A stretch of DNA of 64,000 nucleotides from Deltaproteobacteria bacterium (GTDB lineage Bacteria; Myxococcota_A; UBA9160; UBA4427): assembly GCA_029261855.1 (NCBI GenBank), contig JAJDAN010000013.1, forward strand, positions 62,001 to 126,000. Direction: 5' to 3'. Shown one piece after another: positions 1 through 64,000 of this stretch. The translations under genes and the position numbers were made by a program. Numbering within the stretch: position 1 is the stretch's first letter; the number at the start of each line of letters is the position of its first letter. A model generated the notes under the pieces. It was not told where the DNA came from. It ran no database searches and saw nothing but the letters and a program-made list of their open reading frames with translations.

Positions 1-666
1 CTCCGTGGCTCGCGCGAGGCTGGCATCGCAGTCCTCGACAGCCAGGTAGACCCCCCAATGGGGAGGCGTCCCTTCGCGCTCCTGCCCGAGCCCCATGATG
101 CCGCCGTTGGCGCGTCCCTCGTTCTCGATGACCCGGTAGCCGTCGTCCGTGGCCACTTCGATCGACCAGCCGAACAGGTCGCGATAGAAGCCCGACGCCC
201 GCTCGGGGTCTGACGTGGCGAGCTCGTTCCAGCTCAGGGACACCGGCTCGTTCACGATCGCCGCGCCGATGTGCTCTCCCGGTTCCCACAACGAGAAGTG
301 GGCGCCCGTCGGATCGGAAAGAATGGCCATGCGCCCCGCGTCCATGACCTGCATGGGCGGCATCACGACCGTCGCCCCGAGCTGACGGGCACGTTCAGTG
401 GTGGCCTCGACGTCCTGCACGCTCACGTAGCTGTTCCATACGGCGGGCGCGCCCGATGCCTTCATCTCCGGACCCATCTCGCCGAGCCCGGCCACGGGCT
501 GGCCGCGAACGAGGAACTGGGTGTAGACGCCACCTTGGTCCGTGGGGTTGTCCAGTACGTCCCAACCGCAAAGTGCCTGATAGAAACGCTTTGACGCCGC
601 GGCGTCCGGGGACATGAGATCGACCCAGGAGAAGGTCCCGGGTGCGTACTTGCTGAAGGTCGTCAT
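1..666 (-). CDS. VOC family protein (glyoxalase-like), cut by left window edge
   Basis: The frame opens at the ATG at 666-664 and is still open at base 1, giving 222 residues without a stop. It reads as two similar halves of the vicinal-oxygen-chelate fold: a first module with GTFSWVDLMSPDAAASKRFY and a second with LSWNELATSDPERASGFYR. Two-module proteins of this kind (COG3324, mycobacterial CFP30B type) are usually about 260 residues, so only the last 35-40 are probably missing. The substrate cannot be read from the sequence; members include glyoxalase-like and antibiotic-binding proteins. It precedes, on the same strand but across a 138-base gap, nothing with an obvious functional link. Confidence 0.85.
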   Translation of the reverse strand, partial: MTTFSKYAPGTFSWVDLMSPDAAASKRFYQALCGWDVLDNPTDQGGVYTQFLVRGQPVAGLGEMGPEMKASGAPAVWNSYVSVQDVEATTERARQLGATVVMPPMQVMDAGRMAILSDPTGAHFSLWEPGEHIGAAIVNEPVSLSWNELATSDPERASGFYRDLFGWSIEVATDDGYRVIENEGRANGGIMGLGQEREGTPPHWGVYLAVEDCDASLARATE

Positions 667-804
667 GGCGTGCCTCCCTGAAGGATGATCGCCCCAGCCT
701 ACGCCCGCCGGTGTCGCGACTCAATCCGAAATCAGAGGGAGCAGCCGTCTCTGCTGACAGCTTGCCGCCACCCAAGGAGGCCGACCCAGGACTCCGTCTT
801 GGGA

Positions 805-1647
805 TCAGTCGAAGAGTCGGTCGGCCAGGCGCCGCATGCCGTCCAGCGCCTGGCGGCTCCGCTGCCAGGGGGTCGCGATGATGCGCGTCACTCCGACGTC
901 CTCGAAGCGCCGCACCTCGTCGCGATCGGCGGGGTTCGCCCCCACGATGCAGGCGAAGTCCTCCTGCTCGCGTCCGTAGTCGCGACGCAGGGCCGTCAAC
1001 GCGTCGATCAGCGGGCGTGCGGAATCGGGGGTGTGGTGCAGACCCAGCCAGCCGTTGCCGTCGCGCGCGGCGCGTCGCAGCGCGGCGTCGGATTCGCCCC
1101 CCACGTGGATCGGTGGATGCGGTCGCTGCTGCGGCTTCGGTTCGAACGCCACGGGCTCGAAGCTGTAGAACGCACCGTCGTGGGCAACCACCTCCTCGCT
1201 CCACAGGCGCTTGCAGACCGCCAGGGCCTCGTCGAGGCGGCGGCCGCGCGTGCCCGGGTCGAGACCCGCGGCGACCCATTCCTGCCGCAACCATCCCGAC
1301 CCGATGCCGATCTCGGCGCGTCCTTCCGAGACGACGTCGAGTGTCTGGATCGCGCGGGCAGCGACGAACGGATGGCGCAATCCCAGCAGGTAGACGTGGG
1401 TGCCGAGTCGCAGCTTGTGGGTGCGGCCCGCCAGGAACGACAGATAGGCGAACACGTCGAAAACGGGTGTCGTGGCCGGTACCGGTGGGTGATCGGCGCC
1501 GGGGAAGGGCGAGCCTGTCATGTCGACGGGGAAGACGAGATGTTCCGGCAGCCAGACGGATTCGTAGCCGAGCTTCTCTGCTTCGAGGCTGGCGTCCAGG
1601 AAGAAGCCCGGGTGGAGGGCGCCGAGTCCGATGCCGAACTGCACCCG
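805..1647 (-). CDS. LLM class (luciferase-like) F420/FMN-dependent oxidoreductase
   Basis: A luciferase-like TIM-barrel oxidoreductase. It shows the family's beginning VQFGIGLGALHPGFFLDASL, the segment EKLGYESVWLPEHLVFPVDM, and the central GRAEIGIGSGWLRQEW glycine motif of F420-dependent members of the TIGR03619 type. The predicted 280 residues fit that subfamily. I chose the GTG at 1647 because the family begins right there. An in-frame ATG at 1695 shares its GCATGC with the ATG of the divergent barrel gene and would leave no room for a promoter. The cofactor (F420 or FMN) and the substrate are not determinable here. A second family member lies at 28980. Confidence 0.85.
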   Translation of the reverse strand, partial: RVQFGIGLGALHPGFFLDASLEAEKLGYESVWLPEHLVFPVDMTGSPFPGADHPPVPATTPVFDVFAYLSFLAGRTHKLRLGTHVYLLGLRHPFVAARAIQTLDVVSEGRAEIGIGSGWLRQEWVAAGLDPGTRGRRLDEALAVCKRLWSEEVVAHDGAFYSFEPVAFEPKPQQRPHPPIHVGGESDAALRRAARDGNGWLGLHHTPDSARPLIDALTALRRDYGREQEDFACIVGANPADRDEVRRFEDVGVTRIIATPWQRSRQALDGMRRLADRLFD

Positions 1648-1693
1648 CACAGGGTAGGGGGGGCGAGCTATGGTGCCAGCTCCGGGGGTTCGC

Positions 1694-2347
1694 ATGCGTC
1701 ACCGCTTCTCGTCACCTTTTCTGACTGCTCCGCTGGCACTTGCGTTGCTGGTCCTCGGCGTTCCGATTCTCGCGCCCCAAGGCGCGGCCGCGGACCCGGC
1801 GACCCTGGCCCCCCACGCGCTGTCCGTGGATTCACTCGCGCTGCAGGGCGACGATCCCGAGGCGAGCGCGGCCCCTTCCTTCTCGAGGGCCGGCGGCTAC
1901 CTGGGCGCGGGTGGCGCCTTTGCACTCCAGAACTTCGACATCCCCGGCGAACAGAAGAACGCCGCGAGCATCGCGTTCCGCGCCGGCTACCGCGGCTACT
2001 CCTGGCTGGCAGTCGAGTTCCTGGGGGACGTCCTCACGACCTTCGACGGCAAGGGATCCCAGGACAACGACGTGAACGGCTACGCGCTGACGGTCAACGG
2101 CAAGCTCGTGGCGCCGCTCGGGCGGGTCGAACCCTGGCTGATGGCCGGGATCGGGTTCCTCGACATCGACGCAGACCGCGAGGGTCACCGGAAGGAGGAC
2201 TTCGTCTTCCGGTCCGCGGTGGGCTTGGACGTCTATCTCACGCCGCACTGGGCGCTGTACGGCGAGGCTGCGTACTTGTTGCCGACGGGTGACGTGAAGC
2301 GGTACGACGTGGCCACCTTCGGTGGCGGGATCCTGTTCCGCTTCTGA
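1694..2347 (+). CDS. Outer-membrane beta-barrel protein (porin/OmpA-barrel-like)
   Basis: A secreted protein of about 217 residues. After a cleavable signal peptide (RHRF, a hydrophobic core, then QGAAA) and a short linker comes alternating aromatic/glycine sequence typical of a small eight-stranded barrel (YLGAGGAFALQNFDI, FRAGYRGYSWLAVEFLGD, WLMAGIGFLDID). The chain ends FGGGILFRF, a classical terminal-Phe signal for barrel insertion by BAM. ATG 1694 puts positive charges before the hydrophobic stretch; an in-frame ATG at 1670 is possible. No charge or ligand information can be read. The start is divergent from the luciferase-like gene. A GC-rich hairpin lies 42 bases past the stop. Confidence 0.85.
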   Translation: MRHRFSSPFLTAPLALALLVLGVPILAPQGAAADPATLAPHALSVDSLALQGDDPEASAAPSFSRAGGYLGAGGAFALQNFDIPGEQKNAASIAFRAGYRGYSWLAVEFLGDVLTTFDGKGSQDNDVNGYALTVNGKLVAPLGRVEPWLMAGIGFLDIDADREGHRKEDFVFRSAVGLDVYLTPHWALYGEAAYLLPTGDVKRYDVATFGGGILFRF

Positions 2348-2389
2348 CCCTACAGCGTCCCCGGAAGCCTGCCGATCCACAGGGTGGGC

Positions 2390-2413
2390 GCCCCTCGATG
2401 ACACCCGAGGGGC
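2390..2413. terminator. Perfect 8-bp stem-loop after the barrel gene
   Basis: gcccctcg (2390-2397) and cgaggggc (2406-2413) form a perfect 8-bp stem with an 8-base loop. There is no T-run after it, so it would be a non-canonical terminator for the barrel gene. The loop holds an ATG (2398) in frame with the PilZ gene. Burying that codon in a hairpin argues that translation starts at 2425 instead. Confidence 0.5.
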
Positions 2414-2424
2414 ACGGTGAATGC

Positions 2425-3660
2425 ATGGTGGATCTGGAACAACCCGGGGCGATCCTGCTGATCCACGCCGGCGAACTCGCCGACGTGCGAGCGTTGCTGG
2501 ACGCATTGGGGCTCGGCTTCACCGAGTCGGCGCCCGCGGCGACGAGCCCCGCGGACTACCGCACGGCCAGCCTCGTCGTTTCCGGACCCCAGTACCTGCT
2601 CGACCGTCTCGAGGCCGGGGGCGGCGACGGGCCGGTGCGGGTCGCGGTGCTCGAGGGCGAAGCGCGCACCCTACGGTCGATGTTGTCCCGGGGCGGCGTC
2701 GAGTGGATGGTCCGACGCCCCTTCCATCCTTCGGCCCTGCGGCTGTTACTGCTGCACTGCATCTACAGCGGCCCCGAGAAGCGCAGCGCGAGACGCGTGA
2801 GCATCGGAGCGGCGGTCCACTACCAGGCGGGCTGGCGCAAGCGCGGTGCCCTGCTCGCAGAGATCTCCGAACGAGACTGCCGCTTCCTGGCGGACCGCGC
2901 GGTCTCCATCGGGAAGCACGTCAAGCTGCGACTGCCTGCCGAGCTCGCCAAGGGACGCAGCCTCACCCTCGAGGGTCGCGTGGTGCGCACGGAAGCGCCC
3001 GACGAGGCGGATGGAACGCATCCGGTGTGTCTCGTGTTCGACCCGCCCGGCGCCAACGAGAGCTTGCGACTCAAGGATCTCATCGTTCGTCACGAACGCG
3101 GACCCGCCTTGCTCGCGGGCGCGGCGGCACGTTCCGCCGTGCGCAATCGTGCGACGGATCCGAGCGAGGAAGAGCGCGTGGTCCGCTCGGTGATTCGCGT
3201 CGGAAGCCAGGAGGTGGCCGAGGTGCCCGCCGAAAGCGGAAGCGCGGTCGAGCCGCAGCTCGATGGGCCCGAGCGGCGGCGGGATCCACGTCACGCATTC
3301 CGTCGCCGGGTGATCGCCCTGGGACAGCAGGCGACGCGAGTTCTGGTCGGCCGGGATATCTCACCCCAAGGCATGCGCGTGGATCCGTCCACGGCGCTCA
3401 GCCTCGGACAGTCCCTGCAGATCGCGATCCACGTACCCGGGCAAGAGACGCCGTTGGTCGTCGGTGTGCGCGTCGAACGCGACGACGGCGAGCGCGGACT
3501 CCTGATGCTCTTCCAGGACCTGTCGCAGACCGCCCGCGAGTATCTCGACGAGATGCTCGGCGGGCTCGCGGGCGCCCATGCCGGCAGCGTCGAGGGCGCC
3601 GGCGGTATGACGATGGTGTCCGAGATCGTCGCCCCCGACTGCGGAGCAGACTCCAGCTAG
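2425..3660 (+). CDS. Tandem PilZ-domain protein with receiver-like N-terminus
   Basis: About 411 residues in three parts. The first ~115 residues look like a degenerate response-regulator receiver (GAILLIHAGELADVRALL near the start, RRPFHPSALRLLL near the end) without a clear phospho-acceptor. The next ~95 residues form a degenerate PilZ domain (RSARRVSIGAAVHY, EISERDC in place of D-x-S-x-x-G). The C-terminal ~95 residues form a PilZ domain with both cyclic-di-GMP motifs: the arginine cluster RRRDPRHAFRRR and GRDISPQGM, which matches D/N-x-S-x-x-G. It is therefore a likely cyclic-di-GMP effector. ATG 2425 is preferred because the ATG at 2398 lies in a hairpin loop. A GGDEF protein is encoded at 34811. 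Confidence 0.8.
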   Translation: MVDLEQPGAILLIHAGELADVRALLDALGLGFTESAPAATSPADYRTASLVVSGPQYLLDRLEAGGGDGPVRVAVLEGEARTLRSMLSRGGVEWMVRRPFHPSALRLLLLHCIYSGPEKRSARRVSIGAAVHYQAGWRKRGALLAEISERDCRFLADRAVSIGKHVKLRLPAELAKGRSLTLEGRVVRTEAPDEADGTHPVCLVFDPPGANESLRLKDLIVRHERGPALLAGAAARSAVRNRATDPSEEERVVRSVIRVGSQEVAEVPAESGSAVEPQLDGPERRRDPRHAFRRRVIALGQQATRVLVGRDISPQGMRVDPSTALSLGQSLQIAIHVPGQETPLVVGVRVERDDGERGLLMLFQDLSQTAREYLDEMLGGLAGAHAGSVEGAGGMTMVSEIVAPDCGADSS

Positions 3661-3756
3661 CGAGCGTGAGCCCTGCGTCTTGGGTCGGCCTCCTAGCTGA
3701 CGCGTGCTGCTTGTGTCAGGATGCCGCGCACGCCTTGCATGGGGAGGTTCGCGGCA

Positions 3757-4305
3757 GTGACCGTGAGCGAACTGCTGCTCGTTCGTCATTGTGAGTCCGC
3801 CGGGCAGGAGTCCGGCGCGCCGCTGACGAGCGACGGACTGCAGCAAGCGACTCTACTCGCGACCTTCCTGCGGTCCTTCCCGGTGGACGCGATCCTCTGC
3901 AGTCCCTTTCGAAGGGCGCTCGAGAGCATCGCGCCCTTTGCCGCGCAGACGCGGATCGATGTCGAAGAAGATGCTCGCCTGGTCGAGCGGACTCTGTCCG
4001 CCGAACCCCAGGCCGACTGGCGCGAGCAGCTGCAAAAGACGTGGCGGGACTTCGACCATCGGGCGCCCGGAGGTGAGACCAGTCGCGAAGCGCAGCAGCG
4101 CGCTCGGGGCGCGGTGGACGAGATCGCGTCGCGCGGAAATCGCTGCGTCGTCGTCGTCTCTCATGGCAACTGGATCGGGCTCGTCCTGCATTCCATCGAC
4201 CCGTGCTTCGACTTCGCGGCATGGGAGCGTCTCAGCAATCCGGACGTGTTCCGGCTGCGCCTGGGGGCGGGTGCCGATCACATGGAGCGCGTCTGGTGTG
4301 GCTGA
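3757..4305 (+). CDS. Histidine phosphatase superfamily protein
   Basis: A phosphoglycerate-mutase-like histidine phosphatase of about 182 residues. The phospho-acceptor histidine is in LLVRHCESAG (the R-H-G/C-E signature with Cys in place of Gly). Further family elements are LCSPFRRALES and a late VVVVSHGNWIG carrying the second histidine. I place the start at GTG 3757, about 10 bases after GGGGAGG (3740-3746); ATG 3721 would put that ribosome-binding site inside the gene. Substrates of this family range from sugar phosphates to nucleotides and protein phosphates, and nothing narrows it here. Confidence 0.82.
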   Translation: MTVSELLLVRHCESAGQESGAPLTSDGLQQATLLATFLRSFPVDAILCSPFRRALESIAPFAAQTRIDVEEDARLVERTLSAEPQADWREQLQKTWRDFDHRAPGGETSREAQQRARGAVDEIASRGNRCVVVVSHGNWIGLVLHSIDPCFDFAAWERLSNPDVFRLRLGAGADHMERVWCG

Positions 4306-4358
4306 GGCGCCCCCGGCTTTCGGTAGTAGAATCGAAGCCTTGGCACGGGAACTCCGAA

Positions 4359-6617
4359 GTGGGGCTTGAACCCTTCCGCGGCCTCGCCCGGGGAGCCGCG
4401 GCCAGTGTGGTGAGTGTCGCGATGGGCCTGGCCCTGGCGGGCTGTGGGGGTCGCGACGTCGAGCCCGGTGCGATCAGCGATGGCCCGCGGCCTGCCGCGA
4501 GCGTCGCCGACGAGCAGAGCCGACAAGCCGAGGTCGCCTCCGCGCCCGGCACGATCCTGTTCGGGGATCTCCACGTCCACACCGCCTACTCGATCGACGC
4601 CTATGTGTTCGCGCTGCCCCTGTTCGGAGGTGAAGGGGTCGGGCCGCCCGCGGACGCCTGCGATTTCGCGCGACACTGTGCGGCCCTCGACTTCTTCTCG
4701 ATCAACGATCACGCCGAGGCGCTCACCCCGGAACGCTGGCAGGCCACCCGCGACAGCATCCGGGAATGCAACGAACGCGCGGGCGATCCTTCCGACCCAG
4801 ACCTCGTCGCCTTCGTGGGCTACGAGTGGACCCAGGCCGGCAAGACCCCCGAGACCCACTTCGGTCACAAGAACGTGATCTTCCGCGGCGTGAGCGACGA
4901 CGACCTGCCCGCGCGCCCGATCACGTCGCTGCCCCAGGGCACCATCGATCGGGCCCGCGGCGTCGAGCTGCTGTCCGTGCTCGACGTGTTGCCGCGCATG
5001 GGGACGGGCGTCTACGGCGACTTCCTGTGGTGGGTCGGGCGCATGGCGCAGCAACCCGATTGTGGGCTCGGCGTCGACACGAATGCACTTCCACCGGACT
5101 GCCGGGAGAACGCGGACACTCCCGATCTGTTGTTCGAGAAGCTCGCGCAGGGTGGACTCGATCCCATCGTGATCCCCCACGGTCTGGCCTGGGGGGTGCA
5201 CGCTCCGCCGGGCTCGACGATTCGCAACCAACTCACCCGGGCGTCCCACGACGTGCAGCGACAGACCCTGCTCGAGGTCTACTCGGGGCACGGAAATTCC
5301 GAAGAGTATCGACCGCTCCCCGACACGAGCGTCGGCGCAGACGAAAGCGGCGTGTGCCCCGCACCCAGCGATGACTATCTCGCCTGTTGTTGGCAGGCGG
5401 GAGAAATCGTTCGCGCCCGCTGCGGTGAGCTACCCGAGCGCGACTGCGAGACGCGCGTGGATGAGGCGCGGCGGCTCGCGATGGCCGCGGGCACGAGCCC
5501 GCATCTCGTGCTGCCGGATACGCGCCCGGAAGACTGGCTCGACTGTGATCAGTGTCGGGATTGCTTCAAGCCCGCCATGAACCTGCGCCCGGGCGAGAGT
5601 GCCCAGTACGCACTCGCCGTCTCGAACTTCGACGAGCCCGCCGACGACGGCACGCCCTTGCGCTTCCGCTTCGGTTTCATCGCGTCGAGCGACAATCACA
5701 GCGCGCGTCCCGGGACGGGCTACAAGCAGCGGGATCGCCTCGAGACGACCGACGCCCGGGGCATCGCCTCGCCGGGCTGGGAGCGTTGGGTGCGTCCCTA
5801 CGTCGCCGGCGAGCAGGAGGATCCGCAGCGGGCCCAGGCAGCGCCCGACGAGCAGCGGGGCTTTCGCGGCCTGCTCGACGTGGAGCGCGGGGCCAGCTTC
5901 ATGTACCCGGGTGGCCTGGTGGCGGTCCACAGCCAGGACCGCAGCCGGGAGGCCATCTGGGAGGCCCTCGAGGCAAAGCGGGTATACGGCACGAGCGGCC
6001 CCCGGATCCTGTTGTGGTTCGATCTCGTCAACGGTCCCGACGGCAGGGCGCCCATGGGGTCCGAGGTCGTGAGCGGCGAGACGCCCCGCTTCGCGGTGCA
6101 TGCCGTCGGGTCGTTCGTCCAGCAGCCCGGCTGCCCGGACGCGAGCCGGGTCGCCCTGGGCGACGAGCGCCTCGAGCGGCTGTGCCGCAACGAGTGCTAT
6201 CAGCCTGGAGATGCCCGGCGCGCGATCCGCGCCATCGAGGTGGTCCGCGTGCGGCCGCAGCACACGCCCGACGCCGCCGCAGCAGACGGCATCGAAGACC
6301 CCTGGCGCGTCTTCGCCTGCGAGCCCGACCCGACGGGCTGCCGGGTCCGCTTCGAGGACCCGGACTACGCCCGGTCGGGACGCGACGCCGTCTACTATGT
6401 GCGAGCTCTCGAAGAGCCATCCCTCGCGGTCAACGGCGCCATGCAACGCGCCGTGCGAGACGCGGCGGGTGAGGTCGTCCGCACGGATCCCTGTCACGGG
6501 GGCTATCGCACGCCGGCGGACGACGACTGTCTGGCTCCCGTGCAGGAGCGGGCGTGGTCGTCTCCGATCTATCTCGACCAGCCCCGGGCGGCGATGGCTG
6601 CTTCTTCCGAAGACTGA
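4359..6617 (+). CDS. DUF3604 lipoprotein with PHP-like metal motifs
   Basis: About 752 residues. The GTG at 4359 gives a lipoprotein signal with lipobox LALAGC (lipidated Cys ~29), so the mature protein should be membrane-anchored outside the cytoplasm. The body matches the DUF3604 family. Its motif order resembles PHP-type metal-dependent hydrolases: GDLHVHTAYS (H72, H74), SINDHAEA (~117), IPHG (~272) and SSDNHSARPG (~445). Many paired cysteines (CDQCRDC, CRNECY) fit an oxidising compartment. The substrate is unknown. The gene's last 49 bases overlap the tail of the convergent DUF4105 gene. An in-frame open stretch back to 4203 overlaps the phosphatase gene and lacks a signal peptide. Confidence 0.8.
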   Translation: MGLEPFRGLARGAAASVVSVAMGLALAGCGGRDVEPGAISDGPRPAASVADEQSRQAEVASAPGTILFGDLHVHTAYSIDAYVFALPLFGGEGVGPPADACDFARHCAALDFFSINDHAEALTPERWQATRDSIRECNERAGDPSDPDLVAFVGYEWTQAGKTPETHFGHKNVIFRGVSDDDLPARPITSLPQGTIDRARGVELLSVLDVLPRMGTGVYGDFLWWVGRMAQQPDCGLGVDTNALPPDCRENADTPDLLFEKLAQGGLDPIVIPHGLAWGVHAPPGSTIRNQLTRASHDVQRQTLLEVYSGHGNSEEYRPLPDTSVGADESGVCPAPSDDYLACCWQAGEIVRARCGELPERDCETRVDEARRLAMAAGTSPHLVLPDTRPEDWLDCDQCRDCFKPAMNLRPGESAQYALAVSNFDEPADDGTPLRFRFGFIASSDNHSARPGTGYKQRDRLETTDARGIASPGWERWVRPYVAGEQEDPQRAQAAPDEQRGFRGLLDVERGASFMYPGGLVAVHSQDRSREAIWEALEAKRVYGTSGPRILLWFDLVNGPDGRAPMGSEVVSGETPRFAVHAVGSFVQQPGCPDASRVALGDERLERLCRNECYQPGDARRAIRAIEVVRVRPQHTPDAAAADGIEDPWRVFACEPDPTGCRVRFEDPDYARSGRDAVYYVRALEEPSLAVNGAMQRAVRDAAGEVVRTDPCHGGYRTPADDDCLAPVQERAWSSPIYLDQPRAAMAASSED

Positions 6618-8497
6618 TCCGGGCCGTCGAGGGACTGGGGTCGCGGCGCCACCCAATCGTTCGAGCCCTTGCGGATGTTCCAGAAGGCGAGCTCGGGCAG
6701 GCTCACGAGTGCGCCCTCGAGACCGGAAACGAAGGTCTCCCCGCGATCGACGGGCAAGCGGACGAGACCCCACAGACTCTCGAAGACGGCGGCGGTGAGG
6801 TTCACCGCCCCGAAGAGGGGTCGCAGCCAGGGCGTGTCGTCGGTGAAGAAGACGAAGTACGAATCCTGCACGCCCCGCCGGTAGCTGCGCGCCGTCAGCG
6901 TGTTCGATTCGCGAAGGGCGACCCACACCGGGCTCTCCTCGCTGCGCATCTCGGCCAGCTGGATCTCCCGATACGAAGGGATGACGCGCTTGTCGACGAC
7001 GCGATACGCGCGGTCGACGGCATGGGCCGACGCGAACGGAATGAAGCTGAAGCCCGTGCGGCCGTCGACGTGACCGCCCAGGACCTGTTCCGACTCCGTC
7101 ACCGACCGGTCGAGGGCGAGGTCGAGGGTTGCGAACAGCTCGGATACGCAGTTGCGCGTGATGAGGCGGTAGCGGTAGAGGTGCTCGAGGGATGCCCGGT
7201 AGCGCGCGCTCCGCGCGCGCACGCGTTCGATGGGCAATTCCAGTGACGCGGGGTCCGCGGGGCGGGGCAGGGCGCTGCGCGACGCCGCGGGACGCGTCGG
7301 AAGCAGGGTGCCGCGCGCGAGCTTCAGCCCGCGCCGTTCGCGCACGCTGGTCTCGAGGGCGTCCACGCGTCCGACCGCTTCTTCGAGTCGCGCCGGGTAG
7401 GTCTCGCTCGTGCCCGCGTTCTCGCTGAAGGCCCGCCGCGCGGCTTCGGTCTGGTTGCGGCCCGCGAGGATCATCTCACCGATGCGGTCGAGCCGGCTCG
7501 AGAGCACGCGGTAGGGCAGCTCGTGAGCGTCCTCGGGCAGTACGGCAAGCACGACCCGGCGTCCGCGCCGGAGCGACTCGTCGATGGCGAGTGCGCGGGC
7601 CAGGGCGACGAGGAACGGTCGCCCCCAGTCGGCCCGGGGCGAGCCGGCGAGTTGCACGAGAGCAGCTTCGAGGTGTTCTCGCGCGGCGTGGAGCCCGCGG
7701 ATCTCGTCATCGGTCAGCCAGCCCGCGGGGCCCGTGATGGACACGACGCCGGCGGGATCGAGGGGCGCGCCCGCGGTCAGCACGTCGACGGCGGCGATGC
7801 CGGAAGCCGCGTCCCGGTAGCGTCGCGACCACGGCCGTGCGAACGGAGGCTCGTCCTGGGCGTCGGCCAGGGGCGGCGCCGGCCAGGCATCCGGCGGCGT
7901 CTCGACCATCGCCGTGAGTCGAGCGTTGGCCCTCGCGCGCAACCGGGTCAGCACCTCCGGTCCGTAGCGGGCTTCGATTGCGGCGCGCAGCTTCGCGACG
8001 GCAGGAGACGGCGCGGCATCCGAGGCGAAGTAACCCAGTCCGGGGACGGCGGGACTGCGGCCGTCCCGCCAGGCTTCGAGCAGGGCGAGGTCCTCGGCCA
8101 GGGCCTTCGCGACGTCCAGCTGTCGTTGCTGGGTGTGGTAGCGGCGGTCGAAGGCGGCGCGCAGCCGTTCGGCGTCCGCGGTGGCCAGCGCGATCCGGCT
8201 CGAGGTGACGGTGCGGTTGTTGACGAGCGCGTAGGCGTGCAGGAAGTCCCGGGTCGGCTCGCGGTCCAGCACCAGCAGCCCGTCGCGGTTCTGGAAGTGG
8301 TAGGTCCGCGTTCCAAAGCGTACGGCCGCGTGGCCGCCGCTCGAGCCGCCCTCGTTCGCCTCGACGTAGAGATAGTCGAACGATGCGGCTCGTTCGGGCG
8401 AGTCCGCACGGGAAGCGTCCGAACAGACGAGGGCCGCCGCACTGGCCAACGCCAGGGCGCGAGTCCAGCGCGGTAGCCTTCGTCCCACGTCGCTCAC
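6569..8497 (-). CDS. DUF4105 / Lnb-type N-terminal domain protein
   Basis: About 642 residues. A signal peptide (hydrophobic ALALASAAALVCSDASRA) is followed by YLYVEANEGGSSGGHAAVRF and, some 400 residues later, YRLITRNCVSELF. The conserved His in a glycine-rich strand and the Cys in N-C are the pair expected of the papain-like Lnb_N/DUF4105 fold. Members of that family acylate lipoprotein N-termini in bacteria lacking Lnt; this role is inferred and not tested. I chose GTG 8497 because GGAG sits just upstream; the frame extends to GTG 8536, inside a 16-bp tandem repeat. The 3' end overlaps the DUF3604 gene tail-to-tail by 49 bases. Confidence 0.65.
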   Translation of the reverse strand: MSDVGRRLPRWTRALALASAAALVCSDASRADSPERAASFDYLYVEANEGGSSGGHAAVRFGTRTYHFQNRDGLLVLDREPTRDFLHAYALVNNRTVTSSRIALATADAERLRAAFDRRYHTQQRQLDVAKALAEDLALLEAWRDGRSPAVPGLGYFASDAAPSPAVAKLRAAIEARYGPEVLTRLRARANARLTAMVETPPDAWPAPPLADAQDEPPFARPWSRRYRDAASGIAAVDVLTAGAPLDPAGVVSITGPAGWLTDDEIRGLHAAREHLEAALVQLAGSPRADWGRPFLVALARALAIDESLRRGRRVVLAVLPEDAHELPYRVLSSRLDRIGEMILAGRNQTEAARRAFSENAGTSETYPARLEEAVGRVDALETSVRERRGLKLARGTLLPTRPAASRSALPRPADPASLELPIERVRARSARYRASLEHLYRYRLITRNCVSELFATLDLALDRSVTESEQVLGGHVDGRTGFSFIPFASAHAVDRAYRVVDKRVIPSYREIQLAEMRSEESPVWVALRESNTLTARSYRRGVQDSYFVFFTDDTPWLRPLFGAVNLTAAVFESLWGLVRLPVDRGETFVSGLEGALVSLPELAFWNIRKGSNDWVAPRPQSLDGPDQSSEEAAIAARGWSR

Positions 8498-8524
8498 CGT
8501 CTCCGGTCGCTCCGCGGACGCACT

Positions 8525-8556
8525 ACTGGAGCGCACTACTACTGGAGCGCACTACT
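8525..8556. repeat. Perfect 16-bp tandem duplication at a gene junction
   Basis: actggagcgcactact occurs twice head-to-tail (8525-8540, 8541-8556). It spans the stop codon of the small lipoprotein gene (8554-8552) and the upstream end of the DUF4105 frame, and each copy carries a GTG on the minus strand. It looks like a recent slippage duplication that changed the spacing between the two genes. Confidence 0.85.
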
Positions 8557-8989
8557 GAACAGAGACGTATCCGGCGCGGAGCGCATCGAGCCCCAGCGCG
8601 TGTGCGCCGAGCAGGCGCTGGCCGAAGGCCAGGGCGTCGGACTGGGACAGCCCGGCACGCTGCAGGCCGAGCCCGATGCTCGCGCAGGTCAGCGTGTCGT
8701 CTTCCCAGTTGGTGATGCCTCGGCGCTCGGCGTGGTGGCGCAACCCGCTGCGGAAGGCCTCGAGGTCGCCGCCACTGCGCGCGAAGGCGACCGTGTAGTC
8801 GCTCACGTCCTGGCGGTACGCCGAGCCACCGTCGCTGCTGCTGTCCGAGGAACCCGAACTCCAGTCGAAGGGACTGCTGATCGAATCGGACAAGGTCTCC
8901 GAGCTGTTCGAGGCGGAGCAGGCTCCGAGTACGAGCGTGGAGCCGAGAATGGCCGTCAGATACACCACGGCCCTGAGATTGCGTTCCAT
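8552..8989 (-). CDS. Small serine-rich lipoprotein of unknown function
   Basis: About 145 residues. ATG 8989 follows GGGGGGT at 4-base spacing; the in-frame ATG at 9001 would use that ribosome-binding site as codons. The signal peptide ends in a lipobox STLVLGAC. A Ser/Asp-rich linker (SSGSSDSSSDGG) leads to a C-terminal domain of ~85 residues with ITNWEDDTLTCASIGLGL and ALAFGQRLLGAH. I do not recognise the domain. It sits upstream of the DUF4105/Lnb-like gene on the same strand with overlapping control sequence, so the two are probably co-transcribed. Confidence 0.7.
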   Translation of the reverse strand: MERNLRAVVYLTAILGSTLVLGACSASNSSETLSDSISSPFDWSSGSSDSSSDGGSAYRQDVSDYTVAFARSGGDLEAFRSGLRHHAERRGITNWEDDTLTCASIGLGLQRAGLSQSDALAFGQRLLGAHALGLDALRAGYVSVQ

Positions 8990-9078
8990 GACACCCCCCA
9001 ATCGGTATAAGGATCGCGCTTCGGGGGACAGTTTGAGGGGCGCGGGTCAGCTGTCAAGCTCTGGGCCCGCGAGCGCCC

Positions 9079-10638
9079 TCACGCCATGGCGAGCGGCCGC
9101 GGGCTGTCGTCCGCGTACTCCATCAGCGTCTGGGAGAGTCGGGCGGTCATTTCGTTCCGAAGCGCCGCGCGGCTGCGGTCGTTCCAGAGGTTGTGTCTCT
9201 CGGAGGGGTCACGCTGGAGGTCGAACAGTTCGCCTTCGGACTCGCCACGGTAGATCGTGATGCGCGCCTCCTCGGTCACCAGGGTGCGCATCCTCAGGGG
9301 CTGGCCGTTGCCGACGAGATCGAACATCTCGTCCTCTTCGACGAGTACGTGGTCCCGCACCGTCGCGTCGGGGTCGTCGAGCAGGGGCACGAGGCTGGTT
9401 CCCTGCATCCCGAGGAACTCGTCGGCGCCCGCGAGTTCGAGGAGGGTCTGCGCGATGTCGAGAGAGCTCGCGAGCGACCGGCTCACGCCCGGGGTGCGAC
9501 CCGGCGAGCGAATCACGAGGGGCACCCGGATGCAGCCTTCGTAGTGCATGGCTGCCTTCAACATCAGGCCGTGGTCGCCGAACATGTCGCCGTGGTCGCT
9601 CGTGAAGAGGACGACGGTGTCGTCGGCGCGCCCGCTGGTGTCGAGGGCTGCCAGGATCCGGCCGACCCCGTCGTCGATCATCGACACCATTCCGTACTCG
9701 CACGCCGCCATCTCCTGGTACTGCTCGACCGTCGGGGAGAACGGCGCCATCTGGGCCAGCTGCTTGCCCGGGTTCTGCTTCATGCGTCGGAGGTGGCGCA
9801 TGGATTCCGCGTGGGGATCGTCGAAGGTCTCCGGCAGCGGAATCTTCTCGGGGTCGTACTGGTCGAAGTAGCGGCCGGGCGGCGTGAAGGGGTGGTGCGG
9901 GTCCGGATACGAGCAGACGGCGACGAAGGGCTGGTCGCGGCCGGCCTGCCGTTCGAGGAACGCGACGCTGCGATCGGTCACGTAGGAGGTGGGGTAGAGC
10001 GCCTCGGGGACGGCGGTCTTCCAGACCTGGTTCCACTTCGCATCGTAGGGGAGTGCGTTCTGCGGGCCGCGGATGGTCTTCGGGTCGACGTCCTGCTCGA
10101 GCAGCCACTGGTAGTAGTGGCCGCTGGCGAGGTCCGCGTGCTGGACGACCAGCTCGACTTCGTCGATGCCGTAGAAGTCCTTGGGGATGGTCACCCGTTC
10201 CCGCCGGTGTCGCGCGTCGTCTTCGTAGCGGTCCCAGCCTTCCGGGTAGCGGGGCTGCACCGCATCCTCGCTGGGAGCCTTCCCGAAGAAGTGATCGGCC
10301 ACCTGCACGTTGTGGCCCATGTTCTGGAAGTGGCACTTCCCGAACCAGCCGTTGTGGTAGCCGACCTCGCGCAGCTTGCGCAGGAAGGTGTTGGCCGTCC
10401 AGTCCAGGGGAATGCCGTTGTAGCGGGTGCCGTGCACCGAAGGCATGCGACCGGTGGCGATGCTGGCGCGGTTGGGCATGCAGATGGGATTGGCGACGAG
10501 TGCGCGGTCGAAGCGCATGCCGCTCGCCGCCAACCCGTCCAGGTGCGGCGTCTCGACGACGGCGTTGCCGCCGAATCCCGTGTGGTCCGGGCGATGTTGA
10601 TCGGTGATGATGACGAGGAAGTTCGGACGTTGGGTCAC
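9079..10638 (-). CDS. Sulfatase (arylsulfatase/alkaline phosphatase superfamily)
   Basis: About 519 residues from a GTG at 10638, where the family's beginning TQRPNFLVIITDQHRPDHTG follows directly. The formylglycine motif C-x-P-x-R is present as ICMPNRASIATG, with Cys the residue that would be converted. Metal-site elements follow: ITDQ near the start and LFTSDHGDMFGDHG in the second half. It would hydrolyse a sulfate ester but needs a formylglycine-generating enzyme, which is not in this window. No signal peptide is visible from this start, suggesting a cytoplasmic enzyme. Longer upstream extensions read through the promoter region shared with the divergent dehydrogenase gene and have no ribosome-binding site. 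Confidence 0.87.
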   Translation of the reverse strand: MTQRPNFLVIITDQHRPDHTGFGGNAVVETPHLDGLAASGMRFDRALVANPICMPNRASIATGRMPSVHGTRYNGIPLDWTANTFLRKLREVGYHNGWFGKCHFQNMGHNVQVADHFFGKAPSEDAVQPRYPEGWDRYEDDARHRRERVTIPKDFYGIDEVELVVQHADLASGHYYQWLLEQDVDPKTIRGPQNALPYDAKWNQVWKTAVPEALYPTSYVTDRSVAFLERQAGRDQPFVAVCSYPDPHHPFTPPGRYFDQYDPEKIPLPETFDDPHAESMRHLRRMKQNPGKQLAQMAPFSPTVEQYQEMAACEYGMVSMIDDGVGRILAALDTSGRADDTVVLFTSDHGDMFGDHGLMLKAAMHYEGCIRVPLVIRSPGRTPGVSRSLASSLDIAQTLLELAGADEFLGMQGTSLVPLLDDPDATVRDHVLVEEDEMFDLVGNGQPLRMRTLVTEEARITIYRGESEGELFDLQRDPSERHNLWNDRSRAALRNEMTARLSQTLMEYADDSPRPLAMA

Positions 10639-10676
10639 GCCGGGACCATAGCCCGGCCGCGTCGTGGAGGATCCGC

Positions 10677-11564
10677 ATGACAGATTCGATCGGCGTCCTG
10701 CATCCGGGCGAAATGGGTGCCCAGGTGGGTGCGTGTCTGAAGGCGTCCGGGTGCTCGGTCTTGTGGGCGCGCGAGGCGCGCGGGGATGCGACCGCCGAAC
10801 GCGCGCGTGCGGCCGGCCTGCAGGGCGTGGCAAGCCTTGCGGGTCTGGTGACCGCCTGCGAGCGGATCATCAGTGTGTGTCCCCCGAGCGCCGCCCTGGA
10901 CGTCGCGCGGGAGGTCCAAAGCCTGGGCTTCCGCGGAACCTACGTCGATGCCAACGCGATCGCGCCCGCAACGGTGCGGGCGATGGCCGAGCTGTTCGCC
11001 GGCTCCCCGGTGGATTTCGTGGACGGCGGGATCGTCGGGCCGCCGCCCGTGCGGCCGGGTCTCGCGCGCCTGTACCTGTCCGGGCCCTGCGCGCTCGCGG
11101 TGACCGACTGGCTCGCGGGGAGCGCGCTCGAGACCATCGTGGTCGACGGTCCGGTCGGCGCCGCTTCCGCTCTCAAGATGGCCTACGCAGCCTGGACCAA
11201 GGGCACGACGGCGTTGCTGGCCGCCGTCTATTCCGTCGCTCGGGAGGAGGGCGTCGGTCCGGCGCTGCTACGCGAGTGGGAGCGCTCGCAGCCGGGTCTC
11301 GTGGATCGCTTGCAGGGTGTTCCCCATGTCGTGCGCAAGGCCTGGCGCTTCGAAGGCGAGATGCACGAGATCGCGGACACTTTCTCCGCCGCCGGTCTGC
11401 CGGAGGGTTTCCATCGGGCGGCGGCCGAGGTCTACGCGCGGTTTTCCGAGTCCGCCGGGGCCGGACCCGACGCCGGCGCGCCCGGGCTGGACGAGTTGGT
11501 GGATCGGCTGGTTCGGCTTCCGTCGCAAGCGAAGCCTACGGCTTCGCCAGCTAGCGGGGCATGA
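10677..11564 (+). CDS. NAD(P)-dependent oxidoreductase, DUF1932 type
   Basis: 295 residues; ATG preceded by GGAGG. It belongs to the 6-phosphogluconate/beta-hydroxyacid dehydrogenase-like group with a C-terminal DUF1932 domain. The nucleotide-binding start is GVLHPGEMGAQVGACL, where HPGEMG replaces the usual G-x-G-x-x-G, as is normal for this subgroup. A strand-turn YVDANAIAPATVRAM and VDGGIVGPPP follow, then the helical half with ALKMAYAAWTKGTTALL. Lys in that segment occupies the usual catalytic-Lys position. The substrate is unknown. The tail overlaps the convergent caspase-type lipoprotein gene by 14 bases. Confidence 0.82.
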   Translation: MTDSIGVLHPGEMGAQVGACLKASGCSVLWAREARGDATAERARAAGLQGVASLAGLVTACERIISVCPPSAALDVAREVQSLGFRGTYVDANAIAPATVRAMAELFAGSPVDFVDGGIVGPPPVRPGLARLYLSGPCALAVTDWLAGSALETIVVDGPVGAASALKMAYAAWTKGTTALLAAVYSVAREEGVGPALLREWERSQPGLVDRLQGVPHVVRKAWRFEGEMHEIADTFSAAGLPEGFHRAAAEVYARFSESAGAGPDAGAPGLDELVDRLVRLPSQAKPTASPASGA

Positions 11565-13068
11565 AGACGATCTCGCCCGTTCCTTCCATCGTGCCGAACT
11601 GCGGTGTCTGCCGATTGCGCGAGGCGTTCGTCACCTGGGGGCGGACGTACGCGCCGATCTCGCTGGCGGTCACGGCGCCGTCGTGGTTGAAGTCGGCTTC
11701 GCCCTGCATCGCGCGCAGCAGATAGCTCGTGAACAGGCCCTGGCCACCGATTTCGATCGCTTGCTCGCCGTCCGCGCCGGCGGTGATGATCTGCACCGCC
11801 GGCACGCTGGTGATCTTCTGCAGGTAGACGTCGGGCGGACCGCCTCCCGGGCGCGTGATGCCGCGAGTGAGGGCGAGGCCCGAGTAGCAGGCGTCGATCG
11901 CGTAGTAGACGTGCTTCGCGGGGGTCCGCTTCGACAGGTCGCGGACCGTGTCCATGGAAATGGCGGTGGAGAAGACGTCGTCGGTGTCCCCGTCTACTGG
12001 GATCAGATAGCCGCGCTTGCCGCCGCCGGGCAGGGTTTCGGTTTGTCCGTGGCCGGCGAAGTAGATCATGGCGAGGGTCTGGTCATCGGTGATGCGTGGG
12101 AGCTCGGTGCCGAGCATCTTGAGCATGCGCCGGCGCGTTGCCTCGTCGTCGTAGATCTCGATGACCTCGTCCCATCCCTCGTCGCGTAGGAACTGTGCGA
12201 CCCGGCGACCGTCGTTCGACGCCCCCGTCAGACTGGGCCAGTGCTTGTACTCATTGATGCCGATCACCACCGCGACACGCTTCGAATAGAGACGACCGTC
12301 GCCGGCCTGGATCGTCACGGGCTTCCGTCTGCGAGACGCCTGGGGCGGAGGCGGGGTGTAACTGGGCGTGTAGCTCGGCTCGGGCTCGCCATAGGCGTCC
12401 GGGGGCGAGTCGTTCCGCGCCAGGGCGAGATTCGCCGGCGGCTTGACGCTGGCGGCGTCCATGCCCTGGACGTACTGCACGAGTCCCTGGGCGTCGAACT
12501 TCACGAAGGTCGCCTTGCGCCCCCAGTAGCGCCAGGAATTGGCCGCCAGGCTCGGGGTGCGGTGCTTGGGCGGGTACCCCATCGCGAGGATGATGCCTTG
12601 CCGGGTCATCCCGATGTACGGCCGTCCCTGCTCGATGCCGTACTGGTCGAGGGGGCTCATGGACGCGATCTGTTCCTTCGGGCAGCGGCTGCCGAAGTAG
12701 CGCGCGAGGTTCTTGGCGAACGGCTCGGAGGCGGCCTTGTGGTAGCGGAAGGAGTAGGGCTGGGGTGAGCCGGTGATCTTGAACGACATGCGCTTGCTGC
12801 CCAGCTCGGTGATCTGGACCTGGGTGCACACCCGGATCAGCTCGTCGCCCTGCCGGTTTACCGATGACAAGGTCTTCTTGCTCGCGTGGAGATTGACGAG
12901 GGTGACTGCGGTGCTGCCGACCGTGAGTCGGTTGCCGCTGTTGTCGACGATCACCATGGACCGGCAGCCGAGGGCGAGGGTCGCGATCGCGCAGACCGCG
13001 AGCGCGGCCCGCTGGAGCCGGCGCAGACGCGCGACTTGTCGGTCGATGGGGTGCTGCGTGGTGCCCAT
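11551..13068 (-). CDS. Lipoprotein: BamE/SmpA-like domain, proline linker, caspase-like domain, EF-hand-like loop
   Basis: 505 residues. A signal peptide with lipobox LALGC (Cys ~35) predicts an exported lipid-anchored protein. Around residues 150-215, IGMTRQGIILAMGYPPKH and SWRYWGRKATFVKFDAQG resemble the BamE/SmpA fold. A Pro/Tyr-rich linker follows (PSYTPSYTPPPP). Residues ~270-490 are a peptidase C14 caspase-like domain: KRVAVVIGINEY at the start, catalytic His ~338 in IYFAGHGQ, catalytic Cys ~393 in YAIDACYSG. Near the end DFNHDGAVTASE has the D-x-N-x-D-G spacing of a calcium-binding loop. Presence of both catalytic residues suggests an active protease. Only the caspase part is a firm family call; the BamE-like call is by pattern. 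Confidence 0.8.
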   Translation of the reverse strand: MGTTQHPIDRQVARLRRLQRAALAVCAIATLALGCRSMVIVDNSGNRLTVGSTAVTLVNLHASKKTLSSVNRQGDELIRVCTQVQITELGSKRMSFKITGSPQPYSFRYHKAASEPFAKNLARYFGSRCPKEQIASMSPLDQYGIEQGRPYIGMTRQGIILAMGYPPKHRTPSLAANSWRYWGRKATFVKFDAQGLVQYVQGMDAASVKPPANLALARNDSPPDAYGEPEPSYTPSYTPPPPQASRRRKPVTIQAGDGRLYSKRVAVVIGINEYKHWPSLTGASNDGRRVAQFLRDEGWDEVIEIYDDEATRRRMLKMLGTELPRITDDQTLAMIYFAGHGQTETLPGGGKRGYLIPVDGDTDDVFSTAISMDTVRDLSKRTPAKHVYYAIDACYSGLALTRGITRPGGGPPDVYLQKITSVPAVQIITAGADGEQAIEIGGQGLFTSYLLRAMQGEADFNHDGAVTASEIGAYVRPQVTNASRNRQTPQFGTMEGTGEIVFMPR

Positions 13069-13144
13069 GAAGGCTGCCTCTCGACTCAGACGTCGCGGTT
13101 GCAAGGGTAGCAACCCGCTGCCGTGGGTGTCCCGGGCCCCTAGA

Positions 13145-13172
13145 GCGGTTCCTCCGCGCGGGGAGGAGCCGC
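13145..13172. terminator. 11-bp stem-loop after the ape-type export operon
   Basis: 13145-13155 and 13162-13172 pair over 11 positions (one G-T wobble) around a 6-base loop. The hairpin lies downstream of the DUF3261 gene stop (13248) on the minus strand and upstream of the caspase gene start. It may separate the two transcripts. There is no T-run. Confidence 0.5.
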
Positions 13173-13247
13173 TGGCTGCCCGGCGTGTGCCGTGTCGGGG
13201 TCCAAGGGCCCGTATCGGACCCCCGAGACCCGCGCTTGACCGCGCCT

Positions 13248-13871
13248 TCAATCCGAATCGCAGCTCAGGGCCTCGATCTGGTGGTTGCGGATCGAGAGCG
13301 CATACCCGACGGCCTCGTTCGCCAGCTCGATCCGTTCGGCGATTCGCGTGGGGCCGAGCGCGCCGTCGTAGCGGATGACCAGCTCGGCGTCGGGGCCGTC
13401 CCGGGTGCGCACGCGACGCGTGGTGAGTCGGCCTTCCCGCCAGGTCTCGTGGACCGGCTCGCCGGCGAAGGTGACGACGCGCTCGCTGTCGCCCGCAACG
13501 GGCTCGGAAGCGAACAAGCTGCGCTCGACGTCGCGCAGCACCCGCGCCGGTTCGAAGGGCAACGGCTGTCCGGCCAGGGCGTCCACCGTCAGACCGTCGG
13601 CGTTCCGGACGGCGGAGAAGAGGCGCAGCCCGAACGAAGTGAGCGCCGCCAGTCTCAGCTCGCCGCAGCGCGATTCGAGGACGATCTCGAAGCGACGCGT
13701 CTCGCCCTCGACATTCGCCACCACGCTCTGGCGTGCAAAGAAGCTCCGCCCGAGAGGCTGGTAGACGTCGGACGGCTCTCGCGTGTCCGGAGCCAGCGAC
13801 TCTCCCGCGCAGCCGACACACACGGCCAGCAGTCCTGCGAGCCCGAACGACGCAAGGCCGGCTCGTTTCAT
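13248..13871 (-). CDS. DUF3261 lipoprotein of an ape-type cluster
   Basis: 207 residues starting at ATG 13871, which overlaps the exporter's TGA as ATGA, so translation is coupled. The signal peptide ends CVGC (lipobox). The rest fits DUF3261 (QPLGRSFFARQSVVANVEG, RRFEIVLESRCGELRLAALT, a C-terminal EALSCDSD). These lipoproteins accompany the LolA-like and MMPL genes in aryl-polyene-type clusters and are thought to help move the lipid product to the outer membrane. Third gene of the export arm. Confidence 0.78.
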   Translation of the reverse strand: MKRAGLASFGLAGLLAVCVGCAGESLAPDTREPSDVYQPLGRSFFARQSVVANVEGETRRFEIVLESRCGELRLAALTSFGLRLFSAVRNADGLTVDALAGQPLPFEPARVLRDVERSLFASEPVAGDSERVVTFAGEPVHETWREGRLTTRRVRTRDGPDAELVIRYDGALGPTRIAERIELANEAVGYALSIRNHQIEALSCDSD

Positions 13872-16258
13872 GCCGCGGGGCTCCCCCGGTCGGGTCGCGA
13901 CAGGATGGCGAGCACTGCCGGGCCGAGCAGCAGGCTCGAGATCACACCGATCGCGGTCGTGGCACCGAGGGCGCGCAGTCCCGGATTGCTCGACAGCGCC
14001 AGCAGGCCGAGCCCGAGCACGGACGTCGTGCACGAGAGCACGAGCCCCAGGGCGGTCGCGCCCACGGATTCGCCTTGTCGGGCGGTCTCGGCGAGGAACA
14101 CCCCGTAGTCGACGCCCATGCCGAGAATCAACAGCAGTCCGAACAGGTGAACCAGGTTGAGAGCGCCGCCTCCCAGGGAAATCAGTGCCGCGGTCGTGCC
14201 CGCCGCGAGGAGTGCGGGCACCAGGGCGACGGCGGTATCCGACAGTGAGCGGTAGTGCAGCCAGAGCAGCAGCAGGACCGCGACGATGCCGAGCCCGATC
14301 ATGATCCCGGCAGCGCGGCGGAGCGAGCGGTAGCCGGCTTCCAGCAGTGCGAGCTGGTCGAAGAAGACGGCGCCGTCGATCTGGGACAACCCGGCTGCCA
14401 GGCGCGCCGGGTCGGAGACTCCTCGCAAGAGAGTCACCAGCGCAACGCGCGACTCGACCGGCCCCTCCCGGGTGTCCCGCGGCAGGACGAAGGGACGGAT
14501 CCAGTGTCCGAGGGCCGACCCGGTCAGGTCGTCGAGTCGTAGGGGCGGCGGGCGGGCGTCGAGGGACGCGAGGAAGGGCTCGAAGGCTCCGGGCTTGAAG
14601 CCCTCGCGTGCGAGTGCAGCGACGAAGCGCGGTCCCAGGTCGGGCTGCGAGCGGACCACGTCCTCGTTGCGCCGTTGCAGCGCCGCGGACCAGACGAAGT
14701 CGTGCAAGGACCGGAATTCTTCGAGCGCGCCCTCCGCGACCAGCTCGGCGAGCAGACCCGCGACCCGGTCGTTGCGCGCGAGCGCGTCCTCGTCGTCGCG
14801 GCCGAGGGCGATCACCACCTGACTCGTCTCGGTGCCGAGCACCCGGTCGCGCACGCGTCCTTCCTCGGCGACCAGCTCTGGATCGACGGGGCTCAGCGCC
14901 TTGACGTCGTCGGTGAAGCGAAGGCCCGGGAGCCCCAAAGCGCAGACGAGCAAGGCGACGGCGGGCACGGCGGCCGCAGCCGCGCGATGGCGGGTCAGCC
15001 ATGCGATCCCGCTGGAAAGCGCTCCCGCGACGCGTTCCGCGGTCGTGCCCGACGCCCGGCGGGCGGGGACGAGGAAGGGCAGCGCACTGGCCGTGACCAC
15101 CACCGCGCCCGCGATGCCGGCGCCAGCGAAGATCCCGATCTCGCGGATACCCGGGAATCCCGCAGCTGCCAGCGCAGCGAATCCAACGAAGCTCGTGGCC
15201 GCGCCCAGGCGTATACCCGGCCACACCCGTCGCAGGGCTCCGCTCGCGTCGGGTGTGTCGTCTTCGAGCAACCAGTGGGCGAGGAGGTGGATCGGATAGT
15301 CGATCACCACACCCACCAGGGCGCCGCCGAAGGCGAGGGTCAAGGCGTTGATGCGACCGTAGACGAGCAGGCAGGCCGCCAGGCCGCACAGCAGCCCGGC
15401 GACGAGAGGCAGCGAGGCAACGCCGATCAAGCGGACGCTGCGGAACACGACCACGAACAGGACCGCGATCCCGATCGCCGACAGGATGCCGATGCGGGTC
15501 ACGTCTGCGCGCATGGCGGTCGCGGCGCGCACCGCGAAGCGCTGGACCGCGCTCATCTCGAGCTCGAGGACCCCGCCGGCCGCGGCGTCGAGGGCTGCGA
15601 AGTCCTGCTCCAGCCGCGCGAGCAGGGGGGCGTGGTGCTCCGAGTCGAGTGCCGGGTAGGCGGTGCCGACGAACACGATCGCGCTGCCCCCGTCCGGTGA
15701 GACGAAGCGCCCGTCGCGCAGGGCGAGTGCCGGGCTCGACGCCCGCTGCAGGCGACGGAGCAGACCCGGAAAGGCCAGGAGGGGATCGGCGGCCGCCACC
15801 CCGCGCACCAGGGGAGCGAGTGGCCCCGCCAGCGCGCGCTTCAGCGCAGCGGCAGCCTCCGACAGGCCGCGGTCGTCGAAGCGTGGAGGCAAGCTGGTTT
15901 CGGGGTCGCTCGAGAGCAGCTGGTAGCGGTGCTCGAAGTACAGGGTCTCGAGTGTCTGGGGCAGGTCGGGGTCGGGTCCGGAGCTGACCCACGCGACGAC
16001 CGGGTCGCGTCGCAGGCTTGCGGCCAGCTGCGCGGACGTCTCGAGGGCGAGTGCGAGGTCGGGCGCCGCGACGCTCAAAACCATGGTCCGCGTCGCTTCC
16101 GAGCGGGAAAGGCGCCGAGACAGCGCGCCCTCCATCGCGCTGCCGGGCGCGTCGAGGAAGTCCGTGATGTCGGTCGTGGCTTCGAAGCGGACGGCGCAGA
16201 AGCCGGCGACGAGGACGAGTCCGACGGCCGTGGCGGCGACCCGTCCGCGACCGGTCAA
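13868..16258 (-). CDS. MMPL/RND-type lipid exporter of an ape-type cluster
   Basis: 796 residues. An N-terminal membrane helix (VAATAVGLVLVAGFCAVRF) is followed by a large extracytoplasmic domain (~25-215), a helix block (GIGIAVLFVVVF, PLVAGLLCGLAACLLVY, ALVGVVIDYPIHLLAHWLL), a second soluble domain and a second helix block including LILGMGVDYGVFLAETARQG. The two copies of G-x-x-x-D-Y mark the MMPL proton-relay helices. The only sensible start is TTG 16258: no ATG or GTG occurs nearby, and the TTG overlaps the stop of the LolA-like gene as TTGA. The frame stays open further upstream but that is antisense noise. Likely exports the lipid made by the divergent genes. Confidence 0.85.
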   Translation of the reverse strand: MTGRGRVAATAVGLVLVAGFCAVRFEATTDITDFLDAPGSAMEGALSRRLSRSEATRTMVLSVAAPDLALALETSAQLAASLRRDPVVAWVSSGPDPDLPQTLETLYFEHRYQLLSSDPETSLPPRFDDRGLSEAAAALKRALAGPLAPLVRGVAAADPLLAFPGLLRRLQRASSPALALRDGRFVSPDGGSAIVFVGTAYPALDSEHHAPLLARLEQDFAALDAAAGGVLELEMSAVQRFAVRAATAMRADVTRIGILSAIGIAVLFVVVFRSVRLIGVASLPLVAGLLCGLAACLLVYGRINALTLAFGGALVGVVIDYPIHLLAHWLLEDDTPDASGALRRVWPGIRLGAATSFVGFAALAAAGFPGIREIGIFAGAGIAGAVVVTASALPFLVPARRASGTTAERVAGALSSGIAWLTRHRAAAAAVPAVALLVCALGLPGLRFTDDVKALSPVDPELVAEEGRVRDRVLGTETSQVVIALGRDDEDALARNDRVAGLLAELVAEGALEEFRSLHDFVWSAALQRRNEDVVRSQPDLGPRFVAALAREGFKPGAFEPFLASLDARPPPLRLDDLTGSALGHWIRPFVLPRDTREGPVESRVALVTLLRGVSDPARLAAGLSQIDGAVFFDQLALLEAGYRSLRRAAGIMIGLGIVAVLLLLWLHYRSLSDTAVALVPALLAAGTTAALISLGGGALNLVHLFGLLLILGMGVDYGVFLAETARQGESVGATALGLVLSCTTSVLGLGLLALSSNPGLRALGATTAIGVISSLLLGPAVLAILSRPDRGSPAA

Positions 16259-16920
16259 GGGCTCGGGGGCCTTCGCAGCTGCGCGATGTCCGATTCCTCG
16301 AAGTGGCGCTTCGGGTCGACGTCGGAGAAGCGGGTCACGGTCGCGTCTCCGCTCCCTTCCCGCACGACCAGGTCGATGAGTACGAGACCGTGCCCGCGTA
16401 CGGTCATGCTCTCGATGGCCCGGGCGAGTCCGGCGTCCCGCGGTGTCAGCTGGATCCGCCAGCCGTCCGACTCGTCGGAGCTTTCGGTGAAGGCGATGTG
16501 ATAGGTCGTCCGTAGCCGCGGCAGGTCGCCTGCGAGAACGTCCGTGAAGGTGTGCGCGAACACCCGTGCGGTGGGGTTCGCGCCGAGGTCGAAGCGCTCG
16601 GTCCCGCTGGCGTCGCTGTAGCGCAGCTGGTCGGCGTCGAGTTCGAGCAGCGAAGGAACGGGCCCTTCGACCCTTCGCACCAGCAGCCGGGGCGGCGCGA
16701 AGTAGATCGACCCGCGAGACCGCAACGGTCGCGCGAGCAGGGCGATGGTCTTCTCTTCCTCGAAACGCGCAGAGAAGCCCGGCATCGCCTGGAAGGCCTC
16801 GAGCAGGTCGTCGAGGCCGTGTGCGGCGGCGGCCGCGCCGTCTTCGGCGCGCAGGGGACCCGCGAAACACGTCGCGCAGACGGCGACGAGGGCGAGGGCG
16901 GACCGGGATCTGAGACGCAT
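16255..16920 (-). CDS. LolA-like periplasmic lipid/lipoprotein carrier of an ape-type cluster
   Basis: About 221 residues from ATG 16920 (MRLRSRSA then a hydrophobic signal core ending GPLRAED). The mature part has LolA-type elements: LLEAFQAMPGFSARFEEEK, SRGSIYFAPPRLLVRRVEGP, and strands with alternating hydrophobic residues. LolA homologues next to an MMPL exporter are typical of ape-type clusters, where they probably shuttle the lipid across the periplasm. First gene of a three-gene unit (LolA-like, MMPL, DUF3261). It starts 42 bases from the divergent acyltransferase gene, so both arms must share a very short promoter region. An in-frame ATG at 16932 is an alternative. Confidence 0.82.
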   Translation of the reverse strand: MRLRSRSALALVAVCATCFAGPLRAEDGAAAAAHGLDDLLEAFQAMPGFSARFEEEKTIALLARPLRSRGSIYFAPPRLLVRRVEGPVPSLLELDADQLRYSDASGTERFDLGANPTARVFAHTFTDVLAGDLPRLRTTYHIAFTESSDESDGWRIQLTPRDAGLARAIESMTVRGHGLVLIDLVVREGSGDATVTRFSDVDPKRHFEESDIAQLRRPPSP

Positions 16921-16962
16921 CGGGTGGGCCACAGGCGCGCCATGTTACGCTAAGCCCTCCGG

Positions 16963-17754
16963 ATGGCGTGCCCGACTGACCCGAAGCGGAAGACCGGCTG
17001 GCCGCGCCCCGTGCGCGCACTGGCGTCGGGAATCGGATTCAGCGTCTTCGGTCTCGGTTCCCTCGTCCTGGTGCTCCTGGCCTTTCCCTGGGTCCGCCTC
17101 GCGACTCGCGACCCCGCGCGGCGGTCCCGGCGGGCGCGACGCCTGATCGAGCGCAGCTTTCGTCTCTTCATCCGCACCCTCGTGGTCCTCGGCGCGATCG
17201 GTGTCGAGTACCGGCATCTCGAGAAGCTGGCGACGCCCGGCCCGAAGCTGATCCTCGCCAACCACCCCAGCTTGATCGACGTGTGCCTGTTGGTGTCCTT
17301 CATCCCGGACGCGGACTGCGTGGTGAAGCGGGACGCCTGGTCGAATCCCTTCCTCGCTGGCGTCGTGCGCGCGGCGGACTACATCCCCAACGACGGCGGT
17401 GAAGAGCTGATCGAAACCTGTGTCGCGCGATTGCGCGCGGGCCGAACCCTGGTCTTGTTTCCCGAGGGGACGCGGTCGCCAAAGGGTGAGCTGCGTGGCT
17501 TCAAACGCGGCGCGGCGCGCATCGCATTGCAGGCCGGCTGCGCGGTACAGCTGGTCGACGTTGCCTGTCGGCCACCCTTCCTCGGCAAAGGTGACGCCTG
17601 GTATCAGGTTCCCGGAACGCTTCCTTGCTATACGGTCACAGCACACGAACCGGCGGTGGTGGGTGTATCCCCGGGGGCCTCGGAGGCCTCGGAGGCGCGC
17701 CGACTCACCCGAGAATGGCGCCGGGGTTACGAGGAGCGTTTGGGTTATGTCTGA
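16963..17754 (+). CDS. Lysophospholipid acyltransferase family protein (PlsC-like) of an ape-type cluster
   Basis: 263 residues. A membrane-anchoring helix (SVFGLGSLVLVLLAFPWV) precedes the acyltransferase motifs: ILANHPSLID with H101 and D106 (N-H-x4-D, catalytic), then LVLFPEGTRSPKGE (~163-176, acceptor binding). Such enzymes in aryl-polyene clusters are thought to attach the chain to a lipid headgroup. It opens the synthesis arm; the next gene (ACP) begins 8 bases before this one stops. Confidence 0.85.
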   Translation: MACPTDPKRKTGWPRPVRALASGIGFSVFGLGSLVLVLLAFPWVRLATRDPARRSRRARRLIERSFRLFIRTLVVLGAIGVEYRHLEKLATPGPKLILANHPSLIDVCLLVSFIPDADCVVKRDAWSNPFLAGVVRAADYIPNDGGEELIETCVARLRAGRTLVLFPEGTRSPKGELRGFKRGAARIALQAGCAVQLVDVACRPPFLGKGDAWYQVPGTLPCYTVTAHEPAVVGVSPGASEASEARRLTREWRRGYEERLGYV

Positions 17755-18016
17755 GCACTCCGGCCTCGAGCTGGAGCTGAAGAAGTTGGTGATCGAGGCG
17801 TTGGCGCTCGAGGACATCGAGCCCGAGGAGATCGTCACGGGCGATCCTCTCTTCGTGGAAGGCCTGGGTCTGGATTCCATCGACGCCCTCGAGATCACGA
17901 TGGTGCTCGAGGAGCGCTACGGCGTACAGATCGAGGACGACGCCGAGCAGAACAAGAAGATCTTCGCATCCATCGCCGCACTCGCGGTGTTCGTAGATGC
18001 GAACCGAACGGGGTGA
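17747..18016 (+). CDS. Acyl carrier protein 1 of an ape-type cluster
   Basis: 89 residues. Its ATG lies inside the acyltransferase gene, 10 bases after GAGGAG, which fixes the start. The phosphopantetheine site is VEGLGLDSIDALEI, with attachment on Ser44. Four-helix ACP character is clear, with an acidic recognition helix (ITMVLEERYGVQIEDD). A second, different ACP follows after 9 bases. A pair of ACPs is a hallmark of aryl-polyene and related clusters. No phosphopantetheinyl transferase is seen in the window. Confidence 0.9.
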   Translation: MSEHSGLELELKKLVIEALALEDIEPEEIVTGDPLFVEGLGLDSIDALEITMVLEERYGVQIEDDAEQNKKIFASIAALAVFVDANRTG

Positions 18017-18025
18017 GCAGGGACG

Positions 18026-18292
18026 ATGAACAAGGAGGATATCTTCGAAGAGGTGCGCTCGATCCTGTGTCACGAGTTCGAGTTCGTGCCCGATGAGGTG
18101 CTGCCGACCAGCCACCTCATCGACGACCTCGACCTCGACAGCATCGATGCCATCGATCTGGCCGTGAAGCTCGAAGAGCGCACGGGCCTCGACCTCGACG
18201 AGAAGGAGCTTCGGTCGCTGCGCCTGGTGCAGGACGTGGTGGACGTGGTGTACACGCATCTGGACGCTCGAGCCGATTCGGCTGCGGGCTAG
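18026..18292 (+). CDS. Acyl carrier protein 2 of an ape-type cluster
   Basis: 88 residues; ATG after GCAGGGA. The attachment motif is IDDLDLDSIDAIDL with Ser39. It differs clearly from ACP 1 outside this motif, so the two are not a recent duplication; distinct ACPs probably carry starter or growing chain versus finished chain. The next gene starts 15 bases downstream. Confidence 0.9.
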   Translation: MNKEDIFEEVRSILCHEFEFVPDEVLPTSHLIDDLDLDSIDAIDLAVKLEERTGLDLDEKELRSLRLVQDVVDVVYTHLDARADSAAG

Positions 18293-18307
18293 GGCCTTGC
18301 AAGCGGC

Positions 18308-18940
18308 GTGCTGAAGGCCCTCGCGATCGGGATCGGGATTGCGTATCCGCTCCTGATCTACGCGGGGCTGTCGTACTTCGAACCGCGCACCGTCGCGCTC
18401 GCGCTCGGCTTCGGGGTTCTCGTCCGCGTGGCGTCGATCGCCAGGGGTCGAGAAGGCGTGCAGCTCTCGAGGCTGCTGTTGGCGCCCGCGACCGTTGCCG
18501 TCGTGCTAGTGGTGACTGCGGTCCTCAACGAGGGCCGCGTCTTCTTGTACGTGCCGGCTCTGATCAATCTTGCCCTGCTCGTGAGCTTCGGGCACACGCT
18601 GCGTCGCGGGCCGTCGATGGTCGAGACCTTCGCCCGCCTGCAAGTCGACGACCTGAGCGAGGACGAGAGCGCATACGCGGTTGCCGTGACGCGGATCTGG
18701 TGCGTCTTCTTCTTCGCGAATGGCGCGGTGGCCCTGTTCCTCGCGGTGCAGGCGACCGTCGGCGTGTGGGCGTTCTATACAGGGTTCCTGTCCTACGTCT
18801 TGATGGGTACGTTGTTCGCCGTAGAATTCCTCTACAGGACCTGGCGCTTTCGGCGCTACACCGGAGGGCCGCTCAATCCGCTGCTGGAACGGGTATTCCC
18901 ACCCCGCGGCGGGGACGGCGAGGACGTCACCCGGGCATGA
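18308..18940 (+). CDS. COG4648-like integral membrane protein of an ape-type cluster
   Basis: 210 residues from GTG 18308. Mostly hydrophobic helices (ALAIGIGIAYPLLIYAGLSY, LLLAPATVAVVLVVTAVL, FLYVPALINLALLVSF, AVALFLAVQATVGVWAFYT) with a charged tail. By order in the cluster and by features (SFGHTLRRGPSMVETFARL, LSEDESAYAVAVTRIWCVFF) it is the COG4648-type membrane protein that recurs beside the ACPs in aryl-polyene clusters. Its biochemical role is not known. The stop overlaps the next start as ATGA. Confidence 0.75.
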   Translation: MLKALAIGIGIAYPLLIYAGLSYFEPRTVALALGFGVLVRVASIARGREGVQLSRLLLAPATVAVVLVVTAVLNEGRVFLYVPALINLALLVSFGHTLRRGPSMVETFARLQVDDLSEDESAYAVAVTRIWCVFFFANGAVALFLAVQATVGVWAFYTGFLSYVLMGTLFAVEFLYRTWRFRRYTGGPLNPLLERVFPPRGGDGEDVTRA

Positions 18941-19815
18941 GCGGCCGCGCGATCACGCCGGGCCGGACCGCGGGCGGCCTCGAGGTCCTCGATGAAACGC
19001 GCGGGGACCGCGTCTTCGCGCAGCGGTTGCGGGCGCCGGACGATCTGCCTTGCCTGGTGGGGCACTTCCCGGGACTGCCGGTGCTGCCCGGGCTCGCCCA
19101 GCTGCAGTGGGCGGTTGCCGGTGCGGAGGTCCTGCGCGGAGAACCGGTGCAGGTTCGCCGCCTCGAGGCCCTGAAGTTTCGCGAGCTGTTGCGACCGGGT
19201 GAGCCCTTCACCGCGAAGGTCTCGGCGCAAGACGACCCCGATCGGATCGACCTGGAGGTGCTGCGCGAAGACCGGGTCGTCGCATCGGCGCGGATCCGAC
19301 TGGGGTCCGCGCCAGCCGACCTCGGGTACGCCGATCCGGTGCAGCCGACGGGCGACGCGGTGGCGGCGAACGAGCTGATCCCGCACGCGGGTCCCATGGT
19401 GTTCCTGGACCGCCTGGTGGCGGGCGATGAGAAGCGGACCGTCTGCAGCGTTCGCGTCGATGCGCTGCGGCTCTTCCGAGCGGAAGGGGGCGCCCTGCCG
19501 GGCTGGGCGGGCATCGAGCCCATGGCCCAGTGCATCGCCGCCCACGGCGGTCTCGAGGCCCGGCGCGTCGGTGAAGAGCCGCGCATCGGCTTTCTCCTGG
19601 GTTGTCGCCGGCTCGCGGTGGCGGACGACTGGCTGTTGCCCGGTGTCGCGTATGTGGCGTCCGCGGAGCAGGTCTGGGGCGGCGAGCAGGGCCTCGTGTC
19701 CTTCGACTGTGCGCTATTCGAGCGCGACGGCGGACGTCGTCTGCTCACGGGTCGCATCAACGCCTATCTTCCCGCTGACCTGAACGACGTGCTGGAGGGA
19801 AGGCTTGGCGGATAG
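18937..19815 (+). CDS. Fused double-hotdog 3-hydroxyacyl-ACP dehydratase (ApeI-like + ApeP-like)
   Basis: 292 residues made of two hotdog modules. Residues ~15-130 (CLVGHFPGLPVLPGLAQLQW, LEALKFRELLRPGEPFTAKV) match FabA/FabZ/ApeI-type dehydratases, with His in GHFPG as the catalytic base. Residues ~140-290 (ELIPHAGPMVFLDRLVAGD, WAGIEPMAQCIAAHGGL, IGFLLGCRRLAV) match the ApeP/COG4706-type dehydratase. In described aryl-polyene clusters these are separate proteins; here they are one chain. The ATG overlaps the previous stop (ATGA) and the ketoreductase starts 11 bases before this gene ends. Would dehydrate 3-hydroxyacyl-ACP during chain extension. Confidence 0.82.
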   Translation: MSGRAITPGRTAGGLEVLDETRGDRVFAQRLRAPDDLPCLVGHFPGLPVLPGLAQLQWAVAGAEVLRGEPVQVRRLEALKFRELLRPGEPFTAKVSAQDDPDRIDLEVLREDRVVASARIRLGSAPADLGYADPVQPTGDAVAANELIPHAGPMVFLDRLVAGDEKRTVCSVRVDALRLFRAEGGALPGWAGIEPMAQCIAAHGGLEARRVGEEPRIGFLLGCRRLAVADDWLLPGVAYVASAEQVWGGEQGLVSFDCALFERDGGRRLLTGRINAYLPADLNDVLEGRLGG

Positions 19816-20587
19816 CAGCGCCGTGAGCGGAGGGGGAGCCGGACGGCGGGTGCTCGTGACGGGCGCGAGCCGCGGAATCGGGCGCGCCGTTGCGGTCGAA
19901 CTGGCGGGGCAGGGCTTCTCGGTGACCGTCCATTACCGGTCCCAGGAGGACGCGGCCCGCGAGACCCTGGCGGAATGCGCGAAGCGCGCGTCGGGGGCAG
20001 GCGAAGCGAGCGTGAGCGATGGCCGCCTCCTCGCCTTCGATATCGCGGACCGTCCCGCCTGCGAGGCAGCGCTCGAGGCCGACCTGAAGGCGAACGGGGC
20101 CTACTACGGTGTGGTCTGCAACGCCGGCGTCACCGCGGATGGACCCTTTCCGGGCATGAAGCCCGCCGCCTGGGACGACGTGCTGCACACGAACCTCGAC
20201 GGCTTCTACAACGTCTTGCGGCCGCTCGTGATGCCGATGGTCCGGGCGCGGCAGGGAGGCCGGATCGTGACGATGTCCTCGGTCTCGGGGCTGATCGGGA
20301 ATCGCGGCCAGGTGAACTACAGCGCCTCGAAGGCCGGCATCATCGGCGCCACCAAGGCCCTCGCGCAGGAGCTCGCCAAGCGAAGGATCACCGTCAACAG
20401 CGTCGCCCCCGGCCTGATCGATACCGATATGGCGGGCGATGCGCCGGTCGAGGAGATTCTCAAGGTGATCCCCATGCGGCGACTCGGTCAGCCCGAAGAA
20501 GTGGCGGCGGCCGTCTCGTACCTGTTCTCGGACGCGGCGGGCTACGTGACAGGCCAGGTCCTGTCCGTGAATGGAGGTCTGGCATGA
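19805..20587 (+). CDS. 3-oxoacyl-ACP reductase (FabG/ApeQ-like, SDR family) of an ape-type cluster
   Basis: 260 residues from TTG 19805, set by GGAGGG just upstream and by the overlap with the dehydratase gene. Short-chain dehydrogenase with NADP-binding VLVTGASRGIGRAVAVEL, VCNAGVTADGPF, catalytic Ser in MSSVSGLIGNRGQ, Y-x-x-x-K as VNYSASKAGIIG, and ITVNSVAPGLIDTDMAG. Reduces the 3-oxo group after each condensation. Stop overlaps the ketosynthase start (ATGA). Confidence 0.9.
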   Translation: MADSSAVSGGGAGRRVLVTGASRGIGRAVAVELAGQGFSVTVHYRSQEDAARETLAECAKRASGAGEASVSDGRLLAFDIADRPACEAALEADLKANGAYYGVVCNAGVTADGPFPGMKPAAWDDVLHTNLDGFYNVLRPLVMPMVRARQGGRIVTMSSVSGLIGNRGQVNYSASKAGIIGATKALAQELAKRRITVNSVAPGLIDTDMAGDAPVEEILKVIPMRRLGQPEEVAAAVSYLFSDAAGYVTGQVLSVNGGLA

Positions 20588-21825
20588 GTCGTCGCGTCGT
20601 GGTGACGGGCATGGGCGGGCTCTGCGCCCTCGGCCAGGACTGGAAGAGCGTTCGCGAGGCGCTGCGAGCCGGGCGTTCGGGCGTCCAGCGCATCGCGGAC
20701 TGGGAGGACATCGACGGCCTGAAGACCGAGCTGGGCGCACCCATCCCGGACTTCAGTACGCCGGCTGGCTACTCGCGGAAGAAGACGCGGAGCATGGGTC
20801 GGGTTGCGCTGCTCGCGACGCGTGCCTGTGAGTTGGCGCTCGCCGAAGCGGGGCTGCTGGGATCGGACGTGCTCGGCGACGGCAGTGTCGGACTGTCCTA
20901 CGGGTCGACGTCGGGAAGCCCGCCTGCCATGGAGGTCTACGCGCGGCAGTTCATGAACGCGCGCACCACCAAGGGCATCACCGCCAACGAGTACGTCCGC
21001 TTCATGAGCCACACCTGCGCGGCGAACGTGGCCCAGTTCTTCGGGATCCGCGGCCGCATCGTGCCGACTTGCAGCGCCTGCACGTCGGGAAGCCAGGGGA
21101 TCGGCTACGGCTACGAGGCCATCCGCTTCGGACGGCAGGACGTGATGATCACCGGCGGCGCCGAGGAGTTCCACCAGATCGACGCAGCGGTCTTCGACAT
21201 CCTGTACGCGACCTCCACCCGCAATGACGATCCGACGTCGACGCCGCGGCCCTTCGACAAGGACCGGGACGGGCTCGTGGTCGGCGAAGGCGCTGGGGCC
21301 CTGGTGCTGGAAGAGCTCGACTACGCACGCGCTCGCGGCGCGACCGTGCTGGCGGAGCTGATCGGATACGGGACCAACTGCGACGGCGCCCACATCACCA
21401 ATCCCGATGCCGCCAGCATGGAGCGGGTCATGCGCCTCGCCCTGGCCGACGCGGGGATCGAAGCCGCCGACGTCGACTACGTGAACGCCCATGGCACCGC
21501 GACCGACGTGGGAGACGTGGCGGAAAGCCTCGCTACCCACGCGGTCTTCGGAGCCGGTGCCCCCGTCAGCACCTTGAAGAGCTATCTCGGCCACACCCTC
21601 GGCGCCTGCGGCGCCCTCGAAGCCTGGATCAGCATCGAGATGATGCGTGAGGGGTGGTTGGCGCCCACCCTGAACCTGGCGGAAGTCGATCCGCGTTGTG
21701 CGGACCTCGACTACGTGATGGGCGGCGTGCGCCCGGCCGAGCCGGAGATCATCATGAGCAACAACTTCGCCTTCGGCGGCGTGAATACTTCGCTGGTTTT
21801 CCGGCGTTGGCGAGACGAAGGCTGA
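20584..21825 (+). CDS. Beta-ketoacyl-ACP synthase (FabF/ApeR-like) of an ape-type cluster
   Basis: 413 residues. It begins RVVVTGMGGLCALGQDW and has a complete Cys-His-His site: C166 in TCSACTSGSQGIG, H303 in VNAHGTATD and H337 in LGHTLGACGALE, so it should condense. It is the only ketosynthase in the cluster; aryl-polyene clusters normally carry three ketosynthase-type proteins, including a non-catalytic chain-length factor. Last gene of the tightly overlapping synthesis arm (16963-21825). Confidence 0.92.
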   Translation: MSRRVVVTGMGGLCALGQDWKSVREALRAGRSGVQRIADWEDIDGLKTELGAPIPDFSTPAGYSRKKTRSMGRVALLATRACELALAEAGLLGSDVLGDGSVGLSYGSTSGSPPAMEVYARQFMNARTTKGITANEYVRFMSHTCAANVAQFFGIRGRIVPTCSACTSGSQGIGYGYEAIRFGRQDVMITGGAEEFHQIDAAVFDILYATSTRNDDPTSTPRPFDKDRDGLVVGEGAGALVLEELDYARARGATVLAELIGYGTNCDGAHITNPDAASMERVMRLALADAGIEAADVDYVNAHGTATDVGDVAESLATHAVFGAGAPVSTLKSYLGHTLGACGALEAWISIEMMREGWLAPTLNLAEVDPRCADLDYVMGGVRPAEPEIIMSNNFAFGGVNTSLVFRRWRDEG

Positions 21826-21926
21826 CGCGGGTCGGATCGTGCGTCTACACTGCGCGGTGCCCGATGCGTGTCTTGGGGGGCGTAGTTCAACCGATGACTG
21901 AACGACGAATGGAGAGGACGGAAACA

Positions 21927-22247
21927 ATGAGCAAGCGATTCTCGAAGATCTGTGTGATGGCGCTGGCGGTGTCGAGCCTGAGCCTGGGCGCCTGCACGAC
22001 GACCACCTACCCGGTGGCGGGCATGTGGACCCAGGACGTGCGCGTGTCCGTCGACGGCAAGATGCCCGCCGGCAGCAAGCGGGGCGAAGCGTGCGTCACG
22101 TCCTATCTCGGTGTCTTCGCGACGGGTGACGCCAGCGTCGAGGCGGCTGCCGCCAACGGCGGCATCACCCGGGTACAGTCCGTCGAGGCGTTGATCAACG
22201 CCAAGATCGTGATCGGTACCTACTGCACGGTCGTACGCGGTAGCTGA
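21927..22247 (+). CDS. TRL-like small lipoprotein
   Basis: 106 residues; ATG follows GGAGAGGA. Signal with lipobox LSLGAC, then TTTTYPVAG, RGEACVTSYLGVFATGDAS and AAANGGITRVQSVE, matching the TRL-like family (PF13146), often found near tRNA-Leu or ribosomal loci in other bacteria but of unknown role. It follows the ketosynthase by 101 bases, with its own ribosome-binding site, and a strong hairpin follows it. Confidence 0.85.
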   Translation: MSKRFSKICVMALAVSSLSLGACTTTTYPVAGMWTQDVRVSVDGKMPAGSKRGEACVTSYLGVFATGDASVEAAAANGGITRVQSVEALINAKIVIGTYCTVVRGS

Positions 22248-22269
22248 CACTCGGCCGTTCTGCGGTACC

Positions 22270-22299
22270 GGGTCGGGGGACCTTCGGGTTCCCCGATCC
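22270..22299. terminator. 13-bp hairpin with UUCG loop between convergent genes
   Basis: 22270-22282 pairs with 22287-22299 (13 positions, two G-T wobbles) around a ttcg tetraloop closed by C-G. It lies between the stops of the TRL-like gene and the convergent MarR gene, so it probably serves both strands. No T-run. Confidence 0.75.
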
Positions 22300-22307
22300 A
22301 GTGCCGG

Positions 22308-22793
22308 TCAGCGGCCCGACTGCTCGAGCCGCGCGCGCATTGCGGCCATCACCTTCAGCGTGCGGTCGAGATCCGCGTCGTCGATGCCCGCGGCGATGTC
22401 GTCCGCCCAGGCGATCTGCCGCTGGAAGGTCCTTCGCAGCGCGTCGCTACCGGCGGGCGTCACCTCGATCAGCATCGCGCGGCGATGGTTCGGATTCGTT
22501 CGGAGCACGACGAAGCCGTCCTTGTGCAGCGAGTTGACGGTGCGCTGGACGCTTTGACGTCGCAACCCCATCCGCCGGGCGATCTCGGCAACCGTCGCCG
22601 GTTCGCGGTCGGCGACGCTGAGGACCTGCCAGCGGGCGCTCGATAGGCCCAGGTCCTTGGTCATGCGATCTCCCACCTCGAGCAGCCGCCCGTTGAGGCG
22701 GAACGTCTCGAGCAGGATCTCGGTGATGTACTGGCCGCCCGGGGTGCGTTCTCGCTCGGCGGTTACGGTGGCGGGCTCATGAGGATTCTTCAT
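22308..22793 (-). CDS. MarR family transcriptional regulator
   Basis: About 161 residues. The winged-helix core is visible: LGLSSARWQVLSVADREPATV, AEIARRMGLRRQSVQRTVNSL (recognition helix) and the wing DGFVVLRTNPNHRRAMLIEVT, ending in a dimerisation helix. ATG 22793 is preferred over ATG 22820: it has AGAGG 6 bases upstream, and that ribosome-binding site lies inside a perfect GTAGA-N2-TCTAC palindrome that could be its own operator. Ligand and targets are unknown; it is convergent with the ape-type cluster and downstream of gdhA. Confidence 0.88.
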   Translation of the reverse strand: MKNPHEPATVTAERERTPGGQYITEILLETFRLNGRLLEVGDRMTKDLGLSSARWQVLSVADREPATVAEIARRMGLRRQSVQRTVNSLHKDGFVVLRTNPNHRRAMLIEVTPAGSDALRRTFQRQIAWADDIAAGIDDADLDRTLKVMAAMRARLEQSGR

Positions 22794-22805
22794 GTAGACC
22801 TCTAC
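22794..22805. promoter_or_regulatory. Perfect 12-bp palindrome over the marR ribosome-binding site
   Basis: gtagacctctac is a perfect GTAGA/TCTAC inverted repeat with a 2-base centre, directly next to the MarR start codon and covering its AGAGG. MarR proteins commonly bind short palindromes at their own start region, so autorepression is a reasonable inference. Confidence 0.4.
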
Positions 22806-22836
22806 GGCTGAAACCGGCATCTGGTTGCAGGGTTGG

Positions 22837-22882
22837 CGCTCTTCGCGGTCTCGCCTGTCGAGACCGTTGCAACAGAAGAGCG
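22837..22882. terminator. Nested inverted repeats between gdhA and marR
   Basis: Outer arms cgctcttc (22837-22844) and gaagagcg (22875-22882) enclose an inner hairpin ggtctcg/cgagacc (22847-22853, 22859-22865; 5-base loop). It lies 112 bases past the gdhA stop and 44 bases before the marR start on the same strand. It could end the gdhA transcript or act in the marR leader. Confidence 0.4.
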
Positions 22883-22993
22883 TTGCGAGTGGGCTTCAGA
22901 TGCGGACGCTCGGTACGCCGTCCGAGTTCCAGCCTTTCCCACGATTTTCTCGAGCAGTAGCCAGTAGATGGCTGCGAGACAGCTGAGGGACCG

Positions 22994-24355
22994 TCAGAGC
23001 ACGCCGTAGGCGAGCATGGCGTCTGCGACCTTGATGAAGCCGGCTATGTTTGCCCCGCGGGCATAGTTGATGTGGTCGCCTTCCTGGCCGTGTTCGGCGC
23101 AGGACGTGTGGATCTTCTTCATGATGTCGAGAAGGTTCTCGTCTACCTCTTCCCGGGTCCACGAAAGTCTCATGGCGTTCTGGGTCTGCTCGAGGCCACT
23201 CACCGCAACGCCGCCGGCGTTCGACGCCTTGGCCGGCGCGTACAGGATCTTCGCGTCCTGGAAGACGTCGATCGCCTCGATGGTGGACGGCATGTTCGCA
23301 CCCTCGGCCACGAGCTTGCAGCCGTTGGCGACCAGCCGGCGCGCGTCCTCGGTCTCGAGTTCGTTCTGCGTGGCACACGGGAACGCCATGTCGCAGGGGA
23401 CCTCCCACGGCCGCTTGCCTTCGTGGAACTCGCAGCCGTAGTGCTCGGCGTATTCGGCGACGCGCCCCCGCTTCTTCGTCTTCAGATCGATCAGCCAGCG
23501 CAGCTTCTCTTCATCGAGTCCGTCCTTGTCGAAGATGAAGCCGCTGGAATCGGACATCGTGACGACCTTGGCGCCCAGCTGGATGAGCTTCTCCGCGGTG
23601 TACTGCGCGACGTTGCCCGACCCCGATACGAGGCAGGTCTTCCCCTGCATGTCGTCGCCGCGGACGCCGAGCATCTCGCGGGCGAAGTACACGCAGCCGT
23701 AGCCCGTCGCCTCGGTCCGGATGAGGCTCCCGCCGAAGGCGAGCCCCTTGCCCGTGATGGTCCCCGTGAATTCGTTCTGGAGGCGCTTGTACTGGCCGAA
23801 CAGGTACGAAACCTCGCGGGCGCCGACGCCGATGTCGCCGGCCGGGATGTCGGTGTGCGGGCCGATGTGCCGGAACAGCTCGCTCATGAAGGACTGGCAG
23901 AAGCGCATGACTTCGCCGTCGCTCTTGCCGTGGGGGTTGAAGTTGGCTCCGCCCTTGGCGCCGCCCATCGGGAGAGTCGTGAGTGAGTTCTTGAAGACCT
24001 GCTCGAAGCCCAGGAACTTCAGCACCGACAAGGTGACGTTCTTGTGAAAGCGCAAGCCGCCCTTGTACGGGCCGATGGCGTTGTTGAACTGGACCCGCAT
24101 GCCCCGGTTGACGCGGGTGTGGTTCTCGTCGTCCACCCAGCACACCCGGAAGATGATCACGCGGTCCGGCTCGGTCATCCGGTCGAGGATGTGCGCGTCC
24201 TTGTAGGCCTGCTTGTCTTCCAGGTAGGGGATGATGTCCTTCGCCACCTCCTTCACCGCCTGGTGGAACTCCGGTTCGCCCGGGTTGCGCACTTCGAGTC
24301 CGGACATGAAGCGCTTCAGATACTCGGCCGCGTGCTTCTCGGTTGCGCTGGACAT
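22994..24355 (-). CDS. gdhA: NADP-type glutamate dehydrogenase
   Basis: 453 residues, the usual length of the hexameric bacterial enzyme that aminates 2-oxoglutarate to glutamate. Motifs: YKGGLRFHKNVTLSVLKFLG, the catalytic-Lys segment LPMGGAKGGANFNPHGKSD, DIGVGAREVSYLFGQYKR, and the nucleotide-binding CLVSGSGNVAQYTAEKLIQLG. ATG 24355 has AGGAGA upstream. Divergent from the thiolase gene across 122 bases. The FDKDGLDEEKL and AEYAEHYGCEFHEG segments are typical of GdhA. Confidence 0.95.
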   Translation of the reverse strand: MSSATEKHAAEYLKRFMSGLEVRNPGEPEFHQAVKEVAKDIIPYLEDKQAYKDAHILDRMTEPDRVIIFRVCWVDDENHTRVNRGMRVQFNNAIGPYKGGLRFHKNVTLSVLKFLGFEQVFKNSLTTLPMGGAKGGANFNPHGKSDGEVMRFCQSFMSELFRHIGPHTDIPAGDIGVGAREVSYLFGQYKRLQNEFTGTITGKGLAFGGSLIRTEATGYGCVYFAREMLGVRGDDMQGKTCLVSGSGNVAQYTAEKLIQLGAKVVTMSDSSGFIFDKDGLDEEKLRWLIDLKTKKRGRVAEYAEHYGCEFHEGKRPWEVPCDMAFPCATQNELETEDARRLVANGCKLVAEGANMPSTIEAIDVFQDAKILYAPAKASNAGGVAVSGLEQTQNAMRLSWTREEVDENLLDIMKKIHTSCAEHGQEGDHINYARGANIAGFIKVADAMLAYGVL

Positions 24356-24477
24356 CGTGATTCTCCTGCGGATCCCGGTTCGGTGTCGGGGGAGTCTGGC
24401 TGCTCGGCGCCGGGGCTGCCAGCGGCTACCATTCGGCCTCCCCGAAAACCCACATCCTTGAAGAGCAGGAGAGCAGC

Positions 24478-25674
24478 ATGTCCCGAGAAGCCGTCGTCGT
24501 CGAGAGCCTTCGCACCGGCCTCACCAAGGCCCACCGCGGGTCCTTCAACATCACCGAGCCGGTCGACTACCTGGCGCACACCCTGAAGACGGTGGCGGAC
24601 TCCGTCCCGAACCTCGACCCCGCCCAGATCGAGGACGTGATCGTCGGTTGCGGCTTCCCGGAAGGTTGCCAGGGCATGAATACCGCCCGCATCGCCGCCA
24701 TGGCCGCCGGCTTCCCCCTGGACGTGGCGGCCACGACGGTCAACCGCTTCTGCTCGTCGGGCTCCCAGGCCGTCATGATGGCCGCGCACTCGATCCTGCA
24801 CGAGGGCGCCGACGTGGCCATCGGCGCCGGTGTCGAGACCATCACCATGATGCAGGACGGCAGCCAGAACACGACCCGTCTTGCGAACGCCGCCGCGGCC
24901 AAGCGCTTCCCCGGCCTGTACTTCCCCATGGGCATCACCGCGGAGATCGTGGCGGAGCGCTACGGGGTGAGCCGCGAGGACCAGGACGCCTACGCGCTGC
25001 AGAGCCAGCAGCGCTACGCCGAGGCCGTCGAAAAGGGCTACGTCCGCGAAGAGATCGCGCCCATGAAGGTGACCCGGAAGGTCATGAAGAAGGACCAGGA
25101 CCCCTACGACGAGGAGTTCACCGTCGAGCTGGACGAATGCAACCGGGCCGAGACCACCCTCGAGGGGCTGTCGTCGCTCAAGACCGTCTTCAAGACGCCG
25201 GAAGAAGGCGGCACGGTGACCGCGGGCAACGCGTCGCAGCTGTCCGACGGCGCCTCGGCCACCCTGTTGATGTCGAGCGACAAGGCCAAGGAACTCGGCG
25301 TCGAGCCCCTGGGCATCTACCGGGGTACGGCGGTCGCCGGCTGCGGACCGGACGAGATGGGCATCGGCCCGGTCTTCGCCGTCCCGAAGCTGCTAAAGCG
25401 CCACGGCCTGACCATGGACGACATCGACATCGTCGAGCTCAACGAGGCGTTCGCGTCCCAGCTGCTCTATTGCCAGCGGCAGCTCGAGATCCCGAACGAG
25501 AAGCTGAACCCGAGTGGCGGCTCGATCTCCATCGGCCATCCCTTCGGCATGACGGGGTCGCGCATGACCGGCCTGCTGCTGCGCCAGTTGCGCCGCCAGG
25601 GCGGGCGCTACGGCATCGTGACCATGTGCATCGGCGGAGGTCAGGGGCTCGCGTCGTTGTTCGAGGTGGCCTGA
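24478..25674 (+). CDS. Acetyl-CoA acyltransferase (thiolase)
   Basis: 398 residues; ATG after AGGAGAGCAGC. Full thiolase site: nucleophile C92 in [12 protein letters not shown]354 in [12 protein letters not shown] and C384 in [10 protein letters not shown]. Cleaves 3-ketoacyl-CoA in beta-oxidation (FadA/FadI type) or condenses acetyl-CoA. It is followed by a convergent crotonase gene and a nearby acyl-CoA dehydrogenase operon, consistent with a fatty-acid breakdown region, but no fadB partner is adjacent. Confidence 0.92.
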
Positions 25675-25687
25675 GCCCGACGGTCGT

Positions 25688-26497
25688 TCAGCGGCCCTGG
25701 AAATCGGGCTTCCGCTTCTCGCGCAGGGCCGCCAGGGCTTCCTGGTGGTCCTCGCTGCGGAAGGTGACGAGTTCGAGGGCGGTGGCTGCGTCGAAGGACA
25801 GGTTCAGAGCGTCCTTGACCAGCTTGTTGACCGCCTGCTTGGTGTAGCGGATGGCGAGGGGTGCGCCGTTCGCGAGCCGCTTCGCGAAGGCGAGGGCTTC
25901 GTCCGCGAGGGCGTCGGGCGCGGTGACGGCGTTCACGAGGCCGAGGCGCTCGGCCTCGGCGGCGGGCACGGGGTCGCCGGTGAGCAGGTACTGCTTCGCC
26001 CGGGCGGGGCCGACGGCCAGGGGCCAGATCGCCGTTCCGCCGTCCCCAGCCACGATGCCCACGCGCACGTGCGGATCGGCGAGGGTCGCGGTATCGGCCA
26101 TGAAGATCACGTCGCAGAGCAAGGCGAGCGAGGCGCCGAGCCCCACCGCCGGCCCGTTCAACGCCGCGACGATCGGGATTTCGACGTCGAGCAGGTCCCA
26201 GATCATCTGCTTGGCGTCCCGGCGGAGGTGTTCGAGGGCGGCGGGGTCCTGCAGGCTGGGAAACCAGTCGAAGCTGCCGCCGGCGCTGAAGGTTCGCCCC
26301 CGTCCGGTGAGCACGACCGCGCGGGCTTCGTCCTCGCGCTTCAGCTCGCGGAACAGGCGGGTCAGCTCGTCGTGCAAGGTCTCGTCGACGGCGTTGAGCG
26401 GGTCGTCGGGATGATCGATCGTGACGCGCAGCACGGTACCGATGCGTTCGAAATGCAGCGTCCGGTACGCGTCCGGGTCGATCGTCGTACTCGCCAT
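25688..26497 (-). CDS. Enoyl-CoA hydratase/isomerase (crotonase) family protein lacking both hydratase glutamates
   Basis: 269 residues; ATG 26497 after AAAGGGAG. Crotonase fold: TIDHPDDPLNAVDETLHDEL, VVLTGRGRTFSAGGSFDW, oxyanion-hole region LNGPAVGLGASLALLCD, PHVRVGIVAGDGGTAIWP and the C-terminal KQAVNKLVKDA. In classical hydratases the first catalytic Glu is in GGGCEL and the second in PE-x3-G; here these positions read GLGASL and PHVRVG. It carries an Asp in AGDGG instead. It is thus probably an isomerase, hydrolase or other crotonase activity rather than a plain hydratase. Convergent with the thiolase gene. Confidence 0.85.
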   Translation of the reverse strand: MASTTIDPDAYRTLHFERIGTVLRVTIDHPDDPLNAVDETLHDELTRLFRELKREDEARAVVLTGRGRTFSAGGSFDWFPSLQDPAALEHLRRDAKQMIWDLLDVEIPIVAALNGPAVGLGASLALLCDVIFMADTATLADPHVRVGIVAGDGGTAIWPLAVGPARAKQYLLTGDPVPAAEAERLGLVNAVTAPDALADEALAFAKRLANGAPLAIRYTKQAVNKLVKDALNLSFDAATALELVTFRSEDHQEALAALREKRKPDFQGR

Positions 26498-26533
26498 CGG
26501 GACTCCCTTTCGTAGTTTTCGCTCGGGGTTCGG

Positions 26534-26626
26534 GCAGGCTAGCTGACGGAGCCCAAAGGGCTCCGTTCCCGGCGCGAGCCGACCCATCCGGGGTCGGCCT
26601 GCCAGCGAACCGGGCTGCTAGCCTGC
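26534..26626. promoter_or_regulatory. Cloverleaf-like inverted-repeat element in a divergent intergenic region
   Basis: A 10-bp perfect outer repeat (gcaggctagc 26534-26543, gctagcctgc 26617-26626) encloses two perfect hairpins: 9 bp with an AAA loop (26546-26554/26558-26566) and 8 bp with a 5-base loop (26578-26585/26591-26598). Together these could fold as a three-way junction. It fills the region between the crotonase gene and the acyl-CoA dehydrogenase operon and ends 4 bases before the GTG at 26631. Could be a structured leader, a regulator-binding site or a palindromic repeat element; no family is recognised. Confidence 0.55.
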
Positions 26627-26630
26627 GAGG

Positions 26631-27797
26631 GTGCAAGTCGACGAGCCGGATCACATTCAACAGCTCCGCGAGAGCCTGCGCCGATTCGTGCGCGAGGAGA
26701 TGCCGCCGGACGCGGTCCAGCGCTGGGACCGGGAGCACCGCTTCCCGGACGAGTTGTTCCGCAAGCTCGCGGCCATGGGCGTCTGCGGCCTGACCGTCGA
26801 GCCCGAGTACGGCGGAGCCGGTCGCGATCTGGTGGCGGCGGTCGCCGTCATCGAAGAGCTGTGTCAGGCGGGGGCCTTCGCGGCGGGTCCCTTCATCCAC
26901 TGCGCATTCTACGGCGGCGCCAATCTCTCGGAGAACGGATCCGAAGAGCAGAAGCGGGCACTGCTGCCGAAGCTGGCGGCCGGCGAGCTGTTCTTTGCCT
27001 ACGGGCTCTCGGAACCCGACGTCGGTGGCGATCTGGCAAGCGTTCGCACCACGGCACGCCGTTCCCCGGACGGCCAGCATCTCGTGCTCAATGGCTTCAA
27101 GCGTTGGTGCACCGGCGCGGATTTCGCCGACTACATCTACTGCCTGGTCGACACGGACCCCGACGGCAAGCGCTACGAGAATCTGTCCTTCGTGCTGGTG
27201 CCGCCGGACGCGCCCGGGGTGAGTGTGCACCCGATCGACCATATGAACCTGCGATACACGCTTTCGAGCGACGTGATCTTCGAGGACGCAGAAGTGCCCA
27301 TCGAGAACCTGGTGGGCGGCCCATCGGGATGGAATCGCGGTTGGGGGATGCTCGTCGGTCAGGCGCTCGACGTCGAGAAGATCGAGATCACCGCGGTGAC
27401 CTACGGCATCGCGCGCGCCGCCGTGGAAGAGGCCTGGACCTACGCCCAGGAACGCCGGCAGTTCGGACGTCCCATCAGCGGTCACCAGGCGGTGCGGCAC
27501 GCGCTGGTGGACGCGCGCACCAAGCTCGTGGCCTGTCGTCACATGCTGTACCACGCCGCCGAGCTGGCCCAGGCGGGAAGGCCCTGCAGTGTCGAGACGT
27601 CGATGGCGAAGCTCTTCGTCGCCGAGAACGCGGTGCAGATCGCGTTGACCTGCCAACAGGTGATGGGCGCCTACGGACTCTCGGAAGGGCACGCTATGGA
27701 GCGTCACGTGCGCGACCTGCTCGGGATGCCGATCGTCGGCGGGTCGTCGAACATGCAGCGCAACAACATCGCGAATCGTCTCGGCCTGGCCAGCTGA
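26631..27797 (+). CDS. Acyl-CoA dehydrogenase
   Basis: 388 residues from GTG 26631. Standard acyl-CoA dehydrogenase sequence: RRFVREEMPPDAVQRWDRE, VEPEYGGAGRDLVAAVAVIE, the flavin-binding FFAYGLSEPDVGGDLASVRT and KRWCTGADFADYIYCLVD, then the C-terminal helices RRQFGRPISGHQAVRHALVD. At the medium-chain catalytic Glu position the sequence is MPIVGGSSNMQ, so the base is not there; isovaleryl- and long-chain-type members carry it on another helix. Oxidises an acyl-CoA with FAD. First gene of a five-gene unit to 31236. Confidence 0.92.
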   Translation: MQVDEPDHIQQLRESLRRFVREEMPPDAVQRWDREHRFPDELFRKLAAMGVCGLTVEPEYGGAGRDLVAAVAVIEELCQAGAFAAGPFIHCAFYGGANLSENGSEEQKRALLPKLAAGELFFAYGLSEPDVGGDLASVRTTARRSPDGQHLVLNGFKRWCTGADFADYIYCLVDTDPDGKRYENLSFVLVPPDAPGVSVHPIDHMNLRYTLSSDVIFEDAEVPIENLVGGPSGWNRGWGMLVGQALDVEKIEITAVTYGIARAAVEEAWTYAQERRQFGRPISGHQAVRHALVDARTKLVACRHMLYHAAELAQAGRPCSVETSMAKLFVAENAVQIALTCQQVMGAYGLSEGHAMERHVRDLLGMPIVGGSSNMQRNNIANRLGLAS

Positions 27798-27831
27798 GGA
27801 TGATGCGTACGAGAGGCGAGGAGACGTCACG

Positions 27832-28983
27832 GTGAGCGCGAATGTGATCGAAGCCGCAGAAGCCATGCGCAAGGACCTGCGGGCCGCGGCCGGGGAGATC
27901 GAAGCGGCGCGTCGCATCCCCGCTGCCTGGTCGGCGCGCTTCGCCGCCGCCGGCTTCTATCGGATCTTCGTGCCCGAGGCCTACGGCGGGCTGGAGCTGC
28001 CGCCGGCGGACTTCGTGCGTGTGGTGGAGACCCTGGCCCAGGCAGACGGCTCGGCGGCCTGGGTGGTGTTCATCGGTGCGTCGTCGGGCAGCGTACTCGC
28101 GTATCTGCCCGAAGCGTCGGCGCGAGAGATCTTCCACAGCCCCGACGTCATGTTGGCGGGCGTCTTTGCGCCCCGGGGTCAAGCGGTCGCCGGTGACGGT
28201 GGCTTCCGGGTGGACGGACGCTGGCAGTGGGGGTCCGGCACACAGAATGCGGATTGGGTGATGGGAGGCTGCCAGGTCCTTCGCGACGGCGAGCCCGAGT
28301 GCCTGCCGAGCGGTGCGCCGCGCTCGCGCATGATGCTCGCTCCCCGGGACGAGATCGAGTTCTTCGACACCTGGGACGTGTCCGGCCTGTGCGGCACGGG
28401 CAGCACCGACTTCGCGATGAACGACCTGTGGATCCCCGAAGGTCGCGCGGTCGGGCTGTCTGGCGATCGCAGCATCGATTCGCCCCTGTACGCGTTCCCG
28501 AACTTCGGTCTGTTGGCGATGGGCATCGCGGCGGTGGCCTGCGGGCTCGCGCGCGCGGCCATCGACGAGCTGGTCGATCTGGCGGACGCGAAGACGCCGA
28601 CCGGGAGCCAGCGTTCCCTCGCGAACCGTCCGGCCGCCCAGGCGGACGTCGCCACCGCGGAGGCCAAGCTACGGGCGGGGCGCGCCTGGTTCTTCGAGAC
28701 GATCGAGGCGGCCTGGGAGGTGGCGGGCCGGGAAGGGCGGATCCCGGTGGAGGCGCGCCGGGACCTGCGCCTGGCCACGGCCCACGCGGTGCGCGAGTCC
28801 GCCAGGGCCGTCGATCTCATGTACAACCTGGCCGGCGGCAGTTCGGTCTATCGGCGCTCGCCCCTGCAGCGGATCTTCCGCGACGTGCACGTCGCGACCC
28901 AGCACATGATGGTGGCGCCCCCGGTGCTCGAGCTGACGGGGCGGCTGTTCCTCGGTCTCGAAACCGACGCGTCGATGTTGTGA
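27832..28983 (+). CDS. Acyl-CoA dehydrogenase-fold flavin enzyme (HsaA/DszC-like group D monooxygenase type)
   Basis: 383 residues from GTG 27832. Fold as acyl-CoA dehydrogenases but with hallmarks of the flavin-dependent monooxygenase branch with the type-2 C-terminal domain: FYRIFVPEAYGGLELPPADF, VDGRWQWGSGTQNADWVMGG, FFDTWDVSGLCGTGSTDF and a C-terminal YRRSPLQRIFRDVHVATQHMM. Such enzymes hydroxylate phenols or sulfur heterocycles with reduced flavin from a reductase; the nitroreductase-type gene at the end of the operon could supply it. A true dehydrogenase role is not excluded. Confidence 0.8.
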   Translation: MSANVIEAAEAMRKDLRAAAGEIEAARRIPAAWSARFAAAGFYRIFVPEAYGGLELPPADFVRVVETLAQADGSAAWVVFIGASSGSVLAYLPEASAREIFHSPDVMLAGVFAPRGQAVAGDGGFRVDGRWQWGSGTQNADWVMGGCQVLRDGEPECLPSGAPRSRMMLAPRDEIEFFDTWDVSGLCGTGSTDFAMNDLWIPEGRAVGLSGDRSIDSPLYAFPNFGLLAMGIAAVACGLARAAIDELVDLADAKTPTGSQRSLANRPAAQADVATAEAKLRAGRAWFFETIEAAWEVAGREGRIPVEARRDLRLATAHAVRESARAVDLMYNLAGGSSVYRRSPLQRIFRDVHVATQHMMVAPPVLELTGRLFLGLETDASML

Positions 28984-29966
28984 GCGCTGCGCCTCCGGCA
29001 GGAAACCGTCCCGAGCCGCCGCTTCCGCAGATCGGGATGCTCGCGTCACCGCAGATGCTCACCGCAAAGCCCGCGCGGCGCCGGGAGCTGCTGGGGCGCG
29101 TCTTCGACAGTGGCTGCAGTCATGTGTTCGTCGCCGACCACGTGAGCTTCCACGTCGGCCTCGGGATGGACGGTCTCGTGCAAGCGGCGCTGATCGCGGG
29201 TGTCGAGCCGCGGCTGCGGGTCGTCGTCGGCGTCTACCTGCTGGCCCTGCGGCATCCGGTCCCGGTGGCGCGTCAGATCGCGACCTTGTGCGAGTCTGCG
29301 CCGGGAGGCCTCGTACTCGGTGTCGGGGTCGGCGGCGAAGATCGCCACGAGATCGAGATCTGCGGCGTCGACCCGCGCAGCCGGGGCCGACGCACCGACG
29401 AGAGTCTGACCGCCTTGCGCGCGCTGCTCCGGGGCGAGCCGGCGAGTCACGACTGCGAGTTCTTTCGCTTCGAGGAAGCGCGCATCGTGCCGGCGCCGGA
29501 CCCGCCCGTCTCCATCGTCGTCGGAGGCCGGTCCGACGCCGCCGTGCGGCGGGCGGCGCTGCTCGGCGATGGCTGGCTGGGGGTCTGGTGCTCGCCGCGG
29601 CGCTTCGCGCAGGTGCGGGACCAGACCGCGGAGATCGCCGCGGATGCCGGTCGTCCGGCGCCTCGAGAACACGGTCTGCAGGTGTGGCTCGGCATCGATG
29701 CGACGCGCGCCCGGGCGCGCGAACGGCTGGCCCGCGGCATGGAGGACATGTACCGCGTGCCCTTCGAGCGCTTCGAGGCCTACAGTCCGCACGGTAGTCC
29801 CGCGGAGGTGGCCGACTTCCTGGCGCCTTACGTCGAGGCGGGGTGTCGCTTCTTCAACCTGATGCCCGTCGCCGAGAGTCCGGAAGCCGGCATCGACGCG
29901 GTCGCCGAGATCCGGGAACGTCTCCACGCGGCAGTGCCTACCGGGCCGTCGAAAGGGAATGGCTGA
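28980..29966 (+). CDS. LLM class (luciferase-like) F420/FMN-dependent oxidoreductase
   Basis: 328 residues. GTG 28980 overlaps the previous stop (GTGA). Luciferase-like barrel motifs: [78 protein letters not shown] and [20 protein letters not shown]. Same superfamily as the protein at 805-1647 but not a close copy. In this operon it could oxidise or reduce the same substrate as the flavin enzymes. The stop shares one base with the next start. Confidence 0.85.
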
Positions 29967-30583
29967 TGTCCTTCGATATTTCGAGGCCCCATCCCTGGCA
30001 TGGTCTGGCCGTCGGACCCGACCCGCCCAATCGGGTCAACGCCTATATCGAGATCACGCCCTTCGATCTCGTGAAGTACGAGATCGACAAGGAGACGGGC
30101 TACCTGCGGGTCGACCGGCCCCAGCGCACCTCGTCCCTGCCGCCGACCCTCTACGGCTTCATTCCGCGCACCTACTGCGGTCCGCGCGTCGCCGAGGGGA
30201 TGGACGGTGCGAAGGTCGGTGATGGAGACCCCCTGGACATCTGCGTCGTCAGCGAACGCCCCATCTCCCGGGCGGAGGTCATCCTCGAGGCGCGCGTCAT
30301 CGGCGGCTTGCCGATGCTCGACGGCGGGGAGGCCGACGACAAGATCGTCGCCGTGCTCGACAACGACGAGGTCTGGGAGCACGCGCGGGACATCACCGAC
30401 CTGCCGACCACGGTGGTCGAGCGCCTGCGCCACTACTTCACCACCTACAAGGTGCTGCCGGACGAGGCTTCGAACGTGCACCTCGGTCCGGCCTACGGTC
30501 GGGACCATGCCGCGCGGGTGATTCGGGCGGCGATGGACGACTACGAGGCCCTCCGGGCCGAGATGACGGGAGCTGTCTCATGA
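29966..30583 (+). CDS. ppa: Inorganic pyrophosphatase, family I
   Basis: 205 residues; ATG overlaps the previous TGA by one base. The soluble family I site is complete: [15 protein letters not shown] (Glu and Lys), [10 protein letters not shown], signature [14 protein letters not shown] and the late [17 protein letters not shown]. Hydrolyses pyrophosphate with Mg2+. It is unusual to find it tightly coupled inside a flavoenzyme operon (the next gene overlaps as ATGA); acyl-CoA or adenylate-forming steps release pyrophosphate, which may explain it. Confidence 0.9.
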
Positions 30584-31236
30584 GCGACATCGGTCTCTAC
30601 GACGCAATGAGTACCTTGCGCGCGGTTCGGCGCCTCAAGCCCGATCCGATCCCGGAGGCGGTGCTCGAACGCGTGTTGAAGGCGGCGACCTGGGCGCCGA
30701 CGGGCGGCAACACCCAACCCTGGCGGGTCATCCTGGTGCAGGACGAAGCCAAGCGCCGGCGACTGCAGGAGCTCTACATCGGGCCCTGGAAGCAGTACGC
30801 CAAGGGGCACAGCGCGGGGATCGCGCACCTCGAAGGTGAAGTGCGCGCCAAGCAGGAACGCATGATCGCCGCCGCGGACCATCTTGCCGAACACTTGCAC
30901 GAGGCTCCCGCCATCCTGGTCTTCTGCTTCGAGCCCGGGCGCATGGCGATCACCGATGCGGGCCTCGATCGACCTTCCGTGGTGGGCGGCGGCTCGGTGT
31001 ACCCCGCCGTGCAGAACGCGCTGCTCGCGTGTCGCGCCGAGGGACTGGGGTGCACGCTCACCACGCTGTTGTGCTTCGCGGAACCCGAGGTCAAGTCGTT
31101 GCTCGACATCCCGGACGCCTGGTACACCTGCGCGTACGTGCCCATCGGCTACCCGAGCAGCAAGGGACACGGTCCGATCTCGCGCCGACCCGTCGCCAAG
31201 ATGGCATTCCGGGACAGCTGGGGAGAGCCCTTCTAG
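30580..31236 (+). CDS. Nitroreductase family protein
   Basis: 218 residues. FMN-binding nitroreductase fold: [20 protein letters not shown], the signature [37 protein letters not shown] and a C-terminal [20 protein letters not shown]. Members are flavin reductases, quinone or nitro reductases or dehydrogenases. As last gene of the operon it could feed reduced flavin to the HsaA-like protein. A hairpin follows the stop at 31245. Confidence 0.87.
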
Positions 31237-31244
31237 CCCCAATG

Positions 31245-31263
31245 TGATCCGCATGACGGATCA
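31245..31263. terminator. 7-bp stem-loop ending the acyl-CoA dehydrogenase operon
   Basis: tgatccg (31245-31251) and cggatca (31257-31263) are perfectly complementary with a 5-base loop, 8 bases past the nitroreductase stop and before the MATE gene. No T-run; modest strength. Confidence 0.45.
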
Positions 31264-31311
31264 GGGCGAGCCGGGTCGGGGGCGGCAGAAAAGGTCGGGT
31301 AGGATCTCGAG

Positions 31312-32727
31312 GTGTCGGCTCCTCGCCCTCCCGAACCGGCCGCAGTCCCGGGCCCTTCGCTACTCGCGCGCCTGCGCGACCGCGATCACACCCGGGAAGG
31401 GGTGCTCGGTTCGCTGATCGTGCTGGCCCTCCCGTCGGTGCTGACGGGACTCTTCGGGGGCGGCCTGTTCCAGATGGTCGAGCTTCGCTTCCTCGGCGAC
31501 CTCGGTCCCGACGCCGTCGCCGCGGCGGGTGCCGCGAACCAGATCCTGCGTCAGGTCATCTTCCTGTTGACCTTCGGCGTCACGATCGCGACGCAGATGT
31601 GGATCTCGCAACGAGTCGGGGCAGGGCGGGTCGACGACGCCGAGCATGCCGCTGGCCAGTCCTTCCTGATCGGCGGTGCCCTGTCCCTGGCGGCGGCCCT
31701 GGCCGGGGGCGTTTTCGCCGAGCCGCTGGTGGCGTGGGTGACCGGAGACCCGGCGGTGGCCGCGCTCGGCGTCCCCTACGTGCGCATCACCTTCCTCACC
31801 TTCTTCTTGTTCGTCGCGAGCCAGATCTTCGCCGCCGTGCTGATCGGCGCGGGCGATTCGACGACGCCCCTGTTCGTCACACTCGTCACCACGCCGGTCG
31901 GGATCGCAGCACAGTGGATGCTGTCCTTTGGCATCGGGGGTCTGCCCGCCCTCGGCATCGCCGGCATCGCCTGGGGGGCTGCGGCCGGGGGGCTTTCGGG
32001 TCTGGTGATCTCCGCCTGGGCGCTTCTCTCGGGGCGCTGCCGGGTGCACCTGCGCGCGCGACATCTGCGTCCAGACGCTGCCGGGATTCGCCGGCTGCTC
32101 GCCATCTCCTGGCAGCCCGCGCTCCATTTCGTGGCGCGGTCGCTCATCATCATGGTGTTCATGTGGCTCGCGGGACGCATGGGCGGCAAGGTGCAGGCCG
32201 CCTACACCATCGGGCTCCGCATCGAGATGCTCGCGGTGATGGTCGCCTTCCCGCTCGCGAACGCGTGCGCGACCCTCGTGGGTCAGAATCTCGGCGCCGG
32301 TGACGTCGGCCGGGCCTGGCGCTCGATCTTCGTCAGCAGCGCCCTGGTCTGCGCCATCCTCGGTCCGGCGGCGCTGCTGTTGAATGCGTACCGCTTCGAG
32401 CTCGTCGGGGTCTTTGCGGCCGACCCGGAAGTGGTGGAGATGGCCGCGGGCTACGTGTTCTATTCGTCGCTGGTGCTGCTCTTCTACGGCCTCTACTTCG
32501 TCGCCTTCCGAACCCTCCAGGCCTCTGGCGACATGAACACACCGATGTGGATCTCGCTCGCCGCCGCGCTCTTCGTGGGCGTGCCGCTGGGCGTGTGGCT
32601 GAGCCGGGACCCGAGCCTCGGCGCGACGGGCATGTGGATCGCCAACGCGTGCTACGCACTCGTCAACGCCGTGGTGATGATCGGCTGGATGCTGATGGGC
32701 CGGTGGGCGCGGCCGGTGCAGCCATGA
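31312..32727 (+). CDS. MATE family efflux transporter
   Basis: 471 residues from GTG 31312. Twelve hydrophobic segments in two similar halves, with MATE-type first helix LALPSVLTGLFGGGLFQMVE, LGPDAVAAAGAANQILRQV and the equivalent second-half LLAISWQPALHFVARSLIIM. Exports a cationic drug or metabolite using an ion gradient; the specificity cannot be read. Its stop overlaps the next gene as ATGA. Confidence 0.9.
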   Translation: MSAPRPPEPAAVPGPSLLARLRDRDHTREGVLGSLIVLALPSVLTGLFGGGLFQMVELRFLGDLGPDAVAAAGAANQILRQVIFLLTFGVTIATQMWISQRVGAGRVDDAEHAAGQSFLIGGALSLAAALAGGVFAEPLVAWVTGDPAVAALGVPYVRITFLTFFLFVASQIFAAVLIGAGDSTTPLFVTLVTTPVGIAAQWMLSFGIGGLPALGIAGIAWGAAAGGLSGLVISAWALLSGRCRVHLRARHLRPDAAGIRRLLAISWQPALHFVARSLIIMVFMWLAGRMGGKVQAAYTIGLRIEMLAVMVAFPLANACATLVGQNLGAGDVGRAWRSIFVSSALVCAILGPAALLLNAYRFELVGVFAADPEVVEMAAGYVFYSSLVLLFYGLYFVAFRTLQASGDMNTPMWISLAAALFVGVPLGVWLSRDPSLGATGMWIANACYALVNAVVMIGWMLMGRWARPVQP

Positions 32728-33356
32728 TCGACAACCCGTTCCGACAGGTGCTTCCGCGCTTCGCGGGCCCGATGCTTCGCATGTACGGAGCACTCGGACT
32801 GTCCCCGAATGCCGTGAGCGTGCTGGCGTTCGCGCTGGCGGGCGTCGCCGCGGGTTTCACCGTGGTGGATTGGCCGCTCGCGGCCATCGCGTTCTGGTGG
32901 CTGGGACGCCTGGCGGACGGTACCGACGGCATCTACGCGCGCGAGACGGGGCAGGCGAGTGACTTCGGTGCCTACCTCGACATCGTGCTCGACATGGCTG
33001 CGTACAGCTTGATGGTCCTGGCCTTCGACCAGCTACATCCCGAGCTGCACGACCGCTGGCTGTGGATGTTGTTCTTCTATGTGCTGTGTATCGCCAGCGC
33101 TCTGGCACTGGGCATGCAGGAGGCGAATCGGAAGCTCGCGCCCCGGGACGACCGCGGCTTGCGCCTCGGCGCCGGCCTCGCCGAAGGCGGCGAGACCGGG
33201 ATCGCCTATACGCTGTTCCTGCTCTTCCCCGCGCAGCTGCCCTGGCTCACGGGGGTCTGGATCGCGATCCTGGCGACTACCGTCGTCGCGCGAACGCTGC
33301 TGGCGCGGCGCCTGCTCGCAGGCGACCGGACGGATCCGGACGGCTCTGTCGGGTAG
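32724..33356 (+). CDS. CDP-alcohol phosphatidyltransferase family membrane protein
   Basis: 210 residues, six predicted helices. The full signature D-G-x2-A-R-x8-G-x3-D-x3-D is present as DGTDGIYARETGQASDFG followed by AYLDIVLD, so it should be active. Makes a phospholipid by transferring a phosphatidyl group to an alcohol; which headgroup is unclear. Coupled to the MATE gene, which may be coincidental. An in-frame extension upstream overlaps the MATE gene and is noise. Confidence 0.88.
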   Translation: MIDNPFRQVLPRFAGPMLRMYGALGLSPNAVSVLAFALAGVAAGFTVVDWPLAAIAFWWLGRLADGTDGIYARETGQASDFGAYLDIVLDMAAYSLMVLAFDQLHPELHDRWLWMLFFYVLCIASALALGMQEANRKLAPRDDRGLRLGAGLAEGGETGIAYTLFLLFPAQLPWLTGVWIAILATTVVARTLLARRLLAGDRTDPDGSVG

Positions 33357-33387
33357 CATCCGGGACTAACGAATCGGGAGGTGCGTC

Positions 33388-34182
33388 ATGCGTCGCTCTC
33401 GCGAGACCCGGGGCCCGGCTGTCCTCGCGCTGCTCTTGTCTCTACTCGTCCCCCTGATCGGGTCGGGCTGCGCGAGCAACTACCACGACAGCTGGACGGC
33501 GGAGCATCCGTACTGGACATCGGCGATGCCGGATATCGGCTCGGGGCTCCACGAGAACCTGGCCTCGTTGCAGGCACCGACCCAGTTCGAACACCGCCTC
33601 CTGATCTCGAAGCTCGCGGTGCTCGTCGTGACCCCGGAGGGAGTCCGGCAGCTGTCCGCCGAAGAGGTCGCGGCGCGACTGGGCGACGATCCCGGCGACG
33701 AAGACCTCGCCATCGTCGTCCACGTCAGCTGCCGTTCGAAGATCGATGTGCAGCTGTACGTCGGAGAGGCGGTCGACTGGCTGCTGCTCGAGGACGGCAG
33801 GCTTTCGGCCTGGGACCTGGTCCACTTCGGAAGCCGCTGCATCTACTACAACGAGTTCAAACCGGCGACCGGAGAAGGCGTCGCCCTCGAGGACGAGCTG
33901 CGCCGCTTCCGGAACGCGCGCTTCGTGCAGGTCCCCGGAAACCCGATGGACTCATACGAGAAGGGCATCCTGTATGCCCGGGCCGGTCGACTCGCTGCCG
34001 CCCAGGAGATGCTTGCGAAGGGGGACGGGACCTTCGCGAGCCGCGGAGCGGGCAATGTCCGCTTCGAGCGCCCCTCGGACAAGCGACGGCTGGCAGACGC
34101 AAGCGACGACGCCGCGCTCCGCGAAGAGCTGGTGCGGTCGATCGATGCGCTCGAGGGGCTGTCGCCCGGGGAAGCGCGATAG
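33388..34182 (+). CDS. Unknown lipoprotein
   Basis: 264 residues; ATG after GGGAGG. Lipoprotein signal ending LIGSGCASN. The mature part begins YHDSWTAEHPYWTSAMPDIG, has a strand-rich middle (LLISKLAVLVVTPEGVRQLS, LAIVVHVSCRSKIDVQLYVG) and a C-terminal helical part (SYEKGILYARAGRLAAAQEM) that looks like a tetratricopeptide-type helix pair. I do not recognise the family. It is followed after 11 bases by the DUF938 methyltransferase gene. Confidence 0.7.
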   Translation: MRRSRETRGPAVLALLLSLLVPLIGSGCASNYHDSWTAEHPYWTSAMPDIGSGLHENLASLQAPTQFEHRLLISKLAVLVVTPEGVRQLSAEEVAARLGDDPGDEDLAIVVHVSCRSKIDVQLYVGEAVDWLLLEDGRLSAWDLVHFGSRCIYYNEFKPATGEGVALEDELRRFRNARFVQVPGNPMDSYEKGILYARAGRLAAAQEMLAKGDGTFASRGAGNVRFERPSDKRRLADASDDAALREELVRSIDALEGLSPGEAR

Positions 34183-34193
34183 CATCGCGCCCG

Positions 34194-34805
34194 ATGCAGG
34201 ACGAGACCCGACCGCCGCGACCCTTCTCCCAGGCGTGCGAGAACAACAAGCACGCCATCCTCGAGATCCTCGCCCGCTACCTGGTGGGTCCGCTTCGCGT
34301 CCTCGAGATCGGGAGCGGGACGGGGCAGCACGCCGCCTGGTTCTGCCAGCGGCTGCCCGCGCTTCGCTGGCAGTGCTCGGACCTGGAGGTCGACCAGGCG
34401 GGGATCCAGGCCTGGCTGGACGACGCGGGTCGCGCGGACCTGCCGCGCCCCGTCGATCTCGACGTCCGCCTGTCGCCCTGGCCCGTCGAGGAAGTCGACG
34501 CCGTGTTCTCTGCGAACACCGCCCACATCATGGGCTGGGACACCGTGCAGGCGTTCGTGGCCGGAGTCGGAAGCGTCCTGGTCCCGGGTGGGCTCTTCCT
34601 GCTGTACGGGCCCTTCAACTACGAAGGGACGTACACGAGCGAGAGCAATCGGCGCTTCGACGCCTGGCTCGCCGCGCGGGATCCCGCCAGCGCGATTCGC
34701 GACTTCGAGCAGGTGGACGCCGCAGCTGCCCGGGCCGGGCTCGTCCCGGTCGAGGACTGTGGGATGCCGGCGAACAACCGCCTGCTGGTGTGGCGAAAGC
34801 GCTGA
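34194..34805 (+). CDS. DUF938 (UPF0585) SAM-dependent methyltransferase-like protein
   Basis: 203 residues. The start MQDETRPPRPFSQACENNKH is the family's conserved beginning; RVLEIGSGTGQHAAWFCQRL is the SAM-binding glycine loop, FSANTAHIMGWDTVQAF and FLLYGPFNYEGTYTSESNRR are family-specific. The substrate is unknown. Frames extending upstream overlap the lipoprotein gene. Confidence 0.9.
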   Translation: MQDETRPPRPFSQACENNKHAILEILARYLVGPLRVLEIGSGTGQHAAWFCQRLPALRWQCSDLEVDQAGIQAWLDDAGRADLPRPVDLDVRLSPWPVEEVDAVFSANTAHIMGWDTVQAFVAGVGSVLVPGGLFLLYGPFNYEGTYTSESNRRFDAWLAARDPASAIRDFEQVDAAAARAGLVPVEDCGMPANNRLLVWRKR

Positions 34806-34810
34806 GCCTC

Positions 34811-35929
34811 TCAGTCGCGCGAGGGTGTGGCCCGGTTGGCGAGGGCGACGCGGTTGCCACCGTGCTGCTTCGCGTCGTACATGGCTGAGTCTGCCGCTCG
34901 GGTCAGGCTCTCGATGGTCCGGCCGTCGTCGGGAAAGAGCGCGATGCCGATGCTCGCGCGGACGGCGATCGGTGCGACGTGTTCGGTCTCGGTGGCGACG
35001 AGCTCCGAGAGCAGTCGCTCGGCGTAGCGCTCTGCGCTCTTCTCGTCGTTGCCGTCCTCGAGCAACACGACGAACTCGTCTCCGCCGATGCGCCCCGCGG
35101 CGTCGGTGCGACGGGTCTGGGCATCGAGCACGTGGGCGATTCCTCGCAGTACGTCGTCGCCGACGCCGTGCCCGTACTGATCATTGACTGCCTTGAAGCC
35201 GTCCAGGTCGATGAACAGCAGCGCCGGTCGGTGCTGGTAGCGATCGGCGCGCGCGAGTGCCTGACCCAGGCGCTCGTCGAACTCGCGCCGGTTGCACAGC
35301 CCGGTGAGCGGGTCGTGTCGCGCGAGGAACTGGAGCTGGGCGGTCTGGAGGTCCTCGAAGCGTCGTCCGAGTGCGGCGATCGCGAAGACACCGACCAGGA
35401 TGCTGGCGCGCGAGCCGAAGATCACGGCGGGGCTCAGGGCGAGGGTGCCCGGCGCCGCGGGAATCGGTGTGGCGGTGAAGGTCACGAAGGCGAGGGCCAC
35501 CACAGAGAGGGCGGTCCAGACGGCGGCCGTGCGGATACCGAGTACGTGCATGGTCCCCAGCAGCAGGACGCTCGGGTAGGTGACGCTGGCCGAAGAGGTC
35601 CCGCCCAGGATCACACTCGCAATGGTGATCGTGATGAGCAGGAACCCGATGGAGACGTTGCTCGACAGCTCGGCGAAGCGCCCCCGCTGGATCGAGGTGA
35701 AGTGCATGCAGACGCCGTAGACGATGATGCCGCCGATCGAGAACCAGGCGGTGATCGCACGACCCTGGAGGACCGAACTCGTGAAGGCGCTCGCCATGAT
35801 GACGAACGCGACGAGGCCGAAGCCGCGGGCGCGGCGCATCATCAACGCCTTCTCGGGCGTCGCCCCCTCGCTGCCGTGGTCGATGAAACCGTCGACGACG
35901 CGGCGGAGTCTTTGGAAGATCGTGCGCAT
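34811..35929 (-). CDS. Membrane diguanylate cyclase (GGDEF)
   Basis: 372 residues. Six N-terminal membrane helices (residues ~30-190; LVAFVIMASAFTSSVL, FLLITITIASVILGG, ASILVGVFAIAALG) act as a MASE-like sensor. The C-terminal GGDEF domain has ARHDPLTGLCNRREFDERL, LLFIDLDGFKAVNDQYGHGV and active-site RIGGDEFVVLLEDG (~281-285). The allosteric inhibitory site R-x-x-D sits five residues upstream as RRTD, so product inhibition is expected. Makes cyclic-di-GMP, a possible signal for the PilZ protein at 2425. No EAL domain is present. Confidence 0.93.
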   Translation of the reverse strand: MRTIFQRLRRVVDGFIDHGSEGATPEKALMMRRARGFGLVAFVIMASAFTSSVLQGRAITAWFSIGGIIVYGVCMHFTSIQRGRFAELSSNVSIGFLLITITIASVILGGTSSASVTYPSVLLLGTMHVLGIRTAAVWTALSVVALAFVTFTATPIPAAPGTLALSPAVIFGSRASILVGVFAIAALGRRFEDLQTAQLQFLARHDPLTGLCNRREFDERLGQALARADRYQHRPALLFIDLDGFKAVNDQYGHGVGDDVLRGIAHVLDAQTRRTDAAGRIGGDEFVVLLEDGNDEKSAERYAERLLSELVATETEHVAPIAVRASIGIALFPDDGRTIESLTRAADSAMYDAKQHGGNRVALANRATPSRD

Positions 35930-36078
35930 CCACAGGGCTCATCGGTGGACCCGGAACGGCACGTGAGGCGCGCCTGAGTGGAAGCTTGCGATCTCGTTGG
36001 AACGGAATTCAGTCGCGGATGGCGGCGGTGTCGACCCCGAGCACCGATGGGCCGAGTGCCACTCTTTTGGAGGGGGCG
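35930..36078. other. Intergenic region between the cyclase and barrel genes
   Basis: 149 bases that must hold the cyclase promoter (minus strand). It contains a 10-bp palindrome aggcgcgcct at 35966-35975. I see no clear -35/-10 pair and no gene. Confidence 0.4.
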
Positions 36079-37071
36079 CTAGAAGCGGAACTCGAGCTCG
36101 AGGCGGCCCGTGAAGGCGGCCCCGTTGGCCTTGACGGCGTCCACCTTCTTGCGGTCTTTGTCCAGCAGCGTGTATTTCTGGTAGACCTGAGCGCCGGCCC
36201 AGCCCCGCACCCGCCAGTGTTTCGTGATCTTCCAGGTCGCGCCCGCGACGACCGGCGCCGTGCGGTTCCGCAGGATCCCCTTGCCGATCTCGCCGCCGCG
36301 GTTCTCGAGCCGAAAGCTCTGCTGTCGCCATTCGCCCTGCACGAAGAGCGAAAGCGACTTGCTGGGTCGATAGCCGAGCTTGAGGCCCAGGCCGCGCGAC
36401 GCCAGCTCGATCTCGTCGGTGATGCGCCAGCGGAACTGGGCGAAGGGGCCGAACTTCGCCCCGGAAGCCGCGACCCGCGAGCTCACGCGGGCCCCGAGCA
36501 CCAGGGCGAAGTCCTTGCCATAGGCGTAGGCGATGCCGATGAGGCCCGTGCCCTGCATTCCGTCCGCGTAGCTCGAGCCCGACTCCCAACCCGACGACAG
36601 ACGCCCGCCGGCGATCAGGCCCCAGGACTTCGAGAGTCGATAGCCGCCCTCGATCCGGAACTGGTTGCGAAAGAGCTCGCTGAAGGGGTCGTTCGGCGCG
36701 CGGCCCGTGTCGAGGAAGTCACTGTCGCCGTGGAAGTCGAACGCGTTCACCTCGCCCTGGGCCACGAAGCGAAGTGCGAGCTTCCGGGAGACGGGTGCAT
36801 CGACGGTGGCCCGCAGGGTGGTGGTGAAGATGTCGACCGAGGCGTCGCCGTAGTCCTGGTCGACCACGAAGTCCTGGCTCAGGCGCAGGCGCGGGCGCAG
36901 CTCCGACACGCGACCGAACAGTGCCAGGGGATCGAAGGCTTCCTCCGGCATGGTCTCGAGCTCGGCGGGCGCGGGTGTCGGCTTGGCCTTCGGAGCGGGA
37001 GGCTCGGCCGAGGCTAGGGGTGCGCTGAACGCAACGAGCAGCGCACAGACGATCTGCAAGTTGCGGCTCAA
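36079..37071 (-). CDS. Outer-membrane beta-barrel protein (DUF6268-like)
   Basis: 330 residues. Signal peptide SRNLQIVCALLVAFSAPLASA, then a proline-rich linker and barrel strands with alternating residues (LRLSQDFVVDQDYGDASVDI, WGLIAGGRLSSGWESGSSYA, ASRGLGLKLGYRPSKSLSLF) ending in GRLELEFRF, a terminal-Phe signal. The start is TTG 37071 because it immediately precedes the signal peptide and overlaps the upstream gene's stop as TTGA; no ATG or GTG is suitable. Coupled to the wax ester synthase gene, so it may be involved in lipid uptake. Confidence 0.8.
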   Translation of the reverse strand: MSRNLQIVCALLVAFSAPLASAEPPAPKAKPTPAPAELETMPEEAFDPLALFGRVSELRPRLRLSQDFVVDQDYGDASVDIFTTTLRATVDAPVSRKLALRFVAQGEVNAFDFHGDSDFLDTGRAPNDPFSELFRNQFRIEGGYRLSKSWGLIAGGRLSSGWESGSSYADGMQGTGLIGIAYAYGKDFALVLGARVSSRVAASGAKFGPFAQFRWRITDEIELASRGLGLKLGYRPSKSLSLFVQGEWRQQSFRLENRGGEIGKGILRNRTAPVVAGATWKITKHWRVRGWAGAQVYQKYTLLDKDRKKVDAVKANGAAFTGRLELEFRF

Positions 37072-38576
37072 GCGTCCGTCGACCCTTCGCCGGCCCCGGC
37101 GGCCAGGCTTCCGTCCCACGGCGGAGACCCTGCGTCGAACGGTGCGGGTGGCGGGTCGGCGGCCACGGCGGTCGCTTGCACGCCCGCGCGCTTGGCCAGG
37201 TCTTCGAAGCACTGCGAGACGAGTCGCACGAAGTCCGGCAGGTCCGGCACCACGTCCGGGTTGGCGTTGAAGCCCCAGCAGACCCGGCCGTTGTAACTCA
37301 TGAGCGCGATCCCGAGGCCCATCCCCTCGAGCAGCGGAACCTGGGGATAGATGGCTTCGAGCTTCGCGCCCTGCATGTAGAGCGGAAACTGCGGGCCCGG
37401 CACGTTGGTGACGATCGAGTGGACCGGTCCCTGTGCGGCCTGGGCGCCCAGGGACAACAGGCCGGCAGGGGTCCACTCAGCGACTGCCATCATCATCTCG
37501 ACGCCGAGCGCCTGCTCGGAATCCTTGAGCTCCTGGGTGGTGTCGTGGATCCGCTGGAGCTGGGCGAGGGGGTCGGGCTCGTCGATGGGCAGCTCGAGGA
37601 TCCACGACGAGACGCGATTGCCGAGCTCGCCGCGCTCCGCCTCGCTGCGCATGCTCACCGGGGCCGAGATCTTGAAGTCGATGCGGGCGGGGTTCGCGCC
37701 GCGCAAAAGGAGGAACTCCCGTACGGCGCTCGTGACCACCGTCAGGACGACGTCGTTCACCGAACAGCCCAGCGCCCGGCGGACCGCCTTGACGTCTTCG
37801 AGCGATAGGTTCAACCAGTTGAAGCTGCGATGCGGAGACAAGGGGCCGTTGATCGGCGACTCGGAGGCGCTGAGTCCCATGCCGAACATGTCGACGAGGA
37901 TGCGCGCGCGCCGGGAGATCTCGGCTCGCAGGTCTTCGCTCTCCCGGGCGAAGTCGCGGAAGCCGCGGATGGCCTTGAAGGGCATGGCGAAGCGGTAGCG
38001 AAGCTCGTCCGCGACGAGCTCCGCTTGTGTGGGAGCCGGTCGCGGCACGTAGCGCGGGATCGGGGGCAGATCCCGGTCGGGAGTCGGCGACATCATGATC
38101 TGGGCAATGTCGACACCCGAGGACCCGTCGATCATGCAGTGGTGGATCTTCGTGATGACGGCGAAGCGACCCCCCTCGAGTCCCTCGACGATCCAGGTCT
38201 CCCACAGGGGGCGCGCCCGGTCGAGGGGCTGGGACATGATCCGCGACGAGAGCTGCTTCAGCTGGTCGTCGCTGCCGGGTTTGGGCAGCGCGGTGTGGCG
38301 GACGTGGTAGTCGAGGCTGAAGTGCCGGTCGTCGACCCAGACGGCGTGATCGGCCATGGGAATGAAGTGCAACTTCTGCCGATAGCGCGGGATCCGGTGG
38401 AGGTAGCCCTCGGTCGCCCGCTTGACCCGCTCGATGTCGATGCCGCCGTCGTCCCGCAACAGGGGTCCGGCCTCGTAGATGGACGTGGAAGACACGTGCA
38501 TCGGCGATTTCGGAGTCTCGAAGAGCAGGAAGCTGTTGTCCTGCACCGAGAGGCGGTCGTAGTGATGGCGGGCCAT
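37068..38576 (-). CDS. Wax ester synthase/diacylglycerol acyltransferase (WS/DGAT)
   Basis: 502 residues. Begins HYDRLSVQDNSFLLFETPKS as in the family. The catalytic H-H-x3-D-G is IHHCMIDGSSGVD (~143). The C-terminal half has VNDVVLTVVTSAVREFLL, FKISAPVSMRSEAERGELGN and IVTNVPGPQFPLYM, all typical. Makes wax esters or triacylglycerol from acyl-CoA as storage lipid. An in-frame TTG at 38672 adds a non-conserved extension. Co-transcribed with the downstream barrel gene; divergent from the histidine kinase gene. Confidence 0.92.
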   Translation of the reverse strand: MARHHYDRLSVQDNSFLLFETPKSPMHVSSTSIYEAGPLLRDDGGIDIERVKRATEGYLHRIPRYRQKLHFIPMADHAVWVDDRHFSLDYHVRHTALPKPGSDDQLKQLSSRIMSQPLDRARPLWETWIVEGLEGGRFAVITKIHHCMIDGSSGVDIAQIMMSPTPDRDLPPIPRYVPRPAPTQAELVADELRYRFAMPFKAIRGFRDFARESEDLRAEISRRARILVDMFGMGLSASESPINGPLSPHRSFNWLNLSLEDVKAVRRALGCSVNDVVLTVVTSAVREFLLLRGANPARIDFKISAPVSMRSEAERGELGNRVSSWILELPIDEPDPLAQLQRIHDTTQELKDSEQALGVEMMMAVAEWTPAGLLSLGAQAAQGPVHSIVTNVPGPQFPLYMQGAKLEAIYPQVPLLEGMGLGIALMSYNGRVCWGFNANPDVVPDLPDFVRLVSQCFEDLAKRAGVQATAVAADPPPAPFDAGSPPWDGSLAAGAGEGSTDA

Positions 38577-38683
38577 TGCTTCCTCCGACGCTGTCCGGCG
38601 TCCCGACAACGTACACGATGAATCGGGTCGGAGGTTCCGCAGGCTGAGATGCGCATGCGCGAGGGACCTCAAAGTCCAGGGAC

Positions 38684-40231
38684 GTGCGCCCGATAAGGCC
38701 CGACGTGGACCCCCACGCCTTCGTGATCCAGAGCGCCATTGCGGTGCCCGTCATCCTGGGCCTCGTCCTGTACACGTTCACGCGTTGGGACCGGACCCCC
38801 CTGCACCGGATGATCGTCGCGCTGCTGGCGAGTCTGATCCCGTGGCTCCTCGGCATGGTGCTGAAGCTCGCGGCGGGGGACCCCGCCTGGCGGCTCTTCG
38901 GGCTGCATCTCGAGCAGCTCGCCGTGATCGCGATGCCACCCCTCTTCCTGCTCACCATGGGTCAGTTCGCGCGTCTGTCGGGGCTCGAGCCGGGTCGACC
39001 CCTCTTCGCCGTGGTGGTGGCTGTGCCTACGGTCATCACCGCCCTGTACCTCAGCGACGCCTGGCACGGCCTCTTCTACACGAACGCCGCAGCCGCGCTG
39101 ACGGGCGCGCATCCCCAGGAGTGGGGCGGCCCCATCTACTGGTCGGGGCAGGTGATGGCCGCCATCTTCTCCGGTTCTGCGCTCTCCTGCCTCGCGCTGG
39201 CGGTGTGGCGCGGACGGACGCCCGGGGAAAAGCGCCGCTCCCTGATGGTCCTCGCCGCGGTCTTCCTGCCGTGTCTCGCACATGTCTTCTATGTCGCTGG
39301 GCTGCAGCCGTTCGAAGAGTCCCTGGTTCCTCTCACCCTCGGACTCACGGCCGTGCTCTTCGTCTACGGCGTCGAGGCGTACGGGGTCCTCGAGGCACAG
39401 CCGATCGTCCGCAACGACGTGATCGAGCACCTGCGCGATTCCCTCGTCATCGCGAACCCCTCCGGCGTGGTGCTCGACACCAACCCGGCAGCGGAGGCGA
39501 CATTCGGATGCGATCGCCGCGCGCTGCGGGGACGCTCCCTCGAAGAAGTCCTGGCGCGGATCACGGCAGCCGACGACGCACACGCACTCGGTGAGCGCAT
39601 CGCGGGGTTGGCACCGGGAGAGGGACAAGCGGGGGGCGAGATCGTTGCTCGCGATGGCCGCAGCTTCGAGCTCACCATCGCTTCCGTCAAGGCCAAGGGC
39701 TCGCAGCCGGCCGGCGTGTTCCTGTCGATGCGCGACCGCACGGCGCAACGCCGCAACGAACGCCTGCTGCGCGAGCGCCAGAAACTCGAGAGTGTCGGCA
39801 TCCTGGCGGCCGGAGTCGCCCACGAGGTCAACAACCCGCTCGCCTTCGTGCGCGCGAATCTCGTACACCTGCAGAGTCTCGCGACGGAGGTAGAGAAGCT
39901 CGTGGGCCCCGACGACACCGGACCGTCTGCCTTCCTGAACGGCAAGCAGGCTCTTTCGGGGATCCCCGACGCGCGCATCGTCGCGCAGACCTCCCTGGGC
40001 GAGGGCGTCGCCATCGTCCGCGTGACGGACAACGGTCCGGGGATTGCCGCCGCGGACCTGCAGCACATCTTCGACCCGTTCTTTACCACGCGCGGTCCCG
40101 ACGAGGGAACGGGCCTCGGTCTGAGCATCGCGTTCGACATCGTCCGCGAGCACGGTGGCGTGCTCGAGGTCGACTCGGAAGTCGGGAACGGAACCTGCTT
40201 CAGCCTCCGGCTTCCGCTCGCCGGGGCCTGA
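38684..40231 (+). CDS. 7TM-PAS histidine kinase with internal in-frame deletion
   Basis: 515 residues from GTG 38684. Seven N-terminal membrane helices (histidine-kinase 7TM type; residues ~10-225), a PAS domain (~240-360; LVIANPSGVVLDTNPAAEAT), then the H-box GILAAGVAHEVNNPLAFV with His ~380. Only about 39 residues later the N-box-like FLNGKQALSG follows, then VTDNGPGIAAADLQHIFDPF and GTGLGLSIAFDIVREHGG. In ordinary kinases the His-to-Asn gap is about 100 residues, so the second dimerisation helix and the start of the ATPase domain are missing in frame. Probably inactive or unusual unless the sequence has an assembly error. No response regulator is adjacent. Confidence 0.85.
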   Translation: MRPIRPDVDPHAFVIQSAIAVPVILGLVLYTFTRWDRTPLHRMIVALLASLIPWLLGMVLKLAAGDPAWRLFGLHLEQLAVIAMPPLFLLTMGQFARLSGLEPGRPLFAVVVAVPTVITALYLSDAWHGLFYTNAAAALTGAHPQEWGGPIYWSGQVMAAIFSGSALSCLALAVWRGRTPGEKRRSLMVLAAVFLPCLAHVFYVAGLQPFEESLVPLTLGLTAVLFVYGVEAYGVLEAQPIVRNDVIEHLRDSLVIANPSGVVLDTNPAAEATFGCDRRALRGRSLEEVLARITAADDAHALGERIAGLAPGEGQAGGEIVARDGRSFELTIASVKAKGSQPAGVFLSMRDRTAQRRNERLLRERQKLESVGILAAGVAHEVNNPLAFVRANLVHLQSLATEVEKLVGPDDTGPSAFLNGKQALSGIPDARIVAQTSLGEGVAIVRVTDNGPGIAAADLQHIFDPFFTTRGPDEGTGLGLSIAFDIVREHGGVLEVDSEVGNGTCFSLRLPLAGA

Positions 40232-40277
40232 CCGGGACCCTATCCTGGGGCGCTCCCGAACCAGGAGCCGCAGACCC

Positions 40278-41750
40278 TTGCCCCTCGATCCCCGCACTCC
40301 CGTACTCGTCGGCGCCGGCCAGCTGCGCCAACGAGAAGACGATCCGGCCCGCGCGCGCGAGCCCCTCGAGCTGATGGCGCTCGCCGCGGAGCGCGCTGCA
40401 GACGACGCGGGCCGCCGGGAGCTGCTGGCCAAGGTCGACGGGATCTTCGTCCCGCGTGGGCTCTGGGACTACTCGAACCCGGCCGCACTGCTGCGGGATC
40501 GCTTCGGCGCACCCGCGGCGCGGACAGGCATGGGGCCCATCAGCGGTAGCACCGTGCAATGGATGCTCGCCCGCATGGCGGGTGAGGTCGCGGCCGGGCG
40601 CAGCGACGTCGCCTTGTTGGTGGGCGGAGAGGCGGAACGTTCGAAGCGGCGCGCCAGGCGGGGCGGGACTCCGGTGCGCTGGACCGAGCAATCGGGCAGC
40701 GAGCCCGACGAGCGCTTCGGCAGCTCCGACTTCGACCTGGGCTGGTGGGAGCAGCGCTTCCGCATCCGGCCCATCCAGGCATTCTCGATGTACGAGAACG
40801 CACTGCGCGCGTACCGCGGGGAGACGCTCGCGGCCCATCGCATCCGGCTCGCCGAGCTGTGGGCGGGATTCGCGAAGGTTGCTGCCGGCAACCCCCACGC
40901 CTGGATCCAGGACGGTCCGGGCGCCTCGGAAATCGGAACGCCCTCCGCCGACAACCCGCTGGTCGGCTACCCGTACACCAAGAAGATGGTCGCGAACATG
41001 GTCGTCGACCTCTCGGCGGCCGTGATCGTCTGCTCCGTCGAAGCGGCCATGCGCCACGAAATCCCGGAAGAGCGCTGGGTCTTCCTGCAGGCGGCGACCG
41101 ACGCCGCGCGCGGCTGCGGTGTGCCCGAGCGTCTGGCCTATCACGACGAACCCGTGATGGGTCTCGCCGGACGGCGCGCCATGGAGCTGGCCGCCGCCGG
41201 CCCCGACGACTTCGATCACGTGGATCTGTATTCGTGCTTCCCGGCGGCGGTGCAGATCGCAGCGGGCGAGCTCGGCTTCGACCTGGGTCGGGAACTGACG
41301 GTGACGGGTGGACTGACCTTCGCCGGGGGCCCCTTCAATAGCTACGTGCTGCACGCGGTCGCGACCCTGATGGGTCGGCTGCGGGCCGCACCGGGGACCC
41401 GCGGCTTCGTCTCTTCTGTTGGCGGCTACATGTCGAAGCACGCCTTCGGCGTCTACGGGACCGAGCCCCGAGAAGGCGGCTTCGTTCACGAATGCCTCGA
41501 CGGCCCGGCTGGCGCCCTCGAGACCCGGGTCGGTCTCGAGCAGTACGAGGGGGACGCATGTGTCGAGACCTTCTCCGTACTGCCAACGGCGGGGGCGCGG
41601 CCGGCGTCGCTGCTGTTCGCGTGCTTGACCGGTGCGGGCGAGCGGGTCTTCGGGACCAGTGAGGATCCCGTGCTGCTCGACGCCGTCGCCGACGAGGAGC
41701 TCTGCGGTCGGGGCGCGCGCATCCGTGCTGGGGTGGTGCACCTCGACTGA
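40278..41750 (+). CDS. Thiolase-like acetyl-CoA acetyltransferase (SCP-x/lipid-transfer type)
   Basis: 490 residues. TTG 40278 follows AGGAG (40263-40267) at normal spacing and opens PLDPRTPVLVGAGQLRQRED, the family's beginning. Thiolase-like landmarks: VALLVGGEAERSKRRA, YPYTKKMVANMVVDLSAAVI, a putative active Cys in HVDLYSCFPAAVQIAAGEL (~320), LTFAGGPFNSYVLHAVATL and SSVGGYMSKHAFGVYGTEP. This distant branch is annotated acetyl-CoA acetyltransferase; true substrates are unclear and could be steroid or branched-chain acyl-CoAs. Confidence 0.85.
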   Translation: MPLDPRTPVLVGAGQLRQREDDPARAREPLELMALAAERAADDAGRRELLAKVDGIFVPRGLWDYSNPAALLRDRFGAPAARTGMGPISGSTVQWMLARMAGEVAAGRSDVALLVGGEAERSKRRARRGGTPVRWTEQSGSEPDERFGSSDFDLGWWEQRFRIRPIQAFSMYENALRAYRGETLAAHRIRLAELWAGFAKVAAGNPHAWIQDGPGASEIGTPSADNPLVGYPYTKKMVANMVVDLSAAVIVCSVEAAMRHEIPEERWVFLQAATDAARGCGVPERLAYHDEPVMGLAGRRAMELAAAGPDDFDHVDLYSCFPAAVQIAAGELGFDLGRELTVTGGLTFAGGPFNSYVLHAVATLMGRLRAAPGTRGFVSSVGGYMSKHAFGVYGTEPREGGFVHECLDGPAGALETRVGLEQYEGDACVETFSVLPTAGARPASLLFACLTGAGERVFGTSEDPVLLDAVADEELCGRGARIRAGVVHLD

Positions 41751-41802
41751 TCGGGCCTCCGTTCGCGGGCTGCTACCGTCCGCGCTTCTGGAGGGTTCCC
41801 GG

Positions 41803-43044
41803 GTGGAACGGTCGAACCAGACGAGGATGCTCGTTGTCGGGCTCGCGCTGGCGGCGCCTTTTGTCCTGCTGGCGGCGCCTGTCGTCCTGCCGGCGGCGCC
41901 TGTCGTCCTGCCGCCTGCGCCTGGGGCCGCGGCTTCCGAACTCGTGCCGCTGGGGTCGCACCCGGCTTCCGTCGAGTGGCCCACCGAAGCCTGGCCCGAA
42001 GCTGAATTGCCCGGAGATCTCGATCGCGTCGCATTCGATCAGGCCGTCGAAGAGCTGTTCGCTTCCAAGGGTCGGGGCGGCTTCGCCAACACCCGCGCGC
42101 TGCTGTTCGTCCGGGGCGGTCGTCTGGTCTATGAGCGCTACGCCGACGGCTTCGACCGCGACAGCCGTTTCCAGTCGTGGTCGATGGCGAAGAGCGTCAC
42201 GAACGCCTTCGTCGCACTGGTCGTCGGAGACGGCCGGCTCGACCTCGACATGCCGGCGCCCGTCGCCGAATGGCAGGCCGACGCCGACCCGCGGCGGGTG
42301 ATCACCCTGCGCGAGCTGCTGCAGATGCGCAGCGGGCTCGCCAACTCCGACGGCTTCGGCCAGGAAGACATGGTCCGGTCCTTCGTTTCGCGGCTGCTCT
42401 TCGGGGAAGGCTCGACGTCTCCCGCCACCTTTGCGGCGGACGTGGATCTCGCGCATCGCGTGGGGCAGCGCTGGGCCTACTCGACGGGCACGAGCACGCT
42501 GCTGGCCGCGATTGCCGGACGTCAGATCGGTTCCGGTCCGGAACAGACCCGCGACTTCCTGGACGCGCGCCTCTTCGGGCCCCTGGGCATGCGGAGCGCG
42601 CAGCCGGAGTTTGCCGCCAGCGGTGAGTTCGTCGGCGGCGCGTTCGTGCACGCGACCGCGCGGGACTGGGCGCGCTTCGGGTACCTCTACCTGAGAGACG
42701 GCATCTGGGACGGTCAGCGCCTGCTGCCGGCGGGCTGGGTGGACTTCTCCCGGACCCCGAGCCCGGCCGCCAATAACGGCATCCACGGCGCCCACTTCTG
42801 GTTGAACCGCGAGCCCGCGGAAGGCCAGTGGAAGATGCTGCCGGGCGCGCCCGCCTCGGTCTTCGCCGCCGAGGGTGCGAACTTCCAGATGGTCGCCATG
42901 GCCCCCACCCTGGACCTCGTCGCCGTCCGCCTGGGAGAGTCCCAGGGTGTGGACTACCAGGAACTGCGCGACCAGTTCGCGCGCGCAATCGCGGCGTTTC
43001 CCGAAGCCGTCCCTCCCGCTCCGCATGGGGAGGTCGTTCCTTGA
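41803..43044 (+). CDS. Serine hydrolase (class C beta-lactamase/penicillin-binding-protein-like)
   Basis: 413 residues from GTG 41803, 8 bases after GGAGGG. The signal peptide is long and contains three 7-residue repeats (AAPFVLL, AAPVVLP, AAPVVLP) from a 21-bp DNA repeat. The catalytic S-x-x-K is FQSWSMAKSVTN (S127, K130), and the Y-x-N position reads WAYSTGTSTLL, with Thr instead of Asn. A probable esterase, amidase or D-aminopeptidase rather than a beta-lactamase. Shares one base (TGATG) with a small downstream gene. Confidence 0.85.
   Translation: MERSNQTRMLVVGLALAAPFVLLAAPVVLPAAPVVLPPAPGAAASELVPLGSHPASVEWPTEAWPEAELPGDLDRVAFDQAVEELFASKGRGGFANTRALLFVRGGRLVYERYADGFDRDSRFQSWSMAKSVTNAFVALVVGDGRLDLDMPAPVAEWQADADPRRVITLRELLQMRSGLANSDGFGQEDMVRSFVSRLLFGEGSTSPATFAADVDLAHRVGQRWAYSTGTSTLLAAIAGRQIGSGPEQTRDFLDARLFGPLGMRSAQPEFAASGEFVGGAFVHATARDWARFGYLYLRDGIWDGQRLLPAGWVDFSRTPSPAANNGIHGAHFWLNREPAEGQWKMLPGAPASVFAAEGANFQMVAMAPTLDLVAVRLGESQGVDYQELRDQFARAIAAFPEAVPPAPHGEVVP
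41851..41913 (+). repeat. Three tandem 21-bp repeats in a signal-peptide coding region
   Basis: Units at 41851-41871, 41872-41892 and 41893-41913. The last two are identical; the first differs at a few bases. Each codes seven hydrophobic residues (AAPxVLx) of the serine hydrolase signal peptide, keeping frame. Slippage would lengthen the hydrophobic core in steps of seven residues. Confidence 0.9.
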
Positions 43045-43340
43045 TGCGCCGCGCTCTCGTCCCCCTGTTGCTCGTGCTCGTTCTCGCCGGTGGCCTGGTG
43101 TATCAGCTCTGGTACTTGCCGACCCGCTTCGCCGTGGACATCGGTTCGGGGATGCTCGCCAAGCAGATGTGCTCGTGCATCTTCGTCGCCGGTCGCGACG
43201 TCGAGGACTGCCGGGCGGACCAGTTCGAGAGCATGGACCCGATCCAGGTCGAGGTGGAGCAACGCGTGCGTGCCTTCGTGCCGGGCTTCGGTGAGCGCTT
43301 CGCCGTGTACCGCGAGGGCTTCGGCTGCACCCTCGAGTAG
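43044..43340 (+). CDS. Small membrane-anchored protein resembling the N-terminal segment of other serine hydrolases
   Basis: 98 residues; ATG overlaps the hydrolase stop by one base. One N-terminal hydrophobic helix (ALVPLLLVLVLAGGLVYQLW), then SGMLAKQMCSCIFVAGRDVE and a C-terminal FAVYREGFGCTLE. The A-K-x-x-C-S-x-x-F-V-x-G-R-D pattern resembles, from memory, the segment ahead of the catalytic domain in a group of class C-type serine hydrolases. Here it would be a separate protein encoded after the enzyme; it may associate with it. Three cysteines suggest an oxidising compartment. Confidence 0.65.
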   Translation: MRRALVPLLLVLVLAGGLVYQLWYLPTRFAVDIGSGMLAKQMCSCIFVAGRDVEDCRADQFESMDPIQVEVEQRVRAFVPGFGERFAVYREGFGCTLE

Positions 43341-43345
43341 GCCGC

Positions 43346-43368
43346 CCTGCGCAGCAGGGCTGCGCAGG
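43346..43368. terminator. Perfect 9-bp stem-loop
   Basis: cctgcgcag (43346-43354) and ctgcgcagg (43360-43368) with a 5-base loop lie 5 bases after the small-protein stop and 19 bases before the SMP-30 start. No T-run; could end transcription or reduce read-through. Confidence 0.55.
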
Positions 43369-43387
43369 CGAGGCCGGAGGAGAAAGA

Positions 43388-44251
43388 ATGTCTGAGACCG
43401 ATTCCGAGACTGTTTCCGAGACTGCGGTCCTGCTCGACGGGCTGCGCTTCCCCGAAGGCCCCCGCTGGCATGACGGCCGACTCTGGTTCTCGGACATGCA
43501 CGACCGCAAGGTGATCGCTGTCGGTCTCGATGGGCGAACGGAGGTGGTGGTCGAGGTCGCGGGCCAGCCGTCCGGTCTCGGCTGGACGCCGGACGGCCGT
43601 CTGTTGGTGGTCTCCATGCTCGACCGTCGGCTGCTTCGGCTGGACGCCGAGGGTTTGAGCGAGGTCGCGGACCTGACGGCGCTCGCCTCGTTCCACTGCA
43701 ACGACATGGTGGTCGACGCCCAGGGCAGGGCCTACGTGGGAAACTTCGGCTTCGACCTGGACGGGGGTGCCGACCCGTGTTCGACGACCCTCGTCCTCGT
43801 GCACCCGGACGGACGCTGCCAGGTGGCGGCCGAGGATCTCCGCTTCCCCAACGGCTGCGTGATCACACCGGATGGGCGCACGCTGATCGTCGGCGAGTCG
43901 TTCGGCGCCTGTCTCACGGCCTTCGACATCGCGGACGACGGGACACTGTCCGGGCGGCGGGAATGGGCGCGGCTCGAGGCGGCGGTGCCCGACGGCATCT
44001 GTCTCGACGCCGAGGGCGGCATCTGGGTCGCTTCACCCGTCAGCGGTTGCGTGCTGCGGGTCCGCGAGGGCGGGCAGGTCACCCGCAAGATCGCCGTCGA
44101 CCACCAGGCGTTTGCCTGCATGCTCGGCGGACGCGACCGCCGCACGCTCTTCATCTGCACCGCGGCGGAGTCCAATCCCGACAAGACAGGCGACCGCCGC
44201 GGCCGCATCGAGACGGTGACCGTCGACGTACCCGGAACGGGGCTTCCCTGA
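43388..44251 (+). CDS. SMP-30/gluconolactonase/LRE family protein
   Basis: 287 residues; ATG after CCGGAGGAG. A six-bladed propeller lactonase: the metal Glu in LRFPEGPRWHDGRLWFSDM, Asn in FHCNDMVVDAQGRAYVGNFG, and RFPNGCVITPDGRTLIVGES, then VPDGICLDAEGGIWVASPVS with the Asp ligand. Likely hydrolyses a sugar or other lactone. The N-terminus has a small repeat (SET three times) from near-identical 12-bp units, outside the fold. Start is otherwise unambiguous. Confidence 0.92.
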   Translation: MSETDSETVSETAVLLDGLRFPEGPRWHDGRLWFSDMHDRKVIAVGLDGRTEVVVEVAGQPSGLGWTPDGRLLVVSMLDRRLLRLDAEGLSEVADLTALASFHCNDMVVDAQGRAYVGNFGFDLDGGADPCSTTLVLVHPDGRCQVAAEDLRFPNGCVITPDGRTLIVGESFGACLTAFDIADDGTLSGRREWARLEAAVPDGICLDAEGGIWVASPVSGCVLRVREGGQVTRKIAVDHQAFACMLGGRDRRTLFICTAAESNPDKTGDRRGRIETVTVDVPGTGLP

Positions 44252-44282
44252 ACCGCCCCTTCGCTCCCGGTCGCGCGACCCG

Positions 44283-44765
44283 TCAGCTGTAGATCAATCG
44301 GGTCAGGGTCTCCGCCACGCAGCCGGGCTTGGGCTCGCCTTCGATCTCGATGGTCACCCGCTGCTTGGTCTGGATCGTGGTCGGGTTCTTGAGCTCGGCC
44401 AACACCAGCTCGCGGCGCGCGCGGATGCGCGAGTTCACCTTGACGGGGCTCGGGAAGCGGACCTTGTCGAGCCCGTAGTTGACGCCCATCACCATGCCCG
44501 CGTAGGCCTTGGGGTCCATGCGGGGAACGCTGCCCCCGAGGTGGACCACCATCGACAGGGTGAGGAAGCCGTGGGCGATCGTCACCTTGTAGGGGGACAG
44601 CTGTGCCGACTTCTCGGGGTCGATGTGGATGAACTGGTGGTCGAGGGTGGCGTCGGCGAACTGGTTGATCTGGTCCTGCTTGACCTCGAACCATTCGCCC
44701 ACGCCTTCTTCCTTTCCGACCTGCTGCTGGAAGATCTCGAGTGCGGCTTCGGCGTTGCTTGCCAT
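44283..44765 (-). CDS. MaoC-like (R)-specific enoyl-CoA hydratase
   Basis: 160 residues; ATG 44765 after AAAGGA. A hotdog hydratase with the diagnostic INQFADATLDHQFIHIDPEK (Asp and His of the hydratase motif), VTIAHGFLTLSMVVHLGG and GVNYGLDKVRFPSPVKVNSR. Hydrates trans-2-enoyl-CoA to the R-3-hydroxyacyl-CoA; similar to mycobacterial HtdZ/Rv0130. Lies 22 bases after the amidohydrolase gene on the same strand, so one unit. Confidence 0.9.
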   Translation of the reverse strand: MASNAEAALEIFQQQVGKEEGVGEWFEVKQDQINQFADATLDHQFIHIDPEKSAQLSPYKVTIAHGFLTLSMVVHLGGSVPRMDPKAYAGMVMGVNYGLDKVRFPSPVKVNSRIRARRELVLAELKNPTTIQTKQRVTIEIEGEPKPGCVAETLTRLIYS

Positions 44766-44787
44766 GGGGTTTCCTTTTCGGACGGGG

Positions 44788-45876
44788 CTAGAGGTTGAAG
44801 AGGCGACGCGCGTTGTCGTGCAGGATCGCACGCTTCGTCGCTTCGTCCAGCTCCGGACGCTCGGCGATGGCCCGCACCGAATCCGGGAACTCGCAGTCCC
44901 AATGGGGGTAGTCCGACGCGTAGACGATCTTGTCCGCGCCGAGTGAGTCCGTCACGAAGCGCAGGCTTCGCTCCTCGGGTTCGCAGGAAAGCACGCAGCG
45001 CCCCTCGGCGAAGATCTCGCCGGGAGAGCGCGAGATCGGCATCTCGCCGCCGCGCTTCTCGAAGTGCTCGTCGAGGCGCTCGAGGTAGTAGGGCAGGAAG
45101 CCGCAGCCGGCCTCGAGCAGCGCGACGCGCAAGCGCGGGAAGCGTTCGAGCACGCCGCCGCACAGCACCGTCGTCAGCCCGAACAGGATGTCCATCGGGA
45201 AGCAGACCGTGTGCGCCATCGCATAGGCGTCGGTGAAGCGGTCCTCGGCGAAACGTCCGCCCCCTGCGTGAAAGGTGATGGGGACGTCCAGTTCCTCGGC
45301 CAGTTCGTAGATCGGGAAGAGCGCGGGGTCGTCCGGGTTCTTGCCGAGGACGTTGACGGGCAGGGTCAGGGAGACGCAGCCCAGCTCACGGACGGCGCGT
45401 CGACCCTCGGCGACGGTGTCGGGAATGGAGCGCAGGGGCAGGGCCGCGGTCGCCTTCAGACGGGACGGATCGGTCCCGCAGTAGTCGGCCATCCAGTCGT
45501 TGTAGGCCCGGCACAGCGCGGTCGACAGGTCCGGGTCTTCGGGCAACCACAGTGCCATGCCGAAGGTGCCGAACAACACGGCGGTACCGATGCCTTCGCG
45601 GTCCATGTCGACGAGTCGCGCCTTCGGGTCCACACCACCCTCGCGATGGAGAGAGGCCTCCTGGATCCCCTCCGGCGCCCAGGCGCCGCGGCCGGTACCC
45701 GGCGGCACGTGGATCCCCTCCAGCAGGTATCGCGTCGTTCCGCGCTCGTCTCGCACGAGCCGCGGGCGTCGGTCGACGAAGCGCGGGTCGAGATAGCGCT
45801 CCCAGATCCAGTCCGGTTCGAAGACGTGGCCGTCGGCGTCGATGACCGGGGGATCGATGACGGAGGGATCGCCCAT
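44788..45876 (-). CDS. Amidohydrolase family 2 protein (ACMSD-like)
   Basis: 362 residues; ATG 45876 after AGGAGACC. Metal-binding VIDADGHVFEPDWIWERYL (His near residue 17), VPITFHAGGGRF, LLEAGCGFLPYYLERLDEHF and IVYASDYPHWDCEFPDSVRA with the catalytic Asp. This group includes decarboxylases and hydrolases acting on aromatic or acyl compounds. With the MaoC gene downstream and the divergent phosphotransferase it forms a lipid- or aromatic-degrading neighbourhood. Longer readings upstream run through the divergent gene and are noise. Confidence 0.9.
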   Translation of the reverse strand: MGDPSVIDPPVIDADGHVFEPDWIWERYLDPRFVDRRPRLVRDERGTTRYLLEGIHVPPGTGRGAWAPEGIQEASLHREGGVDPKARLVDMDREGIGTAVLFGTFGMALWLPEDPDLSTALCRAYNDWMADYCGTDPSRLKATAALPLRSIPDTVAEGRRAVRELGCVSLTLPVNVLGKNPDDPALFPIYELAEELDVPITFHAGGGRFAEDRFTDAYAMAHTVCFPMDILFGLTTVLCGGVLERFPRLRVALLEAGCGFLPYYLERLDEHFEKRGGEMPISRSPGEIFAEGRCVLSCEPEERSLRFVTDSLGADKIVYASDYPHWDCEFPDSVRAIAERPELDEATKRAILHDNARRLFNL

Positions 45877-45926
45877 GGAGGTCTCCTCTGTGCTGCACCC
45901 GTGCGTCGGGGAGAAGGGTAACAAGG

Positions 45927-45961
45927 ATCCGGTTGACGCCGACGTGCAGACTGAACCGGAT
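45927..45961. promoter_or_regulatory. 8-bp inverted repeat around a TTGACG box between divergent genes
   Basis: atccggtt (45927-45934) and aaccggat (45954-45961) are perfect inverted copies 19 bases apart. The left copy overlaps TTGACG (45933-45938), a possible -35 for the phosphotransferase gene. No convincing -10 is seen. Confidence 0.35.
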
Positions 45962-46017
45962 TCGCGCGCTTGATCGTCCGCGGCCCGGGTGCGAATCTCG
46001 GCAGCTCGGAGGATCCC

Positions 46018-47097
46018 ATGCCCCAACCGCGCGGCCGAGATCTCGATGCGACGCGAGGCGCACTGCTCGATTGGTTCGCCTTGCGGCTTCCCGAGGCGTC
46101 GGGTCTCGCGATCGAGGGCCTGGGGGGCCCGTCCGCGACGGGCTTCTCGAGCGACACCCTGATGTTCGATCTCTCGTATCGCGTGGCGGCCGGCGACCGT
46201 TGCGAGCCCCTGGTCGTGCGGATCGAGCCCAAGGGTGGCTTCCCGGTCTTTCCCCGCTACGACGTCGCGCTGCAATTCGACGCCATGCGAGCCATGGCGG
46301 ACCGCGACGTGCCCGTGCCCCGCATGCGCTGGCTCGAACGCGACGAGGGCGTGCTCGGATCGCGCTTCTACGTCATGGACCGCATCCCGGGCCGGGTGCC
46401 GACGGATACCCCGCCCTATCACCAGGCGGGGTGGGTTTCGGAGCTGGCCGCCGAAGAGCGCGAGAAGCTGTGGTGGAGCGGTCTCGACGCCATGTGTCGG
46501 GTCCATCGGGTCGACCCCGACGACCCGGGGCTCGCCTTCCTTCCGCGACCGCCGTCCGGAAGCACGCCCATCGAGGCACAGCTCGACCTCTACGAGCACT
46601 TCCTCGACTGGGGCTGTGAGCGCGACCGCCTGCCGCAGGTGTTGAAGGCCCTCACCTGGCTTCGCACGAACATGCCGACCCACGAGCCCCTGGGTGTATG
46701 CTGGGGAGACTCCCGCCTCGCGAACCAGATCTTCGACGGTCTCGATTGTGCGGCGGTGATCGACTGGGAGATGGTCTTCGTCGGGAACCCGGTGGCGGAC
46801 CTGGCCTGGTGGATCACCCTCGATCGTTGCTTTACTCAGGGCATCGGGATTCCTCGGGCGGACGGCTTTCCGTCCGCGGCGCGGACTGTCGCGCGTTGGG
46901 AGGACCGGGTGGGTCGCAAGGCCGAGCACTTCGCCTACTACGAGGTCTTCGCGGCCTTCCGCTTCGCCATTATCATGGCCCGCATCGCCCGGCAGATGAA
47001 GCACTACGAGATCCTGCCCCGGGACCACGAGATGGAATACGACAACCTGGCGTCGGTGGTGCTCGTCGCGTTGCTCGAGGAAGTCGGTGCAGGCTGA
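46018..47097 (+). CDS. Aminoglycoside-phosphotransferase-fold protein (acyl-CoA dehydrogenase-associated type)
   Basis: 359 residues; ATG 46018 after CGGAGGA. Kinase-like fold with ATP-lobe features (GLGGPSATGFSSDTLMFDL, RIEPKGGFPVFPRYDVALQF) and catalytic LGVCWGDSRLANQIFDG followed by AAVIDWEMVFVGNPVADLAW. The usual H-G-D reads W-G-D here, with catalytic Asp and metal Asn kept. Relatives occur with fatty-acid genes (FadE36-like) and phosphorylate hydroxyacyl substrates in some organisms. Its 3' end overlaps the next gene by 11 bases. Confidence 0.88.
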   Translation: MPQPRGRDLDATRGALLDWFALRLPEASGLAIEGLGGPSATGFSSDTLMFDLSYRVAAGDRCEPLVVRIEPKGGFPVFPRYDVALQFDAMRAMADRDVPVPRMRWLERDEGVLGSRFYVMDRIPGRVPTDTPPYHQAGWVSELAAEEREKLWWSGLDAMCRVHRVDPDDPGLAFLPRPPSGSTPIEAQLDLYEHFLDWGCERDRLPQVLKALTWLRTNMPTHEPLGVCWGDSRLANQIFDGLDCAAVIDWEMVFVGNPVADLAWWITLDRCFTQGIGIPRADGFPSAARTVARWEDRVGRKAEHFAYYEVFAAFRFAIIMARIARQMKHYEILPRDHEMEYDNLASVVLVALLEEVGAG

Positions 47098-47443
47098 ACG
47101 CCGGCTTCGCTTCGGGGCCGCGGCTGCCTCGCTGCTGCTGTGCGGGGGCGTCGCTTGCGAGAAGGAGCCGGTCCGCTCCTTCGACTGCCCGCGCTCGGAA
47201 CAGGTGACCCACCTCGAAGGCGTCCACTACGAGGGGCTCGCATGCGATGACGCCATCGCGCGTGCGGAAGCCCGCCCGACCGCCGCCTACTATCGCAAGG
47301 CGTGCGAGCAACTGGCACCCCGGAAGGGTGTGCCGCCCCGGGTCGAGGACGCCTATGTGGCGAGCTGTCGGCCCGCCGCCGGGGAAGACGGCGGATCGCT
47401 GCTCGACATCGACGTCTGCTGCCCCGCGCTGGCCCGGGACTAG
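47087..47443 (+). CDS. Small cysteine-containing lipoprotein of unknown function
   Basis: 118 residues from GTG 47087 inside the previous gene. N-terminus QAERRLRFGAAAASLLLCGG then VACEKE, a lipobox-like ending. The mature part has several Cys (FDCPRSEQ, GLACDD, YRKACEQL, ASCRPA, DVCCPAL) suggesting disulfides. I do not recognise it. Coupled to the phosphotransferase gene. Confidence 0.6.
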   Translation: MQAERRLRFGAAAASLLLCGGVACEKEPVRSFDCPRSEQVTHLEGVHYEGLACDDAIARAEARPTAAYYRKACEQLAPRKGVPPRVEDAYVASCRPAAGEDGGSLLDIDVCCPALARD

Positions 47444-47505
47444 CCCTGATCCGCAAGGTTCAGCGGAAGCCCAGCGCGCTGTACCACGACAATGACGGAT
47501 TGGGG

Positions 47506-52820
<5,315 letters not shown>

Positions 52821-52978
52821 AAGGCGATCCCCTGCGGGCCCCCCGAATGCCCACAGGATCGCGATGAACACGATCCCGCCTGGCGCCCGTTCGGCCTCGA
52901 GTCTGTTTTTGGGCCGCCTCTGGAGGGTCGGCGGCCGGGATGGACAGGGACGGCGGGGAATCTAGCCCGCTCGTGGGC
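52821..52978. other. Intergenic region upstream of purL
   Basis: 158 bases that should carry the purL-purB promoter. It contains a short hairpin agccc/gggct (52964-52979) overlapping the stop of the upstream gene. I see no PurR-like palindrome or purine riboswitch features. Confidence 0.4.
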
Positions 52979-53839
52979 TCAGCGCAGCCAGCCGGGCTGG
53001 CAGCCCGCGAGACGACATTCGGTCACGATCCCGTCGCGGAGGTAGGCGCGCTTCTTCTGCTCGTCGCGTTGCGCGGCGTCCAGCTGCTCGGGGAGTCCAC
53101 CGCAGGCGAGGGAGTCGGAACGGCAGCCACGTCGTTTCATGCGTTCGAGGATCTGCCGGCTCTTTCTTTCCGCCTGGGCGAGCTCCTGCTCGGCCTTGCG
53201 GTAGCGCGGCCCCCAGGTGGCGCGACCCTGCTCGAACTCGCGCGCGGCCCGGGCCTGGTCGTCGCGCAGGCCCCGCAGGCGGTCCCGGCGCATGTCGCGT
53301 CGCGATCGGATGTCGCGATCGCTGTCGTCCGCGTCCGCGAGGCTTGCCGGCGCGTTGCCGGTCTCGCGTTCGAATTCCGCGTGCGCGTCCTCGGCGCACT
53401 TCGCGAACGCCGGATAATCGGGGAAACGACCGCGGGCCCACCGCCGCTGGCAGGCGGTGTTCAGCCGCTCGGCGACGGATCCCATGGGCGCGTCCGCCAG
53501 CAGGTCCCGAACGGCGAAGACCGCGCGGGTGCTGTCCGCCAGGCAGGTGTCGAAGGCAGCGCCGCGCGGGGCGAAGCGCGACTCGCAGTGCCTGCGAACC
53601 CCGGTCAGGGCAGACTCGATGTCGAGGGGATCCGGGTACGTCTCGGATCCCCTCGAGGCGTCGCTGGGCGATGCCTTGCGGCTCAGGACTTCGGCGCCGG
53701 GCGGAAGGCTCGCGCCACTGCCCGCGAAGCCGACGCTGCCGTCGGCCCGCCGATAGCGGATCAGCTCGCCCGCCGGCACCGAGGTGCTCGTGAGGGCCGT
53801 CCCGACCAGGACGCAGAGAACGAGTGCGCGGCCACGCAT
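52979..53839 (-). CDS. Secreted cysteine-rich protein with DUF4124-like N-terminus
   Basis: 286 residues. Signal peptide GRALVLCVLVGTALTSTSVPA, then ELIRYRRADGSVGFAGSGAS, which resembles DUF4124 domains. Four to six Cys follow (RRHCESRF, FDTCLADS, NTACQRRW, AKCAEDAH) and a long charged helix (residues ~180-270; ARAAREFEQGRATWGPRYRK) with coiled-coil character, ending CGGLPEQL and CRLAGCQPGW. Unknown function. It follows the caspase-like lipoprotein gene by 47 bases on the same strand. Confidence 0.75.
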   Translation of the reverse strand: MRGRALVLCVLVGTALTSTSVPAGELIRYRRADGSVGFAGSGASLPPGAEVLSRKASPSDASRGSETYPDPLDIESALTGVRRHCESRFAPRGAAFDTCLADSTRAVFAVRDLLADAPMGSVAERLNTACQRRWARGRFPDYPAFAKCAEDAHAEFERETGNAPASLADADDSDRDIRSRRDMRRDRLRGLRDDQARAAREFEQGRATWGPRYRKAEQELAQAERKSRQILERMKRRGCRSDSLACGGLPEQLDAAQRDEQKKRAYLRDGIVTECRLAGCQPGWLR

Positions 53840-53886
53840 GTCCCTGCATCGACCGGTCCTGCAGGGCCCTGAAGTCCGGCCGCGAG

Positions 53887-55248
53887 TCAGTCCGCCGGGA
53901 CGAAGAGGAAGTCGCCTCCGGCGTGATTCGAGTCTCGGATGTTCGCGTATTCCGGCGTCTGGCTCGCGCCCGTCACCCGCTGCTGGATGCGCGCGAAGAG
54001 GGCGTTGCCGCCCAGGACCTCCCTGTTCTCGGACAGGGCCGCGAGGAACGCGCCGGTGAAGACCGAGTGCTCTCCGTCCGTACCGTCCTGCACCGGCTCG
54101 AGTCCGCCCGAGGTCAGCACGACCCGAGCGCGTAGCTTCGCGAGCTTGTCGCGCGCCGCGGGGTCGTTGCGTTCGAGGCCGGCTTCCCGGCGGTCTCCCG
54201 ACGTGAAGCAGCTGTCGGCCACCACCAGCACGTGTTTCGCCTTCATGTCGCGCAGGGTTGCGGCGAGGTCGTCGTTCGCGAGGCCTTCGCTCGGGTCGTC
54301 GCCCATGGCTTCGACGGGAATCCAGTAGCAGCGGCCCAGCTCGGCGCTCACGGTTCCGTGGCCGGACCAGTAGAGAAGGAAGTTGTCGTCCGGACGCAGG
54401 TCGCGTTGATATCGGTCGAGCGCTCCCAGCAGTGCCGATAGGCTGGGGTCCCGCAGGAGCGTGACCTCGAAGCCGTAGCGCTTCGCGAGCAGGGACGAGA
54501 CCGCGGCGGCGTCGTCGTCTGCCGTGGCGACACCGGGCAGGTAGGTGTAGTCGGCGCTGCCGACAACGAGCGCGCGATAGCGTCCGTAGCGACTCTTCTC
54601 GCTGGCGACTGGAACTCGCGGCCGTTGCGGTTCGGGTGTCGGGGGCAGGTTGGGAATCGCCGCCACCTCGGCGATCACCGGCGTCTCGGGTTCCGGCTTG
54701 TGGGCCTCGCGTGCGGAGAGGATGTGCCACGCGTCGGCCTGGGCGTCGAACCAGGTGACGTCGGCGGGGATCAGCGACTCGAAGCGAAGCTCGTTCCGAT
54801 CTCCCCGGGTCCTCAGCCGCAGGACACCGCCGTCGAGAGAAAGCTTGCAGCTTCGCCAGACCACCTCGTCTCCATCGAGCAGGGGCCGCCGGCAGCGGTA
54901 GCGGGTCGGCCCGCTCTGGTGGATGTCCGACGCGACCAGTGTGCCGTGACGCTCGTTCGGCCCGAGCCCGGTCTGCAGGTACATGCGGCCGCGCTCGATC
55001 TGCACGGTCCGCGGGACACCGTCTCCGTCCCACAGTTCCGCCTGGCGTCTCGCTTCTTCATCGTTCGCCAGGACGGCTTCTTCGTGCTGGATCTTCCACA
55101 GCCCGTCGATGGGGAGTCGTTCGCTCGCCCGGGTCGTATAGACGTCGGGGAGAGGCGGAGGCGGAGCGTCGCTCGCGCAGCCGACGGCGGCTGCCGTCGC
55201 GCACGAGAGCACGATCATGAGGATCCTTCGCGCTTCCGGGGATCCCAC
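53887..55248 (-). CDS. Caspase-like (peptidase C14) lipoprotein
   Basis: About 453 residues from GTG 55248, which supplies a positively charged signal start (EARRIL) before a lipobox AAAVGCASD. ATG 55218 has a better ribosome-binding site (AAGGA) but an uncharged n-region. The N-terminal half (~25-215) is a strand-rich domain of unknown family (QTGLGPNERHGTLVASDIHQ). The caspase domain starts YRALVVGSADYTYLPGV, catalytic His ~297 in LYWSGHGTVS and Cys ~346 in VADSCFTSGDRR. Both catalytic residues are present. Divergent from a secreted ankyrin protein and followed by a Cys-rich secreted protein. Differs from the caspase lipoprotein at 11551 in N-terminal domain. Confidence 0.8.
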   Translation of the reverse strand: MGSPEARRILMIVLSCATAAAVGCASDAPPPPLPDVYTTRASERLPIDGLWKIQHEEAVLANDEEARRQAELWDGDGVPRTVQIERGRMYLQTGLGPNERHGTLVASDIHQSGPTRYRCRRPLLDGDEVVWRSCKLSLDGGVLRLRTRGDRNELRFESLIPADVTWFDAQADAWHILSAREAHKPEPETPVIAEVAAIPNLPPTPEPQRPRVPVASEKSRYGRYRALVVGSADYTYLPGVATADDDAAAVSSLLAKRYGFEVTLLRDPSLSALLGALDRYQRDLRPDDNFLLYWSGHGTVSAELGRCYWIPVEAMGDDPSEGLANDDLAATLRDMKAKHVLVVADSCFTSGDRREAGLERNDPAARDKLAKLRARVVLTSGGLEPVQDGTDGEHSVFTGAFLAALSENREVLGGNALFARIQQRVTGASQTPEYANIRDSNHAGGDFLFVPAD

Positions 55249-55385
55249 CCGTGCAGCAGGCGCGTTCAACGGAGGCGGTCTCCGGTCAAGGGGGGCGGTC
55301 TAACGTAACGCTCCGACTTGCCAGCGCAATCGCGAGCGCCCTGATCTATCGTCGGCCGCTTGCAGGGGGCCATGTCGAAAGGGCC

Positions 55386-56330
55386 ATGAGGATGCGGGTT
55401 CGTCTCGAGTCGTGGTGCGTGCTGGTTCTGGCCCTGGGGCTGGGGCAGGTTGGGCTGGCCTGCGCGCAGGCCGAACCCCCGGCGCCGGACGCACTGCACC
55501 GGGCCGTCGAGGAGGAAGACCTCGGCCTGGTGCGCGAACTGCTCGCGGAGGGGGTGCCCGTCGATGCCCGCGACGCCCAGGGCGATACGGCGCTTCTGGT
55601 GGCGGCGCGATTCGGTTTCTGGCCCGTGCAGCGCGAGCTGCTGAAGGCGGGAGCCGACGCCGGCGCCACCGACGCGACTGGCCGGACCCCTCTGCATTGG
55701 GCGGTCTGGGGAGACAACAGCGTGCGCGGGCCGCTGCTGTTGCTCGAGCACGGTGCGGACCCGAATGCGCGGGACGCGGAAGGCCGGACGCCCATCCACG
55801 GCGAGCTCAACCGCAAGAACATGAGCTTGTTGATCGCGCATGGAGCCGATCTGATGGCCCGGGACGACGCCGGCCGAACGCCGCTCCATACCACCACGGG
55901 CTACGGTCGAGGCGGTGCGATGGTCGTCCTGGCGGAGCGCGGCGCGGATGGCAACGCCACGGACGGTGGCGGGCAGACCCCGCTGCACGTGGCCGCCTTG
56001 CAGGAGAGCACGGCACTGGCTCCGGTGTTGATCGGCGCTGGAGCCGACATCGACGCTCAGGACGCAGAGGGGCGCACGGCTCTGCACATCGCGGCGAAGT
56101 CCGGGCGTCGAGCCGTCGTGTTACAGCTGCTCGAGCTCGGGATCGATCGCGACCTGCTCGACGCGGAGGGTCGAAACGCCGAGCAGGTGGCCATCGAGGC
56201 GGGCAACAAGGTCAACAGCAAGGCGCTCTACAAGACCTCTGCCGCCTATCGCGACAGCGTGGCGGAGCAGGCGCGCAAGCGCGCGGAGTACGTGCGCAAG
56301 CGCCAGGAAGAGAAGCAGGCGTCGGAGTAG
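55386..56330 (+). CDS. Secreted ankyrin-repeat protein
   Basis: 314 residues from ATG 55386. Signal peptide MRMRVRLESWCVLVLALGLG with AQA as likely cleavage site. About seven ankyrin repeats follow, recognisable by G-x-T-P/A-L-H and L-L-x-x-G-A-D: GDTALLVAARFGFWPVQREL, GRTPLHWAVWGD, GADPNARDAEGRTPIHG, DAGRTPLHTTTGYG, GGQTPLHVAALQ, EGRTALHIAAKSG. The C-terminus is a charged helix (EQARKRAEYVRKRQEEKQAS). Ankyrins bind proteins; in the periplasm it could be a partner or inhibitor of the divergent caspase-like lipoprotein. Confidence 0.88.
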   Translation: MRMRVRLESWCVLVLALGLGQVGLACAQAEPPAPDALHRAVEEEDLGLVRELLAEGVPVDARDAQGDTALLVAARFGFWPVQRELLKAGADAGATDATGRTPLHWAVWGDNSVRGPLLLLEHGADPNARDAEGRTPIHGELNRKNMSLLIAHGADLMARDDAGRTPLHTTTGYGRGGAMVVLAERGADGNATDGGGQTPLHVAALQESTALAPVLIGAGADIDAQDAEGRTALHIAAKSGRRAVVLQLLELGIDRDLLDAEGRNAEQVAIEAGNKVNSKALYKTSAAYRDSVAEQARKRAEYVRKRQEEKQASE

Positions 56331-56335
56331 CCGGA

Positions 56336-57289
56336 ATGCGCGCGGTTCGTTGTCGCGAAGGTCGCATCGAGGTCGCCGACGTCGCTGCACCGACGGGGGA
56401 AGGCGTCCGGGTCCGGGTCCGATCGGCGGGGATCTGCGGATCGGACCTGCACATGATCGACGGCGGCTGGCCCCTCGCCGACACCCCGGGCCACGAGATC
56501 GCCGGTGAGCTCGCCGACGGGCGGGCCGTGGCCATCGAGCCGATCGTTGCCTGCGGGGTCTGTGCGGCCTGCCAGCGGGGCGAGTACAACCTGTGTCCGA
56601 CGCAGCTGGCGGACTTCATCGGGATCGGTCGCAACGGGGGCATGGCCGAAGAGCTCGTGGTTCCGTCGTCGTGCCTCGTGATGCTGGCGCCCGGCGTCTC
56701 CGCCGCCGACGCGTGCCTCGTCGAGCCGCTGGCGGTCGCCGTACACGGACTGCGCATGGCGCAGGTGGGACCCGGAAAGCGGGTCGCGGTGATCGGGGGT
56801 GGCAGCATCGGGTTGTGCGCCGTGGCTGCGGCTGGCGCGACGGGCGCGGAGGTCTCGCTGGCAGCGCGCTATGACGCCCAGCTGTCCGCCGGCGAGCGGC
56901 TGGGGGCTCGCGCTCTCGACCCGGCGGCTCTCGACGCGCTCTTCGACGTCGTCGTCGATTGCGCGGGGTCTGCGAGCGCACTCGAGCAAGCCTGTCAGAT
57001 CGCCCGTCCCGGAGCGGACCTCGTGCTACTGGCCAGCTACTGGGACGGTTTCTCGCCACCCGGAATGGCCCTGTCGACCAAGGAGATCCGGATCCTTCCT
57101 TCCTTCATGTACCGCCGCTACCCGGACGGCGGCCGGGACGTCGACGCTGCCGCAGCGCTGCTCGCGACGCGTCCGGAAATCGCGCGGATCCTGATCACCC
57201 ACCGGCTCCCGCTCGACGCGGCCGCCGAGGCGTTCGCGATCGCACGCGACCGTCAGAGCGGTGCGATCAAGGTGGTGCTCAGCCCCTGA
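56336..57289 (+). CDS. Zinc-dependent alcohol dehydrogenase family protein
   Basis: 317 residues, 5 bases after the ankyrin gene. Medium-chain dehydrogenase: catalytic zinc ligands in SAGICGSDLHMIDGGWP and TPGHEIAGELADGRAVAIEP; structural-zinc cysteines CGVCAACQRGEYNLC; Rossmann motif VAVIGGGSIGLCAVAAAGA. Oxidises a secondary alcohol, sugar alcohol or similar with NAD(P). The tail overlaps the convergent hydrolase gene by 11 bases. Confidence 0.9.
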   Translation: MRAVRCREGRIEVADVAAPTGEGVRVRVRSAGICGSDLHMIDGGWPLADTPGHEIAGELADGRAVAIEPIVACGVCAACQRGEYNLCPTQLADFIGIGRNGGMAEELVVPSSCLVMLAPGVSAADACLVEPLAVAVHGLRMAQVGPGKRVAVIGGGSIGLCAVAAAGATGAEVSLAARYDAQLSAGERLGARALDPAALDALFDVVVDCAGSASALEQACQIARPGADLVLLASYWDGFSPPGMALSTKEIRILPSFMYRRYPDGGRDVDAAAALLATRPEIARILITHRLPLDAAAEAFAIARDRQSGAIKVVLSP

Positions 57290-58136
57290 CGCGCGTGAGG
57301 TGCTCTCGCACGGCGTCCAGCCAGGCGGCGCGGTTCTCCATCTGCGGGCTGTGGGCTGCATCGGGAATCACCACCTGACGGGCGCCCGCGATGCCGGCCT
57401 CCAGCTCGTTGGACGGCTCGCGGAAGAAGACGTCCTGCTCGCCGACGATCACCGTCGTCGGGCAGCGGATCTCACCCAGCCGCTCGAGCACGCCGTCGAA
57501 GGCCTGGTCGCCGAGCCCGAGATACGCGGCGGGATCCATGCCGAGCAGCTTCGCCTCGATGCGCGCCCAGAAGCGCTCCGTTCCCATCTGCTCTTCGCAG
57601 GCGACCTGCGCCGGCGCGCGCGGACGCGGAACCGCGCGCATCCCGTTGTAGAGCCCCTGCATGCCGGCCGCCGCGATCGCCTTGCGGGAAGCGTCGACGA
57701 CCGGAGACGGCACGAAGCGGAACGGGCGCCCGACCGTATCCATGAGGATCAGGGAACGAACGCGGTCCGGCTGCGCGAGCGCGAAGCGCAGTGCGACCAT
57801 GCCCCCCATGGAATGCCCGAGCAGATCGCAGGGCGGAAGGTCCAGCGCCGACAGAGCGGCGTCGAGGTCGAGCGCCAGGCCGTCGAGGGTGTAGTCGGAC
57901 TCGTCCCCGCTGTTGGTCGATCCGCCGTGACCGCGCTGGTCCAGGGCCAGGGTTCGTCCCAGATCCGCGAGCGGTGGGATCACCTCGTCGAAGTCGTCTC
58001 GCGAACCGGTGAAGCCGTGCACGAGCACGAAGGGTCGCTCGCCGTCGCCGGCCTCCTCGACCTCGATCTCGACGTCTCGGGCGCGCACGCGGTAGACGCG
58101 GCGCTCGCTGTGTTTGGTCGTGTCGGGCTGTGTCAT
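57279..58136 (-). CDS. Alpha/beta hydrolase
   Basis: 285 residues. Nucleophile elbow LLGHSMGGMVALRF (Ser), FVLVHGFTGSRDDFDEV oxyanion loop, acid region VIVGEQDVFF and late His in PDAAHSPQMENRAAW. A typical esterase or C-C hydrolase fold. Starts 3 bases after the PhyH gene stop, third gene of the unit 60002-57279. Confidence 0.92.
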   Translation of the reverse strand: MTQPDTTKHSERRVYRVRARDVEIEVEEAGDGERPFVLVHGFTGSRDDFDEVIPPLADLGRTLALDQRGHGGSTNSGDESDYTLDGLALDLDAALSALDLPPCDLLGHSMGGMVALRFALAQPDRVRSLILMDTVGRPFRFVPSPVVDASRKAIAAAGMQGLYNGMRAVPRPRAPAQVACEEQMGTERFWARIEAKLLGMDPAAYLGLGDQAFDGVLERLGEIRCPTTVIVGEQDVFFREPSNELEAGIAGARQVVIPDAAHSPQMENRAAWLDAVREHLTRVRG

Positions 58137-58139
58137 GGA

Positions 58140-59024
58140 TCAGCTCCCATCGCTCGCCGTGCGAGGCCGACCCTGCCAACCCGGCCAGCCGGGGATCGGC
58201 GGGTCCGGCAGTCGCGGCGTGGGCGGCAGCGTCGCGTCCTCGCGCGGCCAGGCGAGGGGCGTGACCTCGCTCGTCACGGGCGCGCCCGGTGCGATTCCGG
58301 CACGGTCTACGGACGGATGGGGGGACGGCTTGCGGGCACGGGTCGAACCGTCCGCGAAGTAGATCGCCGTGTGTACCCGGCGCGTCTGCGCCGTCGTGTT
58401 GGGCAGTGCCTGGTGGACGGTGAGTCCGTGATGGAAGGCGACGGCGCCGGCGGGGACCTCGACGAAGACCGCCTCGACGTCACGTGTCTCGGGCAGGGCG
58501 TCGAGATCGAAGCCGGTGCCCCTGAAGATGTCCGCGAAGCGGCGAAGCCCGCTGCGATGGGTTCCGGGCAGATAGCCCATGCAGCCGTTCGCCCGGGTCG
58601 AGCCGTCGAAGGGTATCCAGGCGGTGATCGTATTCGCCTGCTCGAGCGGCCAGTAGGCCTGGTCCTGGTGCGGGTCCGTGACGCGTCCGCCGGCTTCCTT
58701 GTACAACGCCTGGTCGTGCCACAGGCGCAGGCCCGAGACGCCGAGCAAGGCGGCGGCGGTCGCAGCGATGCGGGGGTGGAAGCTCAGCGGGCGGACGTCG
58801 GGACAGTCCTCCCATAGGTTGATGCACTGCTGGAAGGACTGCTCGTAGCGGGTCTTCTGCTGCAGGCTGCGCGTCTCGGCTCGAGTGCGCGACGCCACCC
58901 CCGCGTCGACTGCCGCGCCGTAGCGCTCGCGTTCCGCAGCGTCGAGCAGGTCCTCGACGACCACGTAGCCGTCGCGTTGGAACGCGGCGATCTGATCGGG
59001 GCTGGGGCATGCAACACGAGACAT
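58140..59024 (-). CDS. Phytanoyl-CoA dioxygenase family protein (PhyH)
   Basis: 294 residues. Fe(II)/2-oxoglutarate oxygenase: H-x-D in TDPHQDQAYWPLEQ, the distal His in AFHHGLTVHQALPN, and the 2-oxoglutarate Arg in QTRRVHTAIYFADG. The N-terminal FQRDGYVVVEDLLDAAERER is the family's beginning. Hydroxylates an acyl-CoA, lipid or secondary metabolite. Middle gene of a three-gene unit with 3-base spacers. Confidence 0.92.
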   Translation of the reverse strand: MSRVACPSPDQIAAFQRDGYVVVEDLLDAAERERYGAAVDAGVASRTRAETRSLQQKTRYEQSFQQCINLWEDCPDVRPLSFHPRIAATAAALLGVSGLRLWHDQALYKEAGGRVTDPHQDQAYWPLEQANTITAWIPFDGSTRANGCMGYLPGTHRSGLRRFADIFRGTGFDLDALPETRDVEAVFVEVPAGAVAFHHGLTVHQALPNTTAQTRRVHTAIYFADGSTRARKPSPHPSVDRAGIAPGAPVTSEVTPLAWPREDATLPPTPRLPDPPIPGWPGWQGRPRTASDGS

Positions 59025-59027
59025 GCG

Positions 59028-60002
59028 TCAGCGGACCTGGCGCAGGAATTCCGACAAGCCGTAGCCCGTGCGGTCGTCCCAGGTCCACTCGGTCATGCCC
59101 TCACCGATGTGGGTCGTGAGGCCTTCCCGGCGATTGCGCAGGGGGATGAAGCCCTGGACGTCGCCCGTGATGCGGTGGGTTTCCCCACTGGCCGTCTCGA
59201 TGTCCGCGGTGACCGTCCGGTGGTAGAGGCCGTTTTCCTCGAACTCGGCCCGGACGTCGGCCTTCACGATCGGCTCGAGCTCGTCGCCGCGCACGATGAC
59301 GCCACCGGTGCGGACGCTGTCCGCGTCCCGGCGGATCACGGAGATCATCGCGCCGAGATCGGGACCGAAGTTGAGGGTCAGCCACTCGTAGCTCTCGATG
59401 GCCTGCCAGTAGCGGGGACCCCAGGAATGGTCGCGCAGCCCGTAGCCGCGGATGGTGAGCACCTCGTCGTCGATCCGCAGCTCCCCGGACACGGACATGT
59501 GCTGCTCGTAGTGGGCCTTGCCGAACTGCTGGTCGGCGCTGCGCTTGGACTCCTCGCGGCTACCGGCGCTGCCGTACATCGGGCCGACGGCCTCGTGGAC
59601 GAGGTCCATGTGCACCTTGCGCTTCGGGCTCTCGGTGAATGCCTTGCGCGGGTCCTGCATGTTGCGCGGCTCGTCGAGGTCGACGACGCGTCCGTCGTAG
59701 GTGGTCCGCAGTTTCTCGCCCGGAGTGAGGACCTCGAAGCGTGCGCCGCCTGCGTCGAAGGCGTCGTTGTCTTCGATGGGCGCGCGCTTGAAGGTGAACA
59801 GAACGCGCCCGTCCTTCAGATACAAGGTGACGGTGACCTCGGCGCGTCCCTCGTTGGCGCGATTGCCGATCCGGATGAAGCCGCCGATCCCCTGAGCCGG
59901 GTCGAAGAAGTTGAAGTACATGCTCTCGTTGAAGTTCGGCTCCGGGCCGAGGGGGTGGGTGTAGTCGTCGTCGGGGCTGAGGTTGCCCAGGATCTTGGCC
60001 AT
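59028..60002 (-). CDS. DUF7064/DUF7065-like (AttH/CrtC-type lipocalin-fold) protein
   Basis: 324 residues; ATG 60002 after GGAGGCTCC. It has two strand-rich halves: FNFFDPAQGIGGFIRIGNRA and VTLYLKDGRVLFTFKR in the first, and the conserved YGLRDHSWGPRYWQAIESYE in the second, resembling AttH/CrtC-like double-lipocalin proteins recently split into DUF7064 and DUF7065. Probably binds or modifies a hydrophobic substrate; role unknown. First gene of the unit with PhyH and a hydrolase, which suggests a short pathway for a lipid or terpenoid. Confidence 0.7.
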   Translation of the reverse strand: MAKILGNLSPDDDYTHPLGPEPNFNESMYFNFFDPAQGIGGFIRIGNRANEGRAEVTVTLYLKDGRVLFTFKRAPIEDNDAFDAGGARFEVLTPGEKLRTTYDGRVVDLDEPRNMQDPRKAFTESPKRKVHMDLVHEAVGPMYGSAGSREESKRSADQQFGKAHYEQHMSVSGELRIDDEVLTIRGYGLRDHSWGPRYWQAIESYEWLTLNFGPDLGAMISVIRRDADSVRTGGVIVRGDELEPIVKADVRAEFEENGLYHRTVTADIETASGETHRITGDVQGFIPLRNRREGLTTHIGEGMTEWTWDDRTGYGLSEFLRQVR

Positions 60003-60227
60003 CGGTTCGGAGCCTCCAGTCGGGAAAGCGGGTGGCGGGGGAGTGCGACGGGCGATTGTGGCAGACCCATGGGTCGTTCGGTTCTCGAATTGCCGCCGTC
60101 CGGCGCGGTTGCCAGGGGGCGAAGCGTGTGATTATGCCCACACGTATCGCCGAACGTGATCACCGATGTGTTGGGATAGTGCCCCTCGGAAGTCGCCGTG
60201 TTGTCGTTGCGAGAACCGCATTGAACG

Positions 60228-60277
60228 CGGTTTCAGATCTGCGATTCCCCTCGGGAGGTTTCTCGGCTCTGAAACCG
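60228..60277. promoter_or_regulatory. 9-bp inverted repeat upstream of the topA promoter candidate
   Basis: cggtttcag (60228-60236) and ctgaaaccg (60269-60277) are perfect inverted copies 32 bases apart, in the A+T-richer part of the intergenic region. Could be an operator or a stem in a longer transcript. Confidence 0.4.
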
Positions 60278-60283
60278 GCCAGA

Positions 60284-60310
60284 TTGACGTTTCGAGAATT
60301 TGGTTATGGT
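60284..60310 (+). promoter_or_regulatory. Candidate sigma-70-like promoter for topA
   Basis: TTGACG (60284-60289) and TATGGT (60305-60310) with a 15-base spacer, shorter than the optimum, 31 bases before the topA start. A TopA promoter with a short spacer could be supercoiling-sensitive; this is conjecture. Confidence 0.35.
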
Positions 60311-60341
60311 TGCGCCGCGCGTGTCCGCTAGTAGAGGTCGC

Positions 60342-63137
60342 ATGGGAAAGTCACTGGTCATCGTCGAGTCTCCCGCGAAGGCGCGGACCATCAATAAATA
60401 TCTGGGCAAGGACTTCGTCGTGAAGTCCAGCGTCGGGCACGTGCGCGATCTCCCCGTCAGCGGGTCGGGCAAGAAAGTCGACCCCAAGGCTCGGGCCCAG
60501 GCCGCCGCCAAGACCCGAAAGATGCCGCCCGCCAAGCGAGCCGCCCACCGCAAGAAGCAGGCGGAGAAGGCGTTGATCGCCCGGATGGGGGTAGACCCCA
60601 AGAAGGGCTGGAAGGCCCAGTACGAGATCCTGCCCGGCAAGGAGAAGGTCGTCGCCGACCTCGTGAAGCTGGCCAAGAACGCCGACGCCATCTACCTGGC
60701 CACGGACCTCGACCGCGAAGGGGAGGCCATCGCCTGGCACCTGCGCGAGGTGATCGGCGGAGACGAAGACCGCTACCGCCGGGTGGTGTTCAACGAGATC
60801 ACGAAGTCCGCGATCCAGGCGGCCTTCGAAGAGCCGGGCAAGCTCGAGATGACCCGGGTCAACGCTCAGCAGGCGCGGCGCTTCCTCGACCGCGTGGTCG
60901 GGTACATGGTTTCGCCACTGCTGTGGTCGAAGGTGGCGCGGGGATTGTCCGCAGGCCGCGTGCAGTCCGTCGCCGTGCGGCTGCTCGTCGAGCGCGAGCG
61001 CGAGATCCGGGCCTTCAACCCCGAGGAGTACTGGGAGGTCTACGCCGAGACGGCGACGACGCCCGAGAAGGGTGGCGAGGCCATCCGGCTGCAGGTCGTC
61101 AAGCAGGGCGATGAGAACTTCCGCCCGACCAGCGAAGAGCAGACGAACGCGGCGCTCGCGCTGCTGCGTGGTGCCGCCTACGAGGTGACGAAGCGCGAAG
61201 ACAAGCCGACGAAGACGAAGCCGACCGCGCCCTACATCACGTCGACCCTGCAGCAGGCCGCCAGCACCCGCCTGTCCTTCAGCGTGAAGAAGACCATGAC
61301 CCTGGCCCAGCGCCTGTACGAGGCCGGTCACATCACCTACATGCGGACGGACTCGACGAACCTGAGCGCCGAGGCCGTGTCCGGCTGTCGCGACTACATC
61401 CAGAGCGAGTTCGGTGACCGGTACCTGCCCGAGGAAGCGCTCAGCTATGCGAGCAAGGAAGGCGCGCAGGAAGCGCACGAGGCGATCCGGCCGTCGGACG
61501 TGAGCGCGGACCCGAGCAGCCTCTCCGACCTCGAACGCGACCAGCAGCGCCTCTACGAGCTCATCTGGCGGCAGTTCGTCGCGTGCCAGATGCCGCCGGC
61601 CGAGTACCTGTCGACGAGCCTCGCGGTTTCAGTGGGCGACTTCGAGCTGCGCACCCGCGGCCGGATCCTGCAGTTCGACGGCTTCACCAAGGTGCAGCCG
61701 CCGGCGAAGAACGGGCAGTCCGATACCGCGTTGCCCGACGTGCAGGTGGGTGACCGCCTCGAGCTGGCCGAACTCGACCCGAGCCAACATTTCACCAAGC
61801 CGCCGCCGCGCTACGGGGAGGCCAGCCTGGTGCGGGAGCTCGAGAAGCGGGGCATCGGCCGGCCGTCCACCTATGCGTCCATCATCTCGACCATCCAGGA
61901 CCGCGGCTACGCCCGTGTCGAGAACCGCCGCTTCTACGCCGAGAAGATGGGGGACATCGTCACCGAGCGGCTGGTGGAGAGCTTCGAAGACCTGCTCGAC
62001 TTCGGCTTCACCGCGCAGATGGAAGAGAGCCTCGACAAGGTCGCCACCGGCGATGCTCGTTGGAAGGACGTACTCGACGAGTTCTACGAGGACTTCCGCC
62101 GCAAGCTCGAGATCGCCGAAGGCGAGAAGGGCATGCGGCTCAACGAGCCGACGGACACCGACATCGCGTGCCCGGAATGCGGCCGCCACATGCAGATCCG
62201 CACGGGCAGCACGGGCGTCTTCCTGGGCTGCTCGGGCTACGCGCTCCCGCCCAAGGAACGCTGCAAGTCGACCTTGAACCTCACGCCCGGCGAAGAAGCG
62301 GTCGCCGTGGGCGAGGACGAGGAAGCGGAATCGAAGCGGCTGCTGAAGCGACGCCATTGCAAGAAGTGCAAGACGTCGATGGACAGCTACCTGATCGACG
62401 AATCGCGCAAGCTGCACGTCTGCGGCGACAACCCCGACTGTCCCGGCTTCGAGGTCGAGAACGGAACCTTCGCCATCAAGGGCTACGACGGTCCCGAGCT
62501 CGAGTGCGACAAGTGCGGCGAGGACATGCAGCTGAAGACCGGCCGCTTTGGCAAGTACTTCGGCTGCACCAGCGACGACTGCAAGAATACCCGCAAGCTG
62601 TTGCGCAGCGGCGAGCCGGCCCCGCCCAAGGCAGATCCGATCCCGATGCCGCACCTGCTGTGCGAGAAGTGCGATGACTTCTTCCTGCTGCGAGACGGCG
62701 CGGCGGGCATCTTCCTCGCGGCGAGCCAGTTTCCGAAGTACCGGGAGACGCGGCCGCCGCTGGTCGAAGACGTGATCCACGTGAAGGACCAGCTCGATCC
62801 GAAGTTCGAGTACCTCACCCGGGCTCCCGTCGCGGACCGGGATGGCAACAAGGCGGTGATCCGCTTCGCGCGCAAGACCCGCGAGCAGTACGTGATGACC
62901 GAAGTCGACGGCAAGGCCACCGGTTGGCGCGCGTTCTACGCGGACGACAAATGGGTCGAGCAGATCCCGGAAAAGAAGCCCGCGGCCAAGAAGGCGCGCA
63001 AGAAGGCCGCCAGCAAGAAGACCGGGAAGAAGAAGGCCGCCAGCAAGACCGCCAAGAAGAAGGCCGCCGGCGGACGCAAGAAGGCGCCGTCCGCCAGCAA
63101 GTCGTCGTCGACCCCGAAGCGCAAGGTCGCCCCGTAG
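60342..63137 (+). CDS. topA: DNA topoisomerase I
   Basis: 931 residues; ATG 60342 after AGAGG. Type IA enzyme that relaxes negative supercoils. Toprim domain: [20 protein letters not shown] and [20 protein letters not shown]; a Lys/Arg/Ala-rich insertion (~45-85) separates the first Toprim elements; catalytic Tyr ~333 in [31 protein letters not shown]. Three C-terminal zinc-type modules ([24 protein letters not shown]) follow. The last ~55 residues are a Lys/Ala tail ([16 protein letters not shown]) typical of GC-rich bacteria, aiding DNA binding. Probably essential and monocistronic. Confidence 0.97.
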
Positions 63138-63207
63138 CGACCGCCGACCAGCGTCGAGTCGTTCCGGTATGCTCCCATGGCTGTCCTGGGGATCGCGGGA
63201 GGGAACG

Positions 63208-63888
63208 ATGCTCTGGATTCTTCTGGCCGGGATCTTCTTCGTCGGCATCCATCTGCTGATCGCGGGCACGACGGTTCGCGATCGCTTGGTGGCGCGACTC
63301 GGTGAGCAGGCCTACATGGGCCTCTTTTCCCTGCTCTCCATCGGCGGGCTCGTGTGGCTCTGCTGGGCCTGGTCCGCATCGGACCCGGCGGCGCCCTGGT
63401 GGAGCTGGCTCTCGTTGAAGCCCGTCGTCTGGGTGGGGATGTTCCTGGCCTTCCAGCTGGCGGCCATCGGGCTCACGACCCGGAGTCCGACGGCCGCGGG
63501 CGGTGAAGCGCTGCTCCGGTCCGACGAGCCTGCCACCGGGATCCTTCGCATCACGCGTCATCCCTTCCTGTGGGGCGTTGCGCTGTGGGGCGGCGTCCAT
63601 CTGCTCGTCAATCCGGACGGGCCCGCGTTCCTCTTCTTCGGCGCGTTGCTCAGCCTGGCGCTCCTGGGGCCCCGGTCCATCGATGCGAAGCGCGCCCGCC
63701 GACACGGGGAAGCATGGGAACGCTTTGCGGCGAAGACGTCGAACCTGCCGTTCGCCGCCATCGTTGCCGGACGCAATCGGCTGGTGGTCGGTGAGCTCGG
63801 CGCGTGGCGAGTCGCCCTTGGACTGGCCCTCTATCTGGGCTTCCTCTTCGGGCTGCACCCGCTGCTCTTCGGCGTGCCCGCGCTCTGA
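63208..63888 (+). CDS. NnrU-like integral membrane protein
   Basis: 226 residues; ATG 63208 after GGGAGGG, so the in-frame ATG at 63169 is not used. Six or so helices, beginning LWILLAGIFFVGIHLLIAGT. The NnrU/isoprenylcysteine-methyltransferase-like signature is LRITRHPFLWGVALWGGVHL. NnrU is linked to denitrification in some bacteria, but no nitrogen-oxide genes are nearby, and related proteins include methyltransferases. Follows topA by 70 bases. Confidence 0.85.
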   Translation: MLWILLAGIFFVGIHLLIAGTTVRDRLVARLGEQAYMGLFSLLSIGGLVWLCWAWSASDPAAPWWSWLSLKPVVWVGMFLAFQLAAIGLTTRSPTAAGGEALLRSDEPATGILRITRHPFLWGVALWGGVHLLVNPDGPAFLFFGALLSLALLGPRSIDAKRARRHGEAWERFAAKTSNLPFAAIVAGRNRLVVGELGAWRVALGLALYLGFLFGLHPLLFGVPAL

Positions 63889-63894
63889 CTCGTC

Positions 63895-64000
63895 CTACCA
63901 CTCCCCCGTGTTTTCCATCGAGGCCCAGGGTTCTGCTGGCGCCAGGGGCTTGCCGGCCTGCAGCAGCTCGATCGAGACTCCGTCGGGCGAGCGCACGAAC
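63895..64000 (-). CDS. VOC/glyoxalase-type protein, C-terminal fragment cut by right window edge
   Basis: From the right edge the minus strand reads 34 residues to a TAG at 63897-63895: [20 protein letters not shown] then [15 protein letters not shown]-x-R-S-P-D-G-x-x-I-E-L is the C-terminal metal-Glu motif of vicinal-oxygen-chelate proteins. Most of the gene lies beyond the window. It is not a copy of the VOC gene at the left edge. The two genes 63208-63888 and this one are convergent, 6 bases apart. Confidence 0.7.

Follow-up and report, generated by a model that had tools for sequence, protein, structure and literature searches.

The window, the whole stretch of 64,000 nucleotides that was analysed, lies on contig C13 of a 6.96-Mb genome. 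Three genes for exported proteins and the region between two of them are considered here:

52979-53839, minus strand: CYS, a secreted coiled-coil protein with 8 cysteines after the signal, as counted in the sequence.
53887-55218 (from ATG) or 53887-55269 (from TTG), minus strand: CASP, an exported caspase-type protease and probable lipoprotein.
55270-55385, no strand: the intergenic region shared by ANK and CASP.
55386-56330 or 55392-56330, plus strand: ANK, exported and probably a lipoprotein, with about 7 ankyrin repeats and, at its C-terminus, a charged tail.

All three frames are open and have codon usage of the coding type, and each protein opens with a hydrophobic signal. CYS begins 47 bp past CASP on the same strand and is followed by purL, and the downstream neighbour of ANK is an alcohol dehydrogenase gene. 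An earlier note had described a lipid-anchored caspase-like protein, the second in the window, divergent from an ankyrin protein with its own signal and followed by a secreted Cys-rich coiled-coil protein. This description of the genes and of their positions is correct, and the first lipid-anchored caspase is the lipoprotein-like one encoded at 11551-13068 on the minus strand. That protein belongs to a subfamily whose relatives carry ankyrin fusions, its N-terminus differs from those of the ankyrin-fused relatives, and its neighbourhood is conserved in a sister genome.

The CASP protein has 443 residues if it starts at the ATG at 55218 and 460 if it starts at the TTG at 55269. The TTG is probably the true start, since the sister genome has kept both this codon and its upstream DNA. 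The protein consists of a signal, a weakly calycin-like beta-barrel (residues ~38-150), a Pro-rich linker and a C14 domain (215-425). In a Pfam profile search CASP matched Peptidase_C14 with 73.2 bits (cut-off 21.4) and no other domain, and the NCBIfam family caspase_w_EACC1 scored 67.9 bits, below its cut-off of 140 bits. The catalytic dyad, His287 and Cys337, is invariant across 13 aligned sequences, as are Asp335 and Glu374. In paracaspases, residues like the latter two suit cleavage after Arg or Lys, and the same specificity is predicted for CASP by analogy with paracaspases and orthocaspases. The caspase domain was modelled with a pLDDT mostly of 80-94, and its nearest solved folds are MALT1, yeast metacaspase (Yca1) and GSU0716 (E 1e-10 to 1e-8). 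The closest is the paracaspase MALT1 which, unlike CASP, is eukaryotic and cytosolic and has other accessory domains.

The N-terminal ~110 residues of CASP form a beta domain that recurs in the orthologue of the sister genome and in four other relatives or paralogues. A weak model built from 6 sequences (pLDDT 66) has at least 8 strands and a C-terminal helix. When this model was used in a fold search nearly all of the top 50 hits were lipocalin/FABP-like, the best with an E value of only 1.5e-3, and the calycin identity of the domain is only a lead. The same barrel, as weakly modelled, is common to the caspase lipoproteins CASP, L084, L087, L095 and L083. It may be a sensor for a hydrophobic ligand or a built-in inhibitor.

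ANK matches the Pfam profile Ank_2 with 148.8 bits (cut-off 27.3) over several repeats, and its start at 55392 is better spaced from a GGG stretch than that at 55386. Lipid anchoring was judged by the pattern [LVI][ASTVI][GAS]C after a hydrophobic segment. The lipoboxes of CASP (AVGC) and ANK (GLAC) are both off this consensus. The Cys is retained in the sister genome in both proteins, as ALGC in CASP and as LPSC in ANK. Because the Cys at the end of its signal is conserved in both species, ANK may carry a lipid anchor and not just be secreted, and the two signals indicate that CASP and ANK are probably both lipid-anchored in the envelope.

The sister genome is a Myxococcota MAG of the same genus (JANQSB010000668.1, IP29b_bin.86) and the only other genome of the genus that was compared. 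It has the order ANK, divergent CASP, purL. Its CASP is 71% identical to that of the window, and of its ANK only the 5' part is present as the gene is cut by the contig end. Ankyrin frames on contigs C58 and C562 were considered as the remainder of this gene and rejected, since judging by gene content they do not seem to continue it. The DNA between the two genes is also conserved. Positions 55270-55372 are 70% identical, compared with 41-57% in the flanking stretches that code for signal peptides, in this comparison of two sequences. The alignment contains gaps of two bases, which suggests that the stretch is not translated in the ANK frame. A promoter scan of the region found no sigma-70 consensus site and nothing above chance. 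A search of the GTDB class (91 genomes) found no orthologue beyond that of the sister genome, and none of the other class I caspases among 80 named loci lies beside a separate ankyrin gene. Within the sample the two-gene form is thus known from two genomes of one genus.

The two domains occur together more widely as fusions. When ankyrin frames were sought by HMM in 120 caspase loci (a regular-expression pattern had missed most fusions), all of them lay in the caspase's own reading frame except for ANK and its sister copy. In total 16 proteins were found in relatives that carry ankyrin repeats and a caspase in one exported chain, in the order signal, ankyrin repeats, linker, caspase. Three belong to the subfamily of CASP itself. 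L161, from a Proteobacteria MAG, shares 47% identity with CASP in the caspase domain and has a lipoprotein signal, five ankyrin repeats, a Pro-rich linker and the caspase. L129, from Desulfobacteraceae (40% identical), and L096, from the same GTDB family as the window genome (44%), have a similar architecture; the ankyrin match of L096 is weaker and falls just below the Pfam cut-off. The remaining 13 fusions belong to a second subfamily (L102-L108, L202 and L203) and come from the same GTDB family and one order-level relative. Both domains exceed the Pfam cut-offs in L161, L129, L107 and two proteins of L202. The fusions start with a hydrophobic signal of the export type, which is short for L102a and L202b at the chosen starts, and they contain about 3 to 10 repeats. 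In L093 (6542-7594), another subfamily member, Sel1 repeats, confirmed by Pfam, stand where the ankyrin repeats would be, and a caspase of the same subfamily with Sel1-type repeats in place of ankyrin was also read by eye in L092 (6969-8000). Several genomes of the family have two genes for exported ankyrin–caspase fusions in tandem (L102, L105, L106, L202 and L203, where a contig end cuts the second copy), and such tandem fusions may act as a pair.

Ankyrin and caspase became associated more than once, as fusions occur in two caspase subfamilies. For 128 caspase domains, the tree requires at least 9 changes of the ankyrin label, which points to repeated gain or loss of ankyrin. Among the ankyrin frames listed for the window's own GTDB family, 12 of 67 are fused to a caspase against ~0.02 expected, an enrichment that overstates their independence since many of the fusions share descent. 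Across 284 sampled genomes of the phylum, those of the listed matches that span repeats and caspase all fall within the same family, and the subfamily II caspases listed from outside it mostly lack the repeats in their match.

CYS has a different set of relatives. It has no Pfam or NCBIfam match and thus does not match DUF4124 (PF13511), whereas L050, which shares its C-terminus, does. The N-terminus of CYS is similar to those of DUF4124-like secreted proteins, and its C-terminal motif EC..xGC.PGW.R is found again in numerous small secreted proteins of the order. These relatives sit away from caspases, including in the window's own genome, and several adjoin another DUF4124-like gene. In L041, L044, L046, L048, L049, L050 and L051, small secreted DUF4124-like proteins that end in this motif are encoded beside a longer DUF4124-like gene, and such pairs form a paired family of the order.

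In the survey of prokaryotic Peptidase_C14 proteins by Asplund-Samuelsson (2012, PMC3501461) an N-terminal signal or transmembrane segment is common, and the word ankyrin does not occur in its text. CASP shares the C14 domain, the His/Cys dyad and the N-terminal signal with these orthocaspases and metacaspases, but it has an ankyrin partner that is encoded apart and its N-terminus is weakly calycin-like. A footnote in a 2014 survey of ankyrin proteins (PMC3932732) lists one with a Peptidase C14 domain, Desti_1504; the open-licence literature was searched, and other accounts of such fusions may exist. Desti_1504 and the fusions described here (L161, L129, L096, L102-L108, L202 and L203) have the same two domains as ANK and CASP, and those inspected also share their exported-type signals. 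The fusions are single polypeptides, whereas the window has two divergent genes and so does not encode a fusion. A periplasmic ankyrin protein encoded beside an enzyme that it supports is known from Pseudomonas aeruginosa, where AnkB supports KatB. KatB, however, is a catalase and CASP is of the protease type. A polymorphic toxin–immunity pair of the Imm-Ank kind was rejected, as no delivery domain was found in CASP and the gene order is divergent. An anti-phage defence system was rejected because the PADLOC matches reflect just the caspase and ankyrin domains. A phage origin was rejected as well: CASP and CYS have no PHROG match and ANK has only repeat-type matches of unknown function.

The presence of the same two domains in one chain in exported relatives suggests that ANK and CASP work together, and the fusions, as read from their sequences, support a real partnership of ankyrin and caspase in the envelope. 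The interpretation put forward here, which we consider to have about an even chance of being correct, is that ANK and CASP together represent, as two genes, an exported ankyrin–caspase protease which is a single chain in relatives. CASP has its own N-terminal domain instead of repeats, so the pair is more than a fusion cut in two. The earlier note had proposed a periplasmic protease-regulator module of three proteins. A shared compartment and a functional link between ANK and CASP are upheld by the conserved pair and the fusions. The membership of CYS is not: the neighbourhood of ANK and CASP is kept in the sister genome, where the CYS gene is absent between CASP and purL, and CYS relatives lie elsewhere.

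Could the arrangement be fortuitous? Unrelated exported genes may have come to stand head to head in one genus by chance and been inherited so, with the fusions reflecting a general mobility of ankyrin repeats. This explanation is possible although we find it somewhat doubtful. It is favoured by the restriction of the pair to one genus and by the presence of ankyrin proteins in at least 24 of the 30 genomes of the GTDB family. It is also favoured by the synteny of the two genomes around the window's other caspase, which makes the conservation of ANK and CASP by itself weak evidence. However, the window's genome has 6 caspase matches and at least 4 listed ankyrin open frames, and the chance that any caspase here has an ankyrin neighbour is only ~0.7% (6,500 genes assumed; listed ankyrin frames). 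Chance also fits poorly with a conserved intergenic region and with caspase fusions that are far above expectation and occur in two subfamilies.

ANK could instead have a dedicated role as inhibitor or immunity protein, bound to CASP and keeping it inactive until it is needed. Human caspases are inhibited by designed ankyrin repeat proteins (PMC10707025), and Imm-Ank immunity proteins exist in toxin systems (PMC3482391). We judge this role to be improbable for ANK. CASP has no toxin delivery domain in Pfam searches and the genes are divergent rather than co-directional. Docking or sensing is preferred over inhibition because the repeat number of the fusions varies, unlike a fixed inhibitor surface, and because the L093 caspase has Sel1 repeats in the same place. 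A three-part module in which CYS is a substrate, chaperone or redox-controlled partner draws on the position of CYS close behind CASP on the same strand and on its export signal. It is very improbable given the sister genome and a family that is found apart from caspases. For the same reasons, its absence there and its DUF4124-like kin located elsewhere, CYS is probably a bystander outside the pair.

How would a two-gene ankyrin–caspase protease work? Going by their signals, ANK and CASP would both be exported and probably held in the envelope by lipid anchors. The caspase domain of CASP, with its dyad intact, would act on envelope proteins and probably cut them after Arg or Lys. The ANK solenoid would serve for docking or sensing, bringing substrates or a ligand to CASP or gating it, and would play in trans the part that the fused repeats have in cis. 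Expression of both genes from one divergent intergenic region, as its conservation suggests, would keep the two together. We tentatively suggest an envelope protease of two components: a caspase that binds a ligand and is anchored by lipid, and a separate ankyrin receptor, likewise lipid-anchored, that directs it. It is conceivable, and no firmer than that, that exported ankyrin–caspase proteases make up a broader class, so far little described, of which this would be one form.

Few bacterial caspase homologues have a known trigger or substrate. With the two halves encoded by separate genes, the ankyrin half could be removed or restored while the protease is left untouched, so that the function of the repeats can be addressed directly. 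The locus and its fused relatives point to caspase-type proteolysis in the cell envelope, and not to cytosolic cell death or phage defence.
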